Assembly (NCBI GenBank): GCA_903891095.1
Contig: CAITDI010000036.1
Coordinates: forward strand, 1 to 64,000
DNA from: an uncultured bacterium
GTDB lineage: Bacteria; Planctomycetota; Phycisphaerae; Phycisphaerales; SM1A02
Direction: 5' to 3'
Length of the DNA stretch: 64,000 nt
Shown here: in pieces, positions 1 through 64,000 of the stretch
How the letters are laid out: every line of letters starts with the position of its first letter
Position numbering within the stretch: position 1 is the first letter of the stretch
Program-made: the position numbers and the translations under genes
Notes under the pieces: model-generated
Told to the model about the DNA's origin: nothing
The model's input: only the letters and a program-made list of their open reading frames with translations
Database searches by the model: none

Positions 1-617
1 CGGTTGGTCACGCGCGCGAGCATCTGGTCGAGCGATCGCCCGATCTGCGCGCGGCCCGTCACGGGCTCGCCGCTCAGCACGCCGACGATCGAACGCCACT
101 GGTCGCGCTGGCTCGAACGCTTGACCTGCGCGCGGATCTCCTCGTCAAACAGCGCGACGCCGACGCGATCGCCCTGATGCAGGCACACGTACGCCAGCGC
201 CGCAGCGGTCGCCGTCGCGTGGTCGTACTTGGTCCACATGCCGCTCGCGCGGCTCGCGTCGGTGCCGCCCCAGCCGCCCTTGATCGCGAGCGTGCCGTAG
301 CGCATCGAGCTCGAATGATCGACGAGCACCATCACGTCGAGGTTCGTCTCCTGCACGTAGCGCTTGACGTACAGCTTGTCGGTGCGCGCGAAGACCTTCC
401 AGTCGATCTGCCGGATGCCGTCGCCCGGCGCGTACTGCCGATGCTCCGCGAACTCGACCGCGAGGCCCTGGTACGGCGAGCGGTGCATGCCGCTCATCAC
501 GCCCTCGACGATCATGCGCGACCGCAGCTCGAACGGCGCAAGCTGACCGAGCGTCTCGGGAGCAAGGTATTGCTCCGCACGCATCGCTCGTTCGGCTGGC
601 TGCCGGAACATCGCCAC
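1..617 (-). CDS. DUF58 domain protein (N-terminal part, runs off left edge)
   Basis: Read on the minus strand from a GTG at 617, preceded by GGAG eight bases upstream. The protein contains the DUF58 signature: a segment reading EHRQYAPGDGIRQIDWKVFA followed by TDKLYVKRY, then a vWA-like strand with VLVDHSSSM. DUF58 proteins are commonly paired with MoxR ATPases, and here the gene starts 40 bp after the MoxR stop, so the two probably form an operon. Its role is probably assembly or activation of a membrane or envelope complex, but this is inferred from the family only. The C-terminus lies outside the window. An in-frame ATG at 611 is an alternative start. Confidence 0.85.
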   Translation of the reverse strand, partial: MAMFRQPAERAMRAEQYLAPETLGQLAPFELRSRMIVEGVMSGMHRSPYQGLAVEFAEHRQYAPGDGIRQIDWKVFARTDKLYVKRYVQETNLDVMVLVDHSSSMRYGTLAIKGGWGGTDASRASGMWTKYDHATATAAALAYVCLHQGDRVGVALFDEEIRAQVKRSSQRDQWRSIVGVLSGEPVTGRAQIGRSLDQMLARVTN

Positions 618-656
618 GATCAAGGCTCCAATTCTGCTGCTGCGGGTTTGCAGGCG

Positions 657-1754
<1,098 letters not shown>

Positions 1755-1884
1755 CTCGACTTCCTGTTCGTGGTTGCGCCCAGATTCAGAGCAGAGGGCG
1801 GACGGGCTGTTTGGTGCCTCATGCACCGCACGCCGCCGAGCCTGCGAGTATAGGTTGAACAACCTTCCAACCCTTGGTGAACGC

Positions 1885-2823
1885 ATGCCCGAACTGCCCG
1901 AAGTCGAACATCTCCGCCGATCGATCGATCCCGTGATCGTGGGCGCTCGGCTGACGAACGCGATCGTGCAGCGACGCGGCGTGATCACGCTTGCAAGCGG
2001 AACACCGCGCACGGATGCGGGGTACACGATGGCGCTCCTCGTGGGCGCGCGCGTGACCGCAACGCATCGACGCGGCAAGCAGATGGCGATCGAAGCCCAC
2101 GACGGCCGCGTGCTGGTCGTCCAGCTCGGCATGACCGGAAGCCTGACCGTTGAGCGTGATCAGCCGCCCGTCGGCATGGACGCCAAGCACCGGCATGTGA
2201 TCTGGGAGATGCATCCCTCAGGCACAAGCCCCGCGACCCGTTGGCGTTTCGCGTTCCGCGATCCACGGCGATTCGGTGGCTTGACGGCGTACCCGTCGAT
2301 GACGGCGCTCCGCACGGCGTGGTCTGAGCTCGGGCCCGACGCGCTGGACATCGCCGCGACCGCGCTGGCCGCCAAGCTCGCACGCACCAGCCGACCCATC
2401 AAGGCCGCGCTGCTCGACCAGGCGGTCATCGCCGGCGTCGGGAACATCTACGCCGACGAGAGCCTGTTCGCGACCGGCATCCACCCGCTGACGCCCGCCA
2501 ATCGCCTTGCGCCCGATCGACTCGATCCGCTCGCGGCTGCCATCCGCAGGATCCTCGGCGCCGCGGTCGTGGCGGGTGGCTCGACCCTGCGCGACTACCG
2601 CGACGCCTTCGGCCAGGCGGGAAGCGCCACCCAGATCCATCAGGTCTACGGCCGAGCGGGCGAGCCCTGTAACGTCTGCGGAGTCAAGCTCGAAGGCATC
2701 CGGCTCCAGGCCCGCGCGACGGTCTTCTGTCCACACTGCCAGCACTTGTCCACATCGGAGACGCGCTCCACGCGCGCTCGTCGAACGAAGGGCAAGTCGT
2801 CGTCGCGAAGCGCTCGCAAGTGA
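1885..2823 (+). CDS. mutM: Formamidopyrimidine-DNA glycosylase (Fpg/MutM)
   Basis: A 312-residue base-excision repair enzyme that removes 8-oxoguanine and nicks the site. The protein starts MPELPEVE, giving the catalytic Pro2 and Glu3. It has the helix-two-turn-helix region (QAVIAGVGNIYADE) and a C-terminal zinc finger with two CxxC pairs (CNVC and CPHC). The length is about 40 residues above the usual Fpg, because of a longer middle and a Lys/Arg/Ser-rich tail. No SD is evident; a TATAGG-like sequence lies about 30 bp upstream. The last codons before the tail contain two DnaA-box-like sequences (see findings). Confidence 0.95.
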   Translation: MPELPEVEHLRRSIDPVIVGARLTNAIVQRRGVITLASGTPRTDAGYTMALLVGARVTATHRRGKQMAIEAHDGRVLVVQLGMTGSLTVERDQPPVGMDAKHRHVIWEMHPSGTSPATRWRFAFRDPRRFGGLTAYPSMTALRTAWSELGPDALDIAATALAAKLARTSRPIKAALLDQAVIAGVGNIYADESLFATGIHPLTPANRLAPDRLDPLAAAIRRILGAAVVAGGSTLRDYRDAFGQAGSATQIHQVYGRAGEPCNVCGVKLEGIRLQARATVFCPHCQHLSTSETRSTRARRTKGKSSSRSARK

Positions 2824-3170
2824 GTGTCCTTGACTCGCTATCGGGCGAACTTCCACCGGTTCGATGCTCGGCCGTTTGGAAACCCTGACCAAGAAGTAAT
2901 CTCTTCTTACCTAGTAAGGAGTCCTGTCCGTCCGTGGGATTCGGTGGGCTGCACACCGTAAACACCGAAGAGATTGGTACTTGCACGCGCAAGAGCGACG
3001 GGAGTACCTGACAACTGCCTGTCAACTCAATTCGACACGTGACGGGTGCTTGACCGAGTGGGGTCAATTCCCGCAGTAGCCGTACCTGACAAGCACTTGC
3101 GGCTGTCGAGAGCGGGCCAGTTCCCGACACTCACCAACAGGATTTCCACACGGAATATGCGCTTGGAAAT
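2824..3170. other. Intergenic region between mutM and dnaA, lower GC, repeat-containing
   Basis: This 347-bp gap between the converging ends of mutM and dnaA holds no credible gene. It looks clearly less GC-rich than its neighbours. GTACCTGACAA occurs twice, at 3004-3014 and 3082-3092, and TCAATTC also recurs. AAGAAG/CTTCTT and CTTAC/GTAAG inverted repeats lie at about 2891-2917. ATTTCCACA near 3144 is a weak DnaA-box match. It could hold terminators of both genes or part of an origin. Confidence 0.5.
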
Positions 3171-4544
3171 TCAGCGCTCAGACCGCTGAAGGAGGTCCTG
3201 CTCGATGCGGTTGACCTCGGCCTGGAGCTTGCTGTCCGCGCCGACCTTCTGCTCGATCGTCCGAACCGCGTGCATGACCGTGGTGTGGTCGCGGCCGCCG
3301 AAGTACCCGCCGATCTCCTCGAGGGAGAACCGGGTGTGCTTGCGGGCGAGGTACATGCAGACCTGGCGGGGCATGGCGATCGACTTGTGGCGGCGCTTGG
3401 ACAGCAGTTCGGTCAGTTTGACGTCATAGAAGCGGGTCACGCTCTCGATGATCGACTGCAGGCTCGGGGCATTGCCGCTGCGCGAGGAGCTCTCGCCTTC
3501 GAGCGCCTGCTTGGCGAGTTCGAGCGTGATCGGCTGCCCAGCGGCCATCGCGTAGCCGCGGACGCGGGTCAGCGCGCCTTCGAGCTCGCGGATGTTGGTG
3601 TCGATCTTGGCCGCGATGTACGACGGCACGTCGTCGGGAAGCGCCACGCCGTGGAGCTCCGCCTTGGACTTGATGATCGAGATGCGCGTCTCGAAGCACG
3701 GGCGCTCGATGCGCGCGACCAGGCCGGCCGCGAACCGGCTGGTGAGCCGCTCCTCGAGGTCGGGGATCTCGGTCGGCGCGGCGTCGGAGCTCAGGATGAT
3801 CTGCTTCCCAAGCTGGTAGAGCGCGTTGAAGGTGTGGAAGAACTCCTCCTGCGTCTGCTCGTGCTTGGACAGGAAGTGGATGTCGTCGATCACCAGCACG
3901 TCGGCGGTGCGGAAGCGGTTGCGGAAGTCGTTCATCCGGCCCGCGCGCACGGCCTCGTGGAAGAGGTCCATGAACGCGTTGCACGAGATGTAGCAGAGCC
4001 GCAGATTGGGCTGTGCGCGCAGCAATTCCTGGCAAATCGCGTGCAGGAGGTGGGTCTTGCCGAGGCCGACGCCGCCGTGGATGAAGTACGGGTTGTAGGC
4101 GCGGCCGGGCTTCTGCGCGACGGCCTGGGCGGCAGCGTGCGCGAGACGGTTGCCCGGACCGATGACGAACGAGCCGAAGGTGTAGTCCGGGCTCAGCAGC
4201 ATCTGCTCGTCGAGCCACGCGGGGCGCTCGGAGCCTTCGTCGCTGGGCGTCGAGACCGCCGGCGCGACAGGCGCGCGCGGGTCGTACTTGGCGTCGTCCT
4301 CGGGGCTGACGAAGCGGACCACCAGCAGGCGGCCGGTGACGTTCTGCGCGGCTTCGGTGAAGTGTGTTCCGCAGCAGCGCTGGAGGTAGCGCAGCTGCAC
4401 GGGCTCGCGAACGATCAGGCGCAGCACGCCGTCGCGGATCTCCGACGGCTCGATGTCGTCGAACCAGTGCCGGCAGATGTCGGCGTGGTTCTTCCGCAGA
4501 TAGTCGACAAGCGACTCGCGAAAGCCTGGTTCGATCTTCAGCAT
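3171..4544 (-). CDS. dnaA: Chromosomal replication initiator DnaA
   Basis: A 457-residue DnaA with the usual four-domain layout. The N-terminal interaction domain covers about residues 1-80, followed by a short linker. The AAA+ domain has Walker A GGVGLGKT (about 157-164) and Walker B VLVIDDIHF. Domain IV ends with the DNA-binding signature GGRDHTTVMHA. It binds DnaA boxes and opens the origin. ATG 4544 (MLKIEPG) is preferred over an in-frame ATG at 4580, because it gives the normal N-terminus and GGAA lies about nine bases upstream; the support is modest. The 3' end faces mutM. Confidence 0.95.
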   Translation of the reverse strand: MLKIEPGFRESLVDYLRKNHADICRHWFDDIEPSEIRDGVLRLIVREPVQLRYLQRCCGTHFTEAAQNVTGRLLVVRFVSPEDDAKYDPRAPVAPAVSTPSDEGSERPAWLDEQMLLSPDYTFGSFVIGPGNRLAHAAAQAVAQKPGRAYNPYFIHGGVGLGKTHLLHAICQELLRAQPNLRLCYISCNAFMDLFHEAVRAGRMNDFRNRFRTADVLVIDDIHFLSKHEQTQEEFFHTFNALYQLGKQIILSSDAAPTEIPDLEERLTSRFAAGLVARIERPCFETRISIIKSKAELHGVALPDDVPSYIAAKIDTNIRELEGALTRVRGYAMAAGQPITLELAKQALEGESSSRSGNAPSLQSIIESVTRFYDVKLTELLSKRRHKSIAMPRQVCMYLARKHTRFSLEEIGGYFGGRDHTTVMHAVRTIEQKVGADSKLQAEVNRIEQDLLQRSER

Positions 4545-4752
4545 GCTCGTTCCGTCACTTTCACGCGAAAGGCGGCGCATGTGGTTTCGTGCGGGAGCAA
4601 ACCCGCGACGACCACCACGACGTCACCTGAAGAAGTTTCCGAATCAACGATCCGATGCGTCCCACCGCCGCGGATTTCCCCGCTGTCTCCAACGGGGGCG
4701 CGGACGATAGGGCGAACGGCCGAACCCGTCAACGCACGCGCGCGCACAGCGG

Positions 4753-4773
4753 AAAATGCCGCTTGGCGCGGCA
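4753..4773 (-). terminator. Probable intrinsic terminator of the 4799-5824 gene
   Basis: Read on the minus strand, TGCCGC and GCGGCA form a six-base-pair stem around a five-base loop, followed by ATTTTC. It lies 26 bp downstream of the MBL hydrolase stop, between that gene and dnaA. The T tract is short, so strength is uncertain. Confidence 0.5.
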
Positions 4774-4798
4774 AAAACGCGGATGCGCTCCGTGGAGC

Positions 4799-5824
4799 TC
4801 AGGCCTGCGTCTCGGGAATTTCCGCTTGACTTTCGGGGCGCGGATTCTCGGCTGCCTTCGTCGCACCACTTGCCGCACCGTTCGCTGCGGCGACCTGCGC
4901 CTCGTAGCGCGCGCGGTTCGAGCGATGGTCCATGAGCAGATGGATGCGCGACGCATCCGCGCCCGCGAGCGCCTCGATGCGCTCGCGCGCGTAGTGGATC
5001 GTCGTGCGGCGCGACGCGTGCACGAGCACGATGGCCTCGGCCTTCCACACCGGCAGCATGCGGATGATGTCGTCGATGTGCAGGTGCATGCCTGTCCGCG
5101 CGCGGTCGTTGTGGTCGGGCTCGAAGAACGTGCACTCGGAGATCACGACCTTGGCGTCGGCGAACTCGTCGCGCACGAGGAACTCGCCCGGCGACGTGTC
5201 GCCGGTGTACGCAACCAGCGGGATCTCCATCTGGCGCGTGATGTCGATGCCGCTCGCGCGCAGTTCACGCAGCTTTTCCTGCGGAAGATCGCGGAACTCC
5301 TCCTTGAGCTTGCTGCGGCGCTCGAGCACCGCGTAGCCGAGGCTCGGCACGGTGTGCCTGGTCTCGATGGCGCGGAGCATGATGTTGTTCTTGATCTCGA
5401 TGTCGCTGTTGGGCGCGAGCGGAACGATGTCGAACGGCGTCTTTTGCCGCTCAAGAGGCTCCCACGCGCGCATCATGCCGCGGAGGTGCTGCTCGAGCTC
5501 GGGATGGCAGATGCAGCGGCCCACGGGAATCCGCGGCTTGCCGTCGCCCTTGTCGGGCATGTGCGTCTCGCCGCCGATCTTCTGGAAATAGCGCTGGCTG
5601 AACCAGTACGGCAGCCCGCCGAGATGGTCCATGTGCGCATGCGACAGCGCGATCGTCGGCGCGCTGAGCACCGCGCGCGTGCACTGACCGATGTCGAACG
5701 CAAGATCGAGCTCGGGGATCTGGATGACGGTCTGTTCGCCGGCGACGCTGATTCCCTGCACGCGGTACGGCGGCAGGTACAGGAAGCCGAGCTGGCCCTC
5801 GCGGGCGGGGGGGCTGGGAAGCAC
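4799..5824 (-). CDS. MBL-fold metallo-hydrolase (RNase Z-like)
   Basis: A 341-residue metallo-beta-lactamase-fold protein. The metal-binding motif is SHAHMDHLGG, later ligands include the Asp in YTGDTSP, and a conserved C-terminal His lies in VLVHASRR. The pattern is closest to RNase Z/ElaC-type and related hydrolases. The substrate cannot be assigned, and the C-terminus has a low-complexity Ala/Glu tail. The start is GTG 5824, with GGAGT six bases upstream; there is no in-frame ATG near the N-terminus, and longer versions add non-conserved sequence. It is divergent from the Hpt/GGDEF pair. Confidence 0.8.
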   Translation of the reverse strand: MLPSPPAREGQLGFLYLPPYRVQGISVAGEQTVIQIPELDLAFDIGQCTRAVLSAPTIALSHAHMDHLGGLPYWFSQRYFQKIGGETHMPDKGDGKPRIPVGRCICHPELEQHLRGMMRAWEPLERQKTPFDIVPLAPNSDIEIKNNIMLRAIETRHTVPSLGYAVLERRSKLKEEFRDLPQEKLRELRASGIDITRQMEIPLVAYTGDTSPGEFLVRDEFADAKVVISECTFFEPDHNDRARTGMHLHIDDIIRMLPVWKAEAIVLVHASRRTTIHYARERIEALAGADASRIHLLMDHRSNRARYEAQVAAANGAASGATKAAENPRPESQAEIPETQA

Positions 5825-6023
5825 TGAGGAACTCCATTCACCAGCGCTTTCGCGCGGGCGTGGGTGCGGATAAGAAGTCGCAAGGTAGATCGAACCGCGC
5901 CCGCGGTCAACGGCTGTGTCGACGATGAGGGTCGCGCCGTCTGCGCAGGCACGAGGGGTATCGGAACCCGACGCGAAGCGGCGCAATCCGAAGACGCGCC
6001 CGCAGGTGGACGATGCACTGCGC

Positions 6024-6392
6024 ATGGACGAAGCCGGTCCCATGTCGACACGCAAGCGATTTTCCGAGGATCCGGAGATGCGCGCGGTGGTCGCTCGGTT
6101 TGTCGAGGAGCTCGGGCCGCGCCTCTGCGCGATCCGCGAGGCTCTCGACGCCCAGGATGCCGGCCGTCTGCGCGCAATCGCGCATCACATCGCGAGCAAT
6201 GCGCCCGTCGCAGGATGGAAGCCCGTCGGCGATGCCGCCAAGCGGCTCGAGGACGAGATCCGCATGCTCGAGGATGACAGCGACGACGACGGGCTGTTCG
6301 ACGAGATGTCGCTGTCCGCCGTGACCGAGATGGCCGAGGACCTGGTGACGACCTGTCGCCGCGCGATGGAATCGCGGGGAGAAGCTCGATGA
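6024..6392 (+). CDS. Histidine phosphotransfer (Hpt) domain protein
   Basis: A single-domain protein of about 122 residues. A helical segment with RLRAIAHHIASNAP resembles the Hpt phosphoacceptor helix, with the His in AHHIAS as the likely site, followed by an amphipathic helix ending in RLEDEIR. Hpt proteins shuttle phosphate between kinases and response regulators. The stop overlaps the start of the REC-GGDEF gene by 4 nt (ATGA), so the two are probably co-translated partners. The start is uncertain: ATG 6024 or 6042 gives the domain, while longer forms from 5916 add nothing conserved. Confidence 0.7.
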   Translation: MDEAGPMSTRKRFSEDPEMRAVVARFVEELGPRLCAIREALDAQDAGRLRAIAHHIASNAPVAGWKPVGDAAKRLEDEIRMLEDDSDDDGLFDEMSLSAVTEMAEDLVTTCRRAMESRGEAR

Positions 6393-7327
6393 ATCCCGCA
6401 GCATTCGGCTCCGACACGCGTCCGCGCGTGCCGCGCATCCTCGCGATCGACGACTCCGAGCTCATGCATCGCCTGCTTCGCACGCGCCTGCAGCTCGAGC
6501 AGGTCGAGATCCACTGCTCGATCAGCGGCGAGGAAGGCCTGCGTCTCGCCGAGGAACTGCAGCCCGACGTGCTCCTGCTCGACATCGATCTCGACGGCAT
6601 GGACGGCTTCGAGGTCCTGCAGCGGCTCAAGGAGAATCCGCGCACGCGCGAGATCGCGGTGATCTTCATCAGCGCGAGCTGCGAGACGATGGACCGCGTG
6701 CGCTGCCTCGATCTCGGCGCGATCGACTTCATTCCCAAGCCGTTCGAGATGGCGGAGCTCAAGGCGCGCGTGCGCTCGGCGATCCGCGTGCAGCAGCTGC
6801 TGCGCATGCTCTCGCAGCGCGCGCAGCTCGACGGCCTCACCGCGCTGTGGAACCGCTCGTACTTCGACCAGCGTCTCGCCGCCGAGTTCGCCGAAGCGCG
6901 CCGGCATGGCAAGAACCTGTCGCTTGTCATGTGCGACATCGACCACTTCAAGAGCGTCAACGACCGATTCGGACATCCGTTCGGCGACGAGGTGCTTGCG
7001 CTGTTCTCGTCGATCCTCTCGGGCGGCCGCGCGAGCGACATCCCGTGCCGCTACGGCGGCGAGGAGTTCGGCGTGATCCTTCCGGCGACATCGTTGCCGG
7101 AGGCGATCGAGGTCGCGGAGCGCTTCCGTCGTGCGTTCGAGGAGCATCAGTGGCGTCGGCATCCCGACCTGGTGCTCACCGCGAGCTTTGGCGTGGCGGA
7201 CATCTCCGCGCTCGGCGTCGGTGGCAAGCCCACCGACCTCGTGTCGCGCGCCGATACCGCGCTGTACGCGTCCAAGCGCGGCGGGCGCAATCGGGTTTCG
7301 TCGAACAGCCTGCCCATGGCCGCATGA
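6389..7327 (+). CDS. Response regulator diguanylate cyclase (REC-GGDEF)
   Basis: A 312-residue two-domain protein. The N-terminal receiver (about 15-135) has the acidic pair ILAIDD, phosphoacceptor Asp65 in VLLLD, and the conserved Lys in IPKPF. The C-terminal GGDEF domain has an intact GGEEF active site (223-227) and an inhibitory I-site RASD (214-217) five residues before it, so it should make cyclic di-GMP with product inhibition. The 4-nt overlap with the Hpt gene implies phosphorelay control of the receiver. The gene ends inside an 11-bp tandem repeat. Confidence 0.93.
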   Translation: MNPAAFGSDTRPRVPRILAIDDSELMHRLLRTRLQLEQVEIHCSISGEEGLRLAEELQPDVLLLDIDLDGMDGFEVLQRLKENPRTREIAVIFISASCETMDRVRCLDLGAIDFIPKPFEMAELKARVRSAIRVQQLLRMLSQRAQLDGLTALWNRSYFDQRLAAEFAEARRHGKNLSLVMCDIDHFKSVNDRFGHPFGDEVLALFSSILSGGRASDIPCRYGGEEFGVILPATSLPEAIEVAERFRRAFEEHQWRRHPDLVLTASFGVADISALGVGGKPTDLVSRADTALYASKRGGRNRVSSNSLPMAA

Positions 7328-7385
7328 CGGCTGCGTGACGGCCGCATGACGGCTGCATGACGGCCGCACGACGCGCAGCCGTCAT
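7322..7385. repeat. 11-bp tandem repeat ending in an inverted copy
   Basis: Units of the form GCATGACGGCT/C occur at 7322-7332, 7333-7343, 7344-7354 and 7355-7365. A decayed fifth unit follows, then AGCCGTCAT (7377-7385), the reverse complement of the unit core. The stop codon of the GGDEF gene lies in the first unit. The array can fold into alternative hairpins and could terminate transcription ahead of recO. Confidence 0.8.
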
Positions 7386-7422
7386 TTCGCTGCACGGTCG
7401 CCCACCTCGCGCGCATCCATGT

Positions 7423-7428
7423 CACAAT
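7423..7428 (+). promoter_or_regulatory. Putative -10 box of recO
   Basis: CACAAT ends 6 nt before the recO GTG and no SD is present. This spacing would place transcription start at or next to the start codon. Confidence 0.5.
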
Positions 7429-7434
7429 CGCGCC

Positions 7435-8160
7435 GTGCCGAATCTCGTCGATCAAGCCATCTGCATCCGCCAATGGGACTGGTCGGAAACGAGCCAGACC
7501 GTGAGTCTGTTCTGTCGTGAGCACGGCATGCTCCGCGGGCTCGCGAAGGGCGCGCGGCGCGAACGCAGCAGTTTCTCGGGCGGCATCGACATGCTTGCGC
7601 GCGGCGAGATCGTCGCCGTCACCAAGCCCGATCGCGAGCTGCAGACGCTCACGCAGTGGACGCTGCTGCAGATCTTCCGCCGGCCGCACGACGAGCTCGA
7701 GACGAATCTCTACGCACTCGCGATGGCGGAGCTGATCCAGCGGTTTCTTCCGCCGCTCGAGCCACATGAGGCGCTGTTCGACGCGATGCTCGCGTCCCTC
7801 GAGCGACTCGAGGAAGGCGAGCGTCCTGCGCCGGAGTTCCTGCGCTTCTTCTTCACGCTGCTGCGCGAGACCGGGCATGAGCCGCGCACGGATGCGGGCG
7901 AGATTCCGCCCGCGCGGCTCGCGTTCAGCGCGACCGATGGCGGCATCGTCGATCACGCGCAGCACCAGCATTCGTGGCGCATGCGGCCCGAGACCGCGAT
8001 GACGCTCGCGCATGTCGCGGCGGGACAGCCGCCGGAGTTATGCGACCCGGACGCCGTCGATCGCGCGATCAGGCTGCTGACGGCGTATGCGCGCACGATC
8101 GTGAACGATGACCTCGTCACGCTGCGCCTTGCGGTCGAGCCGCGCCGCAAGCATGCGTAG
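7435..8160 (+). CDS. recO: DNA repair protein RecO
   Basis: A 241-residue protein beginning VPNLVDQAICIRQWDWSETS, the typical RecO N-terminal OB-fold strand pattern. This continues with LFCREHGMLRGLAKGARRERS, where the OB fold meets the helical domain. RecO anneals ssDNA and loads RecA with RecR in the RecFOR pathway. The start is taken as GTG 7435 because the extension to 7357 is translated from the tandem repeat. The stop codon lies in a hairpin loop (ATGCGT-AGGC-ACGCAT, 8153-8168). Confidence 0.88.
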   Translation: MPNLVDQAICIRQWDWSETSQTVSLFCREHGMLRGLAKGARRERSSFSGGIDMLARGEIVAVTKPDRELQTLTQWTLLQIFRRPHDELETNLYALAMAELIQRFLPPLEPHEALFDAMLASLERLEEGERPAPEFLRFFFTLLRETGHEPRTDAGEIPPARLAFSATDGGIVDHAQHQHSWRMRPETAMTLAHVAAGQPPELCDPDAVDRAIRLLTAYARTIVNDDLVTLRLAVEPRRKHA

Positions 8161-8290
8161 GCACGCATAAATCAGGCGGAAACCCGATGCAAAGCGCCGC
8201 CGCTTGGCAACCGCGCTGAACACGCACGGACGTTGAACCGATGCAAGACAGGTCCACGCTGGTCTGTTTTTGCCTGTCCGGATCGAACCC
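8161..8290 (+). promoter_or_regulatory. Structured leader upstream of the HDOD gene (riboswitch-like candidate)
   Basis: This 130-nt gap contains CCGATGCAA twice, at 8184-8192 and 8238-8246. GGCGG (8176-8180) can pair with CCGCC at 8197-8201. The region ends with a terminator-like hairpin and T5 (8248-8271) before the ATG at 8291. GATGCAAAGC recalls part of the cyclic di-GMP-I aptamer, but the hairpin expected between the two conserved strands is absent, so no known class is assigned. Confidence 0.4.
8248..8271 (+). terminator. Terminator-like hairpin in the leader of the HDOD gene
   Basis: ACAGG pairs with TCTGT and CCA with TGG around a CGC loop with one bulged T, directly followed by TTTTT (8267-8271). 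The hairpin sits upstream of the ORF and downstream of recO, so it can act as a recO terminator or as an attenuator. A CCTGTC at 8273-8278 can also pair with GACAGG (8247-8252), offering an alternative fold. Confidence 0.5.
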
Positions 8291-9787
8291 ATGTCGCAAG
8301 CCTCGCTCGAGCGCGTTCTCTCAACACCGAATCTCCCGACGCTTCCCGTCGTGGCGATGCAGGTGCTTGAACTGACCGCGAAGCCCGATGTGTCGCTGCG
8401 CGAGATCGCGTCGGTGATCGAGAACGATCCCGCCATCGCGTCCAAGGTGATCCGCACGGTGAACTCGAGCTTCTACGGCCTCACGCGCCGTTGCGGATCG
8501 ATCCAGCAGGCGCTCGCGTTCCTCGGATTGCAGACCGTGAAGTCGCTCGTGCTTGGCTTCAGCCTCGCGCGTTCGATCGACGGCGGCGGCGACGACGAGG
8601 TGAGCTTCGATTTCCTCGACTACTGGCGTCGCTCCATCTACAGCGCTGCGGCCGCGCGCGAGATCGCGCTGCTCGTGCGCCGCTGCGATCCCGACGAGGC
8701 CTTCATGGCCGCGCTCGTGCAGGATCTCGGCATGGTCGCGCTGTGGCGCGCGTACGGCGACCGCTATCTCCAGGCGATCGACCTCACCAAGGGCGATCAC
8801 CGCAAGCTCGCTGCGATCGAGCAGCGTTCGTTCGAGACCGATCATCCGAATGTCGGCGCCGAGATGGTGCTGCGCTGGCGCTTTCCCGAGCAGCTCGCGG
8901 CGGCTGTGCGCTGCCATCACCGGTCGTTCGAGGCCGATCCGCAGTCGGCGGCGCTCGCGCGCGTGGTCGAGCTCGCATCGACTGCGGCCGCGGTGCTCTC
9001 GCAGCGTTCCGCGGAGAGCGATCTCCATCGCTTCCGTCGCGACGGCCAGGAGTGGTTCGACCTCCGTCCCGCGCCGCTCACGCTGCTGCTCCAGAAGATC
9101 GCCGACCGCGCGGATGAACTCTCCCGTGCATTCGGACTCGACACCGGATCGAGCGCGGACGTCGACGCGATCCTCGCCAAGGCCGCGAAGATCCGCAGCG
9201 ACCAGAAGCTGGTCGAGCCGAACATCGAGGCCGATGGCTGCGATGTGGTCGAGCATGGATCGGTCTCGCTCGCGACGATTCCCGATGCGCGCGCGTTCGG
9301 CATGGATCTCGAGCGCACGTTCGTCGAGAACGCGCGCACCGGCGGCATCGGCGTGCTGCTCGTCGGCGTCGATCGCGCGAAGCTGGTGCAGGAGAGCTTC
9401 GGCGCCCGCGGCGTCGAGGCCGTGATGACGCACACTGCGACCAAGATTCGCGCGGCGGTCCCTGCGAGCGCCTCGATCTACCGATTCGTCGGCGCGGAGC
9501 TCGCGGTGCTCCTGCCCAAGACCGAGATGGAAGACCTCTGCCGCATCGCCGAGAGCGTGCGACGCGCGATCGCGACCGAAGCCGTTCCGTTCGAGCACGC
9601 CGACACGCGATCGTTCCCTGCGAGCATCTCGATCGGCGCCGCGATGTACGAAGCCGCAGGCGAGATCCGCAGCGGAAGCGGCATCGAGACGCCCGACCAG
9701 CTGCTGAGCGCGGCGATGTTCGCGCTGTCGGCGGGCCGCCGCGTGCGCAACCGCGTCGTGGTGTTCCGCCGCGAACTCGAAGTCTGA
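8291..9787 (+). CDS. HDOD domain protein with degenerate GGDEF-like C-terminus
   Basis: A 498-residue protein. The HDOD domain occupies about residues 1-215 (LPTLPVVAMQVLELT, IENDPAIASKVIRTVNSSF, AALVQDLGMVALW). The C-terminal 170 residues have the fold pattern of a GGDEF domain (YRFVGAELAVLLPKTEME, SISIGAAMY), but the active-site motif is VGAEL instead of GGEEF, so it is probably inactive as a cyclase and may bind ligand or partners. HDOD proteins are regulators in signalling and cell-cycle control. ATG 8291 is chosen; a TTG at 8270 lies inside the T tract. It follows the structured leader, and its neighbour makes cyclic di-GMP. Confidence 0.85.
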   Translation: MSQASLERVLSTPNLPTLPVVAMQVLELTAKPDVSLREIASVIENDPAIASKVIRTVNSSFYGLTRRCGSIQQALAFLGLQTVKSLVLGFSLARSIDGGGDDEVSFDFLDYWRRSIYSAAAAREIALLVRRCDPDEAFMAALVQDLGMVALWRAYGDRYLQAIDLTKGDHRKLAAIEQRSFETDHPNVGAEMVLRWRFPEQLAAAVRCHHRSFEADPQSAALARVVELASTAAAVLSQRSAESDLHRFRRDGQEWFDLRPAPLTLLLQKIADRADELSRAFGLDTGSSADVDAILAKAAKIRSDQKLVEPNIEADGCDVVEHGSVSLATIPDARAFGMDLERTFVENARTGGIGVLLVGVDRAKLVQESFGARGVEAVMTHTATKIRAAVPASASIYRFVGAELAVLLPKTEMEDLCRIAESVRRAIATEAVPFEHADTRSFPASISIGAAMYEAAGEIRSGSGIETPDQLLSAAMFALSAGRRVRNRVVVFRRELEV

Positions 9788-9799
9788 ATCCGCGGCGCG

Positions 9800-11050
9800 C
9801 TACTTGCCTGCGTCCGCTTCGTCCTTCGGCATGACCACGACCTTGACGGTCGGATCAAGCGGGAACCTGGCCACGCACGAGCGGATCTCCGCGAGCGTCA
9901 CATGCGAGATGCGTTCCACCTCCGCGTCGAGCGGGATGTACTTCGCGTCGTAGCCCCACAGCGTTCCGAGGCGGAACATGCGTCCATTCGGCCGTTCCGC
10001 GGCGGCGGCAGCGCCGGTCGCGATGCGGCTGCGCGCGCGCAGCAGGTCGTCCTCGGTCAGCGAGTCGACGAGCGCCGCGAGCTCGCGGCGAAGAATCGCC
10101 TCGATCTCGTCGACCTTCTCGGGATCGCACACCGCGAACAGCGTCGAGTCGCCCGTGCCGTCGTGGCCGTCGTAGCTCGCGCTCGCCTCTTCGGCGATGC
10201 CGGTCTCGACGAGCGCCCAGTGCAGGCGCGATCCATCGCCGCCGCCGAGGATGTGCATCAGGATTCCCGCGGAGTAGCGCAGGTCGTCCTGGATCGCGGG
10301 GCCGGGCATCGACAGCAGCACGTAGGCGCGCGCGGTGTTCTTGAGCGTGAGCTGCGCGCTGGCGCGGCCGGGCGTCCATGCCGAGGCTTCGCGCTTCGGC
10401 TGCGCGGGACGCCAGTGTCCGCAGAGTTTCTCGGCGTCGCGCACGAGCGTGTCGAACTCGATGTTTCCGGCAGCGACGAGCACCGTGTTGTCGGGCGTGT
10501 AGCGCTCGGAGAAGTACTTCGCCATCTGGTCGCGCGTGAGCGCCGAGACCGTGTCCTTGGTGCCGAGCACGCGATGCGCCAGCGGATGGCCCGCGTACAG
10601 GTGCTCCATCATCGCCTCGTATCCGACCCAGAACGGCTGGTCGGCGTACATCGCGATCTCCTCGATGATCACGCCCTTCTCCTCGTCGAAGTCCTCCGTG
10701 CGCAGCGCGGGCTGCAGGATGTCGGCGAGGATCTCGAGCGCCGCATGTGCGCGATCGGGAAGGACATGCGCGTGGTACGCGGTGAGCTCGCTGGTGGTGA
10801 ACGCGTTCTGGCTCGCACCGAGCTCGTCGAAGTCGCGGTTCACGTCCTCGGCGCGGCGCGTCTCGCTGCCCTTGAACATCATGTGCTCGAGGAAGTGCGA
10901 GACGCCCATAAGTTCGCTCGGCTCGTCGCGCGCGCCCGTCTTCACGAAGAAACCGATCGCCGAGGTGTGCGCGGTGGGATCGATCTCCGCCTGGATCTCG
11001 AGTCCGTTGGGCAGTCGCGCAGTCCGGTGAACAATCGTGGCAACACTCAT
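9800..11050 (-). CDS. M16-family zinc peptidase (insulinase/PqqL-like)
   Basis: A 416-residue M16 peptidase with the inverted zinc motif HFLEHMMFKG near residue 52 and the downstream ligand Glu in EEKGVIIEEI. The second inactive M16 domain (LTLKNTARAYVLLSMPGPA) follows. The length fits the mitochondrial processing peptidase-like subfamily. No signal peptide is seen. The start ATG 11050 has TAGACT ending 9 nt upstream and no SD. It converges on the HDOD gene and diverges from lipA. Confidence 0.92.
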   Translation of the reverse strand: MSVATIVHRTARLPNGLEIQAEIDPTAHTSAIGFFVKTGARDEPSELMGVSHFLEHMMFKGSETRRAEDVNRDFDELGASQNAFTTSELTAYHAHVLPDRAHAALEILADILQPALRTEDFDEEKGVIIEEIAMYADQPFWVGYEAMMEHLYAGHPLAHRVLGTKDTVSALTRDQMAKYFSERYTPDNTVLVAAGNIEFDTLVRDAEKLCGHWRPAQPKREASAWTPGRASAQLTLKNTARAYVLLSMPGPAIQDDLRYSAGILMHILGGGDGSRLHWALVETGIAEEASASYDGHDGTGDSTLFAVCDPEKVDEIEAILRRELAALVDSLTEDDLLRARSRIATGAAAAAERPNGRMFRLGTLWGYDAKYIPLDAEVERISHVTLAEIRSCVARFPLDPTVKVVVMPKDEADAGK

Positions 11051-11059
11051 GGGGTGGAA

Positions 11060-11065
11060 AGTCTA
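11060..11065 (-). promoter_or_regulatory. Putative -10 box of the M16 peptidase gene
   Basis: TAGACT on the minus strand ends 9 nt before ATG 11050; no SD is visible. Confidence 0.45.
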
Positions 11066-11083
11066 GCGACAGGGGTCATCTCC

Positions 11084-11089
11084 TACACT
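11084..11089 (+). promoter_or_regulatory. Putative -10 box of lipA
   Basis: TACACT ends 9 nt before the lipA ATG at 11099, implying a 5' leader of only 2-3 nt. It sits back to back with the M16 -10 box in a 48-bp divergent gap. Confidence 0.5.
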
Positions 11090-11098
11090 GTCCTTTCC

Positions 11099-12211
11099 AT
11101 GGTTTCTCAGCAGCCAGACGAGCGTTCGCCAGTTCCGTCGCCCGTGCAGTCAGCGGACGCGCTCGCGCGCACCCTTGCGCGCCACCCGCGTCCGCTCGGC
11201 GGCGACACGCAGCGCTCGGCGACGGCTGCGTCCAAGCTCGACCTCACCGGCCTCGTGATCAACAACCGCGAGACGCCCGTCAACCAGCTGCGCATCCAGC
11301 GCAAGCCCGATTGGCTGCGCGCGCGCGTTCCGGGCGGCGAGGGCTACGAGCGACTCAAGGGCATCATCGACGAGCACAAGCTGCACACGGTCTGCCAGGA
11401 AGCTTCCTGCCCGAACATGGGCGAATGCTGGGGCCGCGGCACCGCGACGATCATGATCCTCGGCGACACCTGCACGCGCGCGTGCGGTTTCTGCAACATC
11501 AAGACGGGCAAGCCCGCGACGCTCGACCTCGACGAGCCGCGCCGCGTGGCCGAGTCGCTCAAGCTGATGAAGCTCAAGCATGTCGTGATCACCAGCGTGA
11601 ACCGCGACGAGCTCGCCGACGGCGGCGCGGCGATCTGGGCCGAGACCGTGAACCGCGTGCACGATGCGTGCCCCGACATGTCGGTCGAGATCCTCGTCGG
11701 CGATTTCCAGGGCGACGAGAAGGCGATCCAGGTCGTGTGCGATGCGCGCCCCGAGATCATCTCGCACAACATGGAGACGGTGAAGCGCATGCATCCCGCC
11801 GTGCGTCCGCAGGCCAAGTACGAGCGCTCGCTCGCCGTGCTGCGGCAGTTCAAGCAGAGCGGCCTCGTGACCAAGACCGGCATCATGGCCGGCATCGGCG
11901 AGCATGACGAAGAGGTGCTCGAGCTCCTCGACGACGTGCGCGCCGCGAGCGACGCCGACATCATCACCATCGGGCAGTATCTCCAGCCGACGCGCAACCA
12001 CCTGCCGATCGACCGCTGGGTGCATCCCGATCAGTTCACGATGTTCCGCGTCGAGGCGCTTGCGCGTGGCTTCAAGGTGTGCGAGAGCGGGCCGCTGGTG
12101 CGCTCGAGCTATCACGCAGAAGAACAGGCCGCGATGCTCTCAGGCGCCGCGAAGGAAACGCACGAATCGATGCGCTCGCTGATCGAGCAGGGCCGTTCGG
12201 CGCGCAAGTGA
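11099..12211 (+). CDS. lipA: Lipoyl synthase
   Basis: A 370-residue radical SAM enzyme that inserts two sulfurs into octanoyl groups on lipoyl domains. Auxiliary-cluster cysteines are Cys99, Cys104 and Cys110 (TVCQEASCPNMGEC). The radical SAM motif is Cys125, Cys129 and Cys132 (CTRACGFC). The C-terminal RSSY segment conserved in LipA is present. The N-terminus has about 45 extra Ala/Pro/Ser-rich residues before the conserved core, so a later start is possible but none stands out. Its product serves lipoyl enzymes such as the E2 at 59690-61081. Confidence 0.95.
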   Translation: MVSQQPDERSPVPSPVQSADALARTLARHPRPLGGDTQRSATAASKLDLTGLVINNRETPVNQLRIQRKPDWLRARVPGGEGYERLKGIIDEHKLHTVCQEASCPNMGECWGRGTATIMILGDTCTRACGFCNIKTGKPATLDLDEPRRVAESLKLMKLKHVVITSVNRDELADGGAAIWAETVNRVHDACPDMSVEILVGDFQGDEKAIQVVCDARPEIISHNMETVKRMHPAVRPQAKYERSLAVLRQFKQSGLVTKTGIMAGIGEHDEEVLELLDDVRAASDADIITIGQYLQPTRNHLPIDRWVHPDQFTMFRVEALARGFKVCESGPLVRSSYHAEEQAAMLSGAAKETHESMRSLIEQGRSARK

Positions 12212-12220
12212 GCGCGTGCG

Positions 12221-13429
12221 TCAGTGATGCTCGCCGCCGCCATGCGAGGCGGCAGCAGGGGCGGGCGAGCCGTGCGATGCCGCAGCAGGCGCAGCGTGAC
12301 CGCCACCGCCGGAATCGTGCGATTCGGCCGGCTTCTCTTCGACCTTCGGCGCGGGCTTTACAACGATCGGTCCGACGACCGGCGTCTGCGTCGCGCGGAT
12401 GGCGAGCCACCACGCGACGGGCGTCCACAGCACGAGCGTGACCGCGAGCAGTCCGACGATCGTCTTGCCCATGCCAGGGAGCGCGTTCATCGGAGCCGCG
12501 AGGATCTGCGCGGGAAGCGACACGATGCGCACGACGATGTCGAGCATGCTCGTGCGCGGAGTCTCGGGCGCGGCGCTGGTCGTCGCGTGCGCGACAGGCG
12601 TGGCAGCGGGCTTCGTGGGTTCGCCGACGATGGGCGAATCGAGACGCACGGGTTCCTTGGTCGGCTCGACGGCCTTTGCGGTTGACGCGGCGGTTGGCGC
12701 GGAGCTTGTCGCGACCTCCGTCGTGATCGGCGTGGATTCCGCAGCGACAACCGCAGCAGCCGCAACAGCAGCGACGGCAGCGATTGCGGGCGCGGGCTGC
12801 GCGCGGTCCTTGTCCTCGCGCGGCACATCGGGCGAGACCTCGCGCGACGGACCGTCGAAGGCGGACAGCGGGTTGGTCACGTTGCCAGCAGTGGCAAACG
12901 ACGGCTTCTCGATGCGGCTGGTGCCGAATGCCTCGATCAGCGCGCGGTTGATCTCCTCTTCCTGACCGGAGAGCGCGCGTTCGTCGAACACCGAGCGCAG
13001 CGCGCCATCGATGTCGCCGCCGCTCGACTTGAGCAGCGAATCCGCGTCGTCGGCAAGGGCGGCGTCGATCTCCTGGATCAGCGGATCCACCGACGGCTGC
13101 TCGATCGCGCTCTCTGCAATGGGCTTGGCTTTGATCGGAGTCGGAGCGGCCGGCTCCTCCTGTTGCTCCGCGCTTTGGCCTGAAAGCAGCATCTGGATCT
13201 GCTTCTCGAGCTCGGAGAAATCGTTGCTCGCGACGTTGGCTTCCTGCGGCTTCGTCGCCTGCTCGGCGATGGCGTTCATCGCGTCGACCTCGTTGATCAC
13301 GCCGTCGATGATCGACTGCGCGTCGTCGGAGGCGTTGAGCGCGGTCGCGTCGGCCGCGATCGGCGCACGGACAGCGTCCGCAGCCGACTGCGTGGAAACC
13401 TGCGCGGGACCATGGCGAGAGTCATCCAT
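12221..13429 (-). CDS. Uncharacterised Ala/Thr-rich protein with one membrane segment and His-rich tail
   Basis: A 402-residue protein of unknown function. The N-terminal half is acidic and probably partly helical (SDFSELEKQIQMLLSGQS-like stretch, then a DALLKSSGGDIDGAL region). The middle, about 200-300, is low-complexity Ala/Thr/Pro. One hydrophobic segment lies at about 323-344 (IVGLLAVTLVLWTPVAWWLA). The C-terminal tail is rich in Gly, Ala, Ser and His. There is no signal peptide, so the large N-terminal part is probably cytoplasmic. It converges on lipA and diverges from the small membrane protein at 13568. It could be a polar or envelope scaffold, but this is speculative. Confidence 0.7.
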   Translation of the reverse strand: MDDSRHGPAQVSTQSAADAVRAPIAADATALNASDDAQSIIDGVINEVDAMNAIAEQATKPQEANVASNDFSELEKQIQMLLSGQSAEQQEEPAAPTPIKAKPIAESAIEQPSVDPLIQEIDAALADDADSLLKSSGGDIDGALRSVFDERALSGQEEEINRALIEAFGTSRIEKPSFATAGNVTNPLSAFDGPSREVSPDVPREDKDRAQPAPAIAAVAAVAAAAVVAAESTPITTEVATSSAPTAASTAKAVEPTKEPVRLDSPIVGEPTKPAATPVAHATTSAAPETPRTSMLDIVVRIVSLPAQILAAPMNALPGMGKTIVGLLAVTLVLWTPVAWWLAIRATQTPVVGPIVVKPAPKVEEKPAESHDSGGGGHAAPAAASHGSPAPAAASHGGGEHH

Positions 13430-13567
13430 ACGCGTTCGTTATCGACGGGCAATTTCGGCGACTCAATGGAATCTGTGCGGTTTGCACCACTTGGAGCATC
13501 ACTCGCGAGCCGCGATGGCCGACGAATGAGGGACCTGCGCCCATACCTGCGGCGCGCGGGATCCAGC

Positions 13568-13870
13568 ATGCTCCGACGCCCTTCCAAGCAAGACCCGCAT
13601 ACCGAGCCGTCCAACAGCTCCGAGCAGCACGACAGCGTCGTGGTCTCGTGGTCGGACGAGCCGTCCATGCCCCGGCTGCACGAGGTCGTCGCCGTGGACA
13701 ACGACGGCTATTGCCTGTCGGCCCCGCATCCGATGCCGATCGGACGCTGCGGACGGGCGGTCGAGGCCAAGCCCGGCCACATGCTGCGCGACCGGGTCGT
13801 GATCATCGTCTGGTCGGTCGCGGCCGGCGCCGGCGCCTATCACTTCGGCGCGCGTTTCGTCGGCGGCTGA
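13568..13870 (+). CDS. Small uncharacterised protein with a C-terminal membrane segment
   Basis: About 100 residues from ATG 13568, with a weak GGAT upstream. Longer in-frame starts at 13526 or 13412 exist, but the latter overlaps the start of the divergent gene. A hydrophilic Ser-rich N-terminus is followed by a central stretch with NDGYCLSAPHPMPIGRCGR and a hydrophobic C-terminal segment (RVVIIVWSVAAGAGAYHFGA). No family recognised. Confidence 0.5.
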   Translation: MLRRPSKQDPHTEPSNSSEQHDSVVVSWSDEPSMPRLHEVVAVDNDGYCLSAPHPMPIGRCGRAVEAKPGHMLRDRVVIIVWSVAAGAGAYHFGARFVGG

Positions 13871-13904
13871 CGCCCGTGCCGTTGCGGCTTCGCGCAAGCC
13901 AAGC

Positions 13905-13910
13905 GACAAT
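13905..13910 (+). promoter_or_regulatory. Putative -10 box of the 13917 operon
   Basis: GACAAT ends 6 nt before ATG 13917 with no SD, the same arrangement as recO. Confidence 0.45.
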
Positions 13911-13916
13911 CGCCCC

Positions 13917-15458
13917 ATGGCCATCGCCGAAGCACTGCTTCTTGTCGCTGCACTTTCCGCACACGCGCCCGCACATGCCGACGCCTACGACGCGGCGATC
14001 ACACGATCGCTCTCGAAGTCGGGCACCAACCGCGCCGAGATCGAGAAGTTCCTCGAGCGCTACGAGAAGTCGGGCGACACGCAGAAGCGCGACGCATCGC
14101 GCTGGCTCGTCGCGAACATGGAGGGCCACGGCTTCGCGCTGATGGAGCTCACGACGACCGACGGCAAGCAGCTCTCGTTCGACGCGCTCAACTACAGGAA
14201 CCTCGGCGAGGCCGAGGCCGCGCTCGAGGCGATGGAGAAGCAGAACCCGGGCTGCGACTTCACCAAGCTGCGCTTCGACAGCGACCTCGAGCACGCGAGC
14301 TCGGACTTTCTCGGCGCGCATCTCGACGAGGCGTTCGACGCGTGGCGCACGTTCCCGTGGGCGAAGTCGATCCGCTACGAGGTGTTCCGCGACTTCATCC
14401 TGCCGTATCGCGGCAGCAACGAGCCGCTGTGCCTGTGGCGCGCGCCGGCGCGTGCGCGGCTTGCGGACATCTGCAAGGACAACGCGGGCGAGACCGATGT
14501 GCGTGTCTTCGGCGAGAAGGTCCGCGCGATCGTGCATCCGTGGACGGGCTTCACGGACCTGTTCTACCTGCATCCGACCGACCAGAGCTACGCGGAGATG
14601 TGCGAGCGCAAGCTCGGCCGCTGCGAGGACATCACCAACATGATCTCCTTCGGCATGCGCTCGGTCGCCGCGATGTGCGCGAGCGACTACACGCCATGGT
14701 GGGCCGCGAGCGACAACAACCACGCGTGGGAAGTCGTGCTCGATGCGAATGGCCAGGGACACGCAGGCCTCGCAGGCCGCGCGGCGAAGGTGTATCGCAA
14801 GACCTTCGCGAGCCAGCCCGACAGCCTCGCGGCCATCAAGCGCGAGGACGAGAACGTGCCCAAGTGGCTCTCGAGCTCGCACTACATCGACGTGACCAGC
14901 CAGTACCAGCCGACGAGCGACGTGACCGTCGATCTCGCGAAGACGCCTGACGGCGCGCGTTTCGCGTACATCGCGGTGTTCAACGGCGGCTCGTGGAAGC
15001 CGATCCACTGGGGCCGCATCGACGGCGGCCGCGTGCGCTTTGACGCGATGGGCCGCAACATCTGCTACCTGCCGATGGTGCACATCAGCGAGAACGGCAA
15101 GGAGCGCGACGAGCCCGCCAGCGTGCCGTTCGTGATCGACACCGACGGCAACATGCACGCGCTTGCGGCGGTCGAGCCTGCGACCGCGAGCCTGGTCGCC
15201 ACGACGACCAAGCCCGACATCAAGGATCCCGACACGGGCGTGATCAAGGCGCGCACCATGGTCAAGGCCGGCGCGGCGTTCGAACTCTTCATGTGGAAGG
15301 ACGGCGGCTGGAAGTCGCGTGGCCGCATCGAGGTCACCGACGGCGCGCACTCTTTCGACGGCCTTTGCGGCGACGGCCTGTATTGGCTCGTCGAGGACGG
15401 CTCGAAGAAGCTCGAGCGCATCTTCACCATCGAGCAGGGCAAGCAGGTCTTCTGGTGA
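13917..15458 (+). CDS. Secreted transglutaminase-like protein
   Basis: A 513-residue protein with an N-terminal signal peptide (AEALLLVAALSAHAPAHA). A transglutaminase-like core sits near residues 235-275: GRCEDITNMISFGMRS supplies the Cys, SDNNHAWEVVLD the His, and a following Asp completes a possible Cys-His-Asp triad. The C-terminal half is beta-rich. Proteins of this type may act as peptidases or carbohydrate-linked enzymes; the substrate is unknown. It heads an operon: the next gene starts at GTG inside its stop (GTGA overlap). Confidence 0.75.
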   Translation: MAIAEALLLVAALSAHAPAHADAYDAAITRSLSKSGTNRAEIEKFLERYEKSGDTQKRDASRWLVANMEGHGFALMELTTTDGKQLSFDALNYRNLGEAEAALEAMEKQNPGCDFTKLRFDSDLEHASSDFLGAHLDEAFDAWRTFPWAKSIRYEVFRDFILPYRGSNEPLCLWRAPARARLADICKDNAGETDVRVFGEKVRAIVHPWTGFTDLFYLHPTDQSYAEMCERKLGRCEDITNMISFGMRSVAAMCASDYTPWWAASDNNHAWEVVLDANGQGHAGLAGRAAKVYRKTFASQPDSLAAIKREDENVPKWLSSSHYIDVTSQYQPTSDVTVDLAKTPDGARFAYIAVFNGGSWKPIHWGRIDGGRVRFDAMGRNICYLPMVHISENGKERDEPASVPFVIDTDGNMHALAAVEPATASLVATTTKPDIKDPDTGVIKARTMVKAGAAFELFMWKDGGWKSRGRIEVTDGAHSFDGLCGDGLYWLVEDGSKKLERIFTIEQGKQVFW

Positions 15459-16324
15459 ACGCACCGTCGGCGCGCGCGATCGACGTGATCATCAACGTCG
15501 ACGACATCGGGCTGCATCCCGCGGTGCGGCGCGCGGTCGAGGACTGCGCGGCGCATGGATCGGTCACGAGCGCGAGCGTGCTTGCCAACGGGCCTGACGG
15601 CGATGCGGTTCGTCCGTATCCAGGCATCACGCTCGGCGCGCATCTGAACATCCTGCGCGGAACGCCGCTTTCGCCGCGTGCGGAAGTGCGCACGCTTGTC
15701 GGCGCCGACGGCAATTTCCTCGGGAGTTTCGCCAAGCTCGCGTGGCGCGCGGCGCGCGGCACGATCGATCTCGACGAAGTGCGCCTCGAGTGGTCGCGGC
15801 AGGTCGCGTTCCTGCGCGAGCGCGGACTCGAGCTCACGCACGCCGACGGCGAGAAGCACACGCATTGCCTGCCCGGGCTCTTCGCGGTGGCGTGCGATGT
15901 CGCGCGCGAGCACGGGATCTCGTGGATTCGCCGCAGCGACGAGAGGTTCACGGCGCGCGGCTCCGATGCAGGCCTCGCGGGCCGCGTGCGTCGCAGCATC
16001 CTGCGCGCGCTCTGCGAAAGCGCCCGCACGCCCGCGGGCCTGCGCAGCGCCGACGCGGTGTGGGGCATCGCGAACCAAGGCAGCGCGTTGAGCGCCGAAG
16101 CATGCGCCCGCGCGCTCGAGCCCGTGGAACGCGCGGTGATCGAGATCGTCTGCCATCCCGGCAAGCTCGGTCGCGACGCGTTCGAGATCCCCGCGTCGTT
16201 CGGTAGGATGCGCGTCACGCAGCTCTGGGAGCCCGAATACCAGAGCCTGCGCCACGGTTCATGGCTCGCGGTCGCGGCCCAGCAAGGCTGGCGCCTCCGC
16301 GGATTCGATGCGCACCGCGGCTGA
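15455..16324 (+). CDS. YdjC/ChbG-family carbohydrate deacetylase
   Basis: A 289-residue protein starting at GTG 15455, overlapping the previous stop by 4 nt. The N-terminal INVDDIGLHPAV carries the metal-binding Asp pair of the YdjC/ChbG family. Further ligand histidines are in GAHLNI and in the THADGEKHTH segment. This family removes acetyl groups from diacetylchitobiose or related amino sugars in a metal-dependent reaction. No signal peptide, so it is cytoplasmic. Linkage to a GT2 enzyme suggests work on an envelope glycan or glycolipid, which is inference. Confidence 0.82.
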   Translation: MNAPSARAIDVIINVDDIGLHPAVRRAVEDCAAHGSVTSASVLANGPDGDAVRPYPGITLGAHLNILRGTPLSPRAEVRTLVGADGNFLGSFAKLAWRAARGTIDLDEVRLEWSRQVAFLRERGLELTHADGEKHTHCLPGLFAVACDVAREHGISWIRRSDERFTARGSDAGLAGRVRRSILRALCESARTPAGLRSADAVWGIANQGSALSAEACARALEPVERAVIEIVCHPGKLGRDAFEIPASFGRMRVTQLWEPEYQSLRHGSWLAVAAQQGWRLRGFDAHRG

Positions 16325-16333
16325 ACGATCGCC

Positions 16334-16357
16334 TTCTCACGCAAGTTCTCACGCAAG
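16334..16357 (+). repeat. 12-bp tandem duplication before the GT2 gene
   Basis: TTCTCACGCAAG occurs twice in direct succession (16334-16345 and 16346-16357) in the 41-bp gap upstream of ATG 16366. Confidence 0.85.
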
Positions 16358-16365
16358 TCCCTCGC

Positions 16366-17367
16366 ATGTCGACCGCACAAGCACACACAGCCGCATCGCC
16401 GTCCGTCAGGCATCCCGTCGAGATCTCCGTCGTGGCTCCGATGCACAACGAGGAACTCTGCGTCGACGAGTTCCTCCGCCGTACCGACGCGGCGATGCGC
16501 GCGAGCGGCATGTCGTACGAGATCATCGTGGTGTCGGACGGCTCGACCGACCGCACCGAGCAGCTGCTGCGCGATGCGTCGCCGCGATATCCCGCGCTGC
16601 ACGCGCTCTTTCTCGCGCGCAACGTCGGCCAGTGCAGCGCGCTCTACGCGGGCATCCAGGCGTCGCGCGGCCGCGTCGTCGTCGTGACCGACGGCGACCT
16701 GCAGCATCGGCCCGAGGACATCGCGATGCTCCACGCCAAGCTCAACGAGGGCTACACGCTCGTCTCGGGCTCGCGCGCGAACCGCAAGGAGTCGTATCTC
16801 ACCAAGCGCCTGCCGAGCCGCGTCGCCAACTGGCTGCTGCGCCAGGTCACGGGATGCCAGGTGCGCGACATGGGCGGATTCAAGGCGCTCGACGGCGATG
16901 TCGCGCGTTCGCTTCGTCTGCGGCCGGGACATCACCGCCTGCTCCCTGCGCTCGTGCACATGCGCGGCGGCTCGACCACCGAAGTGTGGATCGAGTGCCA
17001 GGAGCGCTTCGCGGGCAAGAGCCACTACGGCCTTTCGCGCTCGTTCGACGTGATCTTCGACGTGCTGATGGTCGGCTTCCAGGCGAGCTTCAAGGCGCGC
17101 CCGCTGTATCTCTTCGGCCGCATCGGCATGATGCTGATCGCGGTCGACTGCATCGTGATGCCGTGGCTGCTGTGGGACAAGTTCCACAACGGCGTGTCGA
17201 TGGCGGATCGCCCGCCGTTCTTCGTCGCGATCATGTTCTTCCTCGCGGCGCTGCTGTTCCTCACGATGGGCTTCGTGCTCGAGCTGCTGAGCGACGCGAA
17301 CAACGCGATCGGCGGGACCAAGCCGTACCTCGTGCGCGAGGAAATCGGCGCGAAGAGCAAGGCTTGA
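16366..17367 (+). CDS. Family 2 glycosyltransferase with two C-terminal membrane helices (DPM1/ArnC-like)
   Basis: A 333-residue enzyme. The GT-A domain shows ISVVAPMHNEE, IIVVSDGSTDRTE and a metal-binding VVTDGDLQHRPED. Two hydrophobic segments at about 255-320 (IGMMLIAVDCIVMPWLL and FFVAIMFFLAALLFLTMGF) match the polyprenyl-phosphate glycosyltransferase layout. It likely transfers a sugar from a nucleotide donor to a polyprenyl phosphate at the inner membrane. The next gene's ATG overlaps its stop (TGATG). Confidence 0.9.
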   Translation: MSTAQAHTAASPSVRHPVEISVVAPMHNEELCVDEFLRRTDAAMRASGMSYEIIVVSDGSTDRTEQLLRDASPRYPALHALFLARNVGQCSALYAGIQASRGRVVVVTDGDLQHRPEDIAMLHAKLNEGYTLVSGSRANRKESYLTKRLPSRVANWLLRQVTGCQVRDMGGFKALDGDVARSLRLRPGHHRLLPALVHMRGGSTTEVWIECQERFAGKSHYGLSRSFDVIFDVLMVGFQASFKARPLYLFGRIGMMLIAVDCIVMPWLLWDKFHNGVSMADRPPFFVAIMFFLAALLFLTMGFVLELLSDANNAIGGTKPYLVREEIGAKSKA

Positions 17368-18824
17368 TGCGGGCACAAACCATGAGCACACGCAGGATTC
17401 TCGCTACCACTCTCGCTACCAGTCTCGCTGGCACTCTCGTTGCAGCGGCACTCGTCACCGGCTGCGCGTCCTCGCGCAGCGGCGCGCCGCGCGTCAACAA
17501 GCCCGTCACCGGCTCGACCGACTTCAACCGCGGTGCTGCGCACGAGAAGCTCACCTCCGACCAGCTCGAGCAGCTGACGAACGCGTTCGCCGACCGCTAC
17601 CGCACGCTGATGGAGGACGCGGTCCGCGAGATCGTGCGCGGCAACAAGGACGCGCGGCAGCGCGCCGTCGCGCAGCGCATGCTCGTCGAGACCACGAGCA
17701 GCGTCTACGACATCGCGTCGAACGGCGATCCGTTCTCGCAGGTGCTCGACCTCACGATCGTCGTCACGCTCACGAGCCAGGTGTGGATCGACGGCGACCG
17801 CGCGACGCGCGAGTTCGGCCCCGAACACGCGGAGCCGATGATCACCGCGCTGCGACAGGCACGAAAGGAAGTGTGGGAGATCGCGGGCAAGGTGTTCCTG
17901 CCCGACCAGCTTTCGGCGCTCGACTTCCTGATCGCCGGCTGGCGCCGCGACAACCCCAAGGTCGAGGACGTCGCGTACGTGCGCTTCAACGATTTCGCCG
18001 AGAGCCGCGGCGAGAAGATCGTCGAGGAAGCCGCGGGCGGCGGCGGATTGTTCGAGCCGCTCGACAAGGCCGTCGAGCAGGCGAAGAACTACGAGCGGCT
18101 TGGCGAGCGCATCTTCTTCCTGGCCAAGCGCCTTCCGACGCTCGCGAGCTGGCAGTCGGAGGCCGTCGTCGACGAGATCATCGCCAAGGAGGAAGTCGGC
18201 CGCGCGCTCGGCAACCTCGACAGCGTGTCGAAGTCCGTCGAGTCGCTCTCGAAGACCGCGACGCAGGTCGCGACCGATGTGCCCGTGATGATCGCGAAGG
18301 AGCGCGAGGCGATCTTTACCGAGATCGACAAGCGGCAGACCGCGGTTGACCACACGCTTGGCGAAGTAAAGGTCCTCGTCGACGCGACCGCGCCGATCGT
18401 GCAGGGCGTCAACCAGCTCGCGAACACCTCCGAGCGGCTGATGACGAAGGTCATCGAGCTCAAGGGTCCGCCCACGCCCGTCGATCCGAACGCACCGCCG
18501 GCGAAGCCGTTCGACGTGGCCGACTACCAGCGCCTGCTCGCGCAGGCATCGCTCACGCTCGCCGAGGCGAACAAGCTCGCGGCGAGCGGCGAGTCGCTCG
18601 CGGGGTCGCCGTCGCTCAAGGGCTTGATCGACAAGGTCACCGACGCCACGCAGGAGCGCATCGACAAGCTGGAGGAGACGGTGCAGCGCTTGATCTGGCA
18701 GCTCGCGCTCGCGCTGTCGGCGGTCGCCGTGCTTGGATTCCTGCTTGCGGTTGCGTATCGCGAGACGGGTCTTCGCAAGGCGACGGCCGCAGTCGCCGGC
18801 AACTCGGGAAGGAAGGGAGCCTGA
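17367..18824 (+). CDS. Lipoprotein with coiled coil and C-terminal membrane helix
   Basis: A 485-residue protein of unknown family. The signal sequence ends in a lipobox (LVTGC, Cys about 32). A long helical middle with heptad-like segments (VSKSVESLSKTATQVATD; then DKRQTAVDHTLGEVKVLVDA) recalls periplasmic parts of chemoreceptors or MCE-type proteins. A transmembrane helix lies near the C-terminus (LALALSAVAVLGFLLAVAY). A lipid anchor at one end and a helix at the other would give a spanning or looped topology. It overlaps the GT2 stop and is followed after one base by the PstS-like gene. A start at 17382 is equally plausible. Confidence 0.7.
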   Translation: MRAQTMSTRRILATTLATSLAGTLVAAALVTGCASSRSGAPRVNKPVTGSTDFNRGAAHEKLTSDQLEQLTNAFADRYRTLMEDAVREIVRGNKDARQRAVAQRMLVETTSSVYDIASNGDPFSQVLDLTIVVTLTSQVWIDGDRATREFGPEHAEPMITALRQARKEVWEIAGKVFLPDQLSALDFLIAGWRRDNPKVEDVAYVRFNDFAESRGEKIVEEAAGGGGLFEPLDKAVEQAKNYERLGERIFFLAKRLPTLASWQSEAVVDEIIAKEEVGRALGNLDSVSKSVESLSKTATQVATDVPVMIAKEREAIFTEIDKRQTAVDHTLGEVKVLVDATAPIVQGVNQLANTSERLMTKVIELKGPPTPVDPNAPPAKPFDVADYQRLLAQASLTLAEANKLAASGESLAGSPSLKGLIDKVTDATQERIDKLEETVQRLIWQLALALSAVAVLGFLLAVAYRETGLRKATAAVAGNSGRKGA

Positions 18825-18825
18825 C

Positions 18826-19848
18826 ATGCAGCGATTCGCTCTCACGCGCCGCGAGGCGCTTGCATCGTTCGGTACTGCGTTCGGCGCAACACTCGCCATC
18901 GGCGCATTCGCGCGCGCAGCCTCGCAGTCCGAGCCGCCCGCCAAGCCGATCGATGTCGACGCGACGCCGTACCCCGCGTTCATGGAAGAGCCGCAACTCA
19001 GCGGCACCGTGCGCTGCGTGGGAAGTTCCGCCGTCGGCCTCGTGCTCAACGCCGCGCGCGCTGGATTTCGCGACTCGCAGCCGAACATCGCGCTCGAGGT
19101 GATCTCATCCGGTTCTGGCACGGGCGCGAAGGCGCTCGCGTCGGGCGAGTCCGACCTCGCGCCGATGAGCCGCCCGATGAAGAAGGCCGAGATCGACGAG
19201 ATCGAGGCCGCGCGCAAGTGCAAGCTCGAGTTCATCGACATCGCGATCGACGCGATCGCCGTGTGCGTGCAGAAGCAGAACCCGATGACGCGCATCACGC
19301 TCAAGGATCTCGACCGCGTGTTCGGCCGCGAGCGCCGTCGCGGCGGCGCGCCTGCCGTCACCTGGGGCGATGTCGGCGTGCAGGATCCGCAGTGGGCCGC
19401 GCGCACGATCACGCTGTTCGGCATGGGCGCGGATTCGGGTTCGAACGGACTCGTGCAGGAGATCGTGCTGCAGGGCGGGCCGTTCCGCACGAGCGTGAAC
19501 TCGGAGCCCGTGTCGTCGAGCGTGATCCAGGCGGTCGCGACCGATCCGAACGCGATCGGCTACTGCAGCGCGTACTTCAGGGCGTCGCGCGTGCGCCAGC
19601 TCGAGATCGAGATGGTGGACGGAAGCGGCTTCGCGCTGCCGACCGACGAACTCGTGCGCAGCGGCAAGTATCCGCTCGCGCGTTCGCTGCGGCTCTACTT
19701 CGTGCGCGATCCCGCGAGGCAGTCGGCGGCGACGATGAAGTTCCTCGAGTTCCTCGTCTCGCAGGACGGGCAGGAGATCATCGGCGACCTCGGCCAGAAG
19801 ACGCTCTCGCCCGCGCAGGCGCATGAGATGACCAAGCGCGTCAAGTGA
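18826..19848 (+). CDS. PstS-like phosphate-binding protein
   Basis: A 340-residue periplasmic binding protein preceded by a very strong SD (GGAAGGAAGGGAG). The N-terminus has a twin-arginine motif (LTRREALASF) and a hydrophobic stretch, so Tat export is likely. Phosphate-binding features are VGSSAVG, SSGSGTGAKALASGESDLAPMS and GADSGSNG, matching the PstS-type loops, followed by a GYCSAYF segment. No pstCAB genes are nearby. It could be a phosphate sensor or binding component; the convergent gene is a predicted double phosphatase. Confidence 0.85.
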   Translation: MQRFALTRREALASFGTAFGATLAIGAFARAASQSEPPAKPIDVDATPYPAFMEEPQLSGTVRCVGSSAVGLVLNAARAGFRDSQPNIALEVISSGSGTGAKALASGESDLAPMSRPMKKAEIDEIEAARKCKLEFIDIAIDAIAVCVQKQNPMTRITLKDLDRVFGRERRRGGAPAVTWGDVGVQDPQWAARTITLFGMGADSGSNGLVQEIVLQGGPFRTSVNSEPVSSSVIQAVATDPNAIGYCSAYFRASRVRQLEIEMVDGSGFALPTDELVRSGKYPLARSLRLYFVRDPARQSAATMKFLEFLVSQDGQEIIGDLGQKTLSPAQAHEMTKRVK

Positions 19849-19864
19849 CGCGCGTCTCCGCCGA

Positions 19865-22573
19865 TCAACGCAGCGTGCGCATGTCGATCGTCCGCTCGTG
19901 AAAGCAGCGTCCGTTCGCCGCGACAAACCGCGCGGTGACCGCGTCGTCGCGTGCGTCGAGCAGCAGGAACGAGTTCGCGACGCCCGCGTCGAACACGACC
20001 TCCGGACCCGCGACCGCCGCGTCGGCGTGCACGCGCGCATGCAGCGGACTGGTCACGAGTTCGACGAGGTCGTACCCCGCGAGCGCCTTCGTCTTGTGCT
20101 CGACCACGCGCGTGCGGTGCACATCGCCCGAGATCAACACGACGCCCGTCGCCTTGGTCGACGCGATCAGCCGCTGAAGTCGCTCGAATTCCGCGGGATA
20201 CGCGCCCCAGTAGTCGGGCTTGAGCGGACGCACGCGGTTGTTGAACACCATGCTGCTCGCGATGACCTTGACGGGCGCGGTGCTCGCCGCGAGCTGGGCC
20301 TCGAGCCATTTCCACTGCGTTTCGCCGAGCAGCGTCGGTTGCTTCGCGTCGTCCTTGGCGGGCGCGGTCTTTGCGAACGAGCGCGTGTCGAGCACGAACA
20401 CCTCCATCGGGCCCGAGCGGAACGACGAGTAGACGCCTTCGGTTCCGTCGCCCGCGCTCGCGTTCGTGCGGTATTCGAGGAAGACACGCCGGCTCACATC
20501 CTTGCCTGGCATGCGGCCGTCGGTGTCGTTCTTGCCAAAGTCGTGGTCGTCCCAGGTCGAGTAGAGCGGAGTCGAGCCGACGAGCGCTTCATACGCGTCG
20601 GCCGATGCGAACGCGCGGTGCTTCGCGCGCTGCGCGGCGAGCTCGGCCGAGTCGATGTACGGCGTGTCGCCGAGCAGCACGAGCGCATCGGGCGTCGCGC
20701 GTGCGATCGCGCGCCACGCGTTGGCGGTGCCGTCGTCGATGTCCGCGCACGAACCAAACGCGACGCGCGTGCGCGTGGTGTCGGCAGCGAGCGGCGTGAA
20801 CGAGCCGCGTGCGATCGTCACGCCGTCGATCACGCGCACGATGCGGTACGCGTAGCGCGCGCCTTCGACGAGACCGTGCAGCTCGAAACGCGCGGTGCCG
20901 TCGCGCTCGGGATCCGCCGCGGATTCAACGCGAATCTCCTCGCCGCCGCCGTCGCCTTCGGCGATGCAACGGAGCGCGCGACCTTCGGCGGTCGTGCGCG
21001 GCGAAAGTCCCGCGCGCATCCACACCGTCATCGCATCGGCCGCAGGCGCGCAGATCGCGGGACCGCAATCGAGCACGGCGACTTCGGGCCGCAGCACGAG
21101 CGAGATGTCGTCGGCGTAGCCGTCGCACACGCCCTCGGAGCGCTCGAAGCGCAGCGTGATCTCCGCGACGCGCGCGCCAGCGGGAACCACGCCGCCCGCG
21201 CGACGCTCGATGAAACCCGTCGCCGTCTCCGCACCGAACTTCTCCGTGCGTTCCTCGACGCCGACGGCTGCGAGCTCCGCGCGACCGACTTCACCGCCGC
21301 GTTCATCGAGCCAGCGCAACTCCAGCCACGCGATGTCGCGCTGCTTGGAGAAACCGCCGAGCCACGCGCCGCATTCAAACGGCACGGTCGCGGCGTCGAT
21401 CTCCTTCGCGACGGGCGCGAGGTCGATGCGCTGCACGATGCGCGACTCGCCGGCGTTCCCGCCGAAGAAGAAGCTCTTGCCGCGGTGCGGCGAACCTGGC
21501 GTCTCCGCCGTGGGAAAGTCCTTGTGCGCGCCGTACGCGAGCGTCGACACCGCGCCGAGATCGGTCCACGCGGCGACGCCGCGATTGCCCTCGGGCGTTT
21601 CCGCGGGTGACGACATCTCGGCGTCGCCGTTGACGACGAGGTTGCGTCCGAACATCGCCGTTGCCGTGGATTTGGCCTGCGCACCGCGCGCAAGTCCGAC
21701 CGCGTGCGAATCGAGATCCCACGCGGGATCCGCAGCGATCCCGAGATGCGCGAGCGCCGTCGCGACGACATCGACCTGGTTGACCGTTCCGCGCAACGCA
21801 CCCTTTGCGGCCGCATCGCCCGAAACGATGAACGCGATCCGCCGATGCTCCGGAATGTCGCGGCCGTGATTGAGATCGATCGTCCCGCCGTGATCGCAGG
21901 TGAGGATCACGAGCCAATCCTCCTTGTCGAAGGTCGGGCGCGCCTCGATCGCCGACATCGCGAGTCCGACGCGCGCGTCGGCCGCCTCGATCGCGCTGCG
22001 GTATCCGGGAACCGCCGCGTTGAAGCCGATCGCGTGCCCCGTCTCATCCACGCCGCCGATGTAATAGAACACGAGATCCAGTGCGGCATCGTCGCGCAGC
22101 GCCTTCACGCACGCGGCGCTCTGCGGCGCGTCGTCCTTGGGATCCTTGAGCGAGACGCGCACATCGATCGGGTCCTTCGCGAGGATGCGCTCGCCGATCG
22201 GACCCCAGTTGCCGAAGTACGCGGTGTGCAGCTTGGGATTCGCGCGCTTGGCCAGCGTGAACATCGACGGATACCGCTCGTAGTCGCTGATGAGGAAGCG
22301 GTTGTCGGTCACGCGATGCTTGTCGGGCCACACGCCGCAGAGGACATCCGACCAACCCGGGCCCGACACGGTGTAGCTCGATGTCGACGCATCGAGCGTC
22401 ATGCAGCCGTTCGCGGCGAGTTCGTCGATCGCGGGTGTATCCGCTGCAACAAGCGCCTCGACGCGCACGCCGTCGACGCCGATGACGAGAACCTTCGGAC
22501 GCAACGGCGGCTTTCCATCGGCAAGCGGTGTGGCGATCGCAGAGGCGGCGGCGAGCAGAAGCGAAATCGACAT
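19865..22573 (-). CDS. Alkaline-phosphatase superfamily / PhoD-like double phosphatase
   Basis: A 902-residue exported protein (MSISLLLAAASAIATPLADG signal). Residues about 25-330 form an alkaline-phosphatase/nucleotide-pyrophosphatase domain: VLVIGVDGVR, GVDETGHA and LTCDHGGT supply metal ligands, with a Thr/Ser nucleophile region STSSYTVSGPGW. Residues about 360-560 are beta-rich and may bind carbohydrate. Residues about 590-900 form a PhoD-like metallophosphatase: FGSCADIDD, LLGDTPYID, WDDHDFGKND and SGDVHRT. Both catalytic centres look complete. It converges on the PstS-like gene. ATG 22573 has TACGCT ending 6 nt upstream. Confidence 0.9.
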   Translation of the reverse strand: MSISLLLAAASAIATPLADGKPPLRPKVLVIGVDGVRVEALVAADTPAIDELAANGCMTLDASTSSYTVSGPGWSDVLCGVWPDKHRVTDNRFLISDYERYPSMFTLAKRANPKLHTAYFGNWGPIGERILAKDPIDVRVSLKDPKDDAPQSAACVKALRDDAALDLVFYYIGGVDETGHAIGFNAAVPGYRSAIEAADARVGLAMSAIEARPTFDKEDWLVILTCDHGGTIDLNHGRDIPEHRRIAFIVSGDAAAKGALRGTVNQVDVVATALAHLGIAADPAWDLDSHAVGLARGAQAKSTATAMFGRNLVVNGDAEMSSPAETPEGNRGVAAWTDLGAVSTLAYGAHKDFPTAETPGSPHRGKSFFFGGNAGESRIVQRIDLAPVAKEIDAATVPFECGAWLGGFSKQRDIAWLELRWLDERGGEVGRAELAAVGVEERTEKFGAETATGFIERRAGGVVPAGARVAEITLRFERSEGVCDGYADDISLVLRPEVAVLDCGPAICAPAADAMTVWMRAGLSPRTTAEGRALRCIAEGDGGGEEIRVESAADPERDGTARFELHGLVEGARYAYRIVRVIDGVTIARGSFTPLAADTTRTRVAFGSCADIDDGTANAWRAIARATPDALVLLGDTPYIDSAELAAQRAKHRAFASADAYEALVGSTPLYSTWDDHDFGKNDTDGRMPGKDVSRRVFLEYRTNASAGDGTEGVYSSFRSGPMEVFVLDTRSFAKTAPAKDDAKQPTLLGETQWKWLEAQLAASTAPVKVIASSMVFNNRVRPLKPDYWGAYPAEFERLQRLIASTKATGVVLISGDVHRTRVVEHKTKALAGYDLVELVTSPLHARVHADAAVAGPEVVFDAGVANSFLLLDARDDAVTARFVAANGRCFHERTIDMRTLR

Positions 22574-22579
22574 CGTGGC

Positions 22580-22585
22580 AGCGTA
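22580..22585 (-). promoter_or_regulatory. Putative -10 box of the double phosphatase gene
   Basis: TACGCT on the minus strand ends 6 nt before ATG 22573; no SD. Confidence 0.5.
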
Positions 22586-22612
22586 CTTCGTGGCGGTCGC
22601 GCGACGAACCTT

Positions 22613-22618
22613 TACACT
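22613..22618 (+). promoter_or_regulatory. Putative -10 box of the PVC cytochrome gene
   Basis: TACACT ends 7 nt before ATG 22626; no SD. The two divergent starts are 52 bp apart. Confidence 0.5.
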
Positions 22619-22625
22619 CTCCCGA

Positions 22626-25223
22626 ATGCGGAACGCAGCATCGCACCGGCCTTTCGTGTCCTCACTTCTCGCAGCATCCGTCGCCGCAGCCGCGACGATC
22701 ACGGCGCACGCCCAGAACGGCGATCGTTCGGGCGAGACGCAGGGCGAGCTTCCCGCCGACTGGCAGGTCAAGGAGTCGCCGATCCACACCGCGGCGCAGG
22801 AGCTCGCGACCTTCTCGATCCTCGATGGATACGAGATCCAGCTCGTCGCGAGCGAGCCGCTGGTCGAGGCGCCGGTCGCGTTGAAGTTTGCGCCCGATGG
22901 CCGGCTGTGGGTGCTCGAGATGCGCGGCTACATGCAGGATCCCAGCGGCGCCAGCGAGCGCGAGCCGCTCGGCCGCGTGAAGCTGCTCAGCGACACCAAC
23001 GGCGACGGCGTGATGGACAAGGCCGATGTGTTCCTCGACGGGCTCGTGATGCCGCGCGCGATCGCGCCGTGGCGCGACGGCCTGCTCGTGGTCGAGCCGC
23101 CGAACCTGCTCTTCTGCCGCGACACGAACCACGACGGCAAGAGCGACGAGTCGCGCGTGATCGCGACCGGATTCGCCGGACAGGACAGCCCCGAGCACGC
23201 GGGCAACGGCCTGCTCTGGTCGCTCGACAACACGTTCGTCTGCTCGCAGCATCCGTATCGCTTCGTGCCCAGCGGCGCAGACGCGCTGCGCGTCGAGGCC
23301 GTCGCGGCGCACGGACAGTGGGGCATCAGCGAGGACGCGTTCGGTCGCCTCTACTACTCGCCCAACTCCGATCCGCTGCTCGTCGATCTCGTGCCCAAGA
23401 GCTACGCGGCGCGCAACCCGTCGCTCAAGGGCTTCGAAGGCGTGCCGATGCGCGCGGCCAACGACATGCGCGTGTATCCGTCGCACCTCACGCCCGGCGT
23501 GAATCGCGCCTACCAGAAGGGCGTGCTCAAGGACGGCAAGCTCGCGACGTTCACGGGCGCGTGCAGCCCGATGGTCTACGACGGCGACGCGATGGGCGCC
23601 GACATGAAGCACTCCGCGCTCGTGTGCGAAGTCGCGGGCAACCTCGTGCACCGCTACCGCCTGAGCGACGCCGACGGCAAGGTCGTCGCGACGCCGGCCG
23701 ACGGCGAGCGTTCGTTCCTCACCTCGACGGACGAGCGGTTCCGCCCCGTGTTCTGCGCGCAGGGAACCGACGGCGCGATCTACGTCGCCGACATGTACCG
23801 CGGCATCATCCAGCATCGGCTGTTCATGACGACCTTCCTCCGCAAGCAGGTCGACGCGCGCGGACTCGCGCAGCCGGTCGACGCGGGGCGCATCTGGCGC
23901 ATCGTTCCGAAGGGTGGAGCCGCGGGCGCCAAGATCGCGAGCGCGCCCGACTTCACCAAGATGGATTCCGCCGCGCTGGTCGAGCATCTCGCGAGCGCTG
24001 AGAAGCCGCAGCGCGAAACGGCGCGCCGCCTGCTTGTCGAGCGCAACGACGGCGGTGCGCGCGTGGCGCTCACCGAGTGGTTCGAGCGGCGCGAGTTCGA
24101 GAAGTCGCCCGCGCCGATCGCGATCGAGAAGCTCTGGGCGCTCGCCGGCGTCGGCGGCGCAAACGCGAACATCGTCAACACTTCGTTCGGCGCGAGCGCG
24201 CCGATGGTGCGCGTCCATGCACTGCGCGTCGCCGAGCGCATGCTCGCGGCCGATCAGCTCGCGGCGCTGCTCGCGCGCGCGGTCAACGACGCCGATGAAT
24301 CCGTGCGCGTGCAGGCTGCGCTGTCCGCTGGCGCGCTTGACGCGACGCTGCGCATGCCGGTGCTCGAGGCATCGCTTCGCCGCGACCTCGCTTCGCGCGC
24401 GATGCGCAGCGCGGTGATGTCGTCGATCGTCGGCGCCGAGGGCGAGCTCCTCGATGCGATCGTGGCCGGCGCGCTGCTTGATTCCGACACCGTCGCGTCG
24501 CGCGCGTTCGCGGCGGAACTCGCCGACATGCTGCTCGACAACGGCTCGGGCCGCCCGTCGCCCGACATGCTGCGTCACATGCTGGGCACTTCGGCATCGG
24601 TCGCGCAGTCGCGCCCATGGCTCGCCAAGGCGATGCTTGAGCGCGTCGCCGCCAAGCAGCACCTCAACGCGAAGGAGCCGCTGCAGCTGATCGCGTCGTA
24701 CAAGCCCGAGGGCTGGTTCCCCATGCTCGACCGCAACAACGCCGACCTCGCGGTGGCGGTCGCGATCGACCGCAACGTGTTCTGGCCGGGCCGCGAGGAC
24801 GTGTCGTTCGTGCCGCCCAAGATCGCGAAGGCCGAGGCGATGTCGTTCGAGGAGTTCGGCAAGCGCCTCTTCTCGAACTGCATGAGCTGCCATCAGGCGA
24901 CGGGCCGCGGACTTCCGCCCGTGTATCCGCCGCTGCGCGGCAGCACGATCGTGCAGGGCGATCCCGCGACCGTGGTCAAGATCCTGCTCTACGGACTCGA
25001 AGGCAAGATCGAGGTCGACGGCCAGACCTACAACCAGGTCATGCCCGCCGCGCCGGTCAAGAGCGACGAGGAGATCGCCGCCGTGCTCAGCTACGTGCGC
25101 AGCGCGTGGGGCAACAGCGCGTCGGCGATCGAGCCCGCGTTCGTCGCCAAGGTCCGCGAGGAGACGAAGGGCCGCAACCGTTCGTTCACCGCCAAGGAAC
25201 TCGGGATCGAAGCCAAGAACTGA
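22626..25223 (+). CDS. PVC-type membrane-bound dehydrogenase / HEAT / cytochrome c protein
   Basis: An 865-residue exported protein with a signal peptide ending near TAHAQ. Residues about 60-430 form the PVC-specific beta-propeller dehydrogenase-like domain (PVALKFAPDGRLWVLEMRGY, DTNGDGVMDKADVF, YVADMYRGIIQHR). Residues about 440-700 are HEAT-like helical repeats. The C-terminus carries one heme c site CMSCH (near residue 757), with a Met axial ligand probably in VMPAAP. Such proteins are expanded in Planctomycetota and probably oxidise sugars or polyols with electrons passed to the heme. The substrate is not deducible. Confidence 0.9.
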   Translation: MRNAASHRPFVSSLLAASVAAAATITAHAQNGDRSGETQGELPADWQVKESPIHTAAQELATFSILDGYEIQLVASEPLVEAPVALKFAPDGRLWVLEMRGYMQDPSGASEREPLGRVKLLSDTNGDGVMDKADVFLDGLVMPRAIAPWRDGLLVVEPPNLLFCRDTNHDGKSDESRVIATGFAGQDSPEHAGNGLLWSLDNTFVCSQHPYRFVPSGADALRVEAVAAHGQWGISEDAFGRLYYSPNSDPLLVDLVPKSYAARNPSLKGFEGVPMRAANDMRVYPSHLTPGVNRAYQKGVLKDGKLATFTGACSPMVYDGDAMGADMKHSALVCEVAGNLVHRYRLSDADGKVVATPADGERSFLTSTDERFRPVFCAQGTDGAIYVADMYRGIIQHRLFMTTFLRKQVDARGLAQPVDAGRIWRIVPKGGAAGAKIASAPDFTKMDSAALVEHLASAEKPQRETARRLLVERNDGGARVALTEWFERREFEKSPAPIAIEKLWALAGVGGANANIVNTSFGASAPMVRVHALRVAERMLAADQLAALLARAVNDADESVRVQAALSAGALDATLRMPVLEASLRRDLASRAMRSAVMSSIVGAEGELLDAIVAGALLDSDTVASRAFAAELADMLLDNGSGRPSPDMLRHMLGTSASVAQSRPWLAKAMLERVAAKQHLNAKEPLQLIASYKPEGWFPMLDRNNADLAVAVAIDRNVFWPGREDVSFVPPKIAKAEAMSFEEFGKRLFSNCMSCHQATGRGLPPVYPPLRGSTIVQGDPATVVKILLYGLEGKIEVDGQTYNQVMPAAPVKSDEEIAAVLSYVRSAWGNSASAIEPAFVAKVREETKGRNRSFTAKELGIEAKN

Positions 25224-25290
25224 GTCGACGCGCACGGATGAACGTGCGCTGGTCCGGGCGAGGGCCATGGTGCTTCACGCCAACCGTCGC

Positions 25291-25343
25291 GGCCGAGACC
25301 GAGGGTGGGGACGACGCGACTCGGCAACCGAGTCGTCTCGGCC
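25291..25343. terminator. Nested inverted repeat between convergent genes
   Basis: GGCCGAGA (25291-25298) pairs with TCTCGGCC (25336-25343). Inside it CGACTCGG (25317-25324) pairs with CCGAGTCG (25328-25335) around CAA. It lies between the ends of the cytochrome gene and the dCMP deaminase gene, touching the latter's stop, and is probably a shared terminator or transcription barrier. No T tract follows. Confidence 0.55.
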
Positions 25344-25802
25344 TTAGGCCTTCGCAATCTCAAAGTACTCCACGCCCGACTCCGCGAGCAGGTCGCGGCT
25401 CTTCCGCAGGTTCTCCATCCAATGCTCGTCACCCGCGCCGCTGGTGTAGGTCACCACGCGCACGATGCCCGACTGGATGATCGACAGCGTGCAGTGCACG
25501 CACGGCGAGAAGCTCGTGTAGATCGTGCAGCCCATCGGCGTCACGCCGTTGCGCGCGCACTGGATGATCGCGTTCATCTCGGCGTGGCAGATGAGGTCGT
25601 ACTTGGCCGGACGCTCGAGCCGCTCGGGGCGATCCTCGATGCCGCGCGGGAGCCCGTTGAAGCCCGTCGCCACGATCTGGCGCGAAGGACTCACGATCAC
25701 CGCGCCGACGCCGCGCGACGGGTCCTTCGACCAACGCGCGATCGTCTCGGAAAGCTCGAGGAAACGCCGGTCCCACTTCGCTGCGCGTGTCGGGTCGTTC
25801 AT
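25344..25802 (-). CDS. dCMP deaminase-family protein
   Basis: A 152-residue zinc-dependent cytidine/deoxycytidylate deaminase. The zinc site is CHAEMNAI (His-Ala-Glu) plus SPCVHC (the Cys pair). It also has GVGAVIVSPSRQIVATGFNG. It probably converts dCMP to dUMP for thymidylate synthesis or is a ComEB-type relative. ATG 25802 is chosen since upstream codons overlap the subtilase end. TACATT ends 6 nt before it and no SD is seen. Confidence 0.9.
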   Translation of the reverse strand: MNDPTRAAKWDRRFLELSETIARWSKDPSRGVGAVIVSPSRQIVATGFNGLPRGIEDRPERLERPAKYDLICHAEMNAIIQCARNGVTPMGCTIYTSFSPCVHCTLSIIQSGIVRVVTYTSGAGDEHWMENLRKSRDLLAESGVEYFEIAKA

Positions 25803-25808
25803 GCGATG

Positions 25809-25814
25809 AATGTA
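25809..25814 (-). promoter_or_regulatory. Putative -10 box of the dCMP deaminase gene
   Basis: TACATT on the minus strand ends 6 nt before ATG 25802, in the 34-bp gap after the subtilase gene. Confidence 0.5.
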
Positions 25815-25836
25815 GCGGACGAACCGCCGCGCGGGA

Positions 25837-27312
25837 TCACCAGCGCGAGAGCAGGATCGCGAGGTCCACCGAGTCGACGAAGCCGTCGGCGTTGAGGTCG
25901 GCGCGCGTCCAGATCGGAGTCGGTCCCCAGTTGCCGAGGATGGACGCAAGATCCGAAGCTCCGACGACGCCGTCGCAGTCGATGTCGCACATCGGCGGGG
26001 CAACCGGGCTCAGCTTGACGACACCGCTCGCCGACACGCGCGCCTGGCCAAGCTGGCCTGCGAAGGTCGGGTTCTGGAAGTCGACGGATGCGCCACTGTC
26101 GGCGATCATCGCGAGGATGCGGCTGCGGATCTGCGTTGCCGGCACATTGGTGTTCGGCCACTGCGGATTCTGCGAGCGGACGAGCGCAACCGTTCCGCTC
26201 ACGAACGCGTTCGCGAACGAGGTGCCCTTCCACACGGCGAACTGGCCGCCGGGGATCGGTCCGATGATCGAGTGATCGAGACGCGGAACGCCGTTGAGGA
26301 TCTCCGTGTGTCCCGGAGCCGCGATATCCATACGGATATCCCAGTTCGAGAACGGAGCGCGGACATCGTTCCAGTCGAGCGCGGTGACGCCAAGCGCGGT
26401 CGCCTCGCACGCGGGGTACTGGCGCACGGAATTCGAGTTGCCGTTGCCCGCTGCACCGCAGATCACGATGCCCTTCGAGTCGGCCTCGTTGACCATGTTC
26501 ACGATCGACTGCGAGTGGTAGCTCTCGCCGAGGCTCATGTTGATGACATGCGCGCCGCGGTCGATCGACCAGGCGATCGCCTGCGCGATGCGGAAGTTGT
26601 TGCCGCGGCCTTCGCTGTCGAGCGCGCGCGCCGAGAGGATCATCGCGTCGGGAGCGACAAGGTGGATCAGTCCCGCGACGAACGTGCCGTGTCCGACCTG
26701 CTCGTCGATGAAACCGTCGCCATCGTTGTCGATGCCGTCGCCGACGTCGTTGAAGTTCGTCGAGCCAGGAACAAAGCTCGCGCCCTGCGTGCTGACGGCG
26801 CCCGAAAGCAGCGGATGTGCCGCATCGATGCCCGTGTCGATCACGGACACCACGACGCCTGCGCCACGCGAGCTCTTGTGCGCGACATCGACGCCCATCA
26901 GCGGGCTCGCGTACTGCGCGTTGAACTGCTCGGCGCTCAGACCGAGACCCGAGAGCCACAGGCTGTCGGTCTGGCCTTCGCCGGTCTGGCCGGTGTAGTT
27001 GAGTTCTTCCCAGCTCAGCGTGCCTTGCTGGGTCAGCGCCCTGAGCGCGTTCTCAAACTGGTCAACCGTCTGGTTGCCGTTGAGCTGGTACGAGATCAGG
27101 TAGATCGGGCGACCGTTGATGCGGTCGATGACTCCCACGCCGGCAAACTGCTGCGAAAGCGATGCGATCGCCTGCGCGAGTGCCTTTGGCGTCGCAGCGC
27201 GCACGACCGCCTCGCCCGGAACGGGCGGCGGGCCTTGCGGAAGACCGCGGGCGATGGCCGGCAGAGGCAACATCGCAGCGATGAATGCTGTGAGAGCAAT
27301 GATCTTTTTCAT
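25837..27312 (-). CDS. Secreted subtilisin-like serine protease (S8) with dockerin-like tail
   Basis: A 491-residue protein. A Sec signal peptide covers about residues 1-22. A propeptide-like domain (about 30-110) follows, then a subtilase catalytic domain with Asp159 (SVIDTG), His208 (GHGTFVAG), oxyanion Asn290 (AAGNGNS) and Ser365 (GTSFANA). The C-terminus (442-491) has two EF-hand-like loops, CDIDCDGVVGASDL and ADLNADGFVDSVDL, as in Phycisphaerae exported proteins. The ATG overlaps the stop of the TPR-CHAT gene (ATGA), so it is the last gene of that operon. The triad is complete, so it should be active once exported. Confidence 0.93.
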   Translation of the reverse strand: MKKIIALTAFIAAMLPLPAIARGLPQGPPPVPGEAVVRAATPKALAQAIASLSQQFAGVGVIDRINGRPIYLISYQLNGNQTVDQFENALRALTQQGTLSWEELNYTGQTGEGQTDSLWLSGLGLSAEQFNAQYASPLMGVDVAHKSSRGAGVVVSVIDTGIDAAHPLLSGAVSTQGASFVPGSTNFNDVGDGIDNDGDGFIDEQVGHGTFVAGLIHLVAPDAMILSARALDSEGRGNNFRIAQAIAWSIDRGAHVINMSLGESYHSQSIVNMVNEADSKGIVICGAAGNGNSNSVRQYPACEATALGVTALDWNDVRAPFSNWDIRMDIAAPGHTEILNGVPRLDHSIIGPIPGGQFAVWKGTSFANAFVSGTVALVRSQNPQWPNTNVPATQIRSRILAMIADSGASVDFQNPTFAGQLGQARVSASGVVKLSPVAPPMCDIDCDGVVGASDLASILGNWGPTPIWTRADLNADGFVDSVDLAILLSRW

Positions 27313-30131
27313 GACAGTGACCCAGTGACGACAAAGGGTGCCCACCACGAAGGATGGCCCCATTTCAGGATCGAGGCAAGTACCGCGGAGCGAAGAGCCG
27401 TAGATGGTCGCTTGCCTTTAGAGATTTCCTGATGGAACGAGGTCGATACCTCGAGCGCCGCCTGATCTCGGACGGACCAAAGTCCGGCCACCAGGCAACG
27501 CGCTCCAGCCGCGAGGAATGCGCGACTGATACCTGCGAGTTCGTCGCCGGCGTCCACGGCGTTACGACCCGTCTCACAACCTGCAAGAAACACGAAGTCC
27601 GCGTCGAGCTCGAGCGCGACGATGTCGCGCACCGGCATCCAGCCGTCGGCAAGCCGAAGGCCCGATGCAGTCGGAAGCGCACCGATAAACCGACCGTGAC
27701 ACGCAAAGTGCAGCGCGGAGCGTCCGCGCACGGCGTCGCGCACACGCGCGATCGTCGCTTGTGATCCCTCGAGCACATCGGCGCCGCGCGCGGCGGCGAT
27801 CGACTGGGCCTCGCGCTCGATGAGCGGGGCCTGTTCGTCCGCGACGGCGACCACCAGCGGGCGATCGTTGGTGGCGTTGCGCGACTCGCGCTCCGCACAC
27901 GCGATCGACGCGCTCGGCGCCGTCTGGATCTCGAATCGTTCGATGAGGTACTTGTCGCCGTCGGTGAGCGCGGCGAACGGCAGCGCATGCAGCGCGCCGA
28001 AGGGCACGATCACGAGGCGCTTGGCGTCGGCGACCGAGGCGCGCTCGGCCAGGATCGGAACGATCAGCAGGTCGTGCAGCGCGCGCGAAAGCGCCTTGAT
28101 CGCGCGGTTGCTGCGCGCATCGGCGCTGCGCACGCCGGCGCGGAGCTGGTAGAGGAACTTGTCGACAAGCGGCCCGAGCTCGGACGCCTGCGCAATGCAG
28201 CGCACCGAGGTGATCTCGCCGCGCTGCGCGACGAAGGCCATGAGCTCCTCGCCGGCGATGAAGTACGCGATCATCGCGTCGTCGTTGTCGAGGCGCGCAA
28301 GCACCTCGTCGGCGCCGAGCGGCTGCGCGAACAGCGACGCCACGCCGCGAGCGCTCTGCTCACGGGTGAGGAGGCGGTCCATCGCGCCTTCGGTCTCGCG
28401 GAGTTCATCGAGAAGCGCGGGCGAAACGCCACGACGCTGGCCGCTGTCGCCGGCATCGCGAGCGACGCTCGAGTGCAGCGCCGCGAGGCGTGCGCGGAGG
28501 CGCGCGATCTCGTCGCTGGACGTATCGCTGGACGTATCTCTGGACTTGGCAGGCGAAGCGCCCGTGCGGTCGATGTTGCGGAGCACGGCGTCGAGCAGCA
28601 CGCGGCTGCGCGCGCGCTCGACGGTCACGAACGCGTCGGCGAGCGACTTCGGATCGGCCTGCGCGAGCAGGTCGAGCGCGAGATCCTCGTACACGCGCAG
28701 GCGCGACGAAGCGAACGCCGAGCGCAGGCGATCGGCGGCGAGCGAACCGCGAAGGTCTTCGGCGATCTCCACCGCATGCGAAAGCGCGGCGATCGAGCGC
28801 GGGAGCGAGCCCTTCGCGCGTTCCGAGTCGGCCTCGATCAGCGCGGCGTCGATCTCGACCACGCGGACGCCGAGCGCCGCGGCGCCGGAGCGCGCGCTGC
28901 GCGCGGTCTCGAGCGCGCGGTCGGTGTTTCCAAGTGCGAGTTCAGCGCGGGCGGCGCGCACGAGCGCGCGGGCGCTGTCGAGCGGGCTCGCGTCGCGCAT
29001 GGCGATGGCGGCGAGATCCGCGGATTCCTGTGCGTTTCCTTCGCGCAGCGCGAGCTCGCTCGCGACCAGCGCCGACGCGCGCATGCCGCGCGCATCGCCG
29101 ATTTCATCGGAAAGCGCGAGCGCGCGCGCCGCAGCGGGCTTGGCTTCGGCAACGCGATCGGCGGCTGCGAGAGCGCGCGCACGGACCAGGAGTCCGCGCG
29201 CCATCTCGGCCTTGAGTCCCTTGTCGGATGCGGTTGCAAGCGCCGAGTCGACGGCGGCAAGCGCTTCGCCATTGGCGCCGAGCACCGCGAGTGCCTCGGC
29301 TTCCTCGAGCAGGAGTCGTGCGTGGTGACCGGGCGCGATCTTCGCGACCATCTGCGACGCGCGGTCGAACTCGCGCAGCGCGTCGCCAAAGCGGCCCTCG
29401 CGTGCGAGGAGGTCGGCGCGGTTGCCGACGACGATCGCGTGCGCGAACGGCAGCGTGGTGAGCAGCGCCTCCGCTCGGTCGAAGGCGGCGTGCGCCTCGG
29501 CCAGGCGGTCGAGCTGGAGCAGAGTTTCGCCGAGCGTGTTCTCTATGGTTCCGCGCGCGCCGGTCTCGGCGGCGGGGATCCCTGCAAGCGCGCGCTCGAG
29601 GCACGCAAGCGCTTCGCTCTGCTCACCGCGGATCTTGTGCACGTTCGCGAGGTTGAGCTCGGCGCGTGCGGCAAGGTCCCGTCGTCCTGCGGTGTTCAGA
29701 GCGTCACGCGATGCGCGACCTCGTTCGATGGCCTCGGCAGTGCGGCCGAGCTTGGCAAGCGCGTGCATCGAGGCGACGCCTGAGCGGGCCTTCTCGACGC
29801 TGTCGCCTGCGCCTTCTGCAACAGCCTGTGCCTCGGCGGCGCGCACCAGCGCTTCGTCGAGGCGACCCATGTAGGCAAGCGCGGGAATCGTCGCACGCAG
29901 CGCGCGAGCGCTGGCGCTTCCCGAACCAACCGCGACGGCCACCGCAGCAAGCGACTCGCCCGCGCTCAAAGCACGCTCGGGCGAACCAGCTGCGATCCGT
30001 TCACACTCATCCGCGAGCGCCACGATCGCCGCGGCAGCGCCACGGGAATCACGCGCGACCGCGTCCGCTCGAGCGCTCTCTGCGAGCGCCTCGAAAGCAG
30101 CGAGGTCCAGCTGGCTGGGGGAGCCGTTCAT
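27309..30131 (-). CDS. TPR-CHAT protein (caspase-like peptidase)
   Basis: A 940-residue protein without a signal peptide, so cytoplasmic. Residues about 20-480 are Ala-rich helical repeats of TPR type. A linker at about 500-560 contains a duplicated DTSS segment. The C-terminal CHAT domain (about 620-940) has the catalytic pair His812 in HFACHG and Cys852 in LAGCETG. CHAT domains are caspase-family peptidases often driven by TPR or other sensors. The stop overlaps the subtilase start, and the start overlaps the stop of the upstream beta-sandwich gene, each by 4 nt, indicating translational coupling. Confidence 0.92.
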   Translation of the reverse strand: MNGSPSQLDLAAFEALAESARADAVARDSRGAAAAIVALADECERIAAGSPERALSAGESLAAVAVAVGSGSASARALRATIPALAYMGRLDEALVRAAEAQAVAEGAGDSVEKARSGVASMHALAKLGRTAEAIERGRASRDALNTAGRRDLAARAELNLANVHKIRGEQSEALACLERALAGIPAAETGARGTIENTLGETLLQLDRLAEAHAAFDRAEALLTTLPFAHAIVVGNRADLLAREGRFGDALREFDRASQMVAKIAPGHHARLLLEEAEALAVLGANGEALAAVDSALATASDKGLKAEMARGLLVRARALAAADRVAEAKPAAARALALSDEIGDARGMRASALVASELALREGNAQESADLAAIAMRDASPLDSARALVRAARAELALGNTDRALETARSARSGAAALGVRVVEIDAALIEADSERAKGSLPRSIAALSHAVEIAEDLRGSLAADRLRSAFASSRLRVYEDLALDLLAQADPKSLADAFVTVERARSRVLLDAVLRNIDRTGASPAKSRDTSSDTSSDEIARLRARLAALHSSVARDAGDSGQRRGVSPALLDELRETEGAMDRLLTREQSARGVASLFAQPLGADEVLARLDNDDAMIAYFIAGEELMAFVAQRGEITSVRCIAQASELGPLVDKFLYQLRAGVRSADARSNRAIKALSRALHDLLIVPILAERASVADAKRLVIVPFGALHALPFAALTDGDKYLIERFEIQTAPSASIACAERESRNATNDRPLVVAVADEQAPLIEREAQSIAAARGADVLEGSQATIARVRDAVRGRSALHFACHGRFIGALPTASGLRLADGWMPVRDIVALELDADFVFLAGCETGRNAVDAGDELAGISRAFLAAGARCLVAGLWSVRDQAALEVSTSFHQEISKGKRPSTALRSAVLASILKWGHPSWWAPFVVTGSLS
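28513..28536. repeat. 12-bp tandem duplication inside the TPR-CHAT gene
   Basis: GCTGGACGTATC occurs twice in succession, followed by a third diverged unit (TCTGGACTTGGC). It encodes the repeated Asp-Thr-Ser-Ser segment between the TPR and CHAT parts and keeps the frame. Confidence 0.85.
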
Positions 30132-30838
30132 CCGGCGGCTCCCTCATCCTTCGAGGTTGGCTTCGAGGCTGGACCAAGCGGCAACACAATCGTCGGGTGG
30201 AGTTCACCGGTCGCGGCACGCGCGCTCACGGCAACTTCACGGGCATCGCTGGTCAGTGCGATGGCGAACATTCCAATCGAGTCGGTCTCATCGGTCGCGA
30301 TCACCATGCCCGAGGCATCGAGCAGGGCGACCGTGGCGCGGACAGGCATGTCGTCGGTGCGGGCGACTTCGCCCACGAGCCGGACGATGCCGTTCTGCGC
30401 GGGGGTGCGCTCGGCGCGGATCACGATCTCGGCGGAGTCGATCACGGCCTCAAGCACGTCTGCGCCGCGGTCGTCGCGGACGCCAGCCAGCGCGAGCTCG
30501 CCGTCAGGTCGGAGCCAGTCGAGGACGACGGCACCGGCACGGTCGAAGGCCTGGCCCAGGATCGCGATCGGCGAGGTCGACTCGGCGCGCCGCGACTCGA
30601 GCCGCACGCCCAGCGCCTTGGCGCGGGCGACGACGTCGGCGGGGGGTTCCGTCATCGCGTCGCCGCGCATGGCGGTGATCGCGTTCGAGAAGTCCTTCAG
30701 GATTTCGGAAACGCGCTGGTCGCTTGAAGCGGCCGCGCGAACTTGTGCCTCGAGTGCAGGTCCACCCTCGCCGGCGGCAACAGTCGCGATCTGTTCGATC
30801 GTGACTTTCTGGCGGGGGTTGAAGTTCCAACTGGTCAT
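30128..30838 (-). CDS. Uncharacterised beta-sandwich protein of the CHAT operon
   Basis: A 236-residue cytoplasmic protein; no signal or membrane segment. The first 80 residues look helical (KVTIEQIATVAAGE, DQRVSEILKDFSNAIT). Residues about 130-225 have alternating hydrophobic strands (GIVRLVGEVAR, VRATVALLDASGMVIATDE, GMFAIALTS, EVAVSARA), like a carboxypeptidase-regulatory or Ig-type beta-sandwich. It lies between an ECF sigma gene and the CHAT gene, overlapping the latter by 4 nt. It could be an adaptor, a CHAT substrate, or a non-membrane anti-sigma factor; sequence alone does not decide. Confidence 0.72.
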   Translation of the reverse strand: MTSWNFNPRQKVTIEQIATVAAGEGGPALEAQVRAAASSDQRVSEILKDFSNAITAMRGDAMTEPPADVVARAKALGVRLESRRAESTSPIAILGQAFDRAGAVVLDWLRPDGELALAGVRDDRGADVLEAVIDSAEIVIRAERTPAQNGIVRLVGEVARTDDMPVRATVALLDASGMVIATDETDSIGMFAIALTSDAREVAVSARAATGELHPTIVLPLGPASKPTSKDEGAAG

Positions 30839-30959
30839 CGCTGTTTCAATCCGGACCCTGGGGGCCCACTGACCTGCGCCACAAAGGAACTTGGATATGC
30901 GGCTCCGATACAGACTTCTGACGAGAATGCACCAACGGCGGGAAGTTGTTGTTGCACAA

Positions 30960-31583
30960 TCACTTGCCCGCCTCAAGATCAGGAGATTCGGACCCTACCT
31001 CGTCGGCATCTCCGAAGCCAAGCCGTCCGAGAATCTTGGAAAGCTTCTCAAGGCAGCGGGCGCGCGTCGGTCCGATCGAACCCACGCGGATGTCGAGCTT
31101 CTCCGCGATCAGGTTGTAGTTGGGCTCGGCGCCGGCGCCGAAGAGCGCCTCAAGCAGATCCTTGCACTTGCCGCCGAGCTGCTCGAGGCCGATGCGGACG
31201 AGTTGCTTCTCGCCGAGCGCCCGGCTGTCGGCGGCATCTTCGCGCTCGTCGACGGGGTCCATCGTCTTCTCGGGATCGGAGTCGAGCGACCGCGCGCGTT
31301 CGCCGTCCTTGCGACGTTGCGCACCAACGCGCCAGCAGCGGCGCTTGGTCGTGGTGACCAGCCAGCTCGCGAGCCCCGCGTCATCGGTGATCGAGTCGAT
31401 GTGCTGCACGAGCGTGGCGAACACGTGTTGAAACACGTCTTCCGCCTCTTCCTGCCGCATGCGATGCTTGAGGATCACCGACCACACGAGCCGTCGGTAG
31501 CGCTCGACGAGCAACGACCACGCCGCGGAATCACCACGGCGACAGCGCTCAAGCAGCGTTGGATCGGAGTCGAAGCCGGACAC
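30960..31583 (-). CDS. ECF-type RNA polymerase sigma factor
   Basis: A 207-residue sigma factor. Region 2 is clear (LVERYRRLVWSVILKHRM, EEAEDVFQHVFATLV, LASWLVTTTKRRCW). Region 4 is recognisable as a helix-turn-helix (YNLIAEKLDIRVGSIGPTRARCLEKL). A charged linker joins them. The start is GTG 31583 with TACACT ending 10 nt upstream. The next gene, 121 bp downstream, begins the beta-sandwich/CHAT/subtilase set, so this sigma factor is the likely regulator, possibly of its own operon. Confidence 0.88.
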   Translation of the reverse strand: MSGFDSDPTLLERCRRGDSAAWSLLVERYRRLVWSVILKHRMRQEEAEDVFQHVFATLVQHIDSITDDAGLASWLVTTTKRRCWRVGAQRRKDGERARSLDSDPEKTMDPVDEREDAADSRALGEKQLVRIGLEQLGGKCKDLLEALFGAGAEPNYNLIAEKLDIRVGSIGPTRARCLEKLSKILGRLGFGDADEVGSESPDLEAGK

Positions 31584-31593
31584 GAGAGCGCGC

Positions 31594-31599
31594 AGTGTA
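31594..31599 (-). promoter_or_regulatory. Putative -10 box of the ECF sigma gene
   Basis: TACACT on the minus strand ends 10 nt before GTG 31583, giving a leader of only about 3-4 nt; no SD. Confidence 0.4.
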
Positions 31600-31679
31600 A
31601 GCAGAGCGCGGATGAGGCGTTGCGAATTTGCGGCGATGTCCCGGGGGTTGAAACCCTAGTTGTCGTGTGATCTCGCGGG

Positions 31680-32138
31680 TCAGCCGCAAGCTCCCGATGC
31701 CCCGAGCACGGCCCCGAGCACGGCCCCGAGCACGGCCCCGAGCACGGCCCCGAGCACGGCCCCGAGCACGGCCGCGAGGTCGGAGCCGTTGACGATGCCG
31801 TCGCCGCCGACCCCCGCATCGCCCCGAGCGCGTCGCCGCGACTCCGCGATCGACCGGTTGCGCACATGAAAGAGGAGTCCGTTCAGCAGCCACCGCCGCA
31901 GCGGGAGCCCGCTGTCGAGCCAGCGCTCGAGATAGGTCGGGTCGCCGAGCCGCGCCGCGAAGAAGTCGTTGACCAGCTCGGCCGAGTCGCCGAAGTTCCG
32001 CAGGCTCGACCCCTTCACATACGCCCGCAGCGGCTCGAAGTACCGCGCCATGATGTGCTGCGCGACCTCGTCGTTGGCGACGCCGACGCGCTCGGACAGC
32101 CAGGTCTGATGGGTGGTCGGGAAGTGATCGCGGGTCAT
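31680..32138 (-). CDS. Truncated ECF sigma fragment fused to a dockerin-like, repeat-expanded tail
   Basis: A 152-residue ORF. Residues 1-106 resemble sigma region 2 (AQHIMARYFEPLRAYV, DSAELVNDFFAARL, LPLRRWLLNGLLFHVRNRSI). Region 4 is missing. The sequence instead passes into GGDGIVNGSDLAAVLG, the EF-hand motif of the dockerin-like module usually found at the end of exported proteins, then into AVLG repeated by a 12-bp microsatellite. A cytoplasmic sigma fragment with an exported-protein tail is not a known architecture. It may be a pseudogene formed by deletion between two genes, or a real short protein. Confidence 0.55.
   Translation of the reverse strand: MTRDHFPTTHQTWLSERVGVANDEVAQHIMARYFEPLRAYVKGSSLRNFGDSAELVNDFFAARLGDPTYLERWLDSGLPLRRWLLNGLLFHVRNRSIAESRRRARGDAGVGGDGIVNGSDLAAVLGAVLGAVLGAVLGAVLGAVLGASGACG
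31701..31772. repeat. Six perfect 12-bp tandem repeats
   Basis: CCCGAGCACGGC is repeated six times without mismatch. On the minus strand it encodes Ala-Val-Leu-Gly units at the C-terminus of the sigma-fragment ORF. The perfection suggests recent expansion by slippage, so the copy number may vary between strains. Confidence 0.97.
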
Positions 32139-32189
32139 CGGCGGGGCTTAGGGTCAGGAGATATGCGCGGAGCGTCCGCCCATGTCGAA

Positions 32190-32218
32190 CTATTCGCCGC
32201 AGATTGTGCGGCGAATAG
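32190..32218. repeat. Perfect 12-bp hairpin (REP-like, copy 1)
   Basis: CTATTCGCCGCA (32190-32201) and TGCGGCGAATAG (32207-32218) are exact reverse complements around GATTG. It lies in the 203-bp gap between two divergent sigma-type genes. No T tract follows. Confidence 0.85.
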
Positions 32219-32241
32219 AGGCTCCAATTACCCCTCGGAAC

Positions 32242-32270
32242 CTATTCACCGCAGATCCTGCGGAGATTAG
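32242..32270. repeat. Imperfect hairpin related to the preceding one (copy 2)
   Basis: CTATTCACCGCA (32242-32253) faces TGCGGAGATTAG (32259-32270) around GATCC, with two mismatched stem positions. It is the same length as copy 1, which starts 52 bp upstream, and shares its arm sequence and CCGCAGAT core. Confidence 0.75.
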
Positions 32271-32341
32271 CCGCGGAATCACCGCACCGCGCCGCACACG
32301 CCTCCTCATCCAATCCCACCGAATTCTGAGACAACGCCCCC

Positions 32342-32992
32342 ATGGATCCCATTCGCGGGCCCGTGAACGATGACTGCTCCGACCTCGCGGCGTTCGACGC
32401 CGGCGACCGGGAAGCGGGCAGACGGCTCTACGACCGACACGCACCACTGATCTTCGCGCTGTGCCGCGAGGAGACAGGAGTGCGCTCGGCACGAGACGCA
32501 GAGGACGCCGTGCAGGAGACCTTCCTGCGCGCCTTCCGCATGCGCGACCGTCTGACCGACTGCACCGGTTTCCGTCCGTGGCTCTACGCGATCGCGCGGC
32601 TCGTTTGCAAGGAACGCCGGAACACGCGCGCCAAGGAACGGCGCGACCTCGGCTACGGACTCGACGCCTCGCGCGATGCATCGCGCCAGGCGGCCAACGA
32701 AGGAACCAAGCGAATGCCGAACCACACCATGCAGGGCCTGCTCGAGAAGGCGGGAGGCGCGAGCGCCTCGTCGTCGCTCGAGCAACGCGAGCTCATGGCG
32801 CAGCTCGGGAGCGCGATCGACGCGCTCCCCGAGGACCTGCGCCTGGCGCTCCACCTCTTCTACATCGAACCAGACCCTGTCGACGCCGCGAAGCGCGCGC
32901 TCGGGATTTCCCGCGCGCAGTTCTACCGGCTCGTCACGCAGGCACGCGAACTCATTGCCGCGCAGCTCACGCGCGAGGACCACACGTCATGA
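32342..32992 (+). CDS. ECF-type RNA polymerase sigma factor
   Basis: A 216-residue sigma factor. Region 2 reads LYDRHAPLIFALC, DAEDAVQETFLRAFRM and FRPWLYAIARLVCKERR. A variable Ser/Gly-containing linker follows, and region 4 includes LPEDLRLALHLFYIE and AKRALGISRAQFYRLVTQAREL. Its stop overlaps the start of the giant VIT/vWA membrane protein (ATGA), an arrangement usual for sigma/anti-sigma pairs. No SD or close -10 box is clear upstream. Confidence 0.9.
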   Translation: MDPIRGPVNDDCSDLAAFDAGDREAGRRLYDRHAPLIFALCREETGVRSARDAEDAVQETFLRAFRMRDRLTDCTGFRPWLYAIARLVCKERRNTRAKERRDLGYGLDASRDASRQAANEGTKRMPNHTMQGLLEKAGGASASSSLEQRELMAQLGSAIDALPEDLRLALHLFYIEPDPVDAAKRALGISRAQFYRLVTQARELIAAQLTREDHTS

Positions 32993-35900
32993 ACATCAAC
33001 GGCAGCAACAACACCAGCAACACGCCGCGCGGCAATGATGACGATCGCGGCGACCACACGCCCGAGCCCGTGCGCGGCGACCGCCTCGACGCGCTGCTGC
33101 GCGCCTGGCACGACGAGCACCGCGACAGCGCGCGCGCCAAGCGCGACGAGATCCTCGAGCACATCGCCGTCGCGGCGCCTGCGAAGGAGCGCGGCGTGCT
33201 TGCGCGCATCGGATTCTCGCGTGCGCTGGCCGCTGCGGCGGTGCTCGCGGTCTCGACGCTTCTCGTCGTGCTCTTCACCAACACCACCGAGCGCACGGCG
33301 TTCGCCGACGGCGGAATCGTGCAGGTCGCCGAGGGCGGCGCGCTCGACGCGCTCGACAAGGACGGCAACTCGCTCGGCCCGTGCCCGCTGCAGCACACCG
33401 ACGTCAAGGTCGAGATCAGCGGGCTCTTCGCACGCACGGTCGTCGAGCAGACCTACGCGAATCCGTATCCGCGCACGATCGAGGCTGTGTACACGTTCCC
33501 GCTCTCGAACCGCGCGGCGGTCGACCGCATGACGATGGTCATCCGCAGCGCAAGCGGCGAGAAGAACATCGAAGGCGAAGTGAAGGAGCGCACGGTCGCG
33601 CGCGCCATGTACGAGGAAGCGCGCGAATCCGGCTACGTCGCCAGCCTGCTCGAGCAGGAGCGGCCGAACATCTTCACGCAGTCGGTCGCGAACATCGAGC
33701 CTGGCGCGGTGGTCAAGGTGCGCATCGCGACGATCGAGCTCGCGCAGCGCAAGAACGGCGTCGCGGAGTACGTGTTCCCGATGGTCGTCGGACCGCGCTA
33801 CATCCCGGGTCATCCCGCGTCGATGCCGACGCTGCCCGAAGGCTGGAGCGTGCGCGAAGGCGTCGTGCTGCGCGCGCCCGCGGGCGTCGAGCTCGCGGCG
33901 GGCGCGACGATCGCCGCTGCGCGCATCGCCGATCTCCTCGAGCACGCGATCCCCGTGCGCGCCGACAAGAACGAGACGATCGACCAGCTGCTCTCGCTCG
34001 GCGAAGGCATCCAGTTCACCGCGAAATACGGCAACGGCAGCGCCGAGCGCGGCGTGTATTTCCCTGCGCGTGGACTTGGCGAGCTCAACGGGCGCTTCTT
34101 CTACGCGCCGCTCGGCAAGGACCAGGGCACGGGCTTCGCGGGCGACACGAACCAGGTGCCCGATGCGTCGCGCATCACGCCGATGCCGGTCAAGCCGAGC
34201 GAGCGCGCAGGCCACGACATCAGCGTGTCGGTCACGATCGACTCGGGCGGCGCCGCGATCAGCGATGTCGCGAGCGAGCTGCACGCGGTGAGCGTGTCGC
34301 AGAAGAGCGACGCGTTCAAGACCGTCACGCTCGACGAGAAGAAGTCGATCCCGAACCGCGATTTCATCCTGCGTTGGAAGACGGCGGAAACCACGATCGA
34401 GCCGGGCTTCTTCGCGCATGTCAGCGACGCGCGCGATCCTTCGGCCGATCCGTCGGTGAAGGGCGGCTACTTCGCGCTCATGATCGAGCCGCCTGCGCGC
34501 GTCGCGCCCGCGACGGTGCGTCCGCGCGAGCTCATCTTCGTGCTCGACACGTCGGGCTCGATGAACGGATTCCCGATGGAGAAGTCGAAGGCGCTCGCAC
34601 GCAAGGCGATCGCCGCGATGCGGCCGACGGACACGTTCAACTTCATCACCTTCGCTGGCGCGACCCGCGTGCTGTGGAGCGAGCCGCGCGCGGCGAACGA
34701 CGCGAACCGCAAGGAAGCCGAGGACTTCGTCAACGGCGCGTACGGCGCCGGCGGCACCGAGATGATGTCCGCGATCAACGCGGCGCTCGTGCAGGATGGA
34801 CGCAGCGGTATCGCGGCGGCGAAGCTGCTCGATCTCCCTGCCGACGGCCGCACGGTGCGCGTCGCCACGCCGAGCGACGCGCTCGTGCGCGTCACGGGCA
34901 ACGCGAGCAACGGCTGGTCGCTCGACGCCGGCGCAGGCCGCACGATCCCCGTCGATCTCTCGATCGCGATCCCCGCGAACCCCAAGAAGCTCGCGCTTCT
35001 CATCGACGGCGCGTGGGAGACCCGCGACGGCAACCGCGTGTTTGTCGCCAAGAGCGCGAAGTTCGAGGACAGCGACGCGCGCACGCGCATCGTGTTCTTC
35101 CTCACCGATGGCTATGTCGGCAACGACCAGGCGATCGTGCAGGCCGTGCGCGACAACGCGCGTGCATCGCGCGTGTTCAGCTTCGGCATCGGCAACAGCG
35201 TCAATCGCTTCCTCATGGAGGAGATGGCGCGCGCGGGCCGCGGCACTTGCGAGATCGTCACGCTCGCCGATGACGCCGACGGCGTGGTCGAGCGTCTCAC
35301 GCGACGCATCGAGTCGCCCGTGCTCACTGATATCGAATTGGATATCGCGGCGAGCCTCGGCATCCACGACATGCTTCCGGGCGGCGATCACCTGCCTGAT
35401 CTCTACGACCAGGAGCCGATCGTGCTGCTCGGTCGCTTCGATCACGCGGCCAACGGCACGATCACCGTGCGCGGCCGCACGGGCGCGGGCGCGTGGGAGA
35501 AGACGATCAACGTCGCGCTCCCCGCGGCCGACGCGAGCCACGATGTGGTCAAGACGCTCTGGGCGCGCGCGAAGGTCGACGACCTGCTCGCGCCCAAGCT
35601 CGCGCAGGTCGAGAGCCAGACGCTCGACGCGCCGACCAAGCGTGCGGTGATTCGGCTCGGCGAGTCGTACGCGATCGCGACGCCCTACACGAGCTTTGTC
35701 GCGATCGAGAAGAGCCGCGTGGTCGTCGGCGGCAAGCCGATGCTCGTCGCGGTGCCCGTCGAGCTGCCCGATGGCACGAATTGGGCGGGTTTCTTTGGTG
35801 AAAACGCGCAGCTCGGCGGACAGGGACAGCAGGGCGTCGCACTGGACTTCTCGCGGAGGATCGAGACCACGGACTGGTTTGGCGTGGGTGGAGATGCCGC

Positions 35901-36930
35901 GGGTCTCAGCCTCGACGCGACCATCGCGCCGCCAGGCGCTGCGCTCAAGCCAAGCGCCGACGCGAACCGCAGCGAACTGGCTGACGAGAAGGTCCAAGCA
36001 GCGGCGGGCGGCAAGAAGCGCGAAGTCTTTGCGAAGTCCTCGGCCAATTCCGCTGACAAGTCGAAGGCGGACACCGGCGTGATGAACGCGGCAACCGCAC
36101 CTCCGTCGATGCCAGCGATCGCCATGCCGTCGTCTGCGGCGAGCTCAGGTGCCGTCGGCAACCGCGCCAGCGGAGCCGCGATGCCCGCTCCGAGTGCAGC
36201 GCCCGTGGCACCTCCTGCGGGTGGCGCTGGTGGCGGCATGATTGGTGGCATGGGCGGTGGCACGGGTGGTGGCATGAGTGGAGGCGCGAGTGGCAGCGCT
36301 GGCAACGCCTTTGGCGGACTGGGTGGGCCCGGCGGTGGGCGTCCTGGCGCCGCGAAGGACGACCTGGCACGCAGGCGCGATCGCGCGCCCGCCGGTGGCG
36401 AGGGCGGTCGGCAGCAGCGAGCGGATCCATCGTCAGCGCTCGCGCCCGATGTCACCAACTCGCTGCAGACGCTTGCGTCGGAGCAAAACGAGATCCTGCG
36501 CTTTGACGATGCCGAAGGACGCGTGAGCGAGAAGGCTGCGACCGGCGGCGACGCAGCCAATCCTCGCGCAGCGAAGCCTCGGCTCGCGCTCACGCCGGCC
36601 GAGCGCGATCGGCTCGTGCGCGTGCTCGACCGCAGGCTCGTGTTCCTCGCGCTCGCCTCGCTGCTTGGCGAAGGCGACAAGATCCCCGCGCTCGCGGCGG
36701 AACTCGGCGTCGAGCTCCAGAACGGCTTCGTGCAGGTCGCGATGAAGGTCGCGACCAGCGACAAGGGCGAGCTGGACGGCAAGACGCTCGACGCGATCCG
36801 CGCAGCCGGCGCCACGATCTCCGCCGACGACGCCAAGCGTGGTCTGGTCATCGCGCGCGTGCCCGTGTCGGCGCTCGCCAGGATCGCCGCGATCGAAGGC
36901 GTCAAGCGCGTCGAACCGCTCGCGCCGTGA
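32989..36930 (+). CDS. Membrane protein with VIT and vWA domains, possible anti-sigma partner
   Basis: A 1313-residue protein. Residues 1-77 are hydrophilic and would be cytoplasmic; one transmembrane helix follows (about 78-97, with VLAVSTLLVVLF). A VIT domain (about 115-260; VEISGLFARTVVEQTYANPY) and a vWA domain with the MIDAS motif DTSGS at 520-524 follow. The vWA is interrupted by about 80 residues of beta-rich insert. A Gly/Ala/Pro-rich linker (about 1065-1145) leads to a C-terminal domain with paired strands. The 4-nt overlap with the sigma gene suggests that the cytoplasmic N-terminus binds the sigma factor, while the outer part senses or binds metal-dependent ligands. Confidence 0.85.
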   Translation: MNINGSNNTSNTPRGNDDDRGDHTPEPVRGDRLDALLRAWHDEHRDSARAKRDEILEHIAVAAPAKERGVLARIGFSRALAAAAVLAVSTLLVVLFTNTTERTAFADGGIVQVAEGGALDALDKDGNSLGPCPLQHTDVKVEISGLFARTVVEQTYANPYPRTIEAVYTFPLSNRAAVDRMTMVIRSASGEKNIEGEVKERTVARAMYEEARESGYVASLLEQERPNIFTQSVANIEPGAVVKVRIATIELAQRKNGVAEYVFPMVVGPRYIPGHPASMPTLPEGWSVREGVVLRAPAGVELAAGATIAAARIADLLEHAIPVRADKNETIDQLLSLGEGIQFTAKYGNGSAERGVYFPARGLGELNGRFFYAPLGKDQGTGFAGDTNQVPDASRITPMPVKPSERAGHDISVSVTIDSGGAAISDVASELHAVSVSQKSDAFKTVTLDEKKSIPNRDFILRWKTAETTIEPGFFAHVSDARDPSADPSVKGGYFALMIEPPARVAPATVRPRELIFVLDTSGSMNGFPMEKSKALARKAIAAMRPTDTFNFITFAGATRVLWSEPRAANDANRKEAEDFVNGAYGAGGTEMMSAINAALVQDGRSGIAAAKLLDLPADGRTVRVATPSDALVRVTGNASNGWSLDAGAGRTIPVDLSIAIPANPKKLALLIDGAWETRDGNRVFVAKSAKFEDSDARTRIVFFLTDGYVGNDQAIVQAVRDNARASRVFSFGIGNSVNRFLMEEMARAGRGTCEIVTLADDADGVVERLTRRIESPVLTDIELDIAASLGIHDMLPGGDHLPDLYDQEPIVLLGRFDHAANGTITVRGRTGAGAWEKTINVALPAADASHDVVKTLWARAKVDDLLAPKLAQVESQTLDAPTKRAVIRLGESYAIATPYTSFVAIEKSRVVVGGKPMLVAVPVELPDGTNWAGFFGENAQLGGQGQQGVALDFSRRIETTDWFGVGGDAAGLSLDATIAPPGAALKPSADANRSELADEKVQAAAGGKKREVFAKSSANSADKSKADTGVMNAATAPPSMPAIAMPSSAASSGAVGNRASGAAMPAPSAAPVAPPAGGAGGGMIGGMGGGTGGGMSGGASGSAGNAFGGLGGPGGGRPGAAKDDLARRRDRAPAGGEGGRQQRADPSSALAPDVTNSLQTLASEQNEILRFDDAEGRVSEKAATGGDAANPRAAKPRLALTPAERDRLVRVLDRRLVFLALASLLGEGDKIPALAAELGVELQNGFVQVAMKVATSDKGELDGKTLDAIRAAGATISADDAKRGLVIARVPVSALARIAAIEGVKRVEPLAP

Positions 36931-36989
36931 TCGATCCCTCGCTGAGGCAAGGGATTCGTCCCTCATACGGGGTTCATCCCTCATATCCC

Positions 36990-37028
36990 GCGGCGCCGCG
37001 CGATTTCGTGCGGCGCCGCTTTGTTTTT
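36990..37028 (+). terminator. Strong intrinsic terminator after the VIT/vWA gene
   Basis: GCGGCGCCGC at 36990-36999 and 37010-37019 forms a ten-base-pair GC stem, followed by TTTGTTTTT. It lies 59 bp after the stop at 36930. Confidence 0.85.
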
Positions 37029-37074
37029 GCTGCAAATTCAGCGGCTCCAGCGCTCACGAGCCGATGACAAAGAC

Positions 37075-37392
37075 ATGTCGGCCTTTGGCCCAACTCCGAT
37101 TCCTCCAACGCCAGGCGCCGTGCAGGCGTCGTTCATCGCGCAGCACGCCAACGGCGCGCGCCCGCGCGAGAAGGCCAAGACGCGCGAAGCCGATCCGCGT
37201 CGCGTCGTGACGCGCGACGAGGTCAAGCTGTCCGACCCGCTGCTCGCGCAGGCCGTCGACTCCAAGCCCGACGCCGCCGAGGAGTGGAAGCACCGCCGCG
37301 GCGGGTCGCAGTACCACGACCCGCGTCACGCGAGCGCCGATCCGCGCAACGACGCCGGCGATGGCGAGCACAAGCTCGACATCAAGGGCTGA
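37075..37392 (+). CDS. Small uncharacterised hydrophilic protein
   Basis: A 105-residue protein rich in charged residues, Ala and Pro, with no signal or membrane segment. The C-terminus is strongly polar (EEWKHRRGGSQYHDPRH, then DAGDGEHKLDIKG). No domain recognised. The ATG at 37075 is preferred because upstream codons include the terminator T tract. It converges on metF with 19 bp between stops. Probably a real small gene, since its frame is clean and independent of the terminator. Confidence 0.55.
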   Translation: MSAFGPTPIPPTPGAVQASFIAQHANGARPREKAKTREADPRRVVTRDEVKLSDPLLAQAVDSKPDAAEEWKHRRGGSQYHDPRHASADPRNDAGDGEHKLDIKG

Positions 37393-37411
37393 CGCGCGAA
37401 GAGTTCAACGG

Positions 37412-38305
37412 TCAGATCCTGACGCCGAGCGCCTTGTAGATCCGCTTGGTCGCGTCGCTCTTGTTGAGCGTGTAGAAGTGGATGCCCGCGACATCGTTGT
37501 CGAGGAGATCGCGGCACTGCTCGGTCGCCCAGTGGATGCCCGCGTGCTCGATCGCCTCGGCGTCGCCGCGGCAGCGTGCGATCGCCTTGAGCAACGACGC
37601 AGGAAACCGCGTCCCGCCCGCAAGATCCGCCATGCGCTTGAGGCCCGTCGCGCTCGTGACCGGCATGATGCCCGCGATCACGGGCGCCTTGATGCCCGCA
37701 AGGTCGCAGCGCGCGCGCCAGTCGTGGAACGCGTTGTTGTCGAAGAACAGCTGCGTGACGATGTAGTCCGCGCCCGCGTCGCACTTGGCCTTCAGGTGGT
37801 CGAGCTGCTTGAGCGTGTTCGGCGTCTCGGGATGCCCCTCGGGGAAGCCCGCCACGCCGATCCCGAACCCGCGCCCGCCATTCACGCCAAGCCGCTCGCC
37901 CTCGCGCTTGATGAAGGCCACGAGATCGGCCGCGTACGCGAAGTCGCCGAGCGCCAGGATGCGCGCGCCCGCCGGCGGATCGCCGCGCAGGGCGAGGACA
38001 TTTCCCACGCCGTTGGCCGCGTAGAGCTCGAGGATCGCCTGGATCTCGTCGCGGGTGTGGCCGAAGCAGGTCAGGTGCGGCACGGGCTCGAGCTTGGTCT
38101 CGCGCTTGAGGCGCACGACCAGCGCGTGGGTGTTGTCGCGGGTCGATCCGCCCGCGCCGTAGGTCACCGAGACAAAGCTCGGCTGCAGCGGCGCGAACTC
38201 CGCGATCGAGCGATAGAGCGACTCCCAGCCCGCGTCGGTCTTCGGCGGGAAGAACTCGAAGCTCATGGCGGTCGTGTCGCGCGAGAGGATGTCCGCGATG
38301 TGCAT
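37412..38305 (-). CDS. metF: 5,10-methylenetetrahydrofolate reductase
   Basis: A 297-residue TIM-barrel flavoprotein that reduces methylene-THF to methyl-THF for methionine synthesis. It begins with the family signature MSFEFFPPKTD. It also contains SVTYGAGGSTRD, NVLALRGDPP and DYIVTQLFFDN, and ends with the substrate segment GIHFYTLNKS. The length is usual for the bacterial enzyme. The start ATG 38305 has TACCCT ending 9 nt upstream, and the gene is divergent from rex. Confidence 0.96.
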   Translation of the reverse strand: MHIADILSRDTTAMSFEFFPPKTDAGWESLYRSIAEFAPLQPSFVSVTYGAGGSTRDNTHALVVRLKRETKLEPVPHLTCFGHTRDEIQAILELYAANGVGNVLALRGDPPAGARILALGDFAYAADLVAFIKREGERLGVNGGRGFGIGVAGFPEGHPETPNTLKQLDHLKAKCDAGADYIVTQLFFDNNAFHDWRARCDLAGIKAPVIAGIMPVTSATGLKRMADLAGGTRFPASLLKAIARCRGDAEAIEHAGIHWATEQCRDLLDNDVAGIHFYTLNKSDATKRIYKALGVRI

Positions 38306-38314
38306 TGCGGTGGG

Positions 38315-38320
38315 AGGGTA
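38315..38320 (-). promoter_or_regulatory. Putative -10 box of metF
   Basis: TACCCT on the minus strand ends 9 nt before ATG 38305; no SD. Confidence 0.45.
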
Positions 38321-38353
38321 GCGAAGCCTGCTCGATTCGTAGCGATCGGCGCG

Positions 38354-38359
38354 TACCAT
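38354..38359 (+). promoter_or_regulatory. Putative -10 box of rex
   Basis: TACCAT ends 8 nt before GTG 38368; no SD. Confidence 0.45.
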
Positions 38360-38367
38360 GCGGATCC

Positions 38368-39066
38368 GTGCCGCATCGCAAGTCCATCCCCAAGCCGGCC
38401 GCCCGGCGGCTCAGCCTCTACCTCCGCGAGCTCGCCAGCCGACTCGAGCAGGGCGAGGCGACCGTGAGCTCCAAGTCGCTCGGGCGCACGCTCGGGCTGA
38501 CCGACGCCCAGGTGCGCAAGGATCTGGCGCTGTTCGGGCAGTTCGGCCACCCTGGACGGGGCTACGGGATCTCCGACCTCGTCGATTCGCTTCGCAAGAT
38601 CATGGGCCGCGACCGCGACTGGCGCGTGTGCGTGGTCGGCGCGGGCAACATCGGTCGCGCGCTCGTGTCCTACGACCGCTTCCGCCGCGAGGGATTCGAC
38701 ATCGTCGCGGTGTTCGACGCCAATCCCGCGATGGCGGGCAAGGACGCGGGCGGACTCAAGATCCGCCCGATGACCGAGCTGGCCAAGGTCGTCGCCGACG
38801 AGCGCATCAACCTCGGCATCATCGCCGTGCCGCGCGACGGCGCGCAGCAGGTGGCCGACGCGCTGGTCGCGGCCGGCGTCCACGGAATCCTCAACTTCGC
38901 GCCCCGCCGGATCGAGGTCCGCGAGGGAATCGGTATCGTCAGCGTCGACTTCACGGTCGCGCTCGAGCAACTCGCCTTCCAGGTCGCCTTCGGCCACGAT
39001 GGATCCGACCTTGGCGATGCGAGCGCCAGCCACCCGCCAGATGCAGAGGCCCCGACCCATGGTTAG
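38368..39066 (+). CDS. rex: Redox-sensing transcriptional repressor Rex
   Basis: A 232-residue regulator. The winged-helix DNA-binding domain covers about 1-80 (RRLSLYLRELASRL, KSLGRTLGLTDAQVRKDLALFGQFG). The Rossmann domain has the NADH site VVGAGNIGRAL and continues to LNFAPRRIEV. Rex senses the NADH/NAD+ ratio and represses fermentation or respiration genes. The start is GTG 38368 (VPHRKSIPKPAARR), preceded by TACCAT. The end overlaps the following lipoprotein ATG by 8 nt. Candidate Rex operators were not found by eye. Confidence 0.95.
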   Translation: MPHRKSIPKPAARRLSLYLRELASRLEQGEATVSSKSLGRTLGLTDAQVRKDLALFGQFGHPGRGYGISDLVDSLRKIMGRDRDWRVCVVGAGNIGRALVSYDRFRREGFDIVAVFDANPAMAGKDAGGLKIRPMTELAKVVADERINLGIIAVPRDGAQQVADALVAAGVHGILNFAPRRIEVREGIGIVSVDFTVALEQLAFQVAFGHDGSDLGDASASHPPDAEAPTHG

Positions 39067-39805
39067 TCCGTACTCCGTTCGTTCACAGTGGACCCCGTCC
39101 GTTGCGCTGGCCGCGGTCGTAGGCTCGACCCTCGCCGTCCTGATGACGGGCTGCAGCGGCCGCGCGCTCGCGCCGAACGCCACCGACGGCCTGCGCGCGG
39201 AGCTCGTCGAGCGCACCCGTGAGCGCGACGCGGCCCGCGCGCGCATGCTGGAGCTGGAGACCAAGGTCGGCGAGCTTTCGCAGAGCCGCGACGGCAAGAT
39301 CGACCCCGAGGTCGCCCAGGCGATGCCCGCGCTGGCGTCGGTCTCGCTCTCCTCGCAGTCCACGGGGCGGCTGACCGAGCCGAACCATGCCACCCTCGCC
39401 GCGGTGATCGCGCCGTTCGACGGGCTCGGGCGGTTCATCCAGATCACGGGCACGCTGCGGGTCAGCGTGGCTGCGCTTGTTCCAGGCCGCGATCCGCTGC
39501 CCGCGGGCTCGCTCACGGTCGGACCGAAGGCGCTGCGCGACGCGTACCGGTCGGGGTTCCTTGGCTCGCACTACACGATCGAGGTTCCGCTCAAGTGGGA
39601 CGGCGCCGAGTCGCCGCGCGCACTGGCGGTGTCGGCGGAGTTCACCGACGGACTGACGGGCAAGGCGTACCCATGCGGCGGAACAGTGCCCGTCATCGCG
39701 CGTCCCGTCGCGCCGACGACGGACGCGACCGCCCCGGCCGCGGCACCCGCGCCGTCGTCCGCACCCGCACCCACATCAAGCGCAACGTCGGCAGGCACGC
39801 GGTAG
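39059..39805 (+). CDS. Lipoprotein with coiled coil and beta-rich domain
   Basis: A 248-residue protein starting inside the end of rex. The signal ends at a lipobox (VLMTGC). A short charged coiled coil follows (LVERTRERDAARARMLELETKVGEL), then a beta-rich domain of about 110 residues (RFIQITGTLRVSVAALVP; SHYTIEVPLKW) and an Ala/Pro tail. It probably sits on the periplasmic face of a membrane. Function unknown; overlap with rex suggests co-transcription. Confidence 0.75.
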   Translation: MVSPYSVRSQWTPSVALAAVVGSTLAVLMTGCSGRALAPNATDGLRAELVERTRERDAARARMLELETKVGELSQSRDGKIDPEVAQAMPALASVSLSSQSTGRLTEPNHATLAAVIAPFDGLGRFIQITGTLRVSVAALVPGRDPLPAGSLTVGPKALRDAYRSGFLGSHYTIEVPLKWDGAESPRALAVSAEFTDGLTGKAYPCGGTVPVIARPVAPTTDATAPAAAPAPSSAPAPTSSATSAGTR

Positions 39806-39808
39806 GAT
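39803..39808 (+). promoter_or_regulatory. Putative -10 box of the small lipoprotein gene
   Basis: TAGGAT ends 6 nt before ATG 39815 and overlaps the preceding stop codon; no SD. Confidence 0.45.
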
Positions 39809-39814
39809 CGCACC

Positions 39815-40036
39815 ATGCGGAAGCTTCCTGCACGTCTCGCCGTCACCTGCATCGCCGTCGCGCTTGCGACTGTTGTTTGCACGGGCTGCCAGAAGGTGCT
39901 CTTCCCCAGCGACATGCCGCGCAACCAGTTCGAGACGCACGATCGCATGCGACAGCGATACGTCCCGCTGGAAGAGCCCGACGTGTTCGGCAACCCGCAG
40001 CCAGCGCTGCGCGCGCGGCTCACGCCACAGACCTGA
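39815..40036 (+). CDS. Small lipoprotein
   Basis: A 73-residue protein with a clear lipoprotein signal (AVTCIAVALATVVCTGC) and a short polar mature part containing MRQRYVPLEEPDVFGNPQP. Function unknown. It starts 9 bp after the preceding lipoprotein gene. Confidence 0.7.
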   Translation: MRKLPARLAVTCIAVALATVVCTGCQKVLFPSDMPRNQFETHDRMRQRYVPLEEPDVFGNPQPALRARLTPQT

Positions 40037-40209
40037 TCGTTCTCGACCTCGTCGGAACATTCGGAACGACCGACCCAGTTCGGCGCGTCGACATGTCAAT
40101 CGCCCGCATGCGTCACAAGCGATTTGCAAATCCTGCAGTCGTTGATGCGCGGTGGCCGATTTCCGCTACCGTCTCACCCCACGAAGTTCTGGTTTGAAGG
40201 AATCTCCCC

Positions 40210-40872
40210 TTGGCACGGAAGCCAGCATCCAAGTCGAGCAACTCGCAGAGCCGCAAGAAGGCGGTTCACCCACAGCGCACCGGCATCGTCTGGAGCGTGT
40301 TCGTTGGATCCATGGCCCTCGTGGCCGGCGCGCTGGTGCTCAGCAGCGGATGGAAGCCGGTTGCGCTGACCAACATCGGAACCTTTGGTGCCCAGGTCGC
40401 GCCCGTCCCCGTCAAGGCCGGTCGCTGGAAGGCGATCGTGATCCACCACTCGGGCAAGCTGACCGGTTCGGCCGACGAGCTGGCCCGTCAGCACAAGCAG
40501 TGGGGACTTCCGTCGCTTGGCTACCACTTTGTGATCGGCAACGGCAGCGGTGATCACGATGGCGCGGTCATTCGCGGCCCGCGCTGGATGCAGCAGGTGG
40601 GCGGCGCGCATCTTCCTGACCAGGCGACTGCAGGCGGACTTGGCGCCCAGTGGCTCAACGAGAACACCATCGGCATCTGCCTGATCGGCAACGGCGAGCG
40701 TGGCGAGTTCACCGACGCGCAGATCCGCGCGCTCGAGGGTCTCGTGCGCCAGCTTGAGAAGGACTGCGGCATCCCGAGCAACCAGGTCTACCTCGCGTCG
40801 CAGCTGGCGCCGGTGGCGAGCCCGGGTCGCAACTTCCCGCAGCTCTCGTTCGCCGAGAGCATCCGCAACTAA
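40210..40872 (+). CDS. PGRP/amidase-2-like protein with lost zinc ligands
   Basis: A 220-residue membrane-anchored protein starting at TTG 40210, supported by AAGGAA eight bases upstream. A basic N-terminus and one membrane helix (WSVFVGSMALVAGALVLSS) precede an amidase-2/PGRP fold (AIVIHHSGKLTGSADELARQ, LGYHFVIGNG, ENTIGICLIGNG). Amidases of this fold use two His and one Cys for zinc. Here the first His is present (IHHS), but the C-terminal His and Cys positions appear to be Gln and Ser (ASQLAPVASPGRNF). It may bind peptidoglycan or another ligand rather than cut it. Confidence 0.8.
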   Translation: MARKPASKSSNSQSRKKAVHPQRTGIVWSVFVGSMALVAGALVLSSGWKPVALTNIGTFGAQVAPVPVKAGRWKAIVIHHSGKLTGSADELARQHKQWGLPSLGYHFVIGNGSGDHDGAVIRGPRWMQQVGGAHLPDQATAGGLGAQWLNENTIGICLIGNGERGEFTDAQIRALEGLVRQLEKDCGIPSNQVYLASQLAPVASPGRNFPQLSFAESIRN

Positions 40873-40905
40873 ACGCGCGCTGCTGCTATCTATGCGCGTC
40901 TCAAC

Positions 40906-41649
40906 ATGACGAGCAGCGCGAAGCTTTCACAAGGATTTCTCACGACCGCCCCGCAGGCGGTGCTGTTCGACCTCGACGGCACGCTCGTCGATTCGGTCCA
41001 GGACATCTTTGTCGCGGTCAATCTGCTGCTCGCCGAGCTCGGGATGAAGACGCGCACCCGCGACGAGGTCACGATGTGGGTCGGCAACGGCGCGCGCATG
41101 CTGATCGAGCGCGCGATGGCGGGGCGCTTCGAGGGTTTCGCGGGGCTCGACGACGCGCGCGCGCGACACGCGGCGGCCGATGCGGCGATGCCGCGGTTTC
41201 GCGCGATCTATCAGGAGATCTGCGTCGACCACACGCTGCCGCTGGCGGGCGCGCATGATTCGCTGTCGTACGCGCACGCGCGCGGGCTTGGCGTGGCGAT
41301 CGTGACCAACAAGCCGCTCGCGCCGACGGAACGCATCATCGATGCGCTGGGTTGGCGGCCGTTTGTGTCGGCGGTGATCGGCGGCGACTCCCTCGCGGTG
41401 CGCAAGCCTGATCCTGCGCCGATCCACGAGGCGATGCGCAGGCTCGGCGCGGCGCACGGCTGGATGGTCGGTGACAGCGCGAACGACGTGGGCGCCGCGC
41501 GCAACGCGGGCATGCCGAGCATCGTCGTGCGCGGCGGCTACAACCACGGCAACTCGGTGGAGTCGCTCGATCCCGCGCCCGACCTGATCATCGATTCGCT
41601 GGCCGAACTGCCCGCGCTGCTGCGCGCGGCGATCGACGCCCGGCGCTGA
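40906..41649 (+). CDS. gph: Phosphoglycolate phosphatase-like HAD hydrolase
   Basis: A 247-residue HAD enzyme. Motif I is LFDLDGTLVDS, motif II VTNKPLAP, motif III KPDPAP, and motif IV GDSANDVGAARNAG. A helical cap of the Gph type lies between motifs I and II. It probably dephosphorylates 2-phosphoglycolate formed in DNA repair, though other small phosphosugars are possible. It starts 33 bp after the amidase-like gene. Confidence 0.88.
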   Translation: MTSSAKLSQGFLTTAPQAVLFDLDGTLVDSVQDIFVAVNLLLAELGMKTRTRDEVTMWVGNGARMLIERAMAGRFEGFAGLDDARARHAAADAAMPRFRAIYQEICVDHTLPLAGAHDSLSYAHARGLGVAIVTNKPLAPTERIIDALGWRPFVSAVIGGDSLAVRKPDPAPIHEAMRRLGAAHGWMVGDSANDVGAARNAGMPSIVVRGGYNHGNSVESLDPAPDLIIDSLAELPALLRAAIDARR

Positions 41650-41846
41650 ACGAACCCTTTCAGGGGTGCCCTCGGTCCAGCCCGTCAAGGATCGTGTTGT
41701 TTCACGCCTCGACCCGGAATCGCTCCGCCCCGCCCAACAATCGCCACCGATTCTTCAATCCGCGCCCTCAGCTTGCGTATGCACGCACGACTGCGCGGCT
41801 TCTCGCGCAAGAAGGGCAATCGAGGACCACATGTAAGGAGGACGTC

Positions 41847-42932
41847 ATGAAAGCTCGCAAGCACGGTCATGTTTCTGCACGTTCCGGTTTCACCATTCTC
41901 GATCTCGCGGCGACGGTCGCCGTGGGCACGCTCATGTGCGCCGCCGCGCTGCCGCTGGCCGCGAAGGCTGGCAGCCAGAACACGCGCGCCGTCTCGCGCA
42001 TGCATCTCAACACGCTCCACGTCGTGCACACCATGTTCGCGGCCGACCACAACGACCGGCAGTTCTCCGTGATCCCCGACAACTTCGGCCTACGTCCGAG
42101 CTGCGCGCTCTATCAGGCGCAGTTCGGATGCATCGATCCGCTTGTGCTTGGCGAGGATTCGCTCGGTCAGAGCTGGGGCTTCTACCTCGGCTGCGCCGGC
42201 AACGGCACCAATGGAGCGTGCGGGAACATCAGCTTCTACAAGCCGATCGAGTTCACCGAACCGACCGAGGGCGCGTACCGCTACGCCAACACTCCGCGCA
42301 TCAACGAGTACGTCAGCGGGCGCTTCTACGACCCCGTGTTCTTTGCGCCCGATGATCCGACCCTCACCGACCAGACGCGCAAGTTCATCCGCGCTGGCGC
42401 GGACTTTGAGCTCAGCGATCCTGATGGCGCGTCGTACATCTGGGGCCACACCTCCTACGACATGTCGCCCGCCGCGATGTTCGATCCCGTCGTGATGGGC
42501 GATGGGCAGCAGGGCAACAACCCGCAGTGGCGCAATCCGTCGAGCACCTCGACCGCGGGCGGCTACGGCTACCGCAGCCCCGCCGTCTCGCAGTGCGCGT
42601 ATCCGTCGCTCAAGACGCGGCTCATGGAGCACGCGATGACCAGCCACGCGCCCGCGCCGTGCAACAAGGGACATCCCGGCTGCTCGCCGTACATGTGGAA
42701 CCAGTCGATCGAGAGCCAGAACATCGCGCTCTTCTACGACGGTTCGGTGCAGACCCTGAGTGCGCGCGATGCGATGAACTCCGACGCGCACAGCGCGACG
42801 CCGCTCTGGCTGCGCAACACGCCGCTTGGTGTGAACGGAGTCGACGGCGCTGCCGCGGCCGATGCGCAGGTTCGCACGAGCGCGCACTTCCTCACGACCT
42901 ACGGCATCCGTGGGCGCGACAGGCTCGACTGA
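41847..42932 (+). CDS. Prepilin-like (type II pseudopilin) protein
   Basis: A 361-residue protein preceded by a near-perfect SD (TAAGGAGG, five bases before ATG). The N-terminus has a type III (prepilin) signal: basic residues, Gly-Phe cleavage site and a hydrophobic helix (SGFTILDLAATVAVGTLMCAA). The residue at +5, normally Glu, is Asp. The large Cys-containing C-terminal part ends with FYDGSVQTLSARDAMNSD, like the DUF1559-type 'H-x-G/D-G-x-V' endings common in Planctomycetota. It converges on the membrane fusion protein gene. Confidence 0.8.
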   Translation: MKARKHGHVSARSGFTILDLAATVAVGTLMCAAALPLAAKAGSQNTRAVSRMHLNTLHVVHTMFAADHNDRQFSVIPDNFGLRPSCALYQAQFGCIDPLVLGEDSLGQSWGFYLGCAGNGTNGACGNISFYKPIEFTEPTEGAYRYANTPRINEYVSGRFYDPVFFAPDDPTLTDQTRKFIRAGADFELSDPDGASYIWGHTSYDMSPAAMFDPVVMGDGQQGNNPQWRNPSSTSTAGGYGYRSPAVSQCAYPSLKTRLMEHAMTSHAPAPCNKGHPGCSPYMWNQSIESQNIALFYDGSVQTLSARDAMNSDAHSATPLWLRNTPLGVNGVDGAAAADAQVRTSAHFLTTYGIRGRDRLD

Positions 42933-42947
42933 GTGAGGTTGTGTTGA

Positions 42948-44765
42948 TTACGGCTTGGACGGCGCGTCCGCGGCGGCAGGTTGCCCCGCGGGCGCGTCGC
43001 CGTTTTTCGGAGCGCCATCGGGGCGACCGCGGCCGCCGCCGCCACCACCACGACGTCGACCTTCACCAGCAGGCGCAGCGCCCTCGGCACCAGCGCCATT
43101 CGCAGCGCCATCGGCACCAGCGCTAGGAGCGCCACTGGGTGCAGCACCGCTCGGCATTCCACCGCGCGGACCGCCACCCATGCCGCCACCCACGCCGCCA
43201 CCCATGCCCGCACCCATGCCACCGCTCGGCGCACTCGCGTTCGCCATCTCAAACACGCTCGAGTCGAGCTTCGAGGTGATCTCGAACGACTTCGGTTCGC
43301 GCAGCAGCACGCGGTCGCCGGGATTCACGCCCTTCTTGACTTCGATCATCAGCTCGCTCGCGCGGCCGAGCTCGACCTGGCGCTGCGCGAAGCCCGCGCC
43401 GTCGGCGATGTACACGAACGCAACCGGCCCTTGGCGAAAGATCGCCTGCACGGGAATGTTGATCGCGTCCTCGACGCGACCGAGCAGCACTTCGGCCTTG
43501 CAGCGCATCGCGGGCTTGAGGCCGAGCGTGGGATCGGTGTCGAGTGCGCTCTTGACCGTGTATTCGCGGCGATTTGGATCGCGCCAGCCGCCCGCGGCAG
43601 CGAGCAGGCTCACGGTCGTGACCGAGCCGCCGATCGGCTGGTTCGGCATCGCGTCGCTGTAGACGGTCACGCGCTGGCCAGGCTTGATGCGGCCCGAGAG
43701 TGCTTCGCTGACCTTGAGGTTCGCGACCATGCGCGAGGTGTCGGGCAGCAGGATCACGAGTTCGTTGGGCTTGAGCTCGGTGCCGACCTGCGGAGGCTGC
43801 GCGTCGCCGCCGCCGCGTCCGCCGTTCGAGCTGTCGATGCTGGTCGCGTACACGACGAGCCCGTCGATCGGCGCGAGCAGCGTGGTGTTGCCGAGCTGCG
43901 CCTCGAGGTTCTGCAGGCGTTCCTTCGCGTTGTTCAGCGAGAACTTCGCGCTCTCGACATCCGCGGTCGCCTTGACGAGCTCGGCGTTGAACTTCTCCTC
44001 GACGCGGCGGCGCGTGGCCTCGGCCTGCTCGAGGTCGGACTTCTTCTTCGCCTCATCCTGGAAGTAGGTGTACTTCTCGTAGACCTCGAGGTCGAGCGCG
44101 GCCTGCTTGACCTTGGCCTGGGCCTCGATCATCGCGATGCGGTCCTTCTCGAACTCGTCCTTGGCGATGTAGCCCTGCTTGACGAGCTTGTCGCTCTCCT
44201 CGAAGCGGCCCTTGAGGCGGTCGAGGTTGATGCCCGCGGTTTCCGTGGCGAGGCTCAGCGACTGGCGCTTGTTGACGACCTCGCCTTCCTGCCAGCCCTG
44301 CAGCGCGAGCTGCGCGATCTTGACGGTCACGTCGGCCTTGTCGAGCTCGCTCTGCTTCTCGCCCTGCTTGATGGCGAGCGCCTGCTCGGCGGCGATCGAC
44401 GCACTCTCGGATGTGTTGACCTTGAGCGTCGCGTCCTTGACCTTGTCGATGATGTCTTCCTGGGCGAAGCGCACGACGACCGTGCCCTTCGACACGCGCG
44501 TGCCTTCGGCGGCGATCTCGGTGATGACCGCGCGCTGCTCGAGCTTGTTGCGGATCTCGACCTGCTGCAGCGCCGCGAGTTCGCCGCTCACGGGCAGGAT
44601 CATGTCGAACGAGCCCTTCTCGACGGTGTGCACGTCGCGCGCGGCGATCGAGGAGACCGACGGGTCGTCCGCGCCGCCGCCGCCGCAACCAAGCGGAATC
44701 GCAGCGATCGCGAGCGCGCAGCCGGCGGCGAGGAATCGGAAGGCGATGGTGTTGGTGCGTGTCAT
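42948..44765 (-). CDS. Membrane fusion protein (HlyD/RND-type efflux adaptor)
   Basis: A 605-residue periplasmic adaptor with a lipoprotein-like signal (IAAIPLGC). It has a biotinyl-lipoyl half (PVSGELAALQQVEIRNKLEQ), a very long alpha-helical hairpin (about 120-300), the second lipoyl half (NTTLLAPIDGLVV), beta-barrel and membrane-proximal domains, and a C-terminal Gly/Ala-rich low-complexity tail of about 95 residues. It lies 46 bp downstream of the TolC-like gene. No inner-membrane pump gene is adjacent. Confidence 0.88.
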   Translation of the reverse strand: MTRTNTIAFRFLAAGCALAIAAIPLGCGGGGADDPSVSSIAARDVHTVEKGSFDMILPVSGELAALQQVEIRNKLEQRAVITEIAAEGTRVSKGTVVVRFAQEDIIDKVKDATLKVNTSESASIAAEQALAIKQGEKQSELDKADVTVKIAQLALQGWQEGEVVNKRQSLSLATETAGINLDRLKGRFEESDKLVKQGYIAKDEFEKDRIAMIEAQAKVKQAALDLEVYEKYTYFQDEAKKKSDLEQAEATRRRVEEKFNAELVKATADVESAKFSLNNAKERLQNLEAQLGNTTLLAPIDGLVVYATSIDSSNGGRGGGDAQPPQVGTELKPNELVILLPDTSRMVANLKVSEALSGRIKPGQRVTVYSDAMPNQPIGGSVTTVSLLAAAGGWRDPNRREYTVKSALDTDPTLGLKPAMRCKAEVLLGRVEDAINIPVQAIFRQGPVAFVYIADGAGFAQRQVELGRASELMIEVKKGVNPGDRVLLREPKSFEITSKLDSSVFEMANASAPSGGMGAGMGGGVGGGMGGGPRGGMPSGAAPSGAPSAGADGAANGAGAEGAAPAGEGRRRGGGGGGRGRPDGAPKNGDAPAGQPAAADAPSKP

Positions 44766-44811
44766 GGTCGGGCTCACGATCAGGTATTGCGTCACAGCGT
44801 GCAGAGTCAGG

Positions 44812-46668
44812 TTACGGCGACGTGTCCACGATGCCGGGACCCGTGTCTTCCGCGAACTCCATGCCGGGCAGCGGAATCAGCTTGCCCTGCGGCGAAATGC
44901 GCAGTTGTCCCGTGTTGTTGAGGTAGCGCAGGATCGCGATCTGCAGGTCCTTCTTGGCGCTGTCGAGCGAGTCCTGCGCGCGGCGCAGCGCATCGACGGC
45001 GTCGGTGCGGTCGCGCGCGGTCGCGCGATCGGGCGCGGCGTCGATGGCGGCCTGGCGGTTCATCGAGGCCTGCACGTTCTTCTCGGCGACGGCGTTGCTG
45101 AAGAGCGAACGCTCGATGCCGCGCGCGGCCTGGCGCACGCCGACGGCCGCGTCGTCGCGCGACTGGTAGTACGAGCGCTTCGACTGCTCGAGCAGGATCT
45201 GCGACTGGCGCAGGCGCAGGTTCTCGTCGACCCGGTCGAGCGGCATCTGGTAGACGATCGCCGCGGCGAACTGGTTGGAGTTCGGATCGAAGTTGAGGCC
45301 CGACTCGGGCAGCGTCGAATCGGTCGGCAGGTTGTTGGTCAAGCGCAGGTTGAGGTCGCCGAGCGTGGCGTTGCGCGCGACGTCGACCTTGCGCGCGAAG
45401 TCGTCGACGAGGTCGCGCTCGTTCTGCAGGTCGAGCCGGTAGCGGAACGCGAGCCCGAGCGACTCCTGCATGTTGACCTTCGGCACGGGCAGCTTGAACT
45501 GCGTGGGATCGATCTCGACCGGCTCCGCGACATCCATGCCGATGCGCGCCTTGAAGCGGTCGACGCTCAGGCGGTACGCCTCGCGCTGTCCGCTCAGGCG
45601 ATCGAGCGCGAACAGCGTGTTCTGCGTCGCGAGGTCGGCCTGGAACGGCTCGGTGCGGCCGCTCGTCACGAGCGCCTTGGTGCGCGCCTCGACGTCGGCG
45701 CTGCGCTCGACCTGGCGCCGTCCGTTGGCGATGCCCTGGAGCTGCAGCACGAGGTTGAGGTAGTCGTTGGACAGGTCGAAGTAGAAGTTCCTGCGGAACT
45801 GCTCGAACGAACGCGCCGCGTACACGAGGTTGCGCCGCGACTGCACGAGGTCTTCCTGCGCGACGTCGCCGAATCCGCTGAGCAGCGGGATGTTCGCGCG
45901 CAGGACGAACGACGCCCCCTGCGTGTCGGTCGAGTTCAGGTAGTCGTCGAGCTGCTGCGTCGCGCGCGCGACGAACGCCGCGCTGACATCGCCGCCGAAC
46001 GGGAGCTTCTGGCTCGCGCCGAGCTCGTTCACGATCGACAGCGCGTTGTCAAAGCGGCTGCCGCCGCCGTTGGAGGTGTAGCCCGCGGTCGTGATGTTCG
46101 AGGGGATCGGTTCCCAGCGATGCTCCTCGATCAGGAGCCGAATCGCGACCAGAAGGTAGGCTTCTTCGGCGTTCAGGTACTCTTCCGAGTGTTCCAGCGC
46201 GTACGCGACGGCATCATCAAAGGTCAGGACGCGGGTGTTGTCGGCGCGCTTCTCCATCGCCTCGAAGCGCTTGGTGATGCTGGCGGCATCTTCCTTCTCC
46301 CGCTTGACCGACTCGAACTTGAGATCCGAGGCGGCGGGGTTGTCGGTGGCGGGCGCGGCGACGTCCTTGGGGTACTCGGGAAAGTACGAGCCGGGCTCGT
46401 AGGTATTGGGCTCAAGCTGCGGGTAGATCGCCCCGCCCTTGAGTTGCTCGGCGCTGGCGCGGAGCTTCTCGTTGGTGGCTTGGTCGACGCTGTGGAGCGA
46501 GCTCTCGCAGCCGGCCGGAACCAGGGTGGCGAGCAGGAGGGCGAAGCTGGTTCCAAGCCGAGTGGCAAACCCAAACCTAGACCCAGACCCAAACCCCGAC
46601 CCAAACCTCGGCCACGCAGCCACCTTGGGCGTGCGGGCAAGGGAAATGGGAGCGGGCGAAAGTGCCAT
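44812..46668 (-). CDS. TolC-family outer membrane factor
   Basis: A 618-residue protein with a lipoprotein signal (LLATLVPAGC). The mature part has the long TolC helical pattern in two repeats (YLNLVLQLQGIANGRRQVERS; LRLRQSQILLEQSKRSYYQS) with beta strands between. It forms a trimeric exit duct for efflux with the adaptor encoded next. The signal region contains an odd FGSGFGSGSRFGFATRLG stretch encoded by a 12-bp-periodic repeat. The start ATG 46668 gives this signal; longer frames upstream are not credible. Confidence 0.88.
   Translation of the reverse strand: MALSPAPISLARTPKVAAWPRFGSGFGSGSRFGFATRLGTSFALLLATLVPAGCESSLHSVDQATNEKLRASAEQLKGGAIYPQLEPNTYEPGSYFPEYPKDVAAPATDNPAASDLKFESVKREKEDAASITKRFEAMEKRADNTRVLTFDDAVAYALEHSEEYLNAEEAYLLVAIRLLIEEHRWEPIPSNITTAGYTSNGGGSRFDNALSIVNELGASQKLPFGGDVSAAFVARATQQLDDYLNSTDTQGASFVLRANIPLLSGFGDVAQEDLVQSRRNLVYAARSFEQFRRNFYFDLSNDYLNLVLQLQGIANGRRQVERSADVEARTKALVTSGRTEPFQADLATQNTLFALDRLSGQREAYRLSVDRFKARIGMDVAEPVEIDPTQFKLPVPKVNMQESLGLAFRYRLDLQNERDLVDDFARKVDVARNATLGDLNLRLTNNLPTDSTLPESGLNFDPNSNQFAAAIVYQMPLDRVDENLRLRQSQILLEQSKRSYYQSRDDAAVGVRQAARGIERSLFSNAVAEKNVQASMNRQAAIDAAPDRATARDRTDAVDALRRAQDSLDSAKKDLQIAILRYLNNTGQLRISPQGKLIPLPGMEFAEDTGPGIVDTSP
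46568..46609. repeat. 12-bp-periodic repeat in the TolC signal region
   Basis: AACCCAAACCTA, GACCCA, GACCCAAACCCC and GACCCAAACCTC follow one another. On the minus strand they encode the Gly/Phe/Ser/Arg-rich insert before the hydrophobic core of the signal peptide. Confidence 0.8.
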
Positions 46669-46807
46669 GAGAAGGGTCGTTGTACCGCAATCAACGTACG
46701 GACGCTGCAACGTTGCACGCATCCTGAGGAAGGATCGTGGGTTTTGCCCGCACGCCGACTTTCTGCGAGAGTCGCAGTGACCGAGAAGCGCCCGACGAAG
46801 GATCTCC

Positions 46808-49384
46808 ATGCCCGCAGTCTCGTTTGATTCCAAGAGCTTTCTCCTTCCCTCAGGCCGCGGCGCGTCGACGCGCTTTCCGATCGTCGCTGCGTCGTTCGAC
46901 GCGACCCTCATCGACCCTGCGTCCTGGGCAGCCGAACTTGCGCGGTTGCGGCATGCGGGCTTCAACACCGTCGTGATGCGCGTGCCATGGCTCATGCACG
47001 AGCCGACGCCAGGCCGCTTTGTCTTCGAAGGAGCGTGTGATGTGCGGCGCGCGGTCGTCGAGGCTGGTGCCGCGGGGCTCAAGGTCGCGTTGCGCATCGG
47101 GCCGTGCGTCGGAGGGACTTTCGCGCGTGGTGGTCTGCCGGGTTGGATCGGCGAGTTCGCGGGCGATCGCGTGCGCGAGGCGCAGCCGGCGTTTCTTGCG
47201 CGGGTGACGGGCTTCTGGCGCGCGTTGGCGCCGCAGTTTGTGGATCTCCAGTATTCGCGCAACGGAATCGGCAAGGGCGGCGTCGTGCGCCCCGTGATCG
47301 CCGTCGGCATCGAGGACGACTGGCGTTGCCTCGACGCGACGGTCGGCGAGGCGTACTTCAGCGCGCTGGTGCGCTTCGCGCGCGAGGTCGGCATCGATGT
47401 GCCGCTCTTCAGCGCGAACAACTGCTGGTACATGCACGACGGCATGATCGACGCGTGGCGCGGACCGGGCGCGGGCACTGCGCGCGAACTGCGCGAGGTG
47501 CAGCCTGATTCGCCGCCGATGGTGTTGATTGAAGCCGACGGTTCGAACGGCTCCGGCGGCTCCAGCGGTTCGGGCGAAGCTTGTGCGCGTGAAGTCGCGG
47601 AGCTCGTCTGCGATCGCGCGGACTTTGTCGTCGACGCGGTTGCGATTCGTCATGTCGACGCAACGAGCGCGGCGGCGCGGGCCGAGATTGGCGCGATGGA
47701 TGTGTTTCCGCTGCGCCGCGCGCTGGTGTTTGCGAGCACGTTTGCCGCGATTCTTGCGGAAATGCAGCCGTCTGCGAAGGAGCCATCGGTGCTCGTCGGC
47801 CGCGGCAAGGAGCGTGTGGAAGTTGTGATCGACGGCGACAACGCCGGGGCGGATTTCGAGTTCATCGCCAGTGACATCACGATCGACGGATCGCGGCTCG
47901 AGCGTTGCTCGGGCTCGCTGGTCGCGCTCGACGGCGATCTCGTCGTCGTCGCAGGCAAGCCGCGCGGCAAGATCAGCGTGCAGGTCGATGGAAGCGCGGC
48001 CGCGCTGACCGTCGCCGCCGAAGGCGCCGCGCCCAAGGTGGTCAAGGTGCGCGGGCTGCGCTTTGTCGCGGTGCCGCATGAACTCGCGGCGGGCGTGGGA
48101 ATCGCCGTCGACGGCCGTGAGTTTGCCTTTGATTTCGTCGACGCCACCGGCGCGGTGCTCGTGCGCATTGCGCGCGACGGCACGGTGACACGCACAAAGA
48201 CCGACGAACCGAAGAACAAGCGCGCGCCGTCCGCGAGCACGCCCATCACGCTCGCGCCGCCGACGATGCTCGCGGAGACGGGATTCATCGACGGTTCGCA
48301 TGCGCGATTCGCGTCGACTGCAGCGCCGCGCGATCTCGGCGAGTTCGGCGTGCGTTCGCGCGTCGCGTACTACCGAGCGCGCGCGAAGGGCAAGGCTGCG
48401 GCGACGGCGCTGCTCGCGCATGCCGCAGGCGTCACGCGCGTCGAGCGGACCGCTGCGAAATCCGGCGCGCTCACCGTCGTCGCCGAAGTGCGCGATGTCG
48501 GCGCGTCGACCACGGGCGTGTTCGGACCGCTGCTCGACGTCGCGCCGCTCAAGGGCGTCAAGTGCGAGCAGGTCATGCGTCCCGCGTTCGACGCGACCAC
48601 GACCGGCCGCTTTGTCTACGGCTACGACATGCGCGACAGCACGCAGCAGGTGCACACGCTGCGCTGGACATTCGCGCCGCGCACCGACGCGGTGGTCGTG
48701 CGCGTTCCCGAGTGGTGGCGCGCGATGGCCGCTGAATTCGGCTGCACGCTGCGGCTCAACGGCGAGCTCGTCGCAGGACTCGACACGCGCGTGTGGCCCG
48801 AGCACATCATGCTCGACGGCGCGAAGCTCTCGCCGATGCGCCCAGTGAAAGTCGCGAAGGGCGAGAAGCCGCCGAAGGCGAAGCTCGCCAAGCTCGAGCC
48901 TGGCGCGAACGAGCTGCTGCTCGATCTCGGCTTCGAGTTCGACGGACTCGCGAAGCTGCGCAAGGACATCGAGCTCCTCGCCGTGCGCGGTGAAGTCGCG
49001 GCGGAGTGGGCGTTCGCGCGCGTCTCGCCGCCCGCGAGCTGGGCGGGAGCGAAGGCCGTCGCCAAATCCGCGGCAAAGAAGCCCGCCGCGAAGCCGACGG
49101 GCGTGCCGACGTGGTTCCGCACGACGTTCCGCACGACGTTCCGCGCCGACGAGCCGCGCGCGCTCGAACTCGCGTGCACGCTCGCTGCAGGCGAAGTCGC
49201 GATGGTGTTCGTGAACGGCGCGTCGACGATCGCGCAGGACGGCGCCAGCGGCGTCGTCGACGGCAAGAAGCGCGAGCGCCGCGTGCGACACGCGACGCTG
49301 CCCGCGTCACTCATCCGCGCGGGCGACAACGAGATCTGCGTGTTCACGCCGGATGGCGTGATGCCCGCCATCGAGGTTCGGTAG
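46808..49384 (+). CDS. GH35-like (beta-galactosidase family) protein
   Basis: An 858-residue protein with AGGATCT ahead of the ATG. The N-terminal 330 residues follow the GH35 TIM barrel (ARLRHAGFNTVVMRVPW, LKVALRIGPCVGG). The acid/base Glu is probably in VIAVGIEDDW, where the usual ENEYG is altered. The nucleophile Glu is probably in PPMVLIEADGS. Beta-rich domains follow, with a Lys/Ala linker and a WFRTTFRTTFRADEP jelly-roll segment. No signal peptide is present, so it may be intracellular. Substrate is uncertain because the active-site loops differ from typical GH35. Confidence 0.75.
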   Translation: MPAVSFDSKSFLLPSGRGASTRFPIVAASFDATLIDPASWAAELARLRHAGFNTVVMRVPWLMHEPTPGRFVFEGACDVRRAVVEAGAAGLKVALRIGPCVGGTFARGGLPGWIGEFAGDRVREAQPAFLARVTGFWRALAPQFVDLQYSRNGIGKGGVVRPVIAVGIEDDWRCLDATVGEAYFSALVRFAREVGIDVPLFSANNCWYMHDGMIDAWRGPGAGTARELREVQPDSPPMVLIEADGSNGSGGSSGSGEACAREVAELVCDRADFVVDAVAIRHVDATSAAARAEIGAMDVFPLRRALVFASTFAAILAEMQPSAKEPSVLVGRGKERVEVVIDGDNAGADFEFIASDITIDGSRLERCSGSLVALDGDLVVVAGKPRGKISVQVDGSAAALTVAAEGAAPKVVKVRGLRFVAVPHELAAGVGIAVDGREFAFDFVDATGAVLVRIARDGTVTRTKTDEPKNKRAPSASTPITLAPPTMLAETGFIDGSHARFASTAAPRDLGEFGVRSRVAYYRARAKGKAAATALLAHAAGVTRVERTAAKSGALTVVAEVRDVGASTTGVFGPLLDVAPLKGVKCEQVMRPAFDATTTGRFVYGYDMRDSTQQVHTLRWTFAPRTDAVVVRVPEWWRAMAAEFGCTLRLNGELVAGLDTRVWPEHIMLDGAKLSPMRPVKVAKGEKPPKAKLAKLEPGANELLLDLGFEFDGLAKLRKDIELLAVRGEVAAEWAFARVSPPASWAGAKAVAKSAAKKPAAKPTGVPTWFRTTFRTTFRADEPRALELACTLAAGEVAMVFVNGASTIAQDGASGVVDGKKRERRVRHATLPASLIRAGDNEICVFTPDGVMPAIEVR
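49115..49138. repeat. 12-bp tandem duplication in the GH35-like gene
   Basis: TTCCGCACGACG occurs twice in succession and a third partial unit follows. It encodes the repeated Phe-Arg-Thr-Thr. Confidence 0.85.
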
Positions 49385-49433
49385 CGCGGCGATTGCATGA
49401 ACGGCGCACTCTTGCGCGGGAGCAGCTACTCGC

Positions 49434-49817
49434 CTAGCCCTGATCCTCCGGCCCCTCAACCTCCGGCTCCTCATCCGCCGACTCGTCATCCTCCGAATCT
49501 CCCGCCATGCGCTTCTCGTACTCTTCCTCGTCCTCGAGAAGGCGGCCGCCGACATAGCGCTCCGCACTCATCTTCGAGTCGAAGATGCCGCCGACATCGA
49601 TTTCCAGTCCCTCCCAGGACTGCCCGCGCGCGACAATGACAACCCAGCCGTGCTCGCCGTTCGAGTTCTCGATGAAGCAGATGGCATACGCGGGCGCCTC
49701 CTCGTCGTCGGTGAACGACGAGATGTTGCCCGAATCGAGAGCGCCCGCGTACAGCATCTGCGCGTCGTCGCGGGCGATCTCCATCAGCGAGCGTTCGTCT
49801 GGATTGTCGTCGGACAT
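49434..49817 (-). CDS. Acidic uncharacterised protein
   Basis: A 127-residue protein with GGAAGAG seven bases before ATG 49817. The core (YAICFIENSNGEHGWVVIVARG, then GGIFDSKMSAERYVGG) looks like a compact alpha/beta domain. The C-terminal 35 residues are almost entirely Glu, Asp, Ser and Gly. No family recognised. It follows the truncated aldehyde dehydrogenase by 17 bp and is probably the last gene of that operon. Confidence 0.65.
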   Translation of the reverse strand: MSDDNPDERSLMEIARDDAQMLYAGALDSGNISSFTDDEEAPAYAICFIENSNGEHGWVVIVARGQSWEGLEIDVGGIFDSKMSAERYVGGRLLEDEEEYEKRMAGDSEDDESADEEPEVEGPEDQG

Positions 49818-49834
49818 CGCTTGCTCTTCCCGCG

Positions 49835-50731
49835 CTACAGCGCGCTCGGATGCCACACCGTCTTCAGCTCCACGAACGGCGCGATCGCGAACGGCGAGTG
49901 CCAGAACGCGTCGTCGTCGAACTTCGGCGCGTCGTGAAACAGGCACACGCGCTTGAGGTTCTCCGCAGCGCCGAGCTCGAGCGCCTTCGCATCGGCCGCC
50001 GCGAGCTGCGCGCCGCACACCGCGGCGATGTCGCGGTGCGACGCGATCCACGGGCAGAGTTCGGCGCGCATGCCGGTGAGGATGTTGATCACGCCGCCGG
50101 GCACATCGCTGGTCGCGAGCGCCTCGCCGAGCGCGACCGCGAGCGGCGCGTTGGTCATCGGCGCGATCACGATCGCCGCGTTTCCTGCGGAAATCACGGG
50201 CAGCAGCAGCGTGACCATCGCCAGCAGCGGCTGCTCGTCGGGCACGACCACCGCGACCGTTCCCGTCGCCTCGGGCATCGTGAACACGAAGTACGGACCC
50301 GCGACCGGCTGCTTTCCGCCGAGCACCGACGCGATCTTGTCGGTCCAGCCCGCGAAGCACACGCAGCGGTCGATCGCGTGATCGACCTCGCGCGTCGCGT
50401 CGGCCTTGCTGCGGCCCTCGATCTGCTGGATCAGCGACACGAACTCCGCGCGCCGCGCCTCGAGCATCTCGGCGATGCGGTAGATCACCTGGCCGCGGTT
50501 GTACGCGGTGGCGGCGGCCCACTTGGGCTGCGCGGCGTTCGCGGCCTCGACCGCGTCGCGCAGGTCCTTGCGGCTCGCGTGCGATGCATGCGCGACCACG
50601 CGGCCCTTCGCGTCCTTGACGGGAATCGTGCGGCCGCTCTCGCTGCGCGGGAACGCGCCGTTCATGTACAGCTTGAGGGTCTTGGCGACCTCGACGCGGG
50701 CACTCTTCGTGGTGTTCTTGGTCGGACTCAT
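49835..50731 (-). CDS. Truncated aldehyde dehydrogenase-like protein lacking the catalytic domain
   Basis: A 298-residue ALDH-superfamily protein. The N-terminal and cofactor-binding parts are recognisable (YMNGAFPRSESGRTIPVKD, AEMLEARRAEFVSLI, SAGNAAIVIAPMTNAPLAVAL, VPGGVINILTG). The usual 200-residue catalytic part with the active-site Cys is missing, and the protein ends soon after the Rossmann fold. The ATG overlaps the stop of the complete ALDH gene (ATGA). The frame is intact, so it looks like a stable pseudo-enzyme, perhaps a partner of the full ALDH, rather than a fresh pseudogene. Confidence 0.85.
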   Translation of the reverse strand: MSPTKNTTKSARVEVAKTLKLYMNGAFPRSESGRTIPVKDAKGRVVAHASHASRKDLRDAVEAANAAQPKWAAATAYNRGQVIYRIAEMLEARRAEFVSLIQQIEGRSKADATREVDHAIDRCVCFAGWTDKIASVLGGKQPVAGPYFVFTMPEATGTVAVVVPDEQPLLAMVTLLLPVISAGNAAIVIAPMTNAPLAVALGEALATSDVPGGVINILTGMRAELCPWIASHRDIAAVCGAQLAAADAKALELGAAENLKRVCLFHDAPKFDDDAFWHSPFAIAPFVELKTVWHPSAL

Positions 50732-52188
50732 CGTCCACCTCCGAGCTTGACGTACGACGAAAGTCCCTGGCGTCCGCCCTCGCGGCCGAAGCCCGACTCG
50801 CGGTAGCCGCCGAACGGCGCGCTCGCGTCGAAGCGGTTGAACGTGTTGAGCCACACGACGCCTGCGCTCAGGCGATTCGACATCTCGAGCGCGCGCGCGG
50901 CCTTCTCGGTCCACACGCCGGCGCTGAGGCCGTAGGTCGTGTTGTTCGCGCGCTGCACGGCTTCTTCAGGCGTGCGGAAGGTCATCACGCTCAGCACTGG
51001 TCCGAAGATCTCCTCGCGCGCGATCGTGTGCGACGGCTGCACGCCCGTGAAGATGCACGGCTTGCACCAGAAGCCCTTCTTGGGCAGGTCGCACGCGACC
51101 TCGAACTTCTGCGCGCCTTCGTCGCTGCCGGCCTTCACGAAGCGCTGGATCGTCTCGAGCTGCGCCTTGGAGTTGATCGCGCCGACGTCGGTGTTCTTGT
51201 CGAGCGGATCGCCGACGCGCAGCTGCTGCATGCGCCGCGTGAGCCGCGCGAGGAAGTCGTCGTGGATCGATTCCTCGACGAAGAGCCGCGATCCCGCGCA
51301 GCACACATGGCCCTGGTTGAACCAGATGCCGCTCACGACGCCTTCGACCGCCTGGTCGAGCGCGGCGTCGGCGAACACGATGTTCGGGCTCTTGCCGCCG
51401 AGCTCGAGCGTGAGCTTGGTGCCGGTTCCAGCGACGGCCTTCGCGATCGCCTTGCCGACTTCGGTCGAGCCGGTGAAGGCGATCTTGTCGACGCCGTTCT
51501 TCGCGCCTGCGAGCGCGGTGATCGCGCGGCCTGCGTCGGGTCCGCCGGTGACGATGTTCACGACACCGTCGGGGAGCCCGCATTCCTGCATGATTTCCGC
51601 GAGCATGAGCGCGGTCATCGGCGTCGTCTCGGCGGGCTTGAGCACGCAGGTGTTGCCGCACGCGATGGCCGGCGCGAGCTTCCACGCGGCCATCATCAGC
51701 GGAAAGTTCCACGGGATGATCTGTCCGCACACGCCGACCGGCTTGGGCATCGCGCCCGCGAAGGCGTACGGCAGCTTGTCGCACCAGCCCGCGTGATGGA
51801 AGAAGTGCTGCACGACCAGCGGCAGGTCCTCGTCGCGCGATTCCTTGATCGGCTTGCCGCCGTTCATCGTCTCGAGCACCGCGAGTTCGCGCGAGCGCTC
51901 CTGGATGCGCCGCGCGATGCGGAACATGATCTTCGCGCGCTCGGCGGGCTTGGTCTTGGCCCACGCGGGAAACGCCTTCCGCGCCGCGGCCACCGCGCGC
52001 GCGACATCGTCGGCGCCGGCGTCGGCGACGGTCGCGATCGTCTCTTCCGTCGCGGGATTGATGGTCTTGAAGCTCTTGCCCGACCTCGGCTCGACGAACT
52101 TGCCGCCGATGAAGAGACCGTAACTCGGCTTGAGGACGGGCCTCACGCTCTCAGGCGCCGGGGCGTAGGAAAAAGTCGTGTTCGTCAC
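50728..52188 (-). CDS. Aldehyde dehydrogenase
   Basis: A 486-residue NAD(P)-dependent ALDH. The cofactor region has IIPWNFPLMMAAWKLAPA and FTGSTEVGKAI. The general-base Glu lies in LELGGKSPN, and the catalytic Cys in QGHVCCAGSRLF. The C-terminal part ends FGGYRESGFGREGG. It oxidises an aldehyde to an acid; the specific substrate is unknown. The start is GTG 52188 (VTNTTFSYAP) with TAAACT ending 7 nt upstream. Translational overlap with the catalytic-domain-less ALDH downstream suggests the two act together. Confidence 0.94.
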   Translation of the reverse strand: MTNTTFSYAPAPESVRPVLKPSYGLFIGGKFVEPRSGKSFKTINPATEETIATVADAGADDVARAVAAARKAFPAWAKTKPAERAKIMFRIARRIQERSRELAVLETMNGGKPIKESRDEDLPLVVQHFFHHAGWCDKLPYAFAGAMPKPVGVCGQIIPWNFPLMMAAWKLAPAIACGNTCVLKPAETTPMTALMLAEIMQECGLPDGVVNIVTGGPDAGRAITALAGAKNGVDKIAFTGSTEVGKAIAKAVAGTGTKLTLELGGKSPNIVFADAALDQAVEGVVSGIWFNQGHVCCAGSRLFVEESIHDDFLARLTRRMQQLRVGDPLDKNTDVGAINSKAQLETIQRFVKAGSDEGAQKFEVACDLPKKGFWCKPCIFTGVQPSHTIAREEIFGPVLSVMTFRTPEEAVQRANNTTYGLSAGVWTEKAARALEMSNRLSAGVVWLNTFNRFDASAPFGGYRESGFGREGGRQGLSSYVKLGGGR

Positions 52189-52195
52189 GCCACCG

Positions 52196-52201
52196 AGTTT
52201 A
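52196..52201 (-). promoter_or_regulatory. Putative -10 box of the ALDH operon
   Basis: TAAACT on the minus strand ends 7 nt before GTG 52188; no SD. Confidence 0.5.
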
Positions 52202-52243
52202 CAGCGGCGAATCCCATTCCGCGTTCGCGGCGAAGCGGGCGGC

Positions 52244-53128
52244 ATGATCCGCAATCTCGCCAACCTCGCGATCTGGACCGCCGCACTCGTCTCGCTTTCG
52301 GGCTGTGCCTCGTACGAGACCGACCCGAGCAAGATCCCCGATCCCGTGAAGCCGTCGGAGCCCGCCGCGTCGACCACCGCGTCGACCACCGCACCTGGCG
52401 CCGTCGCCGAGACCAAAGTCGAGACCACCAATCTCGCGGCATCGACGCATTCCGGCCGCGCGTCCGAGCCCGGCGCCGAGTCGTGCAATCCCGTGCGCAC
52501 ACCGACGCTTGTGACCCGCGTTGGCGGCGACATGAAGGCGCAGATCGAGATCAAGGACGGCGAGTACCGCTACGGCCCGTCGCGCATCGAGAGCCCGCTG
52601 CCTGCTGGCTACCCCGAGCCGACGCCGCCCGGCGCGATCGATCTCAAGAAGTACCCGACCGTCCGCCGCGCCGAGTACGTCTCGAGCGGCTCGCCTGGCA
52701 TGGGCATGAACATGGGCTTTTTCCCGCTGTTCAACCACATCAAGCGCAAGGACATCGCCATGACCAGCCCGGTCGAGATGGACTACCGCGGGCTGTTCGA
52801 TCCCGCGACGGGCGCGCAGGCCAAGAAGGACGACATGTCCTGGACGATGAGCTTCCTCTACCGCACGGCCGAACTGGCGCCGACGGGCAAGGACGGCAAC
52901 GTCGTCATCACCGACCGTCCGCAGCTCGAGGTGCTCTCGATCGGCATGAACGGACCGTACGGGACAGGCATCGTCGAGAAGGGCCTCGGCCTGCTCCACG
53001 ACTGGCTCAAGGCGCACCCTGAGTATGAGATCGCCGGCGATCCGCGGGCGTTCCACTACAACGGGCCGTACATCTCGAACCGCAACAAGTGGTCCGAGGT
53101 CCAGCTCCCCGTCCGCAAGAAGGGCTGA
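52244..53128 (+). CDS. SOUL heme-binding family lipoprotein
   Basis: A 294-residue protein. The signal ends at a lipobox (SLSGC). A Thr/Ala-rich linker with a 12-bp-encoded STTASTTA follows, then a SOUL/HBP-like domain (PTVRRAEYVSSG, FFPLFNHIKRKDIAMTSPVEMDY, SFLYRTAELAPTG). The IAMTSPV motif is characteristic. SOUL proteins bind heme or other tetrapyrroles; in bacteria their role is mostly unknown. An intrinsic terminator follows. Confidence 0.88.
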   Translation: MIRNLANLAIWTAALVSLSGCASYETDPSKIPDPVKPSEPAASTTASTTAPGAVAETKVETTNLAASTHSGRASEPGAESCNPVRTPTLVTRVGGDMKAQIEIKDGEYRYGPSRIESPLPAGYPEPTPPGAIDLKKYPTVRRAEYVSSGSPGMGMNMGFFPLFNHIKRKDIAMTSPVEMDYRGLFDPATGAQAKKDDMSWTMSFLYRTAELAPTGKDGNVVITDRPQLEVLSIGMNGPYGTGIVEKGLGLLHDWLKAHPEYEIAGDPRAFHYNGPYISNRNKWSEVQLPVRKKG

Positions 53129-53178
53129 GACGGGAAGGGCTGAGTTCGGGCCGCCAACCTTCAATTGATTTCTCCCGC

Positions 53179-53210
53179 AACGCCGCGCGATTGAACCCGC
53201 GCGGCGTTTT
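53179..53210 (+). terminator. Intrinsic terminator after the SOUL gene
   Basis: AACGCCGCGC (53179-53188) and GCGCGGCGTT (53199-53208) pair perfectly around a ten-base loop, ending in TTTT (53207-53210). It lies directly upstream of the ROK kinase promoter. Confidence 0.75.
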
Positions 53211-53216
53211 GTCCGA

Positions 53217-53222
53217 CACAAT
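53217..53222 (+). promoter_or_regulatory. Putative -10 box of the ROK kinase gene
   Basis: CACAAT ends 7 nt before ATG 53230; no SD. Confidence 0.45.
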
Positions 53223-53229
53223 TCGGACC

Positions 53230-53952
53230 ATGTCCAACGGCAACCCCTCCAACGCTCCGCGCATGATCGTCACCCTCGATATCGGTGGCACCCACGCCAA
53301 GGCCAAGTGCCCGCACTGGGAAGCCAAGCGCGAGGTCGATTCGGGCCGCACCTACACGCCGCAGCAGCTGGTCAAGGACATGCAGCACCTGCTCGGCGGC
53401 GAGAAGATCGACGCGATCACCATCGGCCTGCCCGCGCCGATCAAGAACGGCCGTCCGCTCAAGGATCCCGTGAACCTCGGGCCGGGTTGGAAGGACTTCG
53501 ACTATCGCGGCGCGTTCGGCGTGCCCGTCAAGCTGCTCAACGACGCTGCGATGCAGGCGATCGGCAGCCATCGCGCTGCGGGCATGCAGAGCGGCAAGAT
53601 GCTCTTCCTCGGTCTCGGCACCGGCCTCGGCACCTGCATGATCGCGGGCCGCGAAGTGCTGCCGATGGAGCTCGCGCACCTGCCGTACCGCAAGGGCCGT
53701 TCGTTCGAGGATTACGTCGGCATCCGCGGCAAGGAGGAGTACGGCACGCGCAAGTGGCGTGGCCATGTCGCGGAGTGCGTGCGCCTTCTCAGCGCCGCAG
53801 TGCTGCCTGATCTCGTCGTGCTCGGCGGCGGCAACTCGAAGTCGCTCAAGGAACTGCCCGAAGGCTGCGTCCTCGGCGCGAATGCCAATGCATTCCTCGG
53901 TGGCTACGCGGTGTGGGAGCCGGATTGGGCTTTGGCGGCGACGGAACTCTGA
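53230..53952 (+). CDS. ROK-family kinase (polyphosphate glucokinase-like)
   Basis: A 240-residue protein. The N-terminal phosphate loop is TLDIGGTHAKAK. It has a GLPAPI segment, the catalytic-type Asp in LLNDAAMQA, and a second glycine-rich motif LGLGTGLGTCMI, followed by ELAHLPY. A VLGGGNSKSLKELPEG loop lies near the end. The short length and motif order match polyphosphate or ATP glucokinases of the ROK family. The zinc-finger motif of classical ROK repressors is absent. Confidence 0.85.
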   Translation: MSNGNPSNAPRMIVTLDIGGTHAKAKCPHWEAKREVDSGRTYTPQQLVKDMQHLLGGEKIDAITIGLPAPIKNGRPLKDPVNLGPGWKDFDYRGAFGVPVKLLNDAAMQAIGSHRAAGMQSGKMLFLGLGTGLGTCMIAGREVLPMELAHLPYRKGRSFEDYVGIRGKEEYGTRKWRGHVAECVRLLSAAVLPDLVVLGGGNSKSLKELPEGCVLGANANAFLGGYAVWEPDWALAATEL

Positions 53953-53998
53953 TCCCTGGGCTCTGATCCCTGGGCTCTGGTCGCGGGGCTGCGACCGT

Positions 53999-54901
53999 TT
54001 ACTTGACGCTGACCGGCTGCATCGAATCGAGCTGCTTGAGCACGTACGTCATGTACTTGCGCTTCGAAGGCTCGAGCTCGAGGCAGTTGAGGATCAGGTC
54101 GCTCAGCCGCTCGGGAATCTGCGGGTTGAAGCGGTGGAGCGGCGCGGTGTCGCCGATCAGCTCTTCGGGCAGCTGGAAGTCGCGCGAGTAGCGCTTCTGC
54201 ACGGTCTGCGGCGCGAACTTGCCGCGCAGCAGGCGATACATCGTGGCCGCGAAGTTGAACACATCGGTCTGCGCGGTGATCGGCTCGATGAGCGGCTGCT
54301 CCGGCGCGACGTATCCAGCGGTGCCCGACATGCGCGGCTTGGTGCTGCCGATCTTCCACGCCTGGCCGAGGTCGATCACCTTCGTGTGGTTGCGGTCCCA
54401 CAGGATGTTGTTCGGCTTCATGTCGGCGTGGGCGTAGCCCTTGTCGTGGATGTGCACGAGGGCGCTGGCGACATCGCGGAAGATCGCGATCCACTCGGGC
54501 ACCGAGAAGCGCAGCTCGCCCTTCTGGAGCAGGTCCTCGAGCGACGGCGCGTCGATCATCTCCATCACGAGACCGAGGTCCTTGCCCGGCTTCTTGAGGA
54601 GTCCGACGCCGCCGATCTTGAAGCCCTGGTCGCCACGCATATCCACGATGTCGCGGATATTGCGGTGCTTGAGGCGACGGCCGACCTCCCATTCCATGCG
54701 GAGCTGGTCGAGGTAGCGGTCTTCCTTGTCGCCTTCGGAGATCACGTGCTTGAGCGCGTACTGGACATGCGTCTTGGGGTCCTCGACGAGGTACACGACG
54801 CTGAACGCGCCGTCGCCGAGCCACTTGCGGACGCGGTAGCCGTGCAGCATCTCACCGGGGGTCGTGCGCTCGCGCTTTGCTGCGGGGATTGGCTCGCTCA
54901 T
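53999..54901 (-). CDS. Serine/threonine protein kinase
   Basis: A 300-residue cytoplasmic kinase with GAGGTGA ahead of ATG 54901. The Gly loop is WLGDGAFSVVYLVED and the ATP Lys is in YALKHV. The catalytic loop is YAHADMKPNNILW (HAD in place of HRD, Asp retained), the metal motif is VIDLGQAW (DLG), and APE-like VAPEQP follows. No transmembrane or sensor domain is present, which is compact for planctomycete kinases. Targets unknown. Confidence 0.92.
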   Translation of the reverse strand: MSEPIPAAKRERTTPGEMLHGYRVRKWLGDGAFSVVYLVEDPKTHVQYALKHVISEGDKEDRYLDQLRMEWEVGRRLKHRNIRDIVDMRGDQGFKIGGVGLLKKPGKDLGLVMEMIDAPSLEDLLQKGELRFSVPEWIAIFRDVASALVHIHDKGYAHADMKPNNILWDRNHTKVIDLGQAWKIGSTKPRMSGTAGYVAPEQPLIEPITAQTDVFNFAATMYRLLRGKFAPQTVQKRYSRDFQLPEELIGDTAPLHRFNPQIPERLSDLILNCLELEPSKRKYMTYVLKQLDSMQPVSVK

Positions 54902-55245
54902 GCCGTCACCTCGGTCACTTCCGCGTGGGAAGCGACAACCCAACCGCTTGCGCGCGGGGCAAAGGTCTTGGAAGCGTCGCCGGGGCAGCGATCGGTTCCG
55001 ACAGCGAGGGAGCACAACACGAACATCGTTAGGACCACCACGGATCGAGGTTGGATGGAACGAAACGGTGGCCGAGCCATTGCCCAGCCGAGAAGAAATG
55101 AACCTCGAGGGGGAGAAGATACGCGAAGTGCCCTCCGCCTTTTTGTGCAGGGCGTGATTTCGCCAAAAGACAGGTGGAAAATCCCGCCACCGCAAGGGAC
55201 GCAGGTCCTCGGAAATGATCAGAAATCCGCAGCGACTTCGCGCGA
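54902..55245. other. Intergenic region between deoC and the kinase gene
   Basis: A 344-bp gap with no credible gene on either strand. On the minus strand, weak hairpins GGTGG/CCACC (55173-55191) and GGCG/CGCC (55151-55164), with short T runs, could terminate the deoC operon. I see no clear promoter for the kinase gene apart from its SD. Confidence 0.4.
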
Positions 55246-56223
55246 TCAGGCTTCTGCGAAGTCGTCGCGCGCCGCGTAGCCGCCGCGGCGAAGTCGCGCG
55301 ACCTGACGCAGCAGGTCGTTGAGCAGCGTCGACGCGCCGAAGCGGAAGAGATGCGGGTGGAGCCAGTCCGGCCCGAGCGTCTCGTTGACCATCACGAGTT
55401 GCGCGATGGCAGCCTTCGCGGTGCGGATTCCGCCAGCGGGCTTCATGCCGATGCGCACGCCGGTTTCCCGATACGCGTCGCGGATCGCCTCGAGCATCAC
55501 GAGCACGACAGGCATCGTCGCGGCCGGCGTGACCTTGCCGGTCGAGGTCTTGATGAACACCTCGCCGTCGGTCAGCGGTCCCGCTGCAAATGCCGCGCGG
55601 ATCGCGAGATCGCTCGCGTAGCGCACGGCGTCGAGCGTCTCGAGCTCGCCGGTCTCGAGGATGATCTTGAGGTGCGCCTTGCCGCAGGCTTCCTTGACGC
55701 GCGCGATTTCATCGGCGACCAGCGCGTATTCGCCCGCGAGGAACGCGCCGCGGCTGATCACCATGTCGATCTCGTGCGCTCCGTCGCCCACGGCGCGGCG
55801 CACATCGTCGAGGCGGATGTCCAGCGGGAACTGCCCGCTGGGAAAGCCCGTCGCGACCGACGCGATCTTGACCTCGCTGCCCGCGAGCGCCTCACGCGCG
55901 ACCGACACGAGGTTCGGATACACGCAGATCGCCGCGACGCTCGGAATCGGCGCAAGTCCCGCCGCCATCAGCACGCGATCGAGCGCGGGCGCGGGCGAGA
56001 TCGCCTTGCGGCAGAGCGCGCGCACTTTCTCTGGTGAATCCTTGCCCTCGAGCGTGGTGAGGTCGGTCATCGTCACCGCGAGACGCAGCGCGAAGTCCTT
56101 CGAAGACGCCTTGATCGAGCGCTTGCCGAAGCTGTCGGCGCGTCGCGCGGCCATCACGCTGTCGACGGATCGACGCGCGGGCAGCGTGATGTCGAGGAGA
56201 TGGCGCTCGGCGCTCACAGCCAC
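55246..56223 (-). CDS. deoC: Deoxyribose-phosphate aldolase
   Basis: A 325-residue class I aldolase that splits 2-deoxyribose 5-phosphate into acetaldehyde and glyceraldehyde 3-phosphate. The Schiff-base Lys lies in VFIKTSTGKV and the second active-site Lys in RIGMKPAGGIRT. VYPNLV and ASVATGFPSG are also conserved. It is longer than E. coli DeoC, with an extra helical N-terminus of about 50 residues, as in the larger eukaryote-like DeoC. The start is GTG 56223 or 56217, only 3 bp after the upstream small gene, so it is the last gene of a four-gene operon. Confidence 0.95.
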   Translation of the reverse strand: MAVSAERHLLDITLPARRSVDSVMAARRADSFGKRSIKASSKDFALRLAVTMTDLTTLEGKDSPEKVRALCRKAISPAPALDRVLMAAGLAPIPSVAAICVYPNLVSVAREALAGSEVKIASVATGFPSGQFPLDIRLDDVRRAVGDGAHEIDMVISRGAFLAGEYALVADEIARVKEACGKAHLKIILETGELETLDAVRYASDLAIRAAFAAGPLTDGEVFIKTSTGKVTPAATMPVVLVMLEAIRDAYRETGVRIGMKPAGGIRTAKAAIAQLVMVNETLGPDWLHPHLFRFGASTLLNDLLRQVARLRRGGYAARDDFAEA

Positions 56224-56226
56224 GGG

Positions 56227-56535
56227 TCAACCACCACGCGCCGCGCGGAAGAGCGCAGGAAGGCTTCCGCCGCCGCGAAGGCTGAGCCTGCGGTCGGGCG
56301 CGGGCTCGATGCTGTAGACCAGCAGCGATTCGCTGCGGTTGTCGAGCACGTAGAGGACCTCGACCGGCGACGCATCGGCGCCCTCGGACGTGCCGCTGGT
56401 GACGACGGTGTAGCCGCCGAAGCCCATCGAGGAATCGCCAGCGTTGGCAGTCGGGTGCAGGCGTCCGGCCTCGACGATCGCAAAGGCGGTGATCGCGAAC
56501 GCGCTGACTGCAAGCATGGATGCGGGGAGTTTCAT
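56227..56535 (-). CDS. Small exported protein (paralogue of the 56546 gene)
   Basis: A 102-residue protein with AAGGA seven bases before ATG 56535. A signal peptide or anchor (MLAVSAFAITAFAIVEAG) precedes a short mature part with VEVLYVLDNRSESLLVYSIEP, similar to LYVVDETTQEVIAVQWDP in the neighbouring protein. Both may be single beta-propeller-blade-like units. Function unknown; directly upstream of deoC. Confidence 0.68.
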   Translation of the reverse strand: MKLPASMLAVSAFAITAFAIVEAGRLHPTANAGDSSMGFGGYTVVTSGTSEGADASPVEVLYVLDNRSESLLVYSIEPAPDRRLSLRGGGSLPALFRAARGG

Positions 56536-56545
56536 GCGGGAGTCC

Positions 56546-56848
56546 TTAGTTGGAGCGCGGACGCGCCATGTCGTTGGCATCGGCCGAGATGTTGCGGAAA
56601 CCGAGGCCCTTGATCTGCTTGGTCTGCGGATCCCACTGCACGGCGATCACTTCCTGCGTGGTCTCGTCGACCACGTAGAGCGCATGGAGGTCGCTGCCCG
56701 TGATGCGCCCCGACACCGCGGTGTAGGTGCTGCGCGGACGCGTGGCCTGCGCCGACGCGGGTGCGGACAGCTCGACGACCGCGAGCGCGCCGAGCGCGGC
56801 GACGTTGGCCGCGATGAGCAGCTGCATGGTGCTTGGTCTCTTGCGCAT
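56546..56848 (-). CDS. Small exported protein (paralogue of the 56227 gene)
   Basis: A 100-residue protein with GGAG about ten bases before ATG 56848. A signal peptide (LLIAANVAALGALAVVEL, SAPASAQ cleavage region) precedes a beta-rich mature part with GSDLHALYVVDETTQEVIAVQ. It lies 10 bp upstream of its paralogue. Function unknown. Confidence 0.7.
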   Translation of the reverse strand: MRKRPSTMQLLIAANVAALGALAVVELSAPASAQATRPRSTYTAVSGRITGSDLHALYVVDETTQEVIAVQWDPQTKQIKGLGFRNISADANDMARPRSN

Positions 56849-56874
56849 CGGCGGGCTTCTCCGGTTGGAGCGGA

Positions 56875-57075
56875 TCAGATGTCGGTGTGCGAACGCTTCG
56901 ACGGCATGATCGAGATCGCCACGATGATGCCGAACAGCACCGCCATGATGAGGTAGCCGACGACCGGGTTGGTTTGCGGCGTGAAGCTCGGCTCCGGCGG
57001 CTTCTCAGCCTGGGCGGAAGCGACGGTGGCGAGCGCGAGCGGCGCGAGCGTGGAAATCGTGCGGATGAGGCGCAT
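56875..57075 (-). CDS. Small membrane protein heading the deoC operon
   Basis: A 66-residue protein with a signal peptide (ISTLAPLALATVASAQA), a short Pro-rich segment and one C-terminal membrane helix (PVVGYLIMAVLFGIIVAIS) followed by a basic tail (MPSKRSHTDI). TATCCT ends 6 nt before the ATG. No family recognised. It is the first gene of the set that ends with deoC. Confidence 0.65.
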   Translation of the reverse strand: MRLIRTISTLAPLALATVASAQAEKPPEPSFTPQTNPVVGYLIMAVLFGIIVAISIMPSKRSHTDI

Positions 57076-57081
57076 CGCTGG

Positions 57082-57087
57082 AGGATA
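57082..57087 (-). promoter_or_regulatory. Putative -10 box of the deoC operon
   Basis: TATCCT on the minus strand ends 6 nt before ATG 57075; no SD. Confidence 0.5.
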
Positions 57088-57148
57088 CGACACCCGCGCG
57101 CGCTTTGCGAGTTCGATGCACGCACGCACGCGCGTTCGTCGTGGCGCG

Positions 57149-58000
57149 TCAGGTCTCGGGCACGAGCACGAGGCGCCCGTCTTGCTCGACGGCCCGCGCG
57201 AACGAGCGCGTGGGATCGTGATCGAGCGCCACGCGCCAGTGTTCCCGCGCGGCACGCCCGAGAATCCCGAGCTTCGACACCATCGACTCGTACGCCATCA
57301 TGTCGTAGCCGAGGCTTGCGGCGGGATGCGCGTGGTGCGTGGTCGGGCACGCGTCGCCCGCATAGAGGACAGGCATGTCCGGTCCCGCGATGAGCACGCT
57401 CTGATGCCCCCACGTGTGGCCAGGCGTGGGAATCAGCGAGATTCCCGAGAGCGGCGCGCACGCGCCGTCGTAGAGCTCCATTTGCGCCGCGACGGGATCA
57501 AGATGGCTGCGGAAGTACGTCTTCGTCATCGTGCTCTTGTTCGCGAGCGCGTCGGCCCATTCCTGCCGCTGCACGTGGATGCGCGCGTTTGGGAACACGC
57601 TCGTCGGCCCCGCATCGCCCGCGCGCGTGAGGCCCGCCGCGTGGTCGAAGTGCAGGTGCGTGAGCACGACATGCGCGATGTCGCGCGGATCGACGGTGAA
57701 CTCCGCCAGCGCGTCCACCACCGTGCGGCGCTCGAGCTCGTACATCGCGCGCTCGCGATCGGTCCACTTGTCGCCGTAGCCGGCCTCGATCAGCACGAGT
57801 CCGTCGCGCGATTCGACCAGCAGCGAGCGCGTGGCGAGTTCGATGCGGTTCTGCGCGTCGGGCGTGGTCCACTGCGACCACATGGCCTTCGGGATCAGGC
57901 CGAACATCCCGCCGCCATCGAGACGGAACGAGCCCGTGCGCAGCGGTTCGATGCGGACGACGGTGGACGCTGATGCGGACTCGGATGCGGAAGCAGTCAT
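57149..58000 (-). CDS. MBL-fold hydrolase (lactonase-like)
   Basis: A 283-residue metallo-beta-lactamase-fold protein with the full HxHxDH motif (THLHFDHAAG), the third His in PTPGHTWGHQSVLI, a bridging Asp in YAGDACP, and a C-terminal His in VALDHDPTRS. This order matches N-acyl homoserine lactonase-like and related hydrolases; the true substrate is unknown. A Ser/Ala-rich N-terminus precedes the domain. TAGTAT ends 7 nt upstream of the ATG. Confidence 0.88.
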   Translation of the reverse strand: MTASASESASASTVVRIEPLRTGSFRLDGGGMFGLIPKAMWSQWTTPDAQNRIELATRSLLVESRDGLVLIEAGYGDKWTDRERAMYELERRTVVDALAEFTVDPRDIAHVVLTHLHFDHAAGLTRAGDAGPTSVFPNARIHVQRQEWADALANKSTMTKTYFRSHLDPVAAQMELYDGACAPLSGISLIPTPGHTWGHQSVLIAGPDMPVLYAGDACPTTHHAHPAASLGYDMMAYESMVSKLGILGRAAREHWRVALDHDPTRSFARAVEQDGRLVLVPET

Positions 58001-58007
58001 CGCGCGG

Positions 58008-58013
58008 ATACTA
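58008..58013 (-). promoter_or_regulatory. Putative -10 box of the MBL lactonase-like gene
   Basis: TAGTAT on the minus strand ends 7 nt before ATG 58000; no SD. Confidence 0.5.
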
Positions 58014-58021
58014 GTGCCGCG

Positions 58022-59101
58022 CTAGCGCCAGAGCGCCTGAACGATCTCGAACGCGATCAACGCGATGATGATCCATTCGAGGAGCTCGCTGCGGTACTGC
58101 GACTGGCGCGCCTCGAGGCGCTCGCTGATCGAGCCGAGCGTGGCAAGCTTGCGCGAGACGCTTTGCTCCCAGTCGTCGATGCGAAAGCGGCGGCCCGCCG
58201 CCCGCTGCACGCGCGCGAGATGCTGGTCGCCGAGCAGCTTGAGCGCGTTGGTCACGCTGTCGAAGAGCGCCGCGCCCTCGAGCTCGAGCTCCGCGAGCTT
58301 GCGGAGATTCGCACGCAGGCGGAAGGGCCGGAACAGCGACCGGTCGTTGAGCATTGCCCACACCTGGTCGAGGCCGCGGTCGAGCTCGTTGTCGAGATGC
58401 TTGAGCTCGGCGAGCTGCACGTTCGCATGCTCGAGCACGGCGAGCGTGGCCGCAGGTTCCGCGTCGACGACGAGCGCGGCCGCCCAGTCGACCAGCACGA
58501 GGTCGTGCGGGCTGTAGGAGAACGGCGACTGCACGGCGTCGGCGATTTCCTCGGTGGACAGCGGCTTGTCCTCGAGCCGCAGCAGCGCCGCGAGCCGCGC
58601 CGCGCCGAACGACTCGACCGTGAGCGGCACGCCGCCGCACGAAGCGGGATCGACGACGAACACCACGAAATCCTCGGCCGCCGCGCGCAGTTCGGGCCGC
58701 GTGACCGTGTCGCCGAGCGTGGCGATCGTCTCCTCGACCGATGCACGCGCAGCCGCGGCCAGCGCGCGGTTGTTCCACAGCGCCGCGGCGAGCACCGCGA
58801 GCTTGGCGATCTCGCCGTCGAACGGAATGCGGAAGGTCACCGAGATCGCGCCGAAGTCGTAGATCGTCGTCTCGACCAGCGCCGCGCTCGTGAAGCCGCC
58901 GATCGCGTGCGTGCTGCGCTCGAGCGCGATGCGCAGCGGCTTCTGCGTGAAGTCCGATTCCGCGGGCACGCGGCGGCTCTTCGGCAGCGCCTCGCGCGCC
59001 GACGCCGGCAGCCGCGACTCGGCGCGCGCGAGGTCGATGGCAAAGCCCGCCTCAAAGGCGAACATCACGCGGCATTCGCCGGAGATTCGTTCGATCGCCA
59101 T
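58022..59101 (-). CDS. RMD1/YagE-like (DUF155) protein
   Basis: A 359-residue protein with GGAGG nine bases before ATG 59101. The middle part (YDFGAISVTFRIPFDG; later DLVLVDWAAALVVDAEPAATLAVLEHANVQLAELKHLD) and the C-terminal helical region, ending in a single membrane helix (LLEWIIIALIAFEIVQALW), match the DUF155 layout of fungal Rmd1 and bacterial YagE relatives. The role is unknown in bacteria; Rmd1 relatives concern cell division or meiosis in yeast. Confidence 0.75.
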   Translation of the reverse strand: MAIERISGECRVMFAFEAGFAIDLARAESRLPASAREALPKSRRVPAESDFTQKPLRIALERSTHAIGGFTSAALVETTIYDFGAISVTFRIPFDGEIAKLAVLAAALWNNRALAAAARASVEETIATLGDTVTRPELRAAAEDFVVFVVDPASCGGVPLTVESFGAARLAALLRLEDKPLSTEEIADAVQSPFSYSPHDLVLVDWAAALVVDAEPAATLAVLEHANVQLAELKHLDNELDRGLDQVWAMLNDRSLFRPFRLRANLRKLAELELEGAALFDSVTNALKLLGDQHLARVQRAAGRRFRIDDWEQSVSRKLATLGSISERLEARQSQYRSELLEWIIIALIAFEIVQALWR

Positions 59102-59154
59102 CGGTCGCAGCCTCCCGGACTGCGCGTGAGCTGAAGTCGGTTCGCAGTTGCAAG

Positions 59155-59622
59155 TCAGCGGTTGTAGATCACCGTGTAGCGCGACTCGACCGGCGCCACA
59201 TCGTTCTCCCACGGTCGGCGGAGCTCGAAGATGATCTTCGTCTTGCCGGGCTTGACCCAGCGGAACGTCATGGTGGCGAGCATCGGCGAACCGGGCTTGT
59301 CGGTTCCGGCGGCCATGCTCGCGTTCGACTGCTCGAGCTTCACGATCTCGGGATCGAATCCGCGCGCGGTCCACGCGTAGCCGGTGCCGGCCTTGAACAT
59401 GAGTTCCGCGACGAACGCCTCGCCCTCGCGGAGCTCGACGCCGGTGATGCCTTCGCTACCGTTGAGCGATGGCTCGCCGGCCTTCCTGAGACCGAAGGTG
59501 TCGAGCTTGATGATGCGCTCGGGGTCCTTCGCGGGAGCCGTGGCGCTCGAGCCGCTCTTGCCGGTGGAATCGCAGGCGCAGAGCGCGAGCGTGACGAGGA
59601 ACGCGGAGAGAACCGTGCGCAT
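59155..59622 (-). CDS. Chagasin-like (I42) protease inhibitor lipoprotein
   Basis: A 155-residue protein with a lipoprotein signal (VTLALCAC). The mature domain has the three contact loops of chagasin-type cysteine-protease inhibitors: KAGTGYAWTARG, a Gly/Ser/Pro loop (GTDKPGSPM) and ELRRPWEND. Such inhibitors block papain-like peptidases from the cell surface or periplasm. No target protease is adjacent; CHAT and S8 peptidases elsewhere in the window are not its usual targets. Confidence 0.85.
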   Translation of the reverse strand: MRTVLSAFLVTLALCACDSTGKSGSSATAPAKDPERIIKLDTFGLRKAGEPSLNGSEGITGVELREGEAFVAELMFKAGTGYAWTARGFDPEIVKLEQSNASMAAGTDKPGSPMLATMTFRWVKPGKTKIIFELRRPWENDVAPVESRYTVIYNR

Positions 59623-59689
59623 GAAGTGCCTGCTGTCGGATGTTCGATCGGAGCTCAGCGCCGCAGACGACCTGCGCGCAGTGCGTCGA

Positions 59690-61081
59690 TCACGAGAGAA
59701 GCGAGTCCGGGTCCTCAAGCAGCTTGACGACCGTGTTGAGGAAGCGCGCGCCTTCGGCACCGTCGACCACGCGGTGGTCGCACGAGAGCGAGAGCGGCAG
59801 CGAGAGGCCTGCGTAGAACTTGCCGTCCTTCACGAGCACGCGCTCCTTGGCGCGGCCGGCGGCGAGGATCGCGACCTCGGGATAGTTGATGACGGGCGTG
59901 GCGAACATGCCGCCGTAGCTGCCGACGTTCGAGATGGTGAACGTGCCGCCGAGCGACTCCTCGCGGGTGATCGTGCGGTCCTTGCACTTCGCGGCGAGCG
60001 TCCTGACGCTCTGCGCGATCTGCACGGGCGCGAGCGCGCCGGCGTTGCGGATCACCGGGACCATGAGGCCCGAGTCGGTGTCGACCGCGCAGCCGAGGTT
60101 CACGGCGCTCTTGAGGATGATCTCGCCCTTGGCGTCGTCGACGACGGCGTTGAGCGACGGGTGCTTCTTGAGCGCGCGGCACACGGCCATCATGATGAAC
60201 GGAAGCATCGAGAGCTTCTCGCCGACGACCTTCGAGTATTCCTTGCGCTTGCCGTCGAGCGCGGTCACATCGGCCTCGTCGACGACGGTGAAGTGCACCG
60301 CGGTCTGCACGCTGCGCGAGAGCGCCTCGGCGATCTTGCGGCGCACGCCGCGGAACGGCACGCGCTGCGCGACATCGTTCTGATCGATGTACACCGAGCC
60401 CGGCGCGATGGTCGCCGCGCGCGGCGCGAAGCCGCCGGCGGCAGCGGGGGCGCTGCTCGTCTTGGTCGCGCTGCCGTTCTCGGCAAACGCCGCGACATCG
60501 CTCGCGGTCACGCGGCCGCCGCGGCCGGAGCCGGGGACCTTCTGGATGTCGACGCCGAACTTCTTCGCGAGCCCGCGCACGGCGGGAGTCGCCATCGCCT
60601 TGCCGTCGCGCGAGACTTCGATCGTCTCAGGCGCGCGGCGCGCGAAGCGCTCGCTCACGGTCAGCGTGCCGGCCATGGTGCCGACGACGGTGCCCTGGTC
60701 GCCCGAAGCCGCGGCAGCGCCAGCGGCGATCTGGCTCGACATGCATGAGTTGCCGTTGGAGGTCGCGCTCGCGCTCGCGGCAGCGGCCACCGCGACGGGC
60801 GCGGGAGCAGCTGCCGTCTTCGCCGCGCCGTAACGCACCAGCACCGCGCCGACGGGAATGATGTCGCCTGCCTTGCCGCAGATCTCCGTCACGGTGCCCG
60901 CCCACGGCGACGGCACTTCGACGAGCGCCTTGTCGGTCTGCATCTCGGCAAGCGTCTGCGACTCCTTCACGGTGTCGCCGGCCTTCACCTTCCAGCTGAT
61001 GAGCTCCGCCTCAGCGAGACCCTCGCCGAGATCGGGAAGCAGGAAGTGACTCTTGTCGGTGGGTTGCTTGACTCCGGCCAT
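59690..61081 (-). CDS. 2-oxo acid dehydrogenase E2 (dihydrolipoamide acyltransferase)
   Basis: A 463-residue E2 with AAGGA six bases before ATG 61081. One lipoyl domain (about 10-85) carries the lipoylated Lys in EMQTDKALVEV. A flexible Ala-rich linker, a peripheral-subunit-binding domain (TPAVRGLAKKFGVDIQKV) and the catalytic domain ending in the DHRVVDGAEGA motif follow. The single lipoyl domain and the sequence EVPSPWAG suit pyruvate or branched-chain complexes; E1 and E3 are not in the window. It needs lipoate made by LipA. Confidence 0.93.
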   Translation of the reverse strand: MAGVKQPTDKSHFLLPDLGEGLAEAELISWKVKAGDTVKESQTLAEMQTDKALVEVPSPWAGTVTEICGKAGDIIPVGAVLVRYGAAKTAAAPAPVAVAAAASASATSNGNSCMSSQIAAGAAAASGDQGTVVGTMAGTLTVSERFARRAPETIEVSRDGKAMATPAVRGLAKKFGVDIQKVPGSGRGGRVTASDVAAFAENGSATKTSSAPAAAGGFAPRAATIAPGSVYIDQNDVAQRVPFRGVRRKIAEALSRSVQTAVHFTVVDEADVTALDGKRKEYSKVVGEKLSMLPFIMMAVCRALKKHPSLNAVVDDAKGEIILKSAVNLGCAVDTDSGLMVPVIRNAGALAPVQIAQSVRTLAAKCKDRTITREESLGGTFTISNVGSYGGMFATPVINYPEVAILAAGRAKERVLVKDGKFYAGLSLPLSLSCDHRVVDGAEGARFLNTVVKLLEDPDSLLS

Positions 61082-61223
61082 GGTGATTCCTTCGGCAGTC
61101 CTTCTACAGGTCGCGGGGAAGCGGCTGTTGTACCACAGCCCGACGAATCGACGGGGTTCCGAGGGTATGCCGCCGCACGGGCAGTCGCTACGGTGCGCAG
61201 CGAAGTCCGCAAGGAGAACCGCA

Positions 61224-62861
61224 ATGACGATCACAGCCGAGAACACCGCGATGGACTGGCAGCTTCCGTACGACTCACGCCGTCCCGCGGTCTGCGGCTC
61301 GATGGCGGTCGCGACCAGCCAGCCACTTGCGGCGCAGGCGGGCCTCGAGATGCTTCGTCGCGGCGGATCGGCCGCCGATGCCGCGGTCGCGACAGCGGCG
61401 GCGATGACCGTGCTCGAGCCGACCACCAACGGCATCGGTAGCGACGGATTTGTCCTCGGGATCTTTGGCGGAGAGGTTGTCGGACTCAACGCGTCCGGCC
61501 GCGCGCCCGCGCGTCAGCTGCGGAGCGCGTTCGACGGTCAGGTCGGCATGCCCAAGCGCGGATGGGGCCCGGTCACCGTGCCCGGCGCGGTGTCGGGCTG
61601 GGTCGCGCTGTGGAAGCGCTTCGGCAAGCTCTCGTTTGCGGAACTGCTCGAGCCCGCGATTCGCCACGCGCGCGACGGCTATCTCGTCGCGCCGCGCACG
61701 GCCGACCTGTGGGAGCGCGCGTATCCCGCGTTCTCCAAGTTCGACGAGTGGAAGCGCGTCTTCGCGCCCAACGGCCGCGCGCTGCGTGCGGGCGAGCATG
61801 TCGTGTTTGCCGATCACGCGCGCACGCTCGAGCTGATCGCGAAGAGCGAAGGCGCGGCGTTCTACACAGGCGAGATCGCCAGGCGCATCGCCGACGCGGC
61901 GCGTGCGGACGGCGCGTATCTCGACGAGAAGGACCTCGCCGCGCACGAGGCGCGTTGGGTGAAGCCGCTGGAAGCCGGCTTCGCGTCGTCGACGATGCTC
62001 GCGATTCCGCCCAACGGCCAAGGCATCGCCACGCAGATGGTGCGCGGAATCCTCGAGGAATCGCGGGCAAATCCGCGCTTCGCCGATCTCTCCTGCGATT
62101 GCGCCGACAGCGTTCATCTCGCCGCCGAGGCGATGAAGCTCGCGTTCCGCGAAGTCCACCGCGAGGTCGGCGATCCCGCCGCGATGCGCGTGAAGCCCGA
62201 GGATCTCCTTGCGCGCGCATACCTCGCCAAGCTCGCGGCCGAGATCGATCCCGCGAAGGCGCAGGATTTCCAGCACGGTCCGCCCAAGACCGGCGGCACG
62301 ATCCTGCTCTGCACCGCCGACAAGGACGGCAACATGGTGTCGCTCATCCAGTCGAACTACGAAGGCTGGGGCTCGGGCATCGTGATTCCCGGCACGGGCA
62401 TCGCGATGCAGAACCGCGGCGCGTGCTTCACGCTCGAGAAGGGCCATGTGAACGAGTACGCACCCGCGAAGCTGCCGTATCACACGATCATTCCCGGCAT
62501 GCTGGTCAAGCGCGACGCGAAGACCGGCGCCGCGCAGCCGCACATCGCGTTCGGCTGCATGGGCGGCTACATGCAGCCGCAGGGACAGCTGCAGATCGCG
62601 TCGCGCATCGAGGATCACCGCGCGAATCCGCAGGCCGCGCTCGACGCGCCGCGCTGGCAGGTGAGCGACGGACTCAAGCTCGACGTCGAGCCTGGGTTTC
62701 CGCAGTCGACGCTCGACGAGCTCGCGAAGCGCGGCCACGCGGTCAAGGTCGCCGCGGAGAAGTCGATCACCTTCGGCCGCGCGCAGTGCATCCAGCGCGT
62801 GCCGCACGGCTACGTCGCGGCGAGCGACATGCGTGGCGACGCGCAGGCCGTGGTGGGCTGA
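61224..62861 (+). CDS. Gamma-glutamyltranspeptidase
   Basis: A 545-residue Ntn hydrolase with AAGGAG eight bases before ATG 61224. The N-terminal signature is GGSAADAAVATAAAMTVLEPTT (split across positions 42-64). The autocatalytic cleavage site and nucleophile Thr lie in PKTGGTILLCTADKDG, and FGCMGGYMQPQGQLQI forms the C-terminal substrate region. No signal peptide is evident, unlike periplasmic GGT, so it may be cytoplasmic and act on another gamma-glutamyl or related amide. Confidence 0.9.
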   Translation: MTITAENTAMDWQLPYDSRRPAVCGSMAVATSQPLAAQAGLEMLRRGGSAADAAVATAAAMTVLEPTTNGIGSDGFVLGIFGGEVVGLNASGRAPARQLRSAFDGQVGMPKRGWGPVTVPGAVSGWVALWKRFGKLSFAELLEPAIRHARDGYLVAPRTADLWERAYPAFSKFDEWKRVFAPNGRALRAGEHVVFADHARTLELIAKSEGAAFYTGEIARRIADAARADGAYLDEKDLAAHEARWVKPLEAGFASSTMLAIPPNGQGIATQMVRGILEESRANPRFADLSCDCADSVHLAAEAMKLAFREVHREVGDPAAMRVKPEDLLARAYLAKLAAEIDPAKAQDFQHGPPKTGGTILLCTADKDGNMVSLIQSNYEGWGSGIVIPGTGIAMQNRGACFTLEKGHVNEYAPAKLPYHTIIPGMLVKRDAKTGAAQPHIAFGCMGGYMQPQGQLQIASRIEDHRANPQAALDAPRWQVSDGLKLDVEPGFPQSTLDELAKRGHAVKVAAEKSITFGRAQCIQRVPHGYVAASDMRGDAQAVVG

Positions 62862-62910
62862 AAGCGAGTCAGACCTCGGAAGCGGCCGCCGTTGCGATCG
62901 CTGCATGCGT

Positions 62911-63083
62911 GAATGCCCGTAGATGAAGGCGAAGCCGAAATCTGCGGAACGGGTTGCGCGCGAAGTCGATGGAATCCCAAGGTCGATGGAATCCCAAGGT
63001 CGATGGAATCCCAAGGTCGATGGACTCTCAAGGTCGATGGACTCCCACGTCCTGTGTTCCGCAGACTTCGTCTGCGGGCATTC
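62911..63083. mobile_element. 173-bp repeat element: 17-bp tandem array inside imperfect inverted repeats (MITE-like)
   Basis: The right end GTTCCGCAGA plus CTTCGTCTGCGGGCATTC (63056-63083) is mirrored at the left end by GAATGCCCGTAGATGAAG (62911-62928, two mismatches) and TCTGCGGAAC (62941-62950), separated by a 12-nt insert. Between them sit five 17-bp units. The right arm itself contains a perfect CCGCAGAC/GTCTGCGG hairpin. No coding sequence. It could be a small non-autonomous element or a REP-type composite. Confidence 0.55.
62965..63049. repeat. Five 17-bp tandem repeats
   Basis: GTCGATGGAATCCCAAG is repeated three times exactly (62965-63015), followed by two variants with GGACTC in place of GGAATC (63016-63049). 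The array lies between the transpeptidase and fucosidase genes. Confidence 0.95.
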
Positions 63084-63138
63084 GTGGTCTTTGCGGTCGC
63101 CGCTGCGGCGGCTTCCTCTGGTGGTTGTTGGCTTAAGC

Positions 63139-64000
63139 TCAATCGCGCAGTCGCACGAAGTCGACGGCGAATTTCGGCGCGTGCAGCGTGAATGTGCCTT
63201 GCGGGTCGGCCTTCGCGTTCTGGATCGTCCAGCCATGCGGCGGCCGCACGCGGACAGTCTCTCGTGCGGGCGCGCTGAACTCGACGCGGATCGAGTCCGG
63301 CGTCCATGCAAGCCGGGTCACCGTCACCCCGCCGCGCGCGCGCAGGCCGCGCACTTCGCCTGCCTTCCAACTCGGCGGCAGCGCGGGCAGCACATCGACG
63401 ATGTAGCGCGGCATCTTTCCCGGCGCGAACGCGTCCTGCTCGGCGACATGCGACTGCAGCAGCGCTTCCGCGATGCCTGCCGCGCCGCCGAAGTTTCCGT
63501 CGATCTGGAACGGCGGGTGATCGTCGAAGAGATCAGGCAGCGTCGACTTCGAAAGCAGCGCGCGCAGGTTGTCGCCGACGGCCTTGCCGTCGCCAAGCCG
63601 CGCGAAGAAGTTGATGAGCCACGCGCGGCTCCAGCCCGTGTGGCCGCCGCCGTTGGCGAGGCGGAAATCCAGCGTCTTTCGCGCGGCGTCGAGCAGCTGC
63701 GGCGTGATGTCGCGGGTGAACTGCGCACCCGGATGCAGGCCGAAGAGATGCGAGATGTGACGGTGCCCGGGCTCGGCCTCGCCGAAGGGGCGCGCCCATT
63801 CCATCAGTCGTCCGTCTGCGCCGATCTCGGGCCACGCGAGCTGCGCGCGCGCCTGCTTGACGCGCGCGACGAGCGGGTCCTTGTCGTTCCCAAGCACCGT
63901 CGCGGCATCGAGCAGGTTCGTGAACACATCCCACACGATCTCCTGGTCCATCGAGTTGCCCATGCCGATGTTCGCGTGCTGCCCGTCGGCGGTGATGAAC
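63139..64000 (-). CDS. GH95-family glycoside hydrolase (C-terminal part, runs off right edge)
   Basis: At least 286 residues of a GH95-type (alpha-L-fucosidase) protein whose N-terminus lies beyond 64000. The (alpha/alpha)6 barrel part shows GRLMEWARPFGEAEPGHRHISHLFGLHPG, followed by GGHTGWSRAWLINFFARLGDG and DDHPPFQIDGNFGGAAGIAEALLQ, all strongly conserved in GH95. A beta-rich C-terminal domain follows (RGLRARGGVTVTRLAW). It would cleave terminal L-fucose or L-galactose from glycans; the exact linkage is unknown. Confidence 0.9.
   Translation of the reverse strand, partial: FITADGQHANIGMGNSMDQEIVWDVFTNLLDAATVLGNDKDPLVARVKQARAQLAWPEIGADGRLMEWARPFGEAEPGHRHISHLFGLHPGAQFTRDITPQLLDAARKTLDFRLANGGGHTGWSRAWLINFFARLGDGKAVGDNLRALLSKSTLPDLFDDHPPFQIDGNFGGAAGIAEALLQSHVAEQDAFAPGKMPRYIVDVLPALPPSWKAGEVRGLRARGGVTVTRLAWTPDSIRVEFSAPARETVRVRPPHGWTIQNAKADPQGTFTLHAPKFAVDFVRLRD

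Follow-up and report, generated by a model that had tools for sequence, protein, structure and literature searches.

In the 64,000-nt stretch of planctomycete DNA analyzed here (the window), an operon on the minus strand encodes two unrelated proteases beside an ECF sigma factor, which raises the question of how these proteases are related to the activity of the sigma factor. Reading of the open reading frames together with Pfam searches placed all four genes on the minus strand in the order ECF sigma factor, 236-aa middle protein, TPR-CHAT protein and exported S8 protease, with a 121-nt gap between the first two genes and ATGA overlaps at the other two junctions:

30960..31583, minus strand: ECF sigma factor, 207 aa, GTG start (Sigma70_r2 43.8 bits; TIGR02937 66.4 bits)
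30128..30838, minus strand: middle ('beta-sandwich') protein, 236 aa, a putative soluble anti-sigma factor (homology and AF2 model)
30128..30131, minus strand: ATGA stop/start overlap between the middle and CHAT genes, 4 nt in most planctomycete relatives too
27309..30131, minus strand: TPR-CHAT protein, 940 aa, no signal peptide (Pfam CHAT 183.6 bits, TPRs; AF2 pLDDT 88.5)
27309..27312, minus strand: ATGA stop/start overlap of 4 nt between the CHAT and S8 genes (from gene coordinates)
25837..27312, minus strand: exported subtilisin-like S8 protease, 491 aa (Peptidase_S8 146 bits; Sec signal, prodomain, C-terminal dockerin-like repeats)

The coordinates and domain scores confirmed the first-pass annotation of this locus, which had described a GTG-started sigma gene, a beta-sandwich protein, a TPR-CHAT protein and an S8 protease with 4-nt overlaps linking the last three genes, and had correctly pointed out that the subtilase has an export signal and the CHAT protein has no signal peptide. 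Further upstream, a short ORF (window 31680-32138, minus strand) has an N-terminal part resembling an ECF-type sigma region and then passes into a minisatellite with a 12-nt unit (GTGCTCGGGGCC repeats, encoding LGAV); it looks like a decayed or truncated gene. A second ECF-sigma-like gene (window 32342-32992, plus strand) lies on the strand opposite to the operon, and downstream of it a long ORF, extending to 36930 on the plus strand, resembles VIT/von Willebrand-type proteins.

Searching 60 relatives for CHAT produced 30 loci, all of which were read over their whole length. The same gene order, whose comparison had been suggested as a check, was kept in all 24 relatives with a contig reaching far enough, and the start and position of the sigma gene were conserved; where the sigma gene was missing from a CHAT locus, the contig ended there. 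Each locus with enough contig had a middle gene region of roughly 200 aa, in which no clean middle ORF was resolved for L054 and L057. A cross-phylum scan, in which CHAT peptide patterns were run against 85,000 genomes, yielded 79 loci, 50 of which were contig-complete on both sides. Sigma was present in 39 of these 50, the middle protein in 35, S8 in 36 and all three in 33, proportions that are biased to the CHAT subfamily of this cassette because of the peptide patterns used; the 11 loci without sigma were other CHAT architectures. The cassette occurred in Planctomycetota, Chloroflexota, Acidobacteriota, Betaproteobacteria (Rubrivivax and Aquincola) and, in rearranged order, Actinomycetota, and a sigma profile derived from the window matched actinobacterial sigmas at 1e-38 to 1e-52. 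This arrangement is more than chance. Distance matrices of the four proteins were correlated over 38 loci (r 0.73-0.86; permutation maximum 0.22), as expected of a co-inherited cassette, with common species descent contributing to these values. Tandem cassettes were also observed: sigma-mid-CHAT-S8 was followed by another set in L124 and L125, and CHAT-S8 by sigma-mid-CHAT-S8 in L152.

The gene neighborhood itself is not new, since it is already recorded as ECF54. As summarized in PMC8999054 (citing Casas-Pastor 2021 and Huang 2015), the ECF54 context comprises an ECF sigma factor with carboxypeptidase-like, subtilase and CHAT proteins, and it is recorded as having no anti-sigma factor. Our cassette resembles ECF54 by gene context, having all three of these accompanying proteins, and the actinobacterial loci L171, L175, L176 and L179 have the ECF54 make-up. 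The proposal published there for ECF54 (PMC8999054) is that no anti-sigma factor is involved and that the subtilase, the carboxypeptidase and the CHAT protein degrade the sigma factor itself, thereby keeping the system off. In the middle protein of our cassette, the following parts could be delimited:

30581..30799, minus strand: predicted anti-sigma domain, a three-helix bundle (residues 14-21, 26-39 and 41-61) plus a helix at 67-86 ('helix 4') (AF2)
30470..30526, minus strand: low-confidence linker between the anti-sigma helices and the beta-sandwich, residues 105-123, pLDDT mostly <50 (AF2); candidate CHAT cleavage region
30179..30487, minus strand: Ig-like/MG-like beta-sandwich, residues 118-220 (AF2 and Foldseek)

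In class-I anti-sigma domains (ASDI), three helices form a bundle, which in about half of the known members contains Hx3Cx2C, and a fourth helix accounts for most of the contacts with sigma2; zinc-binding and non-binding forms are intermixed (PMC7406223). The AF2 model of the window copy (pLDDT 81 overall, >95 in the first helices) has this plan of a three-helix bundle and a separate helix 4, and its gene lies directly beside that of the ECF sigma factor. Pfam gave no match above cut-off for the window copy, zf-HC2 included, and the zinc-ligand positions are A36/D40/V43 instead of Hx3Cx2C, with the helices retained; the assignment of this copy thus rests on homology to zinc-bearing relatives. 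Among 42 aligned middle proteins, seven had Hx3Cx2C at one set of alignment columns, and three more proteins that were not part of this alignment had it as well. Such homologues were found in Chloroflexota and Acidobacteriota (for example, HVATCGEC in L128 and HMNSCERC in L139), and zf-HC2 exceeded the Pfam cut-off of 22.2 in L128 (23.4) and L147 (25.2). In addition, the N-terminal profile of the middle protein matched proteins encoded directly after other, unrelated ECF sigmas. As neither a signal peptide nor an evident membrane segment is present, the protein should be soluble. Based on this homology and the predicted fold, it is well supported that the middle protein is a soluble class-I anti-sigma factor, which would bind the adjacent sigma factor. 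The lineages without the bundle (Actinomycetota and betaproteobacterial Rubrivivax) retain the helix-4 segment and the sandwich, and with the helix-4 part only, their mode of sigma binding may differ.

Foldseek returned weak matches of the model to MG/Ig-like domains and left the helical domain unmatched, and the sub-threshold matches, including Erythro-docking and NikL, were rejected as chance. ChrR of Rhodobacter sphaeroides offers an architectural parallel, in that it too has a soluble zinc anti-sigma domain ahead of a beta-structured one (E 0.43, a sub-threshold sequence match). The C-terminal domain of ChrR is a cupin, and ChrR responds to singlet oxygen rather than to a co-encoded protease.

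These features make degradation of the sigma factor itself very unlikely as the function of the cassette, even though it is the published proposal for ECF54: the supposed carboxypeptidase carries an anti-sigma domain, its carboxypeptidase match is to a regulatory-like domain and not to a peptidase, and the subtilase, with its predicted export, could not meet a cytoplasmic sigma factor. Compared with the ECF54 description, the carboxypeptidase-like protein here is related to class-I anti-sigma factors, with the full zinc form in Chloroflexota and Acidobacteriota. The first-pass annotation had left the middle protein as adaptor, substrate or anti-sigma factor; the anti-sigma role is the one that is now well supported, and a further role as the substrate of CHAT appears to be the likeliest mechanism. 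The residues by which the CHAT protein could act on it are as follows:

27318..28094, minus strand: CHAT protease domain
27696..27698, minus strand: predicted catalytic His812, aligned with Csx29 H615
27576..27578, minus strand: predicted catalytic Cys852, aligned with Csx29 C658

Both the CHAT domain match and the His/Cys dyad of a CHAT peptidase were found in this protein, the only CHAT gene product in the window genome (98.6% complete), and the dyad was conserved in every relative with contig coverage. Mutating H615/C658 of Csx29 abolishes cleavage (PMC10028731). In searches of the PDB, the CHAT profile matched Csx29 (1e-12) and DdvA (7.1e-11), followed weakly by separase, and the AF2 model had its best fold matches in Csx29 (4e-16) and separase. 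Csx29 cuts Csx30, the inhibitor of the ECF factor CASP-sigma. Craspase (Csx29/Csx30/CASP-sigma) and our cassette are alike in encoding a TPR-CHAT protease, a sigma inhibitor (a putative one here) and an ECF sigma factor together, as well as in the positions of the catalytic dyad. A second parallel is DdvS/DdvA of Myxococcus xanthus (PDB 8rot, 8rw5 and 8rlz), where anti-sigma and CHAT form one polypeptide, a natural fusion. DdvA, however, is a transmembrane anti-sigma factor, whereas the anti-sigma and CHAT proteins here are separate and predicted to be soluble, and a subtilase is added. The PDB entries 8rot and 8rw5 list DdvA, this anti-sigma factor, as a CHAT domain-containing protein.

Taken as a whole, a CRISPR-free, protease-gated ECF sigma switch seems to us a reasonably probable model. 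At rest, the ECF sigma factor would be held in the cytoplasm by the soluble class-I anti-sigma factor, with its N-terminal helices and C-terminal beta-sandwich. Some intracellular signal would be received by the TPR arm of TPR-CHAT, possibly helped by the beta-sandwich as a docking or sensing domain; the His/Cys protease would then cut the anti-sigma factor, the flexible stretch that links helix 4 to the beta-sandwich being the likeliest site, and set the sigma factor free. On the other hand, CHAT might control sigma without cutting: the TPR scaffold could strip or sequester the anti-sigma factor by partner switching, with the protease directed at another substrate, such as itself or a cell-death substrate. 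We regard this as unlikely. The TPR superhelix does make up the larger part of the CHAT protein, and the middle proteins share no conserved cleavage site, their linkers varying by lineage; however, the Craspase orthologues described in PMC11106740 also cut non-conserved sites, the dyad is conserved throughout the relatives, and for Csx29, the nearest relative with a solved structure, the substrate is a sigma inhibitor whose gene neighbors that of an ECF sigma. Cleavage of the anti-sigma factor by CHAT is the reading that we prefer.

Under the preferred cleavage model, the freed sigma factor would transcribe the anti-sigma-CHAT(-S8) operon from a promoter of the type GTAT-N-CTCTG, providing feedback. 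Two promoter-like elements were located in the window:

31594..31599, minus strand: TACACT, resembling a -10 element, with its end 10 nt ahead of the sigma start codon; shared by genus relatives
30882..30911, minus strand: GTATCG-N16-TTCCTTTG, a weak version of the motif, between the sigma and middle genes; candidate sigma-dependent promoter

The first is probably a housekeeping, leaderless promoter. The second corresponds to a conserved promoter-like motif, GTATTT/GTATC-N16-CTCTG, found upstream of the anti-sigma gene across phyla. Its strict form (GTATTT-N15-18-CTCTG) was present in 12 of 49 sigma-middle gaps and in none of 200 dinucleotide shuffles. For a looser form, the count was 30 of 49 (shuffle mean 0.18); the other 19 gaps had not even this form. 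Spacers of 16-17 dominated, and the motif was absent from the opposite strand of the gaps in the 49 loci. From this position and conservation, the sigma factor itself would appear to read the motif. The window promoter has TTCCTTTG in place of CTCTG; the operon site was the sole match to GTATC-N17-YTCYTYTG in the whole window genome, which is a weak test because the pattern was partly shaped on that site. The genus form of the motif was too degenerate to define a regulon in the window's own genome, its single match being the operon itself. A common promoter motif is a further difference from the ECF54 description. The first-pass idea that one sigma factor governs a regulated proteolytic module is strongly supported by synteny, co-inheritance and this common motif.

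The exported subtilase carries the Asp/His/Ser triad and the export signal expected of its kind, along with a weak dockerin match in Pfam. Asp159/His208/Ser365 were conserved in every relative with contig coverage, and an export signal was present wherever the N-terminus was read, with a lipobox-like sequence in place of the Sec signal in Rubrivivax and Aquincola. Such predicted export makes it unlikely that the subtilase meets CHAT or sigma. In L133, L135, L136, L139, L145 and L153, where S8 does not overlap CHAT, the motif lies 29-91 nt upstream of S8, and in L151, where S8 is apart from CHAT on the other strand, the motif is found upstream of S8 as well. S8 was missing near CHAT in L121. 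Given the export signal and the sigma motif of its own in several lineages without CHAT overlap, the subtilase looks like a regulated output and not a partner. The first-pass annotation had seen a tension between two proteases of different predicted location, one of which would have to cut the other before export; this is best resolved in the opposite way, with the subtilase as probably neither substrate nor activator of CHAT.

Alternatively, the subtilase could form a second signaling arm, maturing outside, cutting a surface protein and feeding the signal back. Its translational coupling to CHAT in planctomycetes and its strong co-inheritance with sigma (r 0.81) agree with such an arm, yet the conserved cassette contains no transmembrane receptor, and the protease can be missing near CHAT (L121) or separate with its own sigma motif (L151). 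Overall, this seems improbable, and we keep to the subtilase as output. Other outputs were suggested by a genome-wide search in 12 genomes, which gave 51 strict motif sites compared with 13 for the reversed pattern, so that about a quarter of the matches are expected by chance. Paired orthologous targets recurred downstream of the motif: exported DUF7305-like proteins (52% identical) in the phototrophic Chloroflexota Chloroploca and Oscillochloris (L209 and L233), and a glycosyltransferase (50% identical) in two Chloroflexota. A sugar transferase and further glycosyltransferases were also found downstream of it. Hence the freed sigma factor may turn on not only the exported subtilase but, in some lineages, exported proteins and cell-surface glycosyltransferases. 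In Rubrivivax (L228:1501), the motif also lies upstream of a second, unlinked middle-protein gene.

Pairing of CHAT with ECF sigma occurs in conflict systems, and the closest solved relative of our CHAT protein is CRISPR-associated; the cassette could accordingly serve in defense or abortive infection in the manner of Craspase and sense phage nucleic acid via some partner. We find this hard to credit. PADLOC gave no match for the sigma factor, the middle protein or CHAT, the 98.6%-complete genome has no Cas1, and the predicted targets are exported and envelope proteins instead of nucleases. Nor does a Cas7-11 gene lie beside the cassette; judged on this and on the genome-wide Cas1 result, the cassette does not fit type III-E CASP/Craspase, which comprises Cas7-11 and a CRISPR array. 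The CHAT protein scored 58.5 bits against the Csx29 family, below the curated cut-off of 300 bits, the window-derived sigma profile had no match to type III-E CASP-sigma, and an hhalign comparison of the middle protein with Csx30 gave no significant match. Another difference from Craspase is the exported subtilase. Full-length homology of the middle protein and Csx30 was rejected on the hhalign result, only the zinc anti-sigma motif being common with one Csx30. Descent of Csx29 from the cassette was also rejected, as Csx29 clusters with CHATs from outside the cassette in the CHAT-domain tree (local supports 0.72-0.96), although its very long branch limits this placement. Separate recruitment is thus a more likely source of the common wiring than descent.

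What appears to be new is the anti-sigma identity of the 'carboxypeptidase' protein, the promoter and regulon, the cross-phylum spread and the match to Craspase wiring, some of which the primary ECF classification may record. In our judgment, the chances are about even that anti-sigma cutting by TPR-CHAT is a widespread CRISPR-independent ECF switch that an ECF54-type cassette employs in five phyla or more, with Craspase and DdvA as separate recruitments and with an anti-sigma factor in a group recorded without one. If so, the Craspase mechanism, in which a caspase-like protease cuts a sigma inhibitor, would be a general bacterial signaling device and not a CRISPR peculiarity, and ECF54-type sigmas would gain a partner and a promoter as well as a first regulon, made up of the exported protease, exported proteins and glycosyltransferases. 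The proposed partner, promoter and regulon are open to direct testing in bacteria that can be cultivated, for instance Aquincola tertiaricarbonis. Finally, Planctomycetota also yielded two genuine type III-E CRISPR loci (L195:14254-15792 and L196:13651-15384); Csx30 of L196 gave no anti-sigma zinc match, whereas zf-HC2 (32.8 bits) and a further Hx3Cx2C, both anti-sigma zinc motifs, occur in that of L195.

Follow-up and report, generated by a model that had tools for sequence, protein, structure and literature searches.

A sigma factor region 2 joined to a dockerin remnant in a planctomycete genome, and the two-gene module from which it probably derives

The open reading frame of 152 amino acids at positions 31680–32138 (minus strand) of the window, as the whole 64,000-nucleotide stretch of planctomycete DNA analysed here is called, is very probably the remnant of an in-place deletion that fused a sigma factor gene to the neighbouring gene for an exported dockerin protein. 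Relatives carry the two genes intact and in shared synteny, the window's frame contains sigma region 2 only, and the calcium loop of its dockerin part is broken. The fused frame is most likely a decaying remnant, whose product probably does nothing. Taken alone, the fusion is a minor accident of evolution; it brings to light a two-gene module that recurs in planctomycetes, and the sigma/dockerin pairs of the relatives look like an undescribed way of sensing the surroundings.

The fused reading frame and its sigma half

The first 112 residues of the frame (31803–32138, minus strand) constitute the sigma region-2 half, which aligns with 91% identity to its closest relative, locus L056 on a contig of a lake planctomycete MAG (Erken-D4_bin-1070), and which corresponds to a region-2 fold in the AlphaFold2 model of an intact ortholog. 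Residues 113–152 (31683–31802, minus strand) are, by comparison with the intact tails of relatives, what is left of the last GC-type dockerin repeat, with an expanded AVLG stretch and an ASGACG end. The tail stretch singled out in the earlier note, GGDGIVNGSDLAAVLG, is present in this frame. The same note had described six perfect 12-bp repeats; the array and its 12-bp unit hold, and the measured values are 6.7 copies with 98% matches at 31699–31778 (no strand assigned in the tandem-repeat listing). With a score of 153, this array tops the 41 tandem-repeat rows of the window, the second strongest being a 17-bp repeat at 62965–63047 (4.9 copies, score 145).

The window's protein has no sigma profile match in Pfam or NCBIfam up to E=1 and no dockerin profile match in the scans of the same two collections, so the labels given in the earlier note needed other evidence. 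For the ECF sigma region 2 at the front, which turned out to be right, this came from the AlphaFold model of the intact ortholog (mean pLDDT 90.4, from an alignment of 50 sequences). Residues 3–104 of this model superpose on region 2 of E. coli sigmaE (2map; Z 8.6, 2.5 Å) and residues 139–211 on region 4 (Z 8.8), values of Z near 8 being middling for helical domains by the structure-comparison tool's own guidance. The structure-match list was filled mostly by sigma chains, Foldseek with the ortholog model gave no match at E ≤ 0.001, and a PDB sequence search with the family profile returned no sigma match. Profile matches to Sigma70_r4_2 (best 6e-6) and to TIGR02937 were each obtained in 14 of 50 family members. 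The two distinct sigma domains modelled in their proper order, the mostly-sigma match list and these profile matches together identify the family as ECF-like sigma factors. Like ECF sigma factors of the sigmaE type, the intact orthologs are modelled with both region 2 and region 4; unlike them, the family is very divergent and has an N-terminal FPTT motif, and the window copy has region 2 only. In the model of the window's own protein, residues 11–100 reach a block pLDDT of at least 90.

The sigma family is present in all 16 genus genomes searched. Long orthologs occur in seven of these, with 76–88% identity over the sigma part; an eighth, in G010, is truncated by a contig end and is not counted among the intact copies. 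Together with L056, the seven make up eight long copies, all of them intact proteins of 228–239 amino acids with 76–91% identity over the sigma part. They keep region 4, which is absent from the window's frame, as the earlier note had maintained. A contig scan found seven loci, only one of which is a true relative, the other six matching the tail only.

Window-only changes in the sigma part amount to 5 nonsynonymous and 8 synonymous ones, compared with 6 and 10 specific to L056, and dN/dS between the two is 0.08, with no relaxation relative to L056. As there is no excess of amino-acid change, either the fusion is of recent date or the time elapsed is too short for a verdict, and the unrelaxed sigma part mostly reflects the time before the fusion. 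This fits a very recent event; it would also fit a product that is still in use.

Intact gene pairs in relatives and the junction

The earlier note had advised looking for intact relatives of each half. Eight relatives have sequence that continues past the sigma gene, and in each of them an intact sigma gene is accompanied by a separate exported-protein gene, whose reading frame begins at the sigma stop. The end of the exported gene is complete in five of the eight loci and is always a dockerin, terminating in GWGACP, GWGACQ or SWGACN; in the other three the contig ends first. Sigma and dockerin genes are in fact neighbours across the family, often with an overlapped stop codon, and the join is not the unexpected meeting of unrelated genes for which it had been taken.

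Synteny places the window's locus in the same setting. The divergent sigma factor gene that anchors it on the left (32342–32992, plus strand; Sigma70_r2 8.8e-13) is present in eight of nine loci. On the other side, four loci reach past the exported gene; in three of them (G007, G009 and G011) it is followed by the ECF sigma, hypothetical and CHAT genes of the window, which do not follow it in G006. In the window, 96 bp separate the end of the fused frame from the same ECF sigma gene (30960–31583, minus strand; Sigma70_r2 2.2e-11), and the CHAT gene that had been reported downstream is indeed there, as a CHAT-TPR protein with a profile match of 7e-54 (27309–30131, minus strand). Beyond it, at 25837–25986 (minus strand), a further dockerin-like match with one TGA inside was noticed.

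Compared by coordinates, the window lacks about 1.34 kb relative to G009, 1.42 kb relative to G011 and 1.52 kb relative to G007. At the join, sigma homology extends to GVGG and the dockerin starts at DG. The hexamer at this point, GACGGC (31797–31802, minus strand), is found in DNA alignments in both parental sequences of G007, namely in the sigma linker (GGTGACGGC) and in the dockerin calcium loop (AGCGACGGC), with 7 of 9 bases alike around it. This junction repeat suggests a deletion between short repeats. The linker of the closest relative, L056, does not contain GACGGC, so the 6-bp repeat of the true parent is an assumption.

The relatives' tail reads ADTNGDGDVNGADL and that of the window AGVGGDGIVNGSDL, from which it follows that ligands 1 and 3 of the relatives' D-x-N-x-D loop have been replaced by glycines from the sigma linker. 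The conserved Trp of the AWG/GWG motif is Ser in the window, and the other dockerin repeat is missing, leaving one partial calcium loop instead of two with D-x-N-x-D ligands. The tail of the lost gene resembles GC-type dockerin domain-anchored proteins (NCBIfam NF041540), to which the relatives give sub-threshold matches; the window differs in retaining less than half of the domain, with the ligands gone. In the window's own genome, 94 dockerin_GC matches were obtained (up to E=1), some above the cut-off. The lost exported body was not found elsewhere in this genome, where the matches covered the dockerin tail and a short segment preceding it, apart from weak partial ones, and a search of the plasmid collection gave no match. 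With a Kyte-Doolittle value of 2.37 over 19 residues, the AVLG tail is so strongly hydrophobic that it could form a membrane helix.

Origin of the fusion and competing explanations

The ancestral locus would have held an ECF-like sigma gene directly followed by an exported-protein gene with a GC-type dockerin end. A deletion of approximately 1.3–1.5 kb would have taken out region 4 together with the end of the sigma linker and, from the exported gene, the transmembrane leader, the body and the greater part of the dockerin. Its end points were probably short direct repeats resembling GACGGC (an exact 6-bp match in G007), and it left sigma region 2 fused in frame to half of the last calcium loop. 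The tail would then have degenerated, the Trp of its AWG motif changing to Ser, and one block of AVLG codons would have grown by slippage. A copy of the dockerin tail brought in from elsewhere was considered and rejected, since the expected downstream genes adjoin and the parent gene occupies the same place in relatives.

Members of the sigma family occur in 98 of the 121 genomes searched in the same taxonomic family (E ≤ 1e-8) and in 60 of 201 order genomes (E ≤ 1e-20). The earlier note's deletion fusion is strongly supported by the intact gene pair in all eight relatives and by the searches for a conserved fused form: among the matches listed from the 16 genus, 121 family and 201 order genomes (overlapping sets), no other dockerin fusion was found. 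A total of 89 members, from nine high-quality genomes and four further orthologous loci, were examined for region 4. It is missing in three of them for reasons other than a contig end, an observation made post hoc: the window copy, L080 (G000:C21:1881-2219, strand not given) and L085 (G000:C36:79672-79995, strand not given), which all belong to the ten family copies of the window's own genome. One of L080 and L085 lost region 4 by an in-frame internal deletion. Two loci of other genera, L157 and L158, are also open frames that lack region 4, and neither is joined to a dockerin. Region-4 loss therefore recurs in the family, and the dockerin fusion is seen once. No paper on sigma factors without region 4 was found in the open-access literature searched.

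Sigma region 2 alone might still contact core polymerase, and the earlier note had suggested a decoy role for the fused product; nothing in the analysis argues for use, and the tail looks degenerate. It is unlikely that the protein works by binding core RNA polymerase through region 2 and, being devoid of region 4 and perhaps held at the membrane by its AVLG tail, acts as a decoy or local inhibitor. Such a role would suit an intact region 2 modelled with high confidence, the low dN/dS of the sigma part, the hydrophobic tail and the open frames of L080 and L085, but the family has no conserved region-2-only form, and the tail has lost its conserved residues and is modelled at a pLDDT of 38–51. 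That an older, selected gene fusion yielded a new regulator is scarcely credible: the frame is open and the 12-bp repeat unit preserves it, yet the fusion occurs in one genome only among the matches listed, and near-perfect repeats together with a degenerate tail suggest recency and no constraint.

The genome is a draft of 131 contigs, and its sequence could contain a chimeric join or an incorrect number of repeats. With about 94 copies of dockerin-coding DNA in the genome, an assembler might have joined two separate places. This is very unlikely: the contig is 138 kb long and has the join 32 kb in, the genes expected from synteny are in place downstream, and the common stretch is only 6–9 bp, below the k-mers commonly used in assembly. 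The in-place deletion remains the preferred reading.

The parental sigma/dockerin operon

Among the 89 members, a dockerin gene lies directly downstream of the sigma gene in 29 and directly upstream in 25, some having both; 39 have no downstream dockerin despite at least 1.6 kb of available sequence, and 21 without one are limited by a contig end. The gene order is thus not fixed. Given the 94 dockerin_GC matches in the window's own genome, chance adjacency is estimated at a few percent per side.

A separate count, including some other genera, comprised 28 sigma genes with a downstream dockerin ORF, which starts between -12 and +60 of the sigma stop and overlaps it in 15 cases, in the ATGA or GTGA manner. 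By hydropathy only, the first hydrophobic stretch of these ORFs starts at residue 21–89 in all 28, and 20 have two such stretches, compared with 3 of 20 control dockerin ORFs of the window's own genome located away from sigma genes (two of the controls, L181 and L190, are not clearly in a dockerin frame). By a loose criterion, a ribosome-binding-like sequence and a second Met with a signal peptide follow the first helix in 24 of the 28. The leader evolves as coding sequence in the dockerin-ORF frame, with a third-position excess and a dN/dS of about 0.3–0.6. At its end, just before the second start codon, a 29-bp stretch of DNA is identical in 6 of the 16 genus genomes (e.g. G007:C260:3957-3985) and absent from the window's genome. 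A role as family-wide sigma promoter was weakened for this stretch: occurring once per genome and at this locus only, it cannot be one.

The extracellular parts vary, with RCC1, LamG-like, C-type lectin, DUF642 and beta-helix domains among ten partner proteins scanned with Pfam. At L065 and L066, the loci of G009 and G011 that are orthologous to that of the window, the sigma factors are 93%, the leaders 71% and the dockerins 82% identical and the exported bodies unrelated (E 1.1), a pattern that suggests cassette exchange at one locus.

In cellulosome clostridia, SigI-RsgI systems are described as a sigma factor paired with a membrane protein, whose short N-terminus is cytosolic and whose single transmembrane helix leads to variable binding domains outside the cell; a genome of these dockerin users carries several paralogous pairs (PMC12203970). 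The parental operon is similar in that its sigma gene is directly followed by a predicted cytosolic N-terminus, a transmembrane helix and an extracellular domain, and in that it, too, comes in several paralogous copies per genome of an organism with dockerins; it differs in the ECF-like sigma and in a partner that itself carries the dockerin and an internal signal-peptide start. No Pfam match to the RsgI anti-sigma N-terminal domain was found in the ten partner proteins (E up to 0.01). A 13-residue motif common to the leaders scores 333, against 284–311 in shuffles, in a weak search driven by orthologs. The operon thus resembles SigI-RsgI in outline, not in membership, with sigma binding as a candidate function of the leader. 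In freshwater Phycisphaerae, dockerin and cohesin modules (the "planctosome") and many sigma factors have been described (PMC6461901, in the portion available). The window's genome likewise carries dockerins, with two cohesin matches above the cut-off; in that portion of the planctosome paper, sigma genes are not linked to dockerin genes. The Phycisphaerae label given in the earlier note agrees with this description and with the lake planctomycete origin of L056. No description of the sigma/dockerin pairing was found in the open-access literature searched, including the accessible parts of PMC6461901, PMC8103513 and PMC11557425, and no paper on the "GC-type dockerin" in the same literature.

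A tentative joint reading, somewhat less probable than its negation, is that, in planctomycetes of the Phycisphaerae type, the parental operons make up a new class of paired sigma factor and membrane sensor. One frame would yield two products: a membrane-anchored regulator, initiated at a start that overlaps the sigma stop, and a secreted dockerin protein, initiated internally behind a ribosome-binding site of its own and provided with a signal peptide. The extracellular domain would be swapped as a cassette, with leader and dockerin staying constant on either side. The window would then contain a failed locus of this kind, with dockerin-loop DNA as the recombination point. The architecture of the module suggests how these bacteria might couple transcription to the dockerin-bearing proteins outside the cell (lectin, LamG, RCC1 and beta-helix). 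Should the leader bind the sigma factor, dockerin biology in planctomycetes would have a counterpart to the sensing system of cellulosome clostridia, and a regulon could be assigned to each extracellular domain.

Other downstream partners exist, so the sigma/dockerin pairing is one of several contexts; those seen by eye are kinase-like, nucleotidyltransferase-like and zinc-ribbon proteins. At L086 and L117, also by eye, the sigma gene is followed by a serine/threonine kinase-like gene with overlapping stop and start. Additionally, many family loci (L090, L091, L125, L132, L133, L134, L135, L140 and others) lie within a few hundred bases of draft contig ends, as if the neighbouring gene varied between strains.
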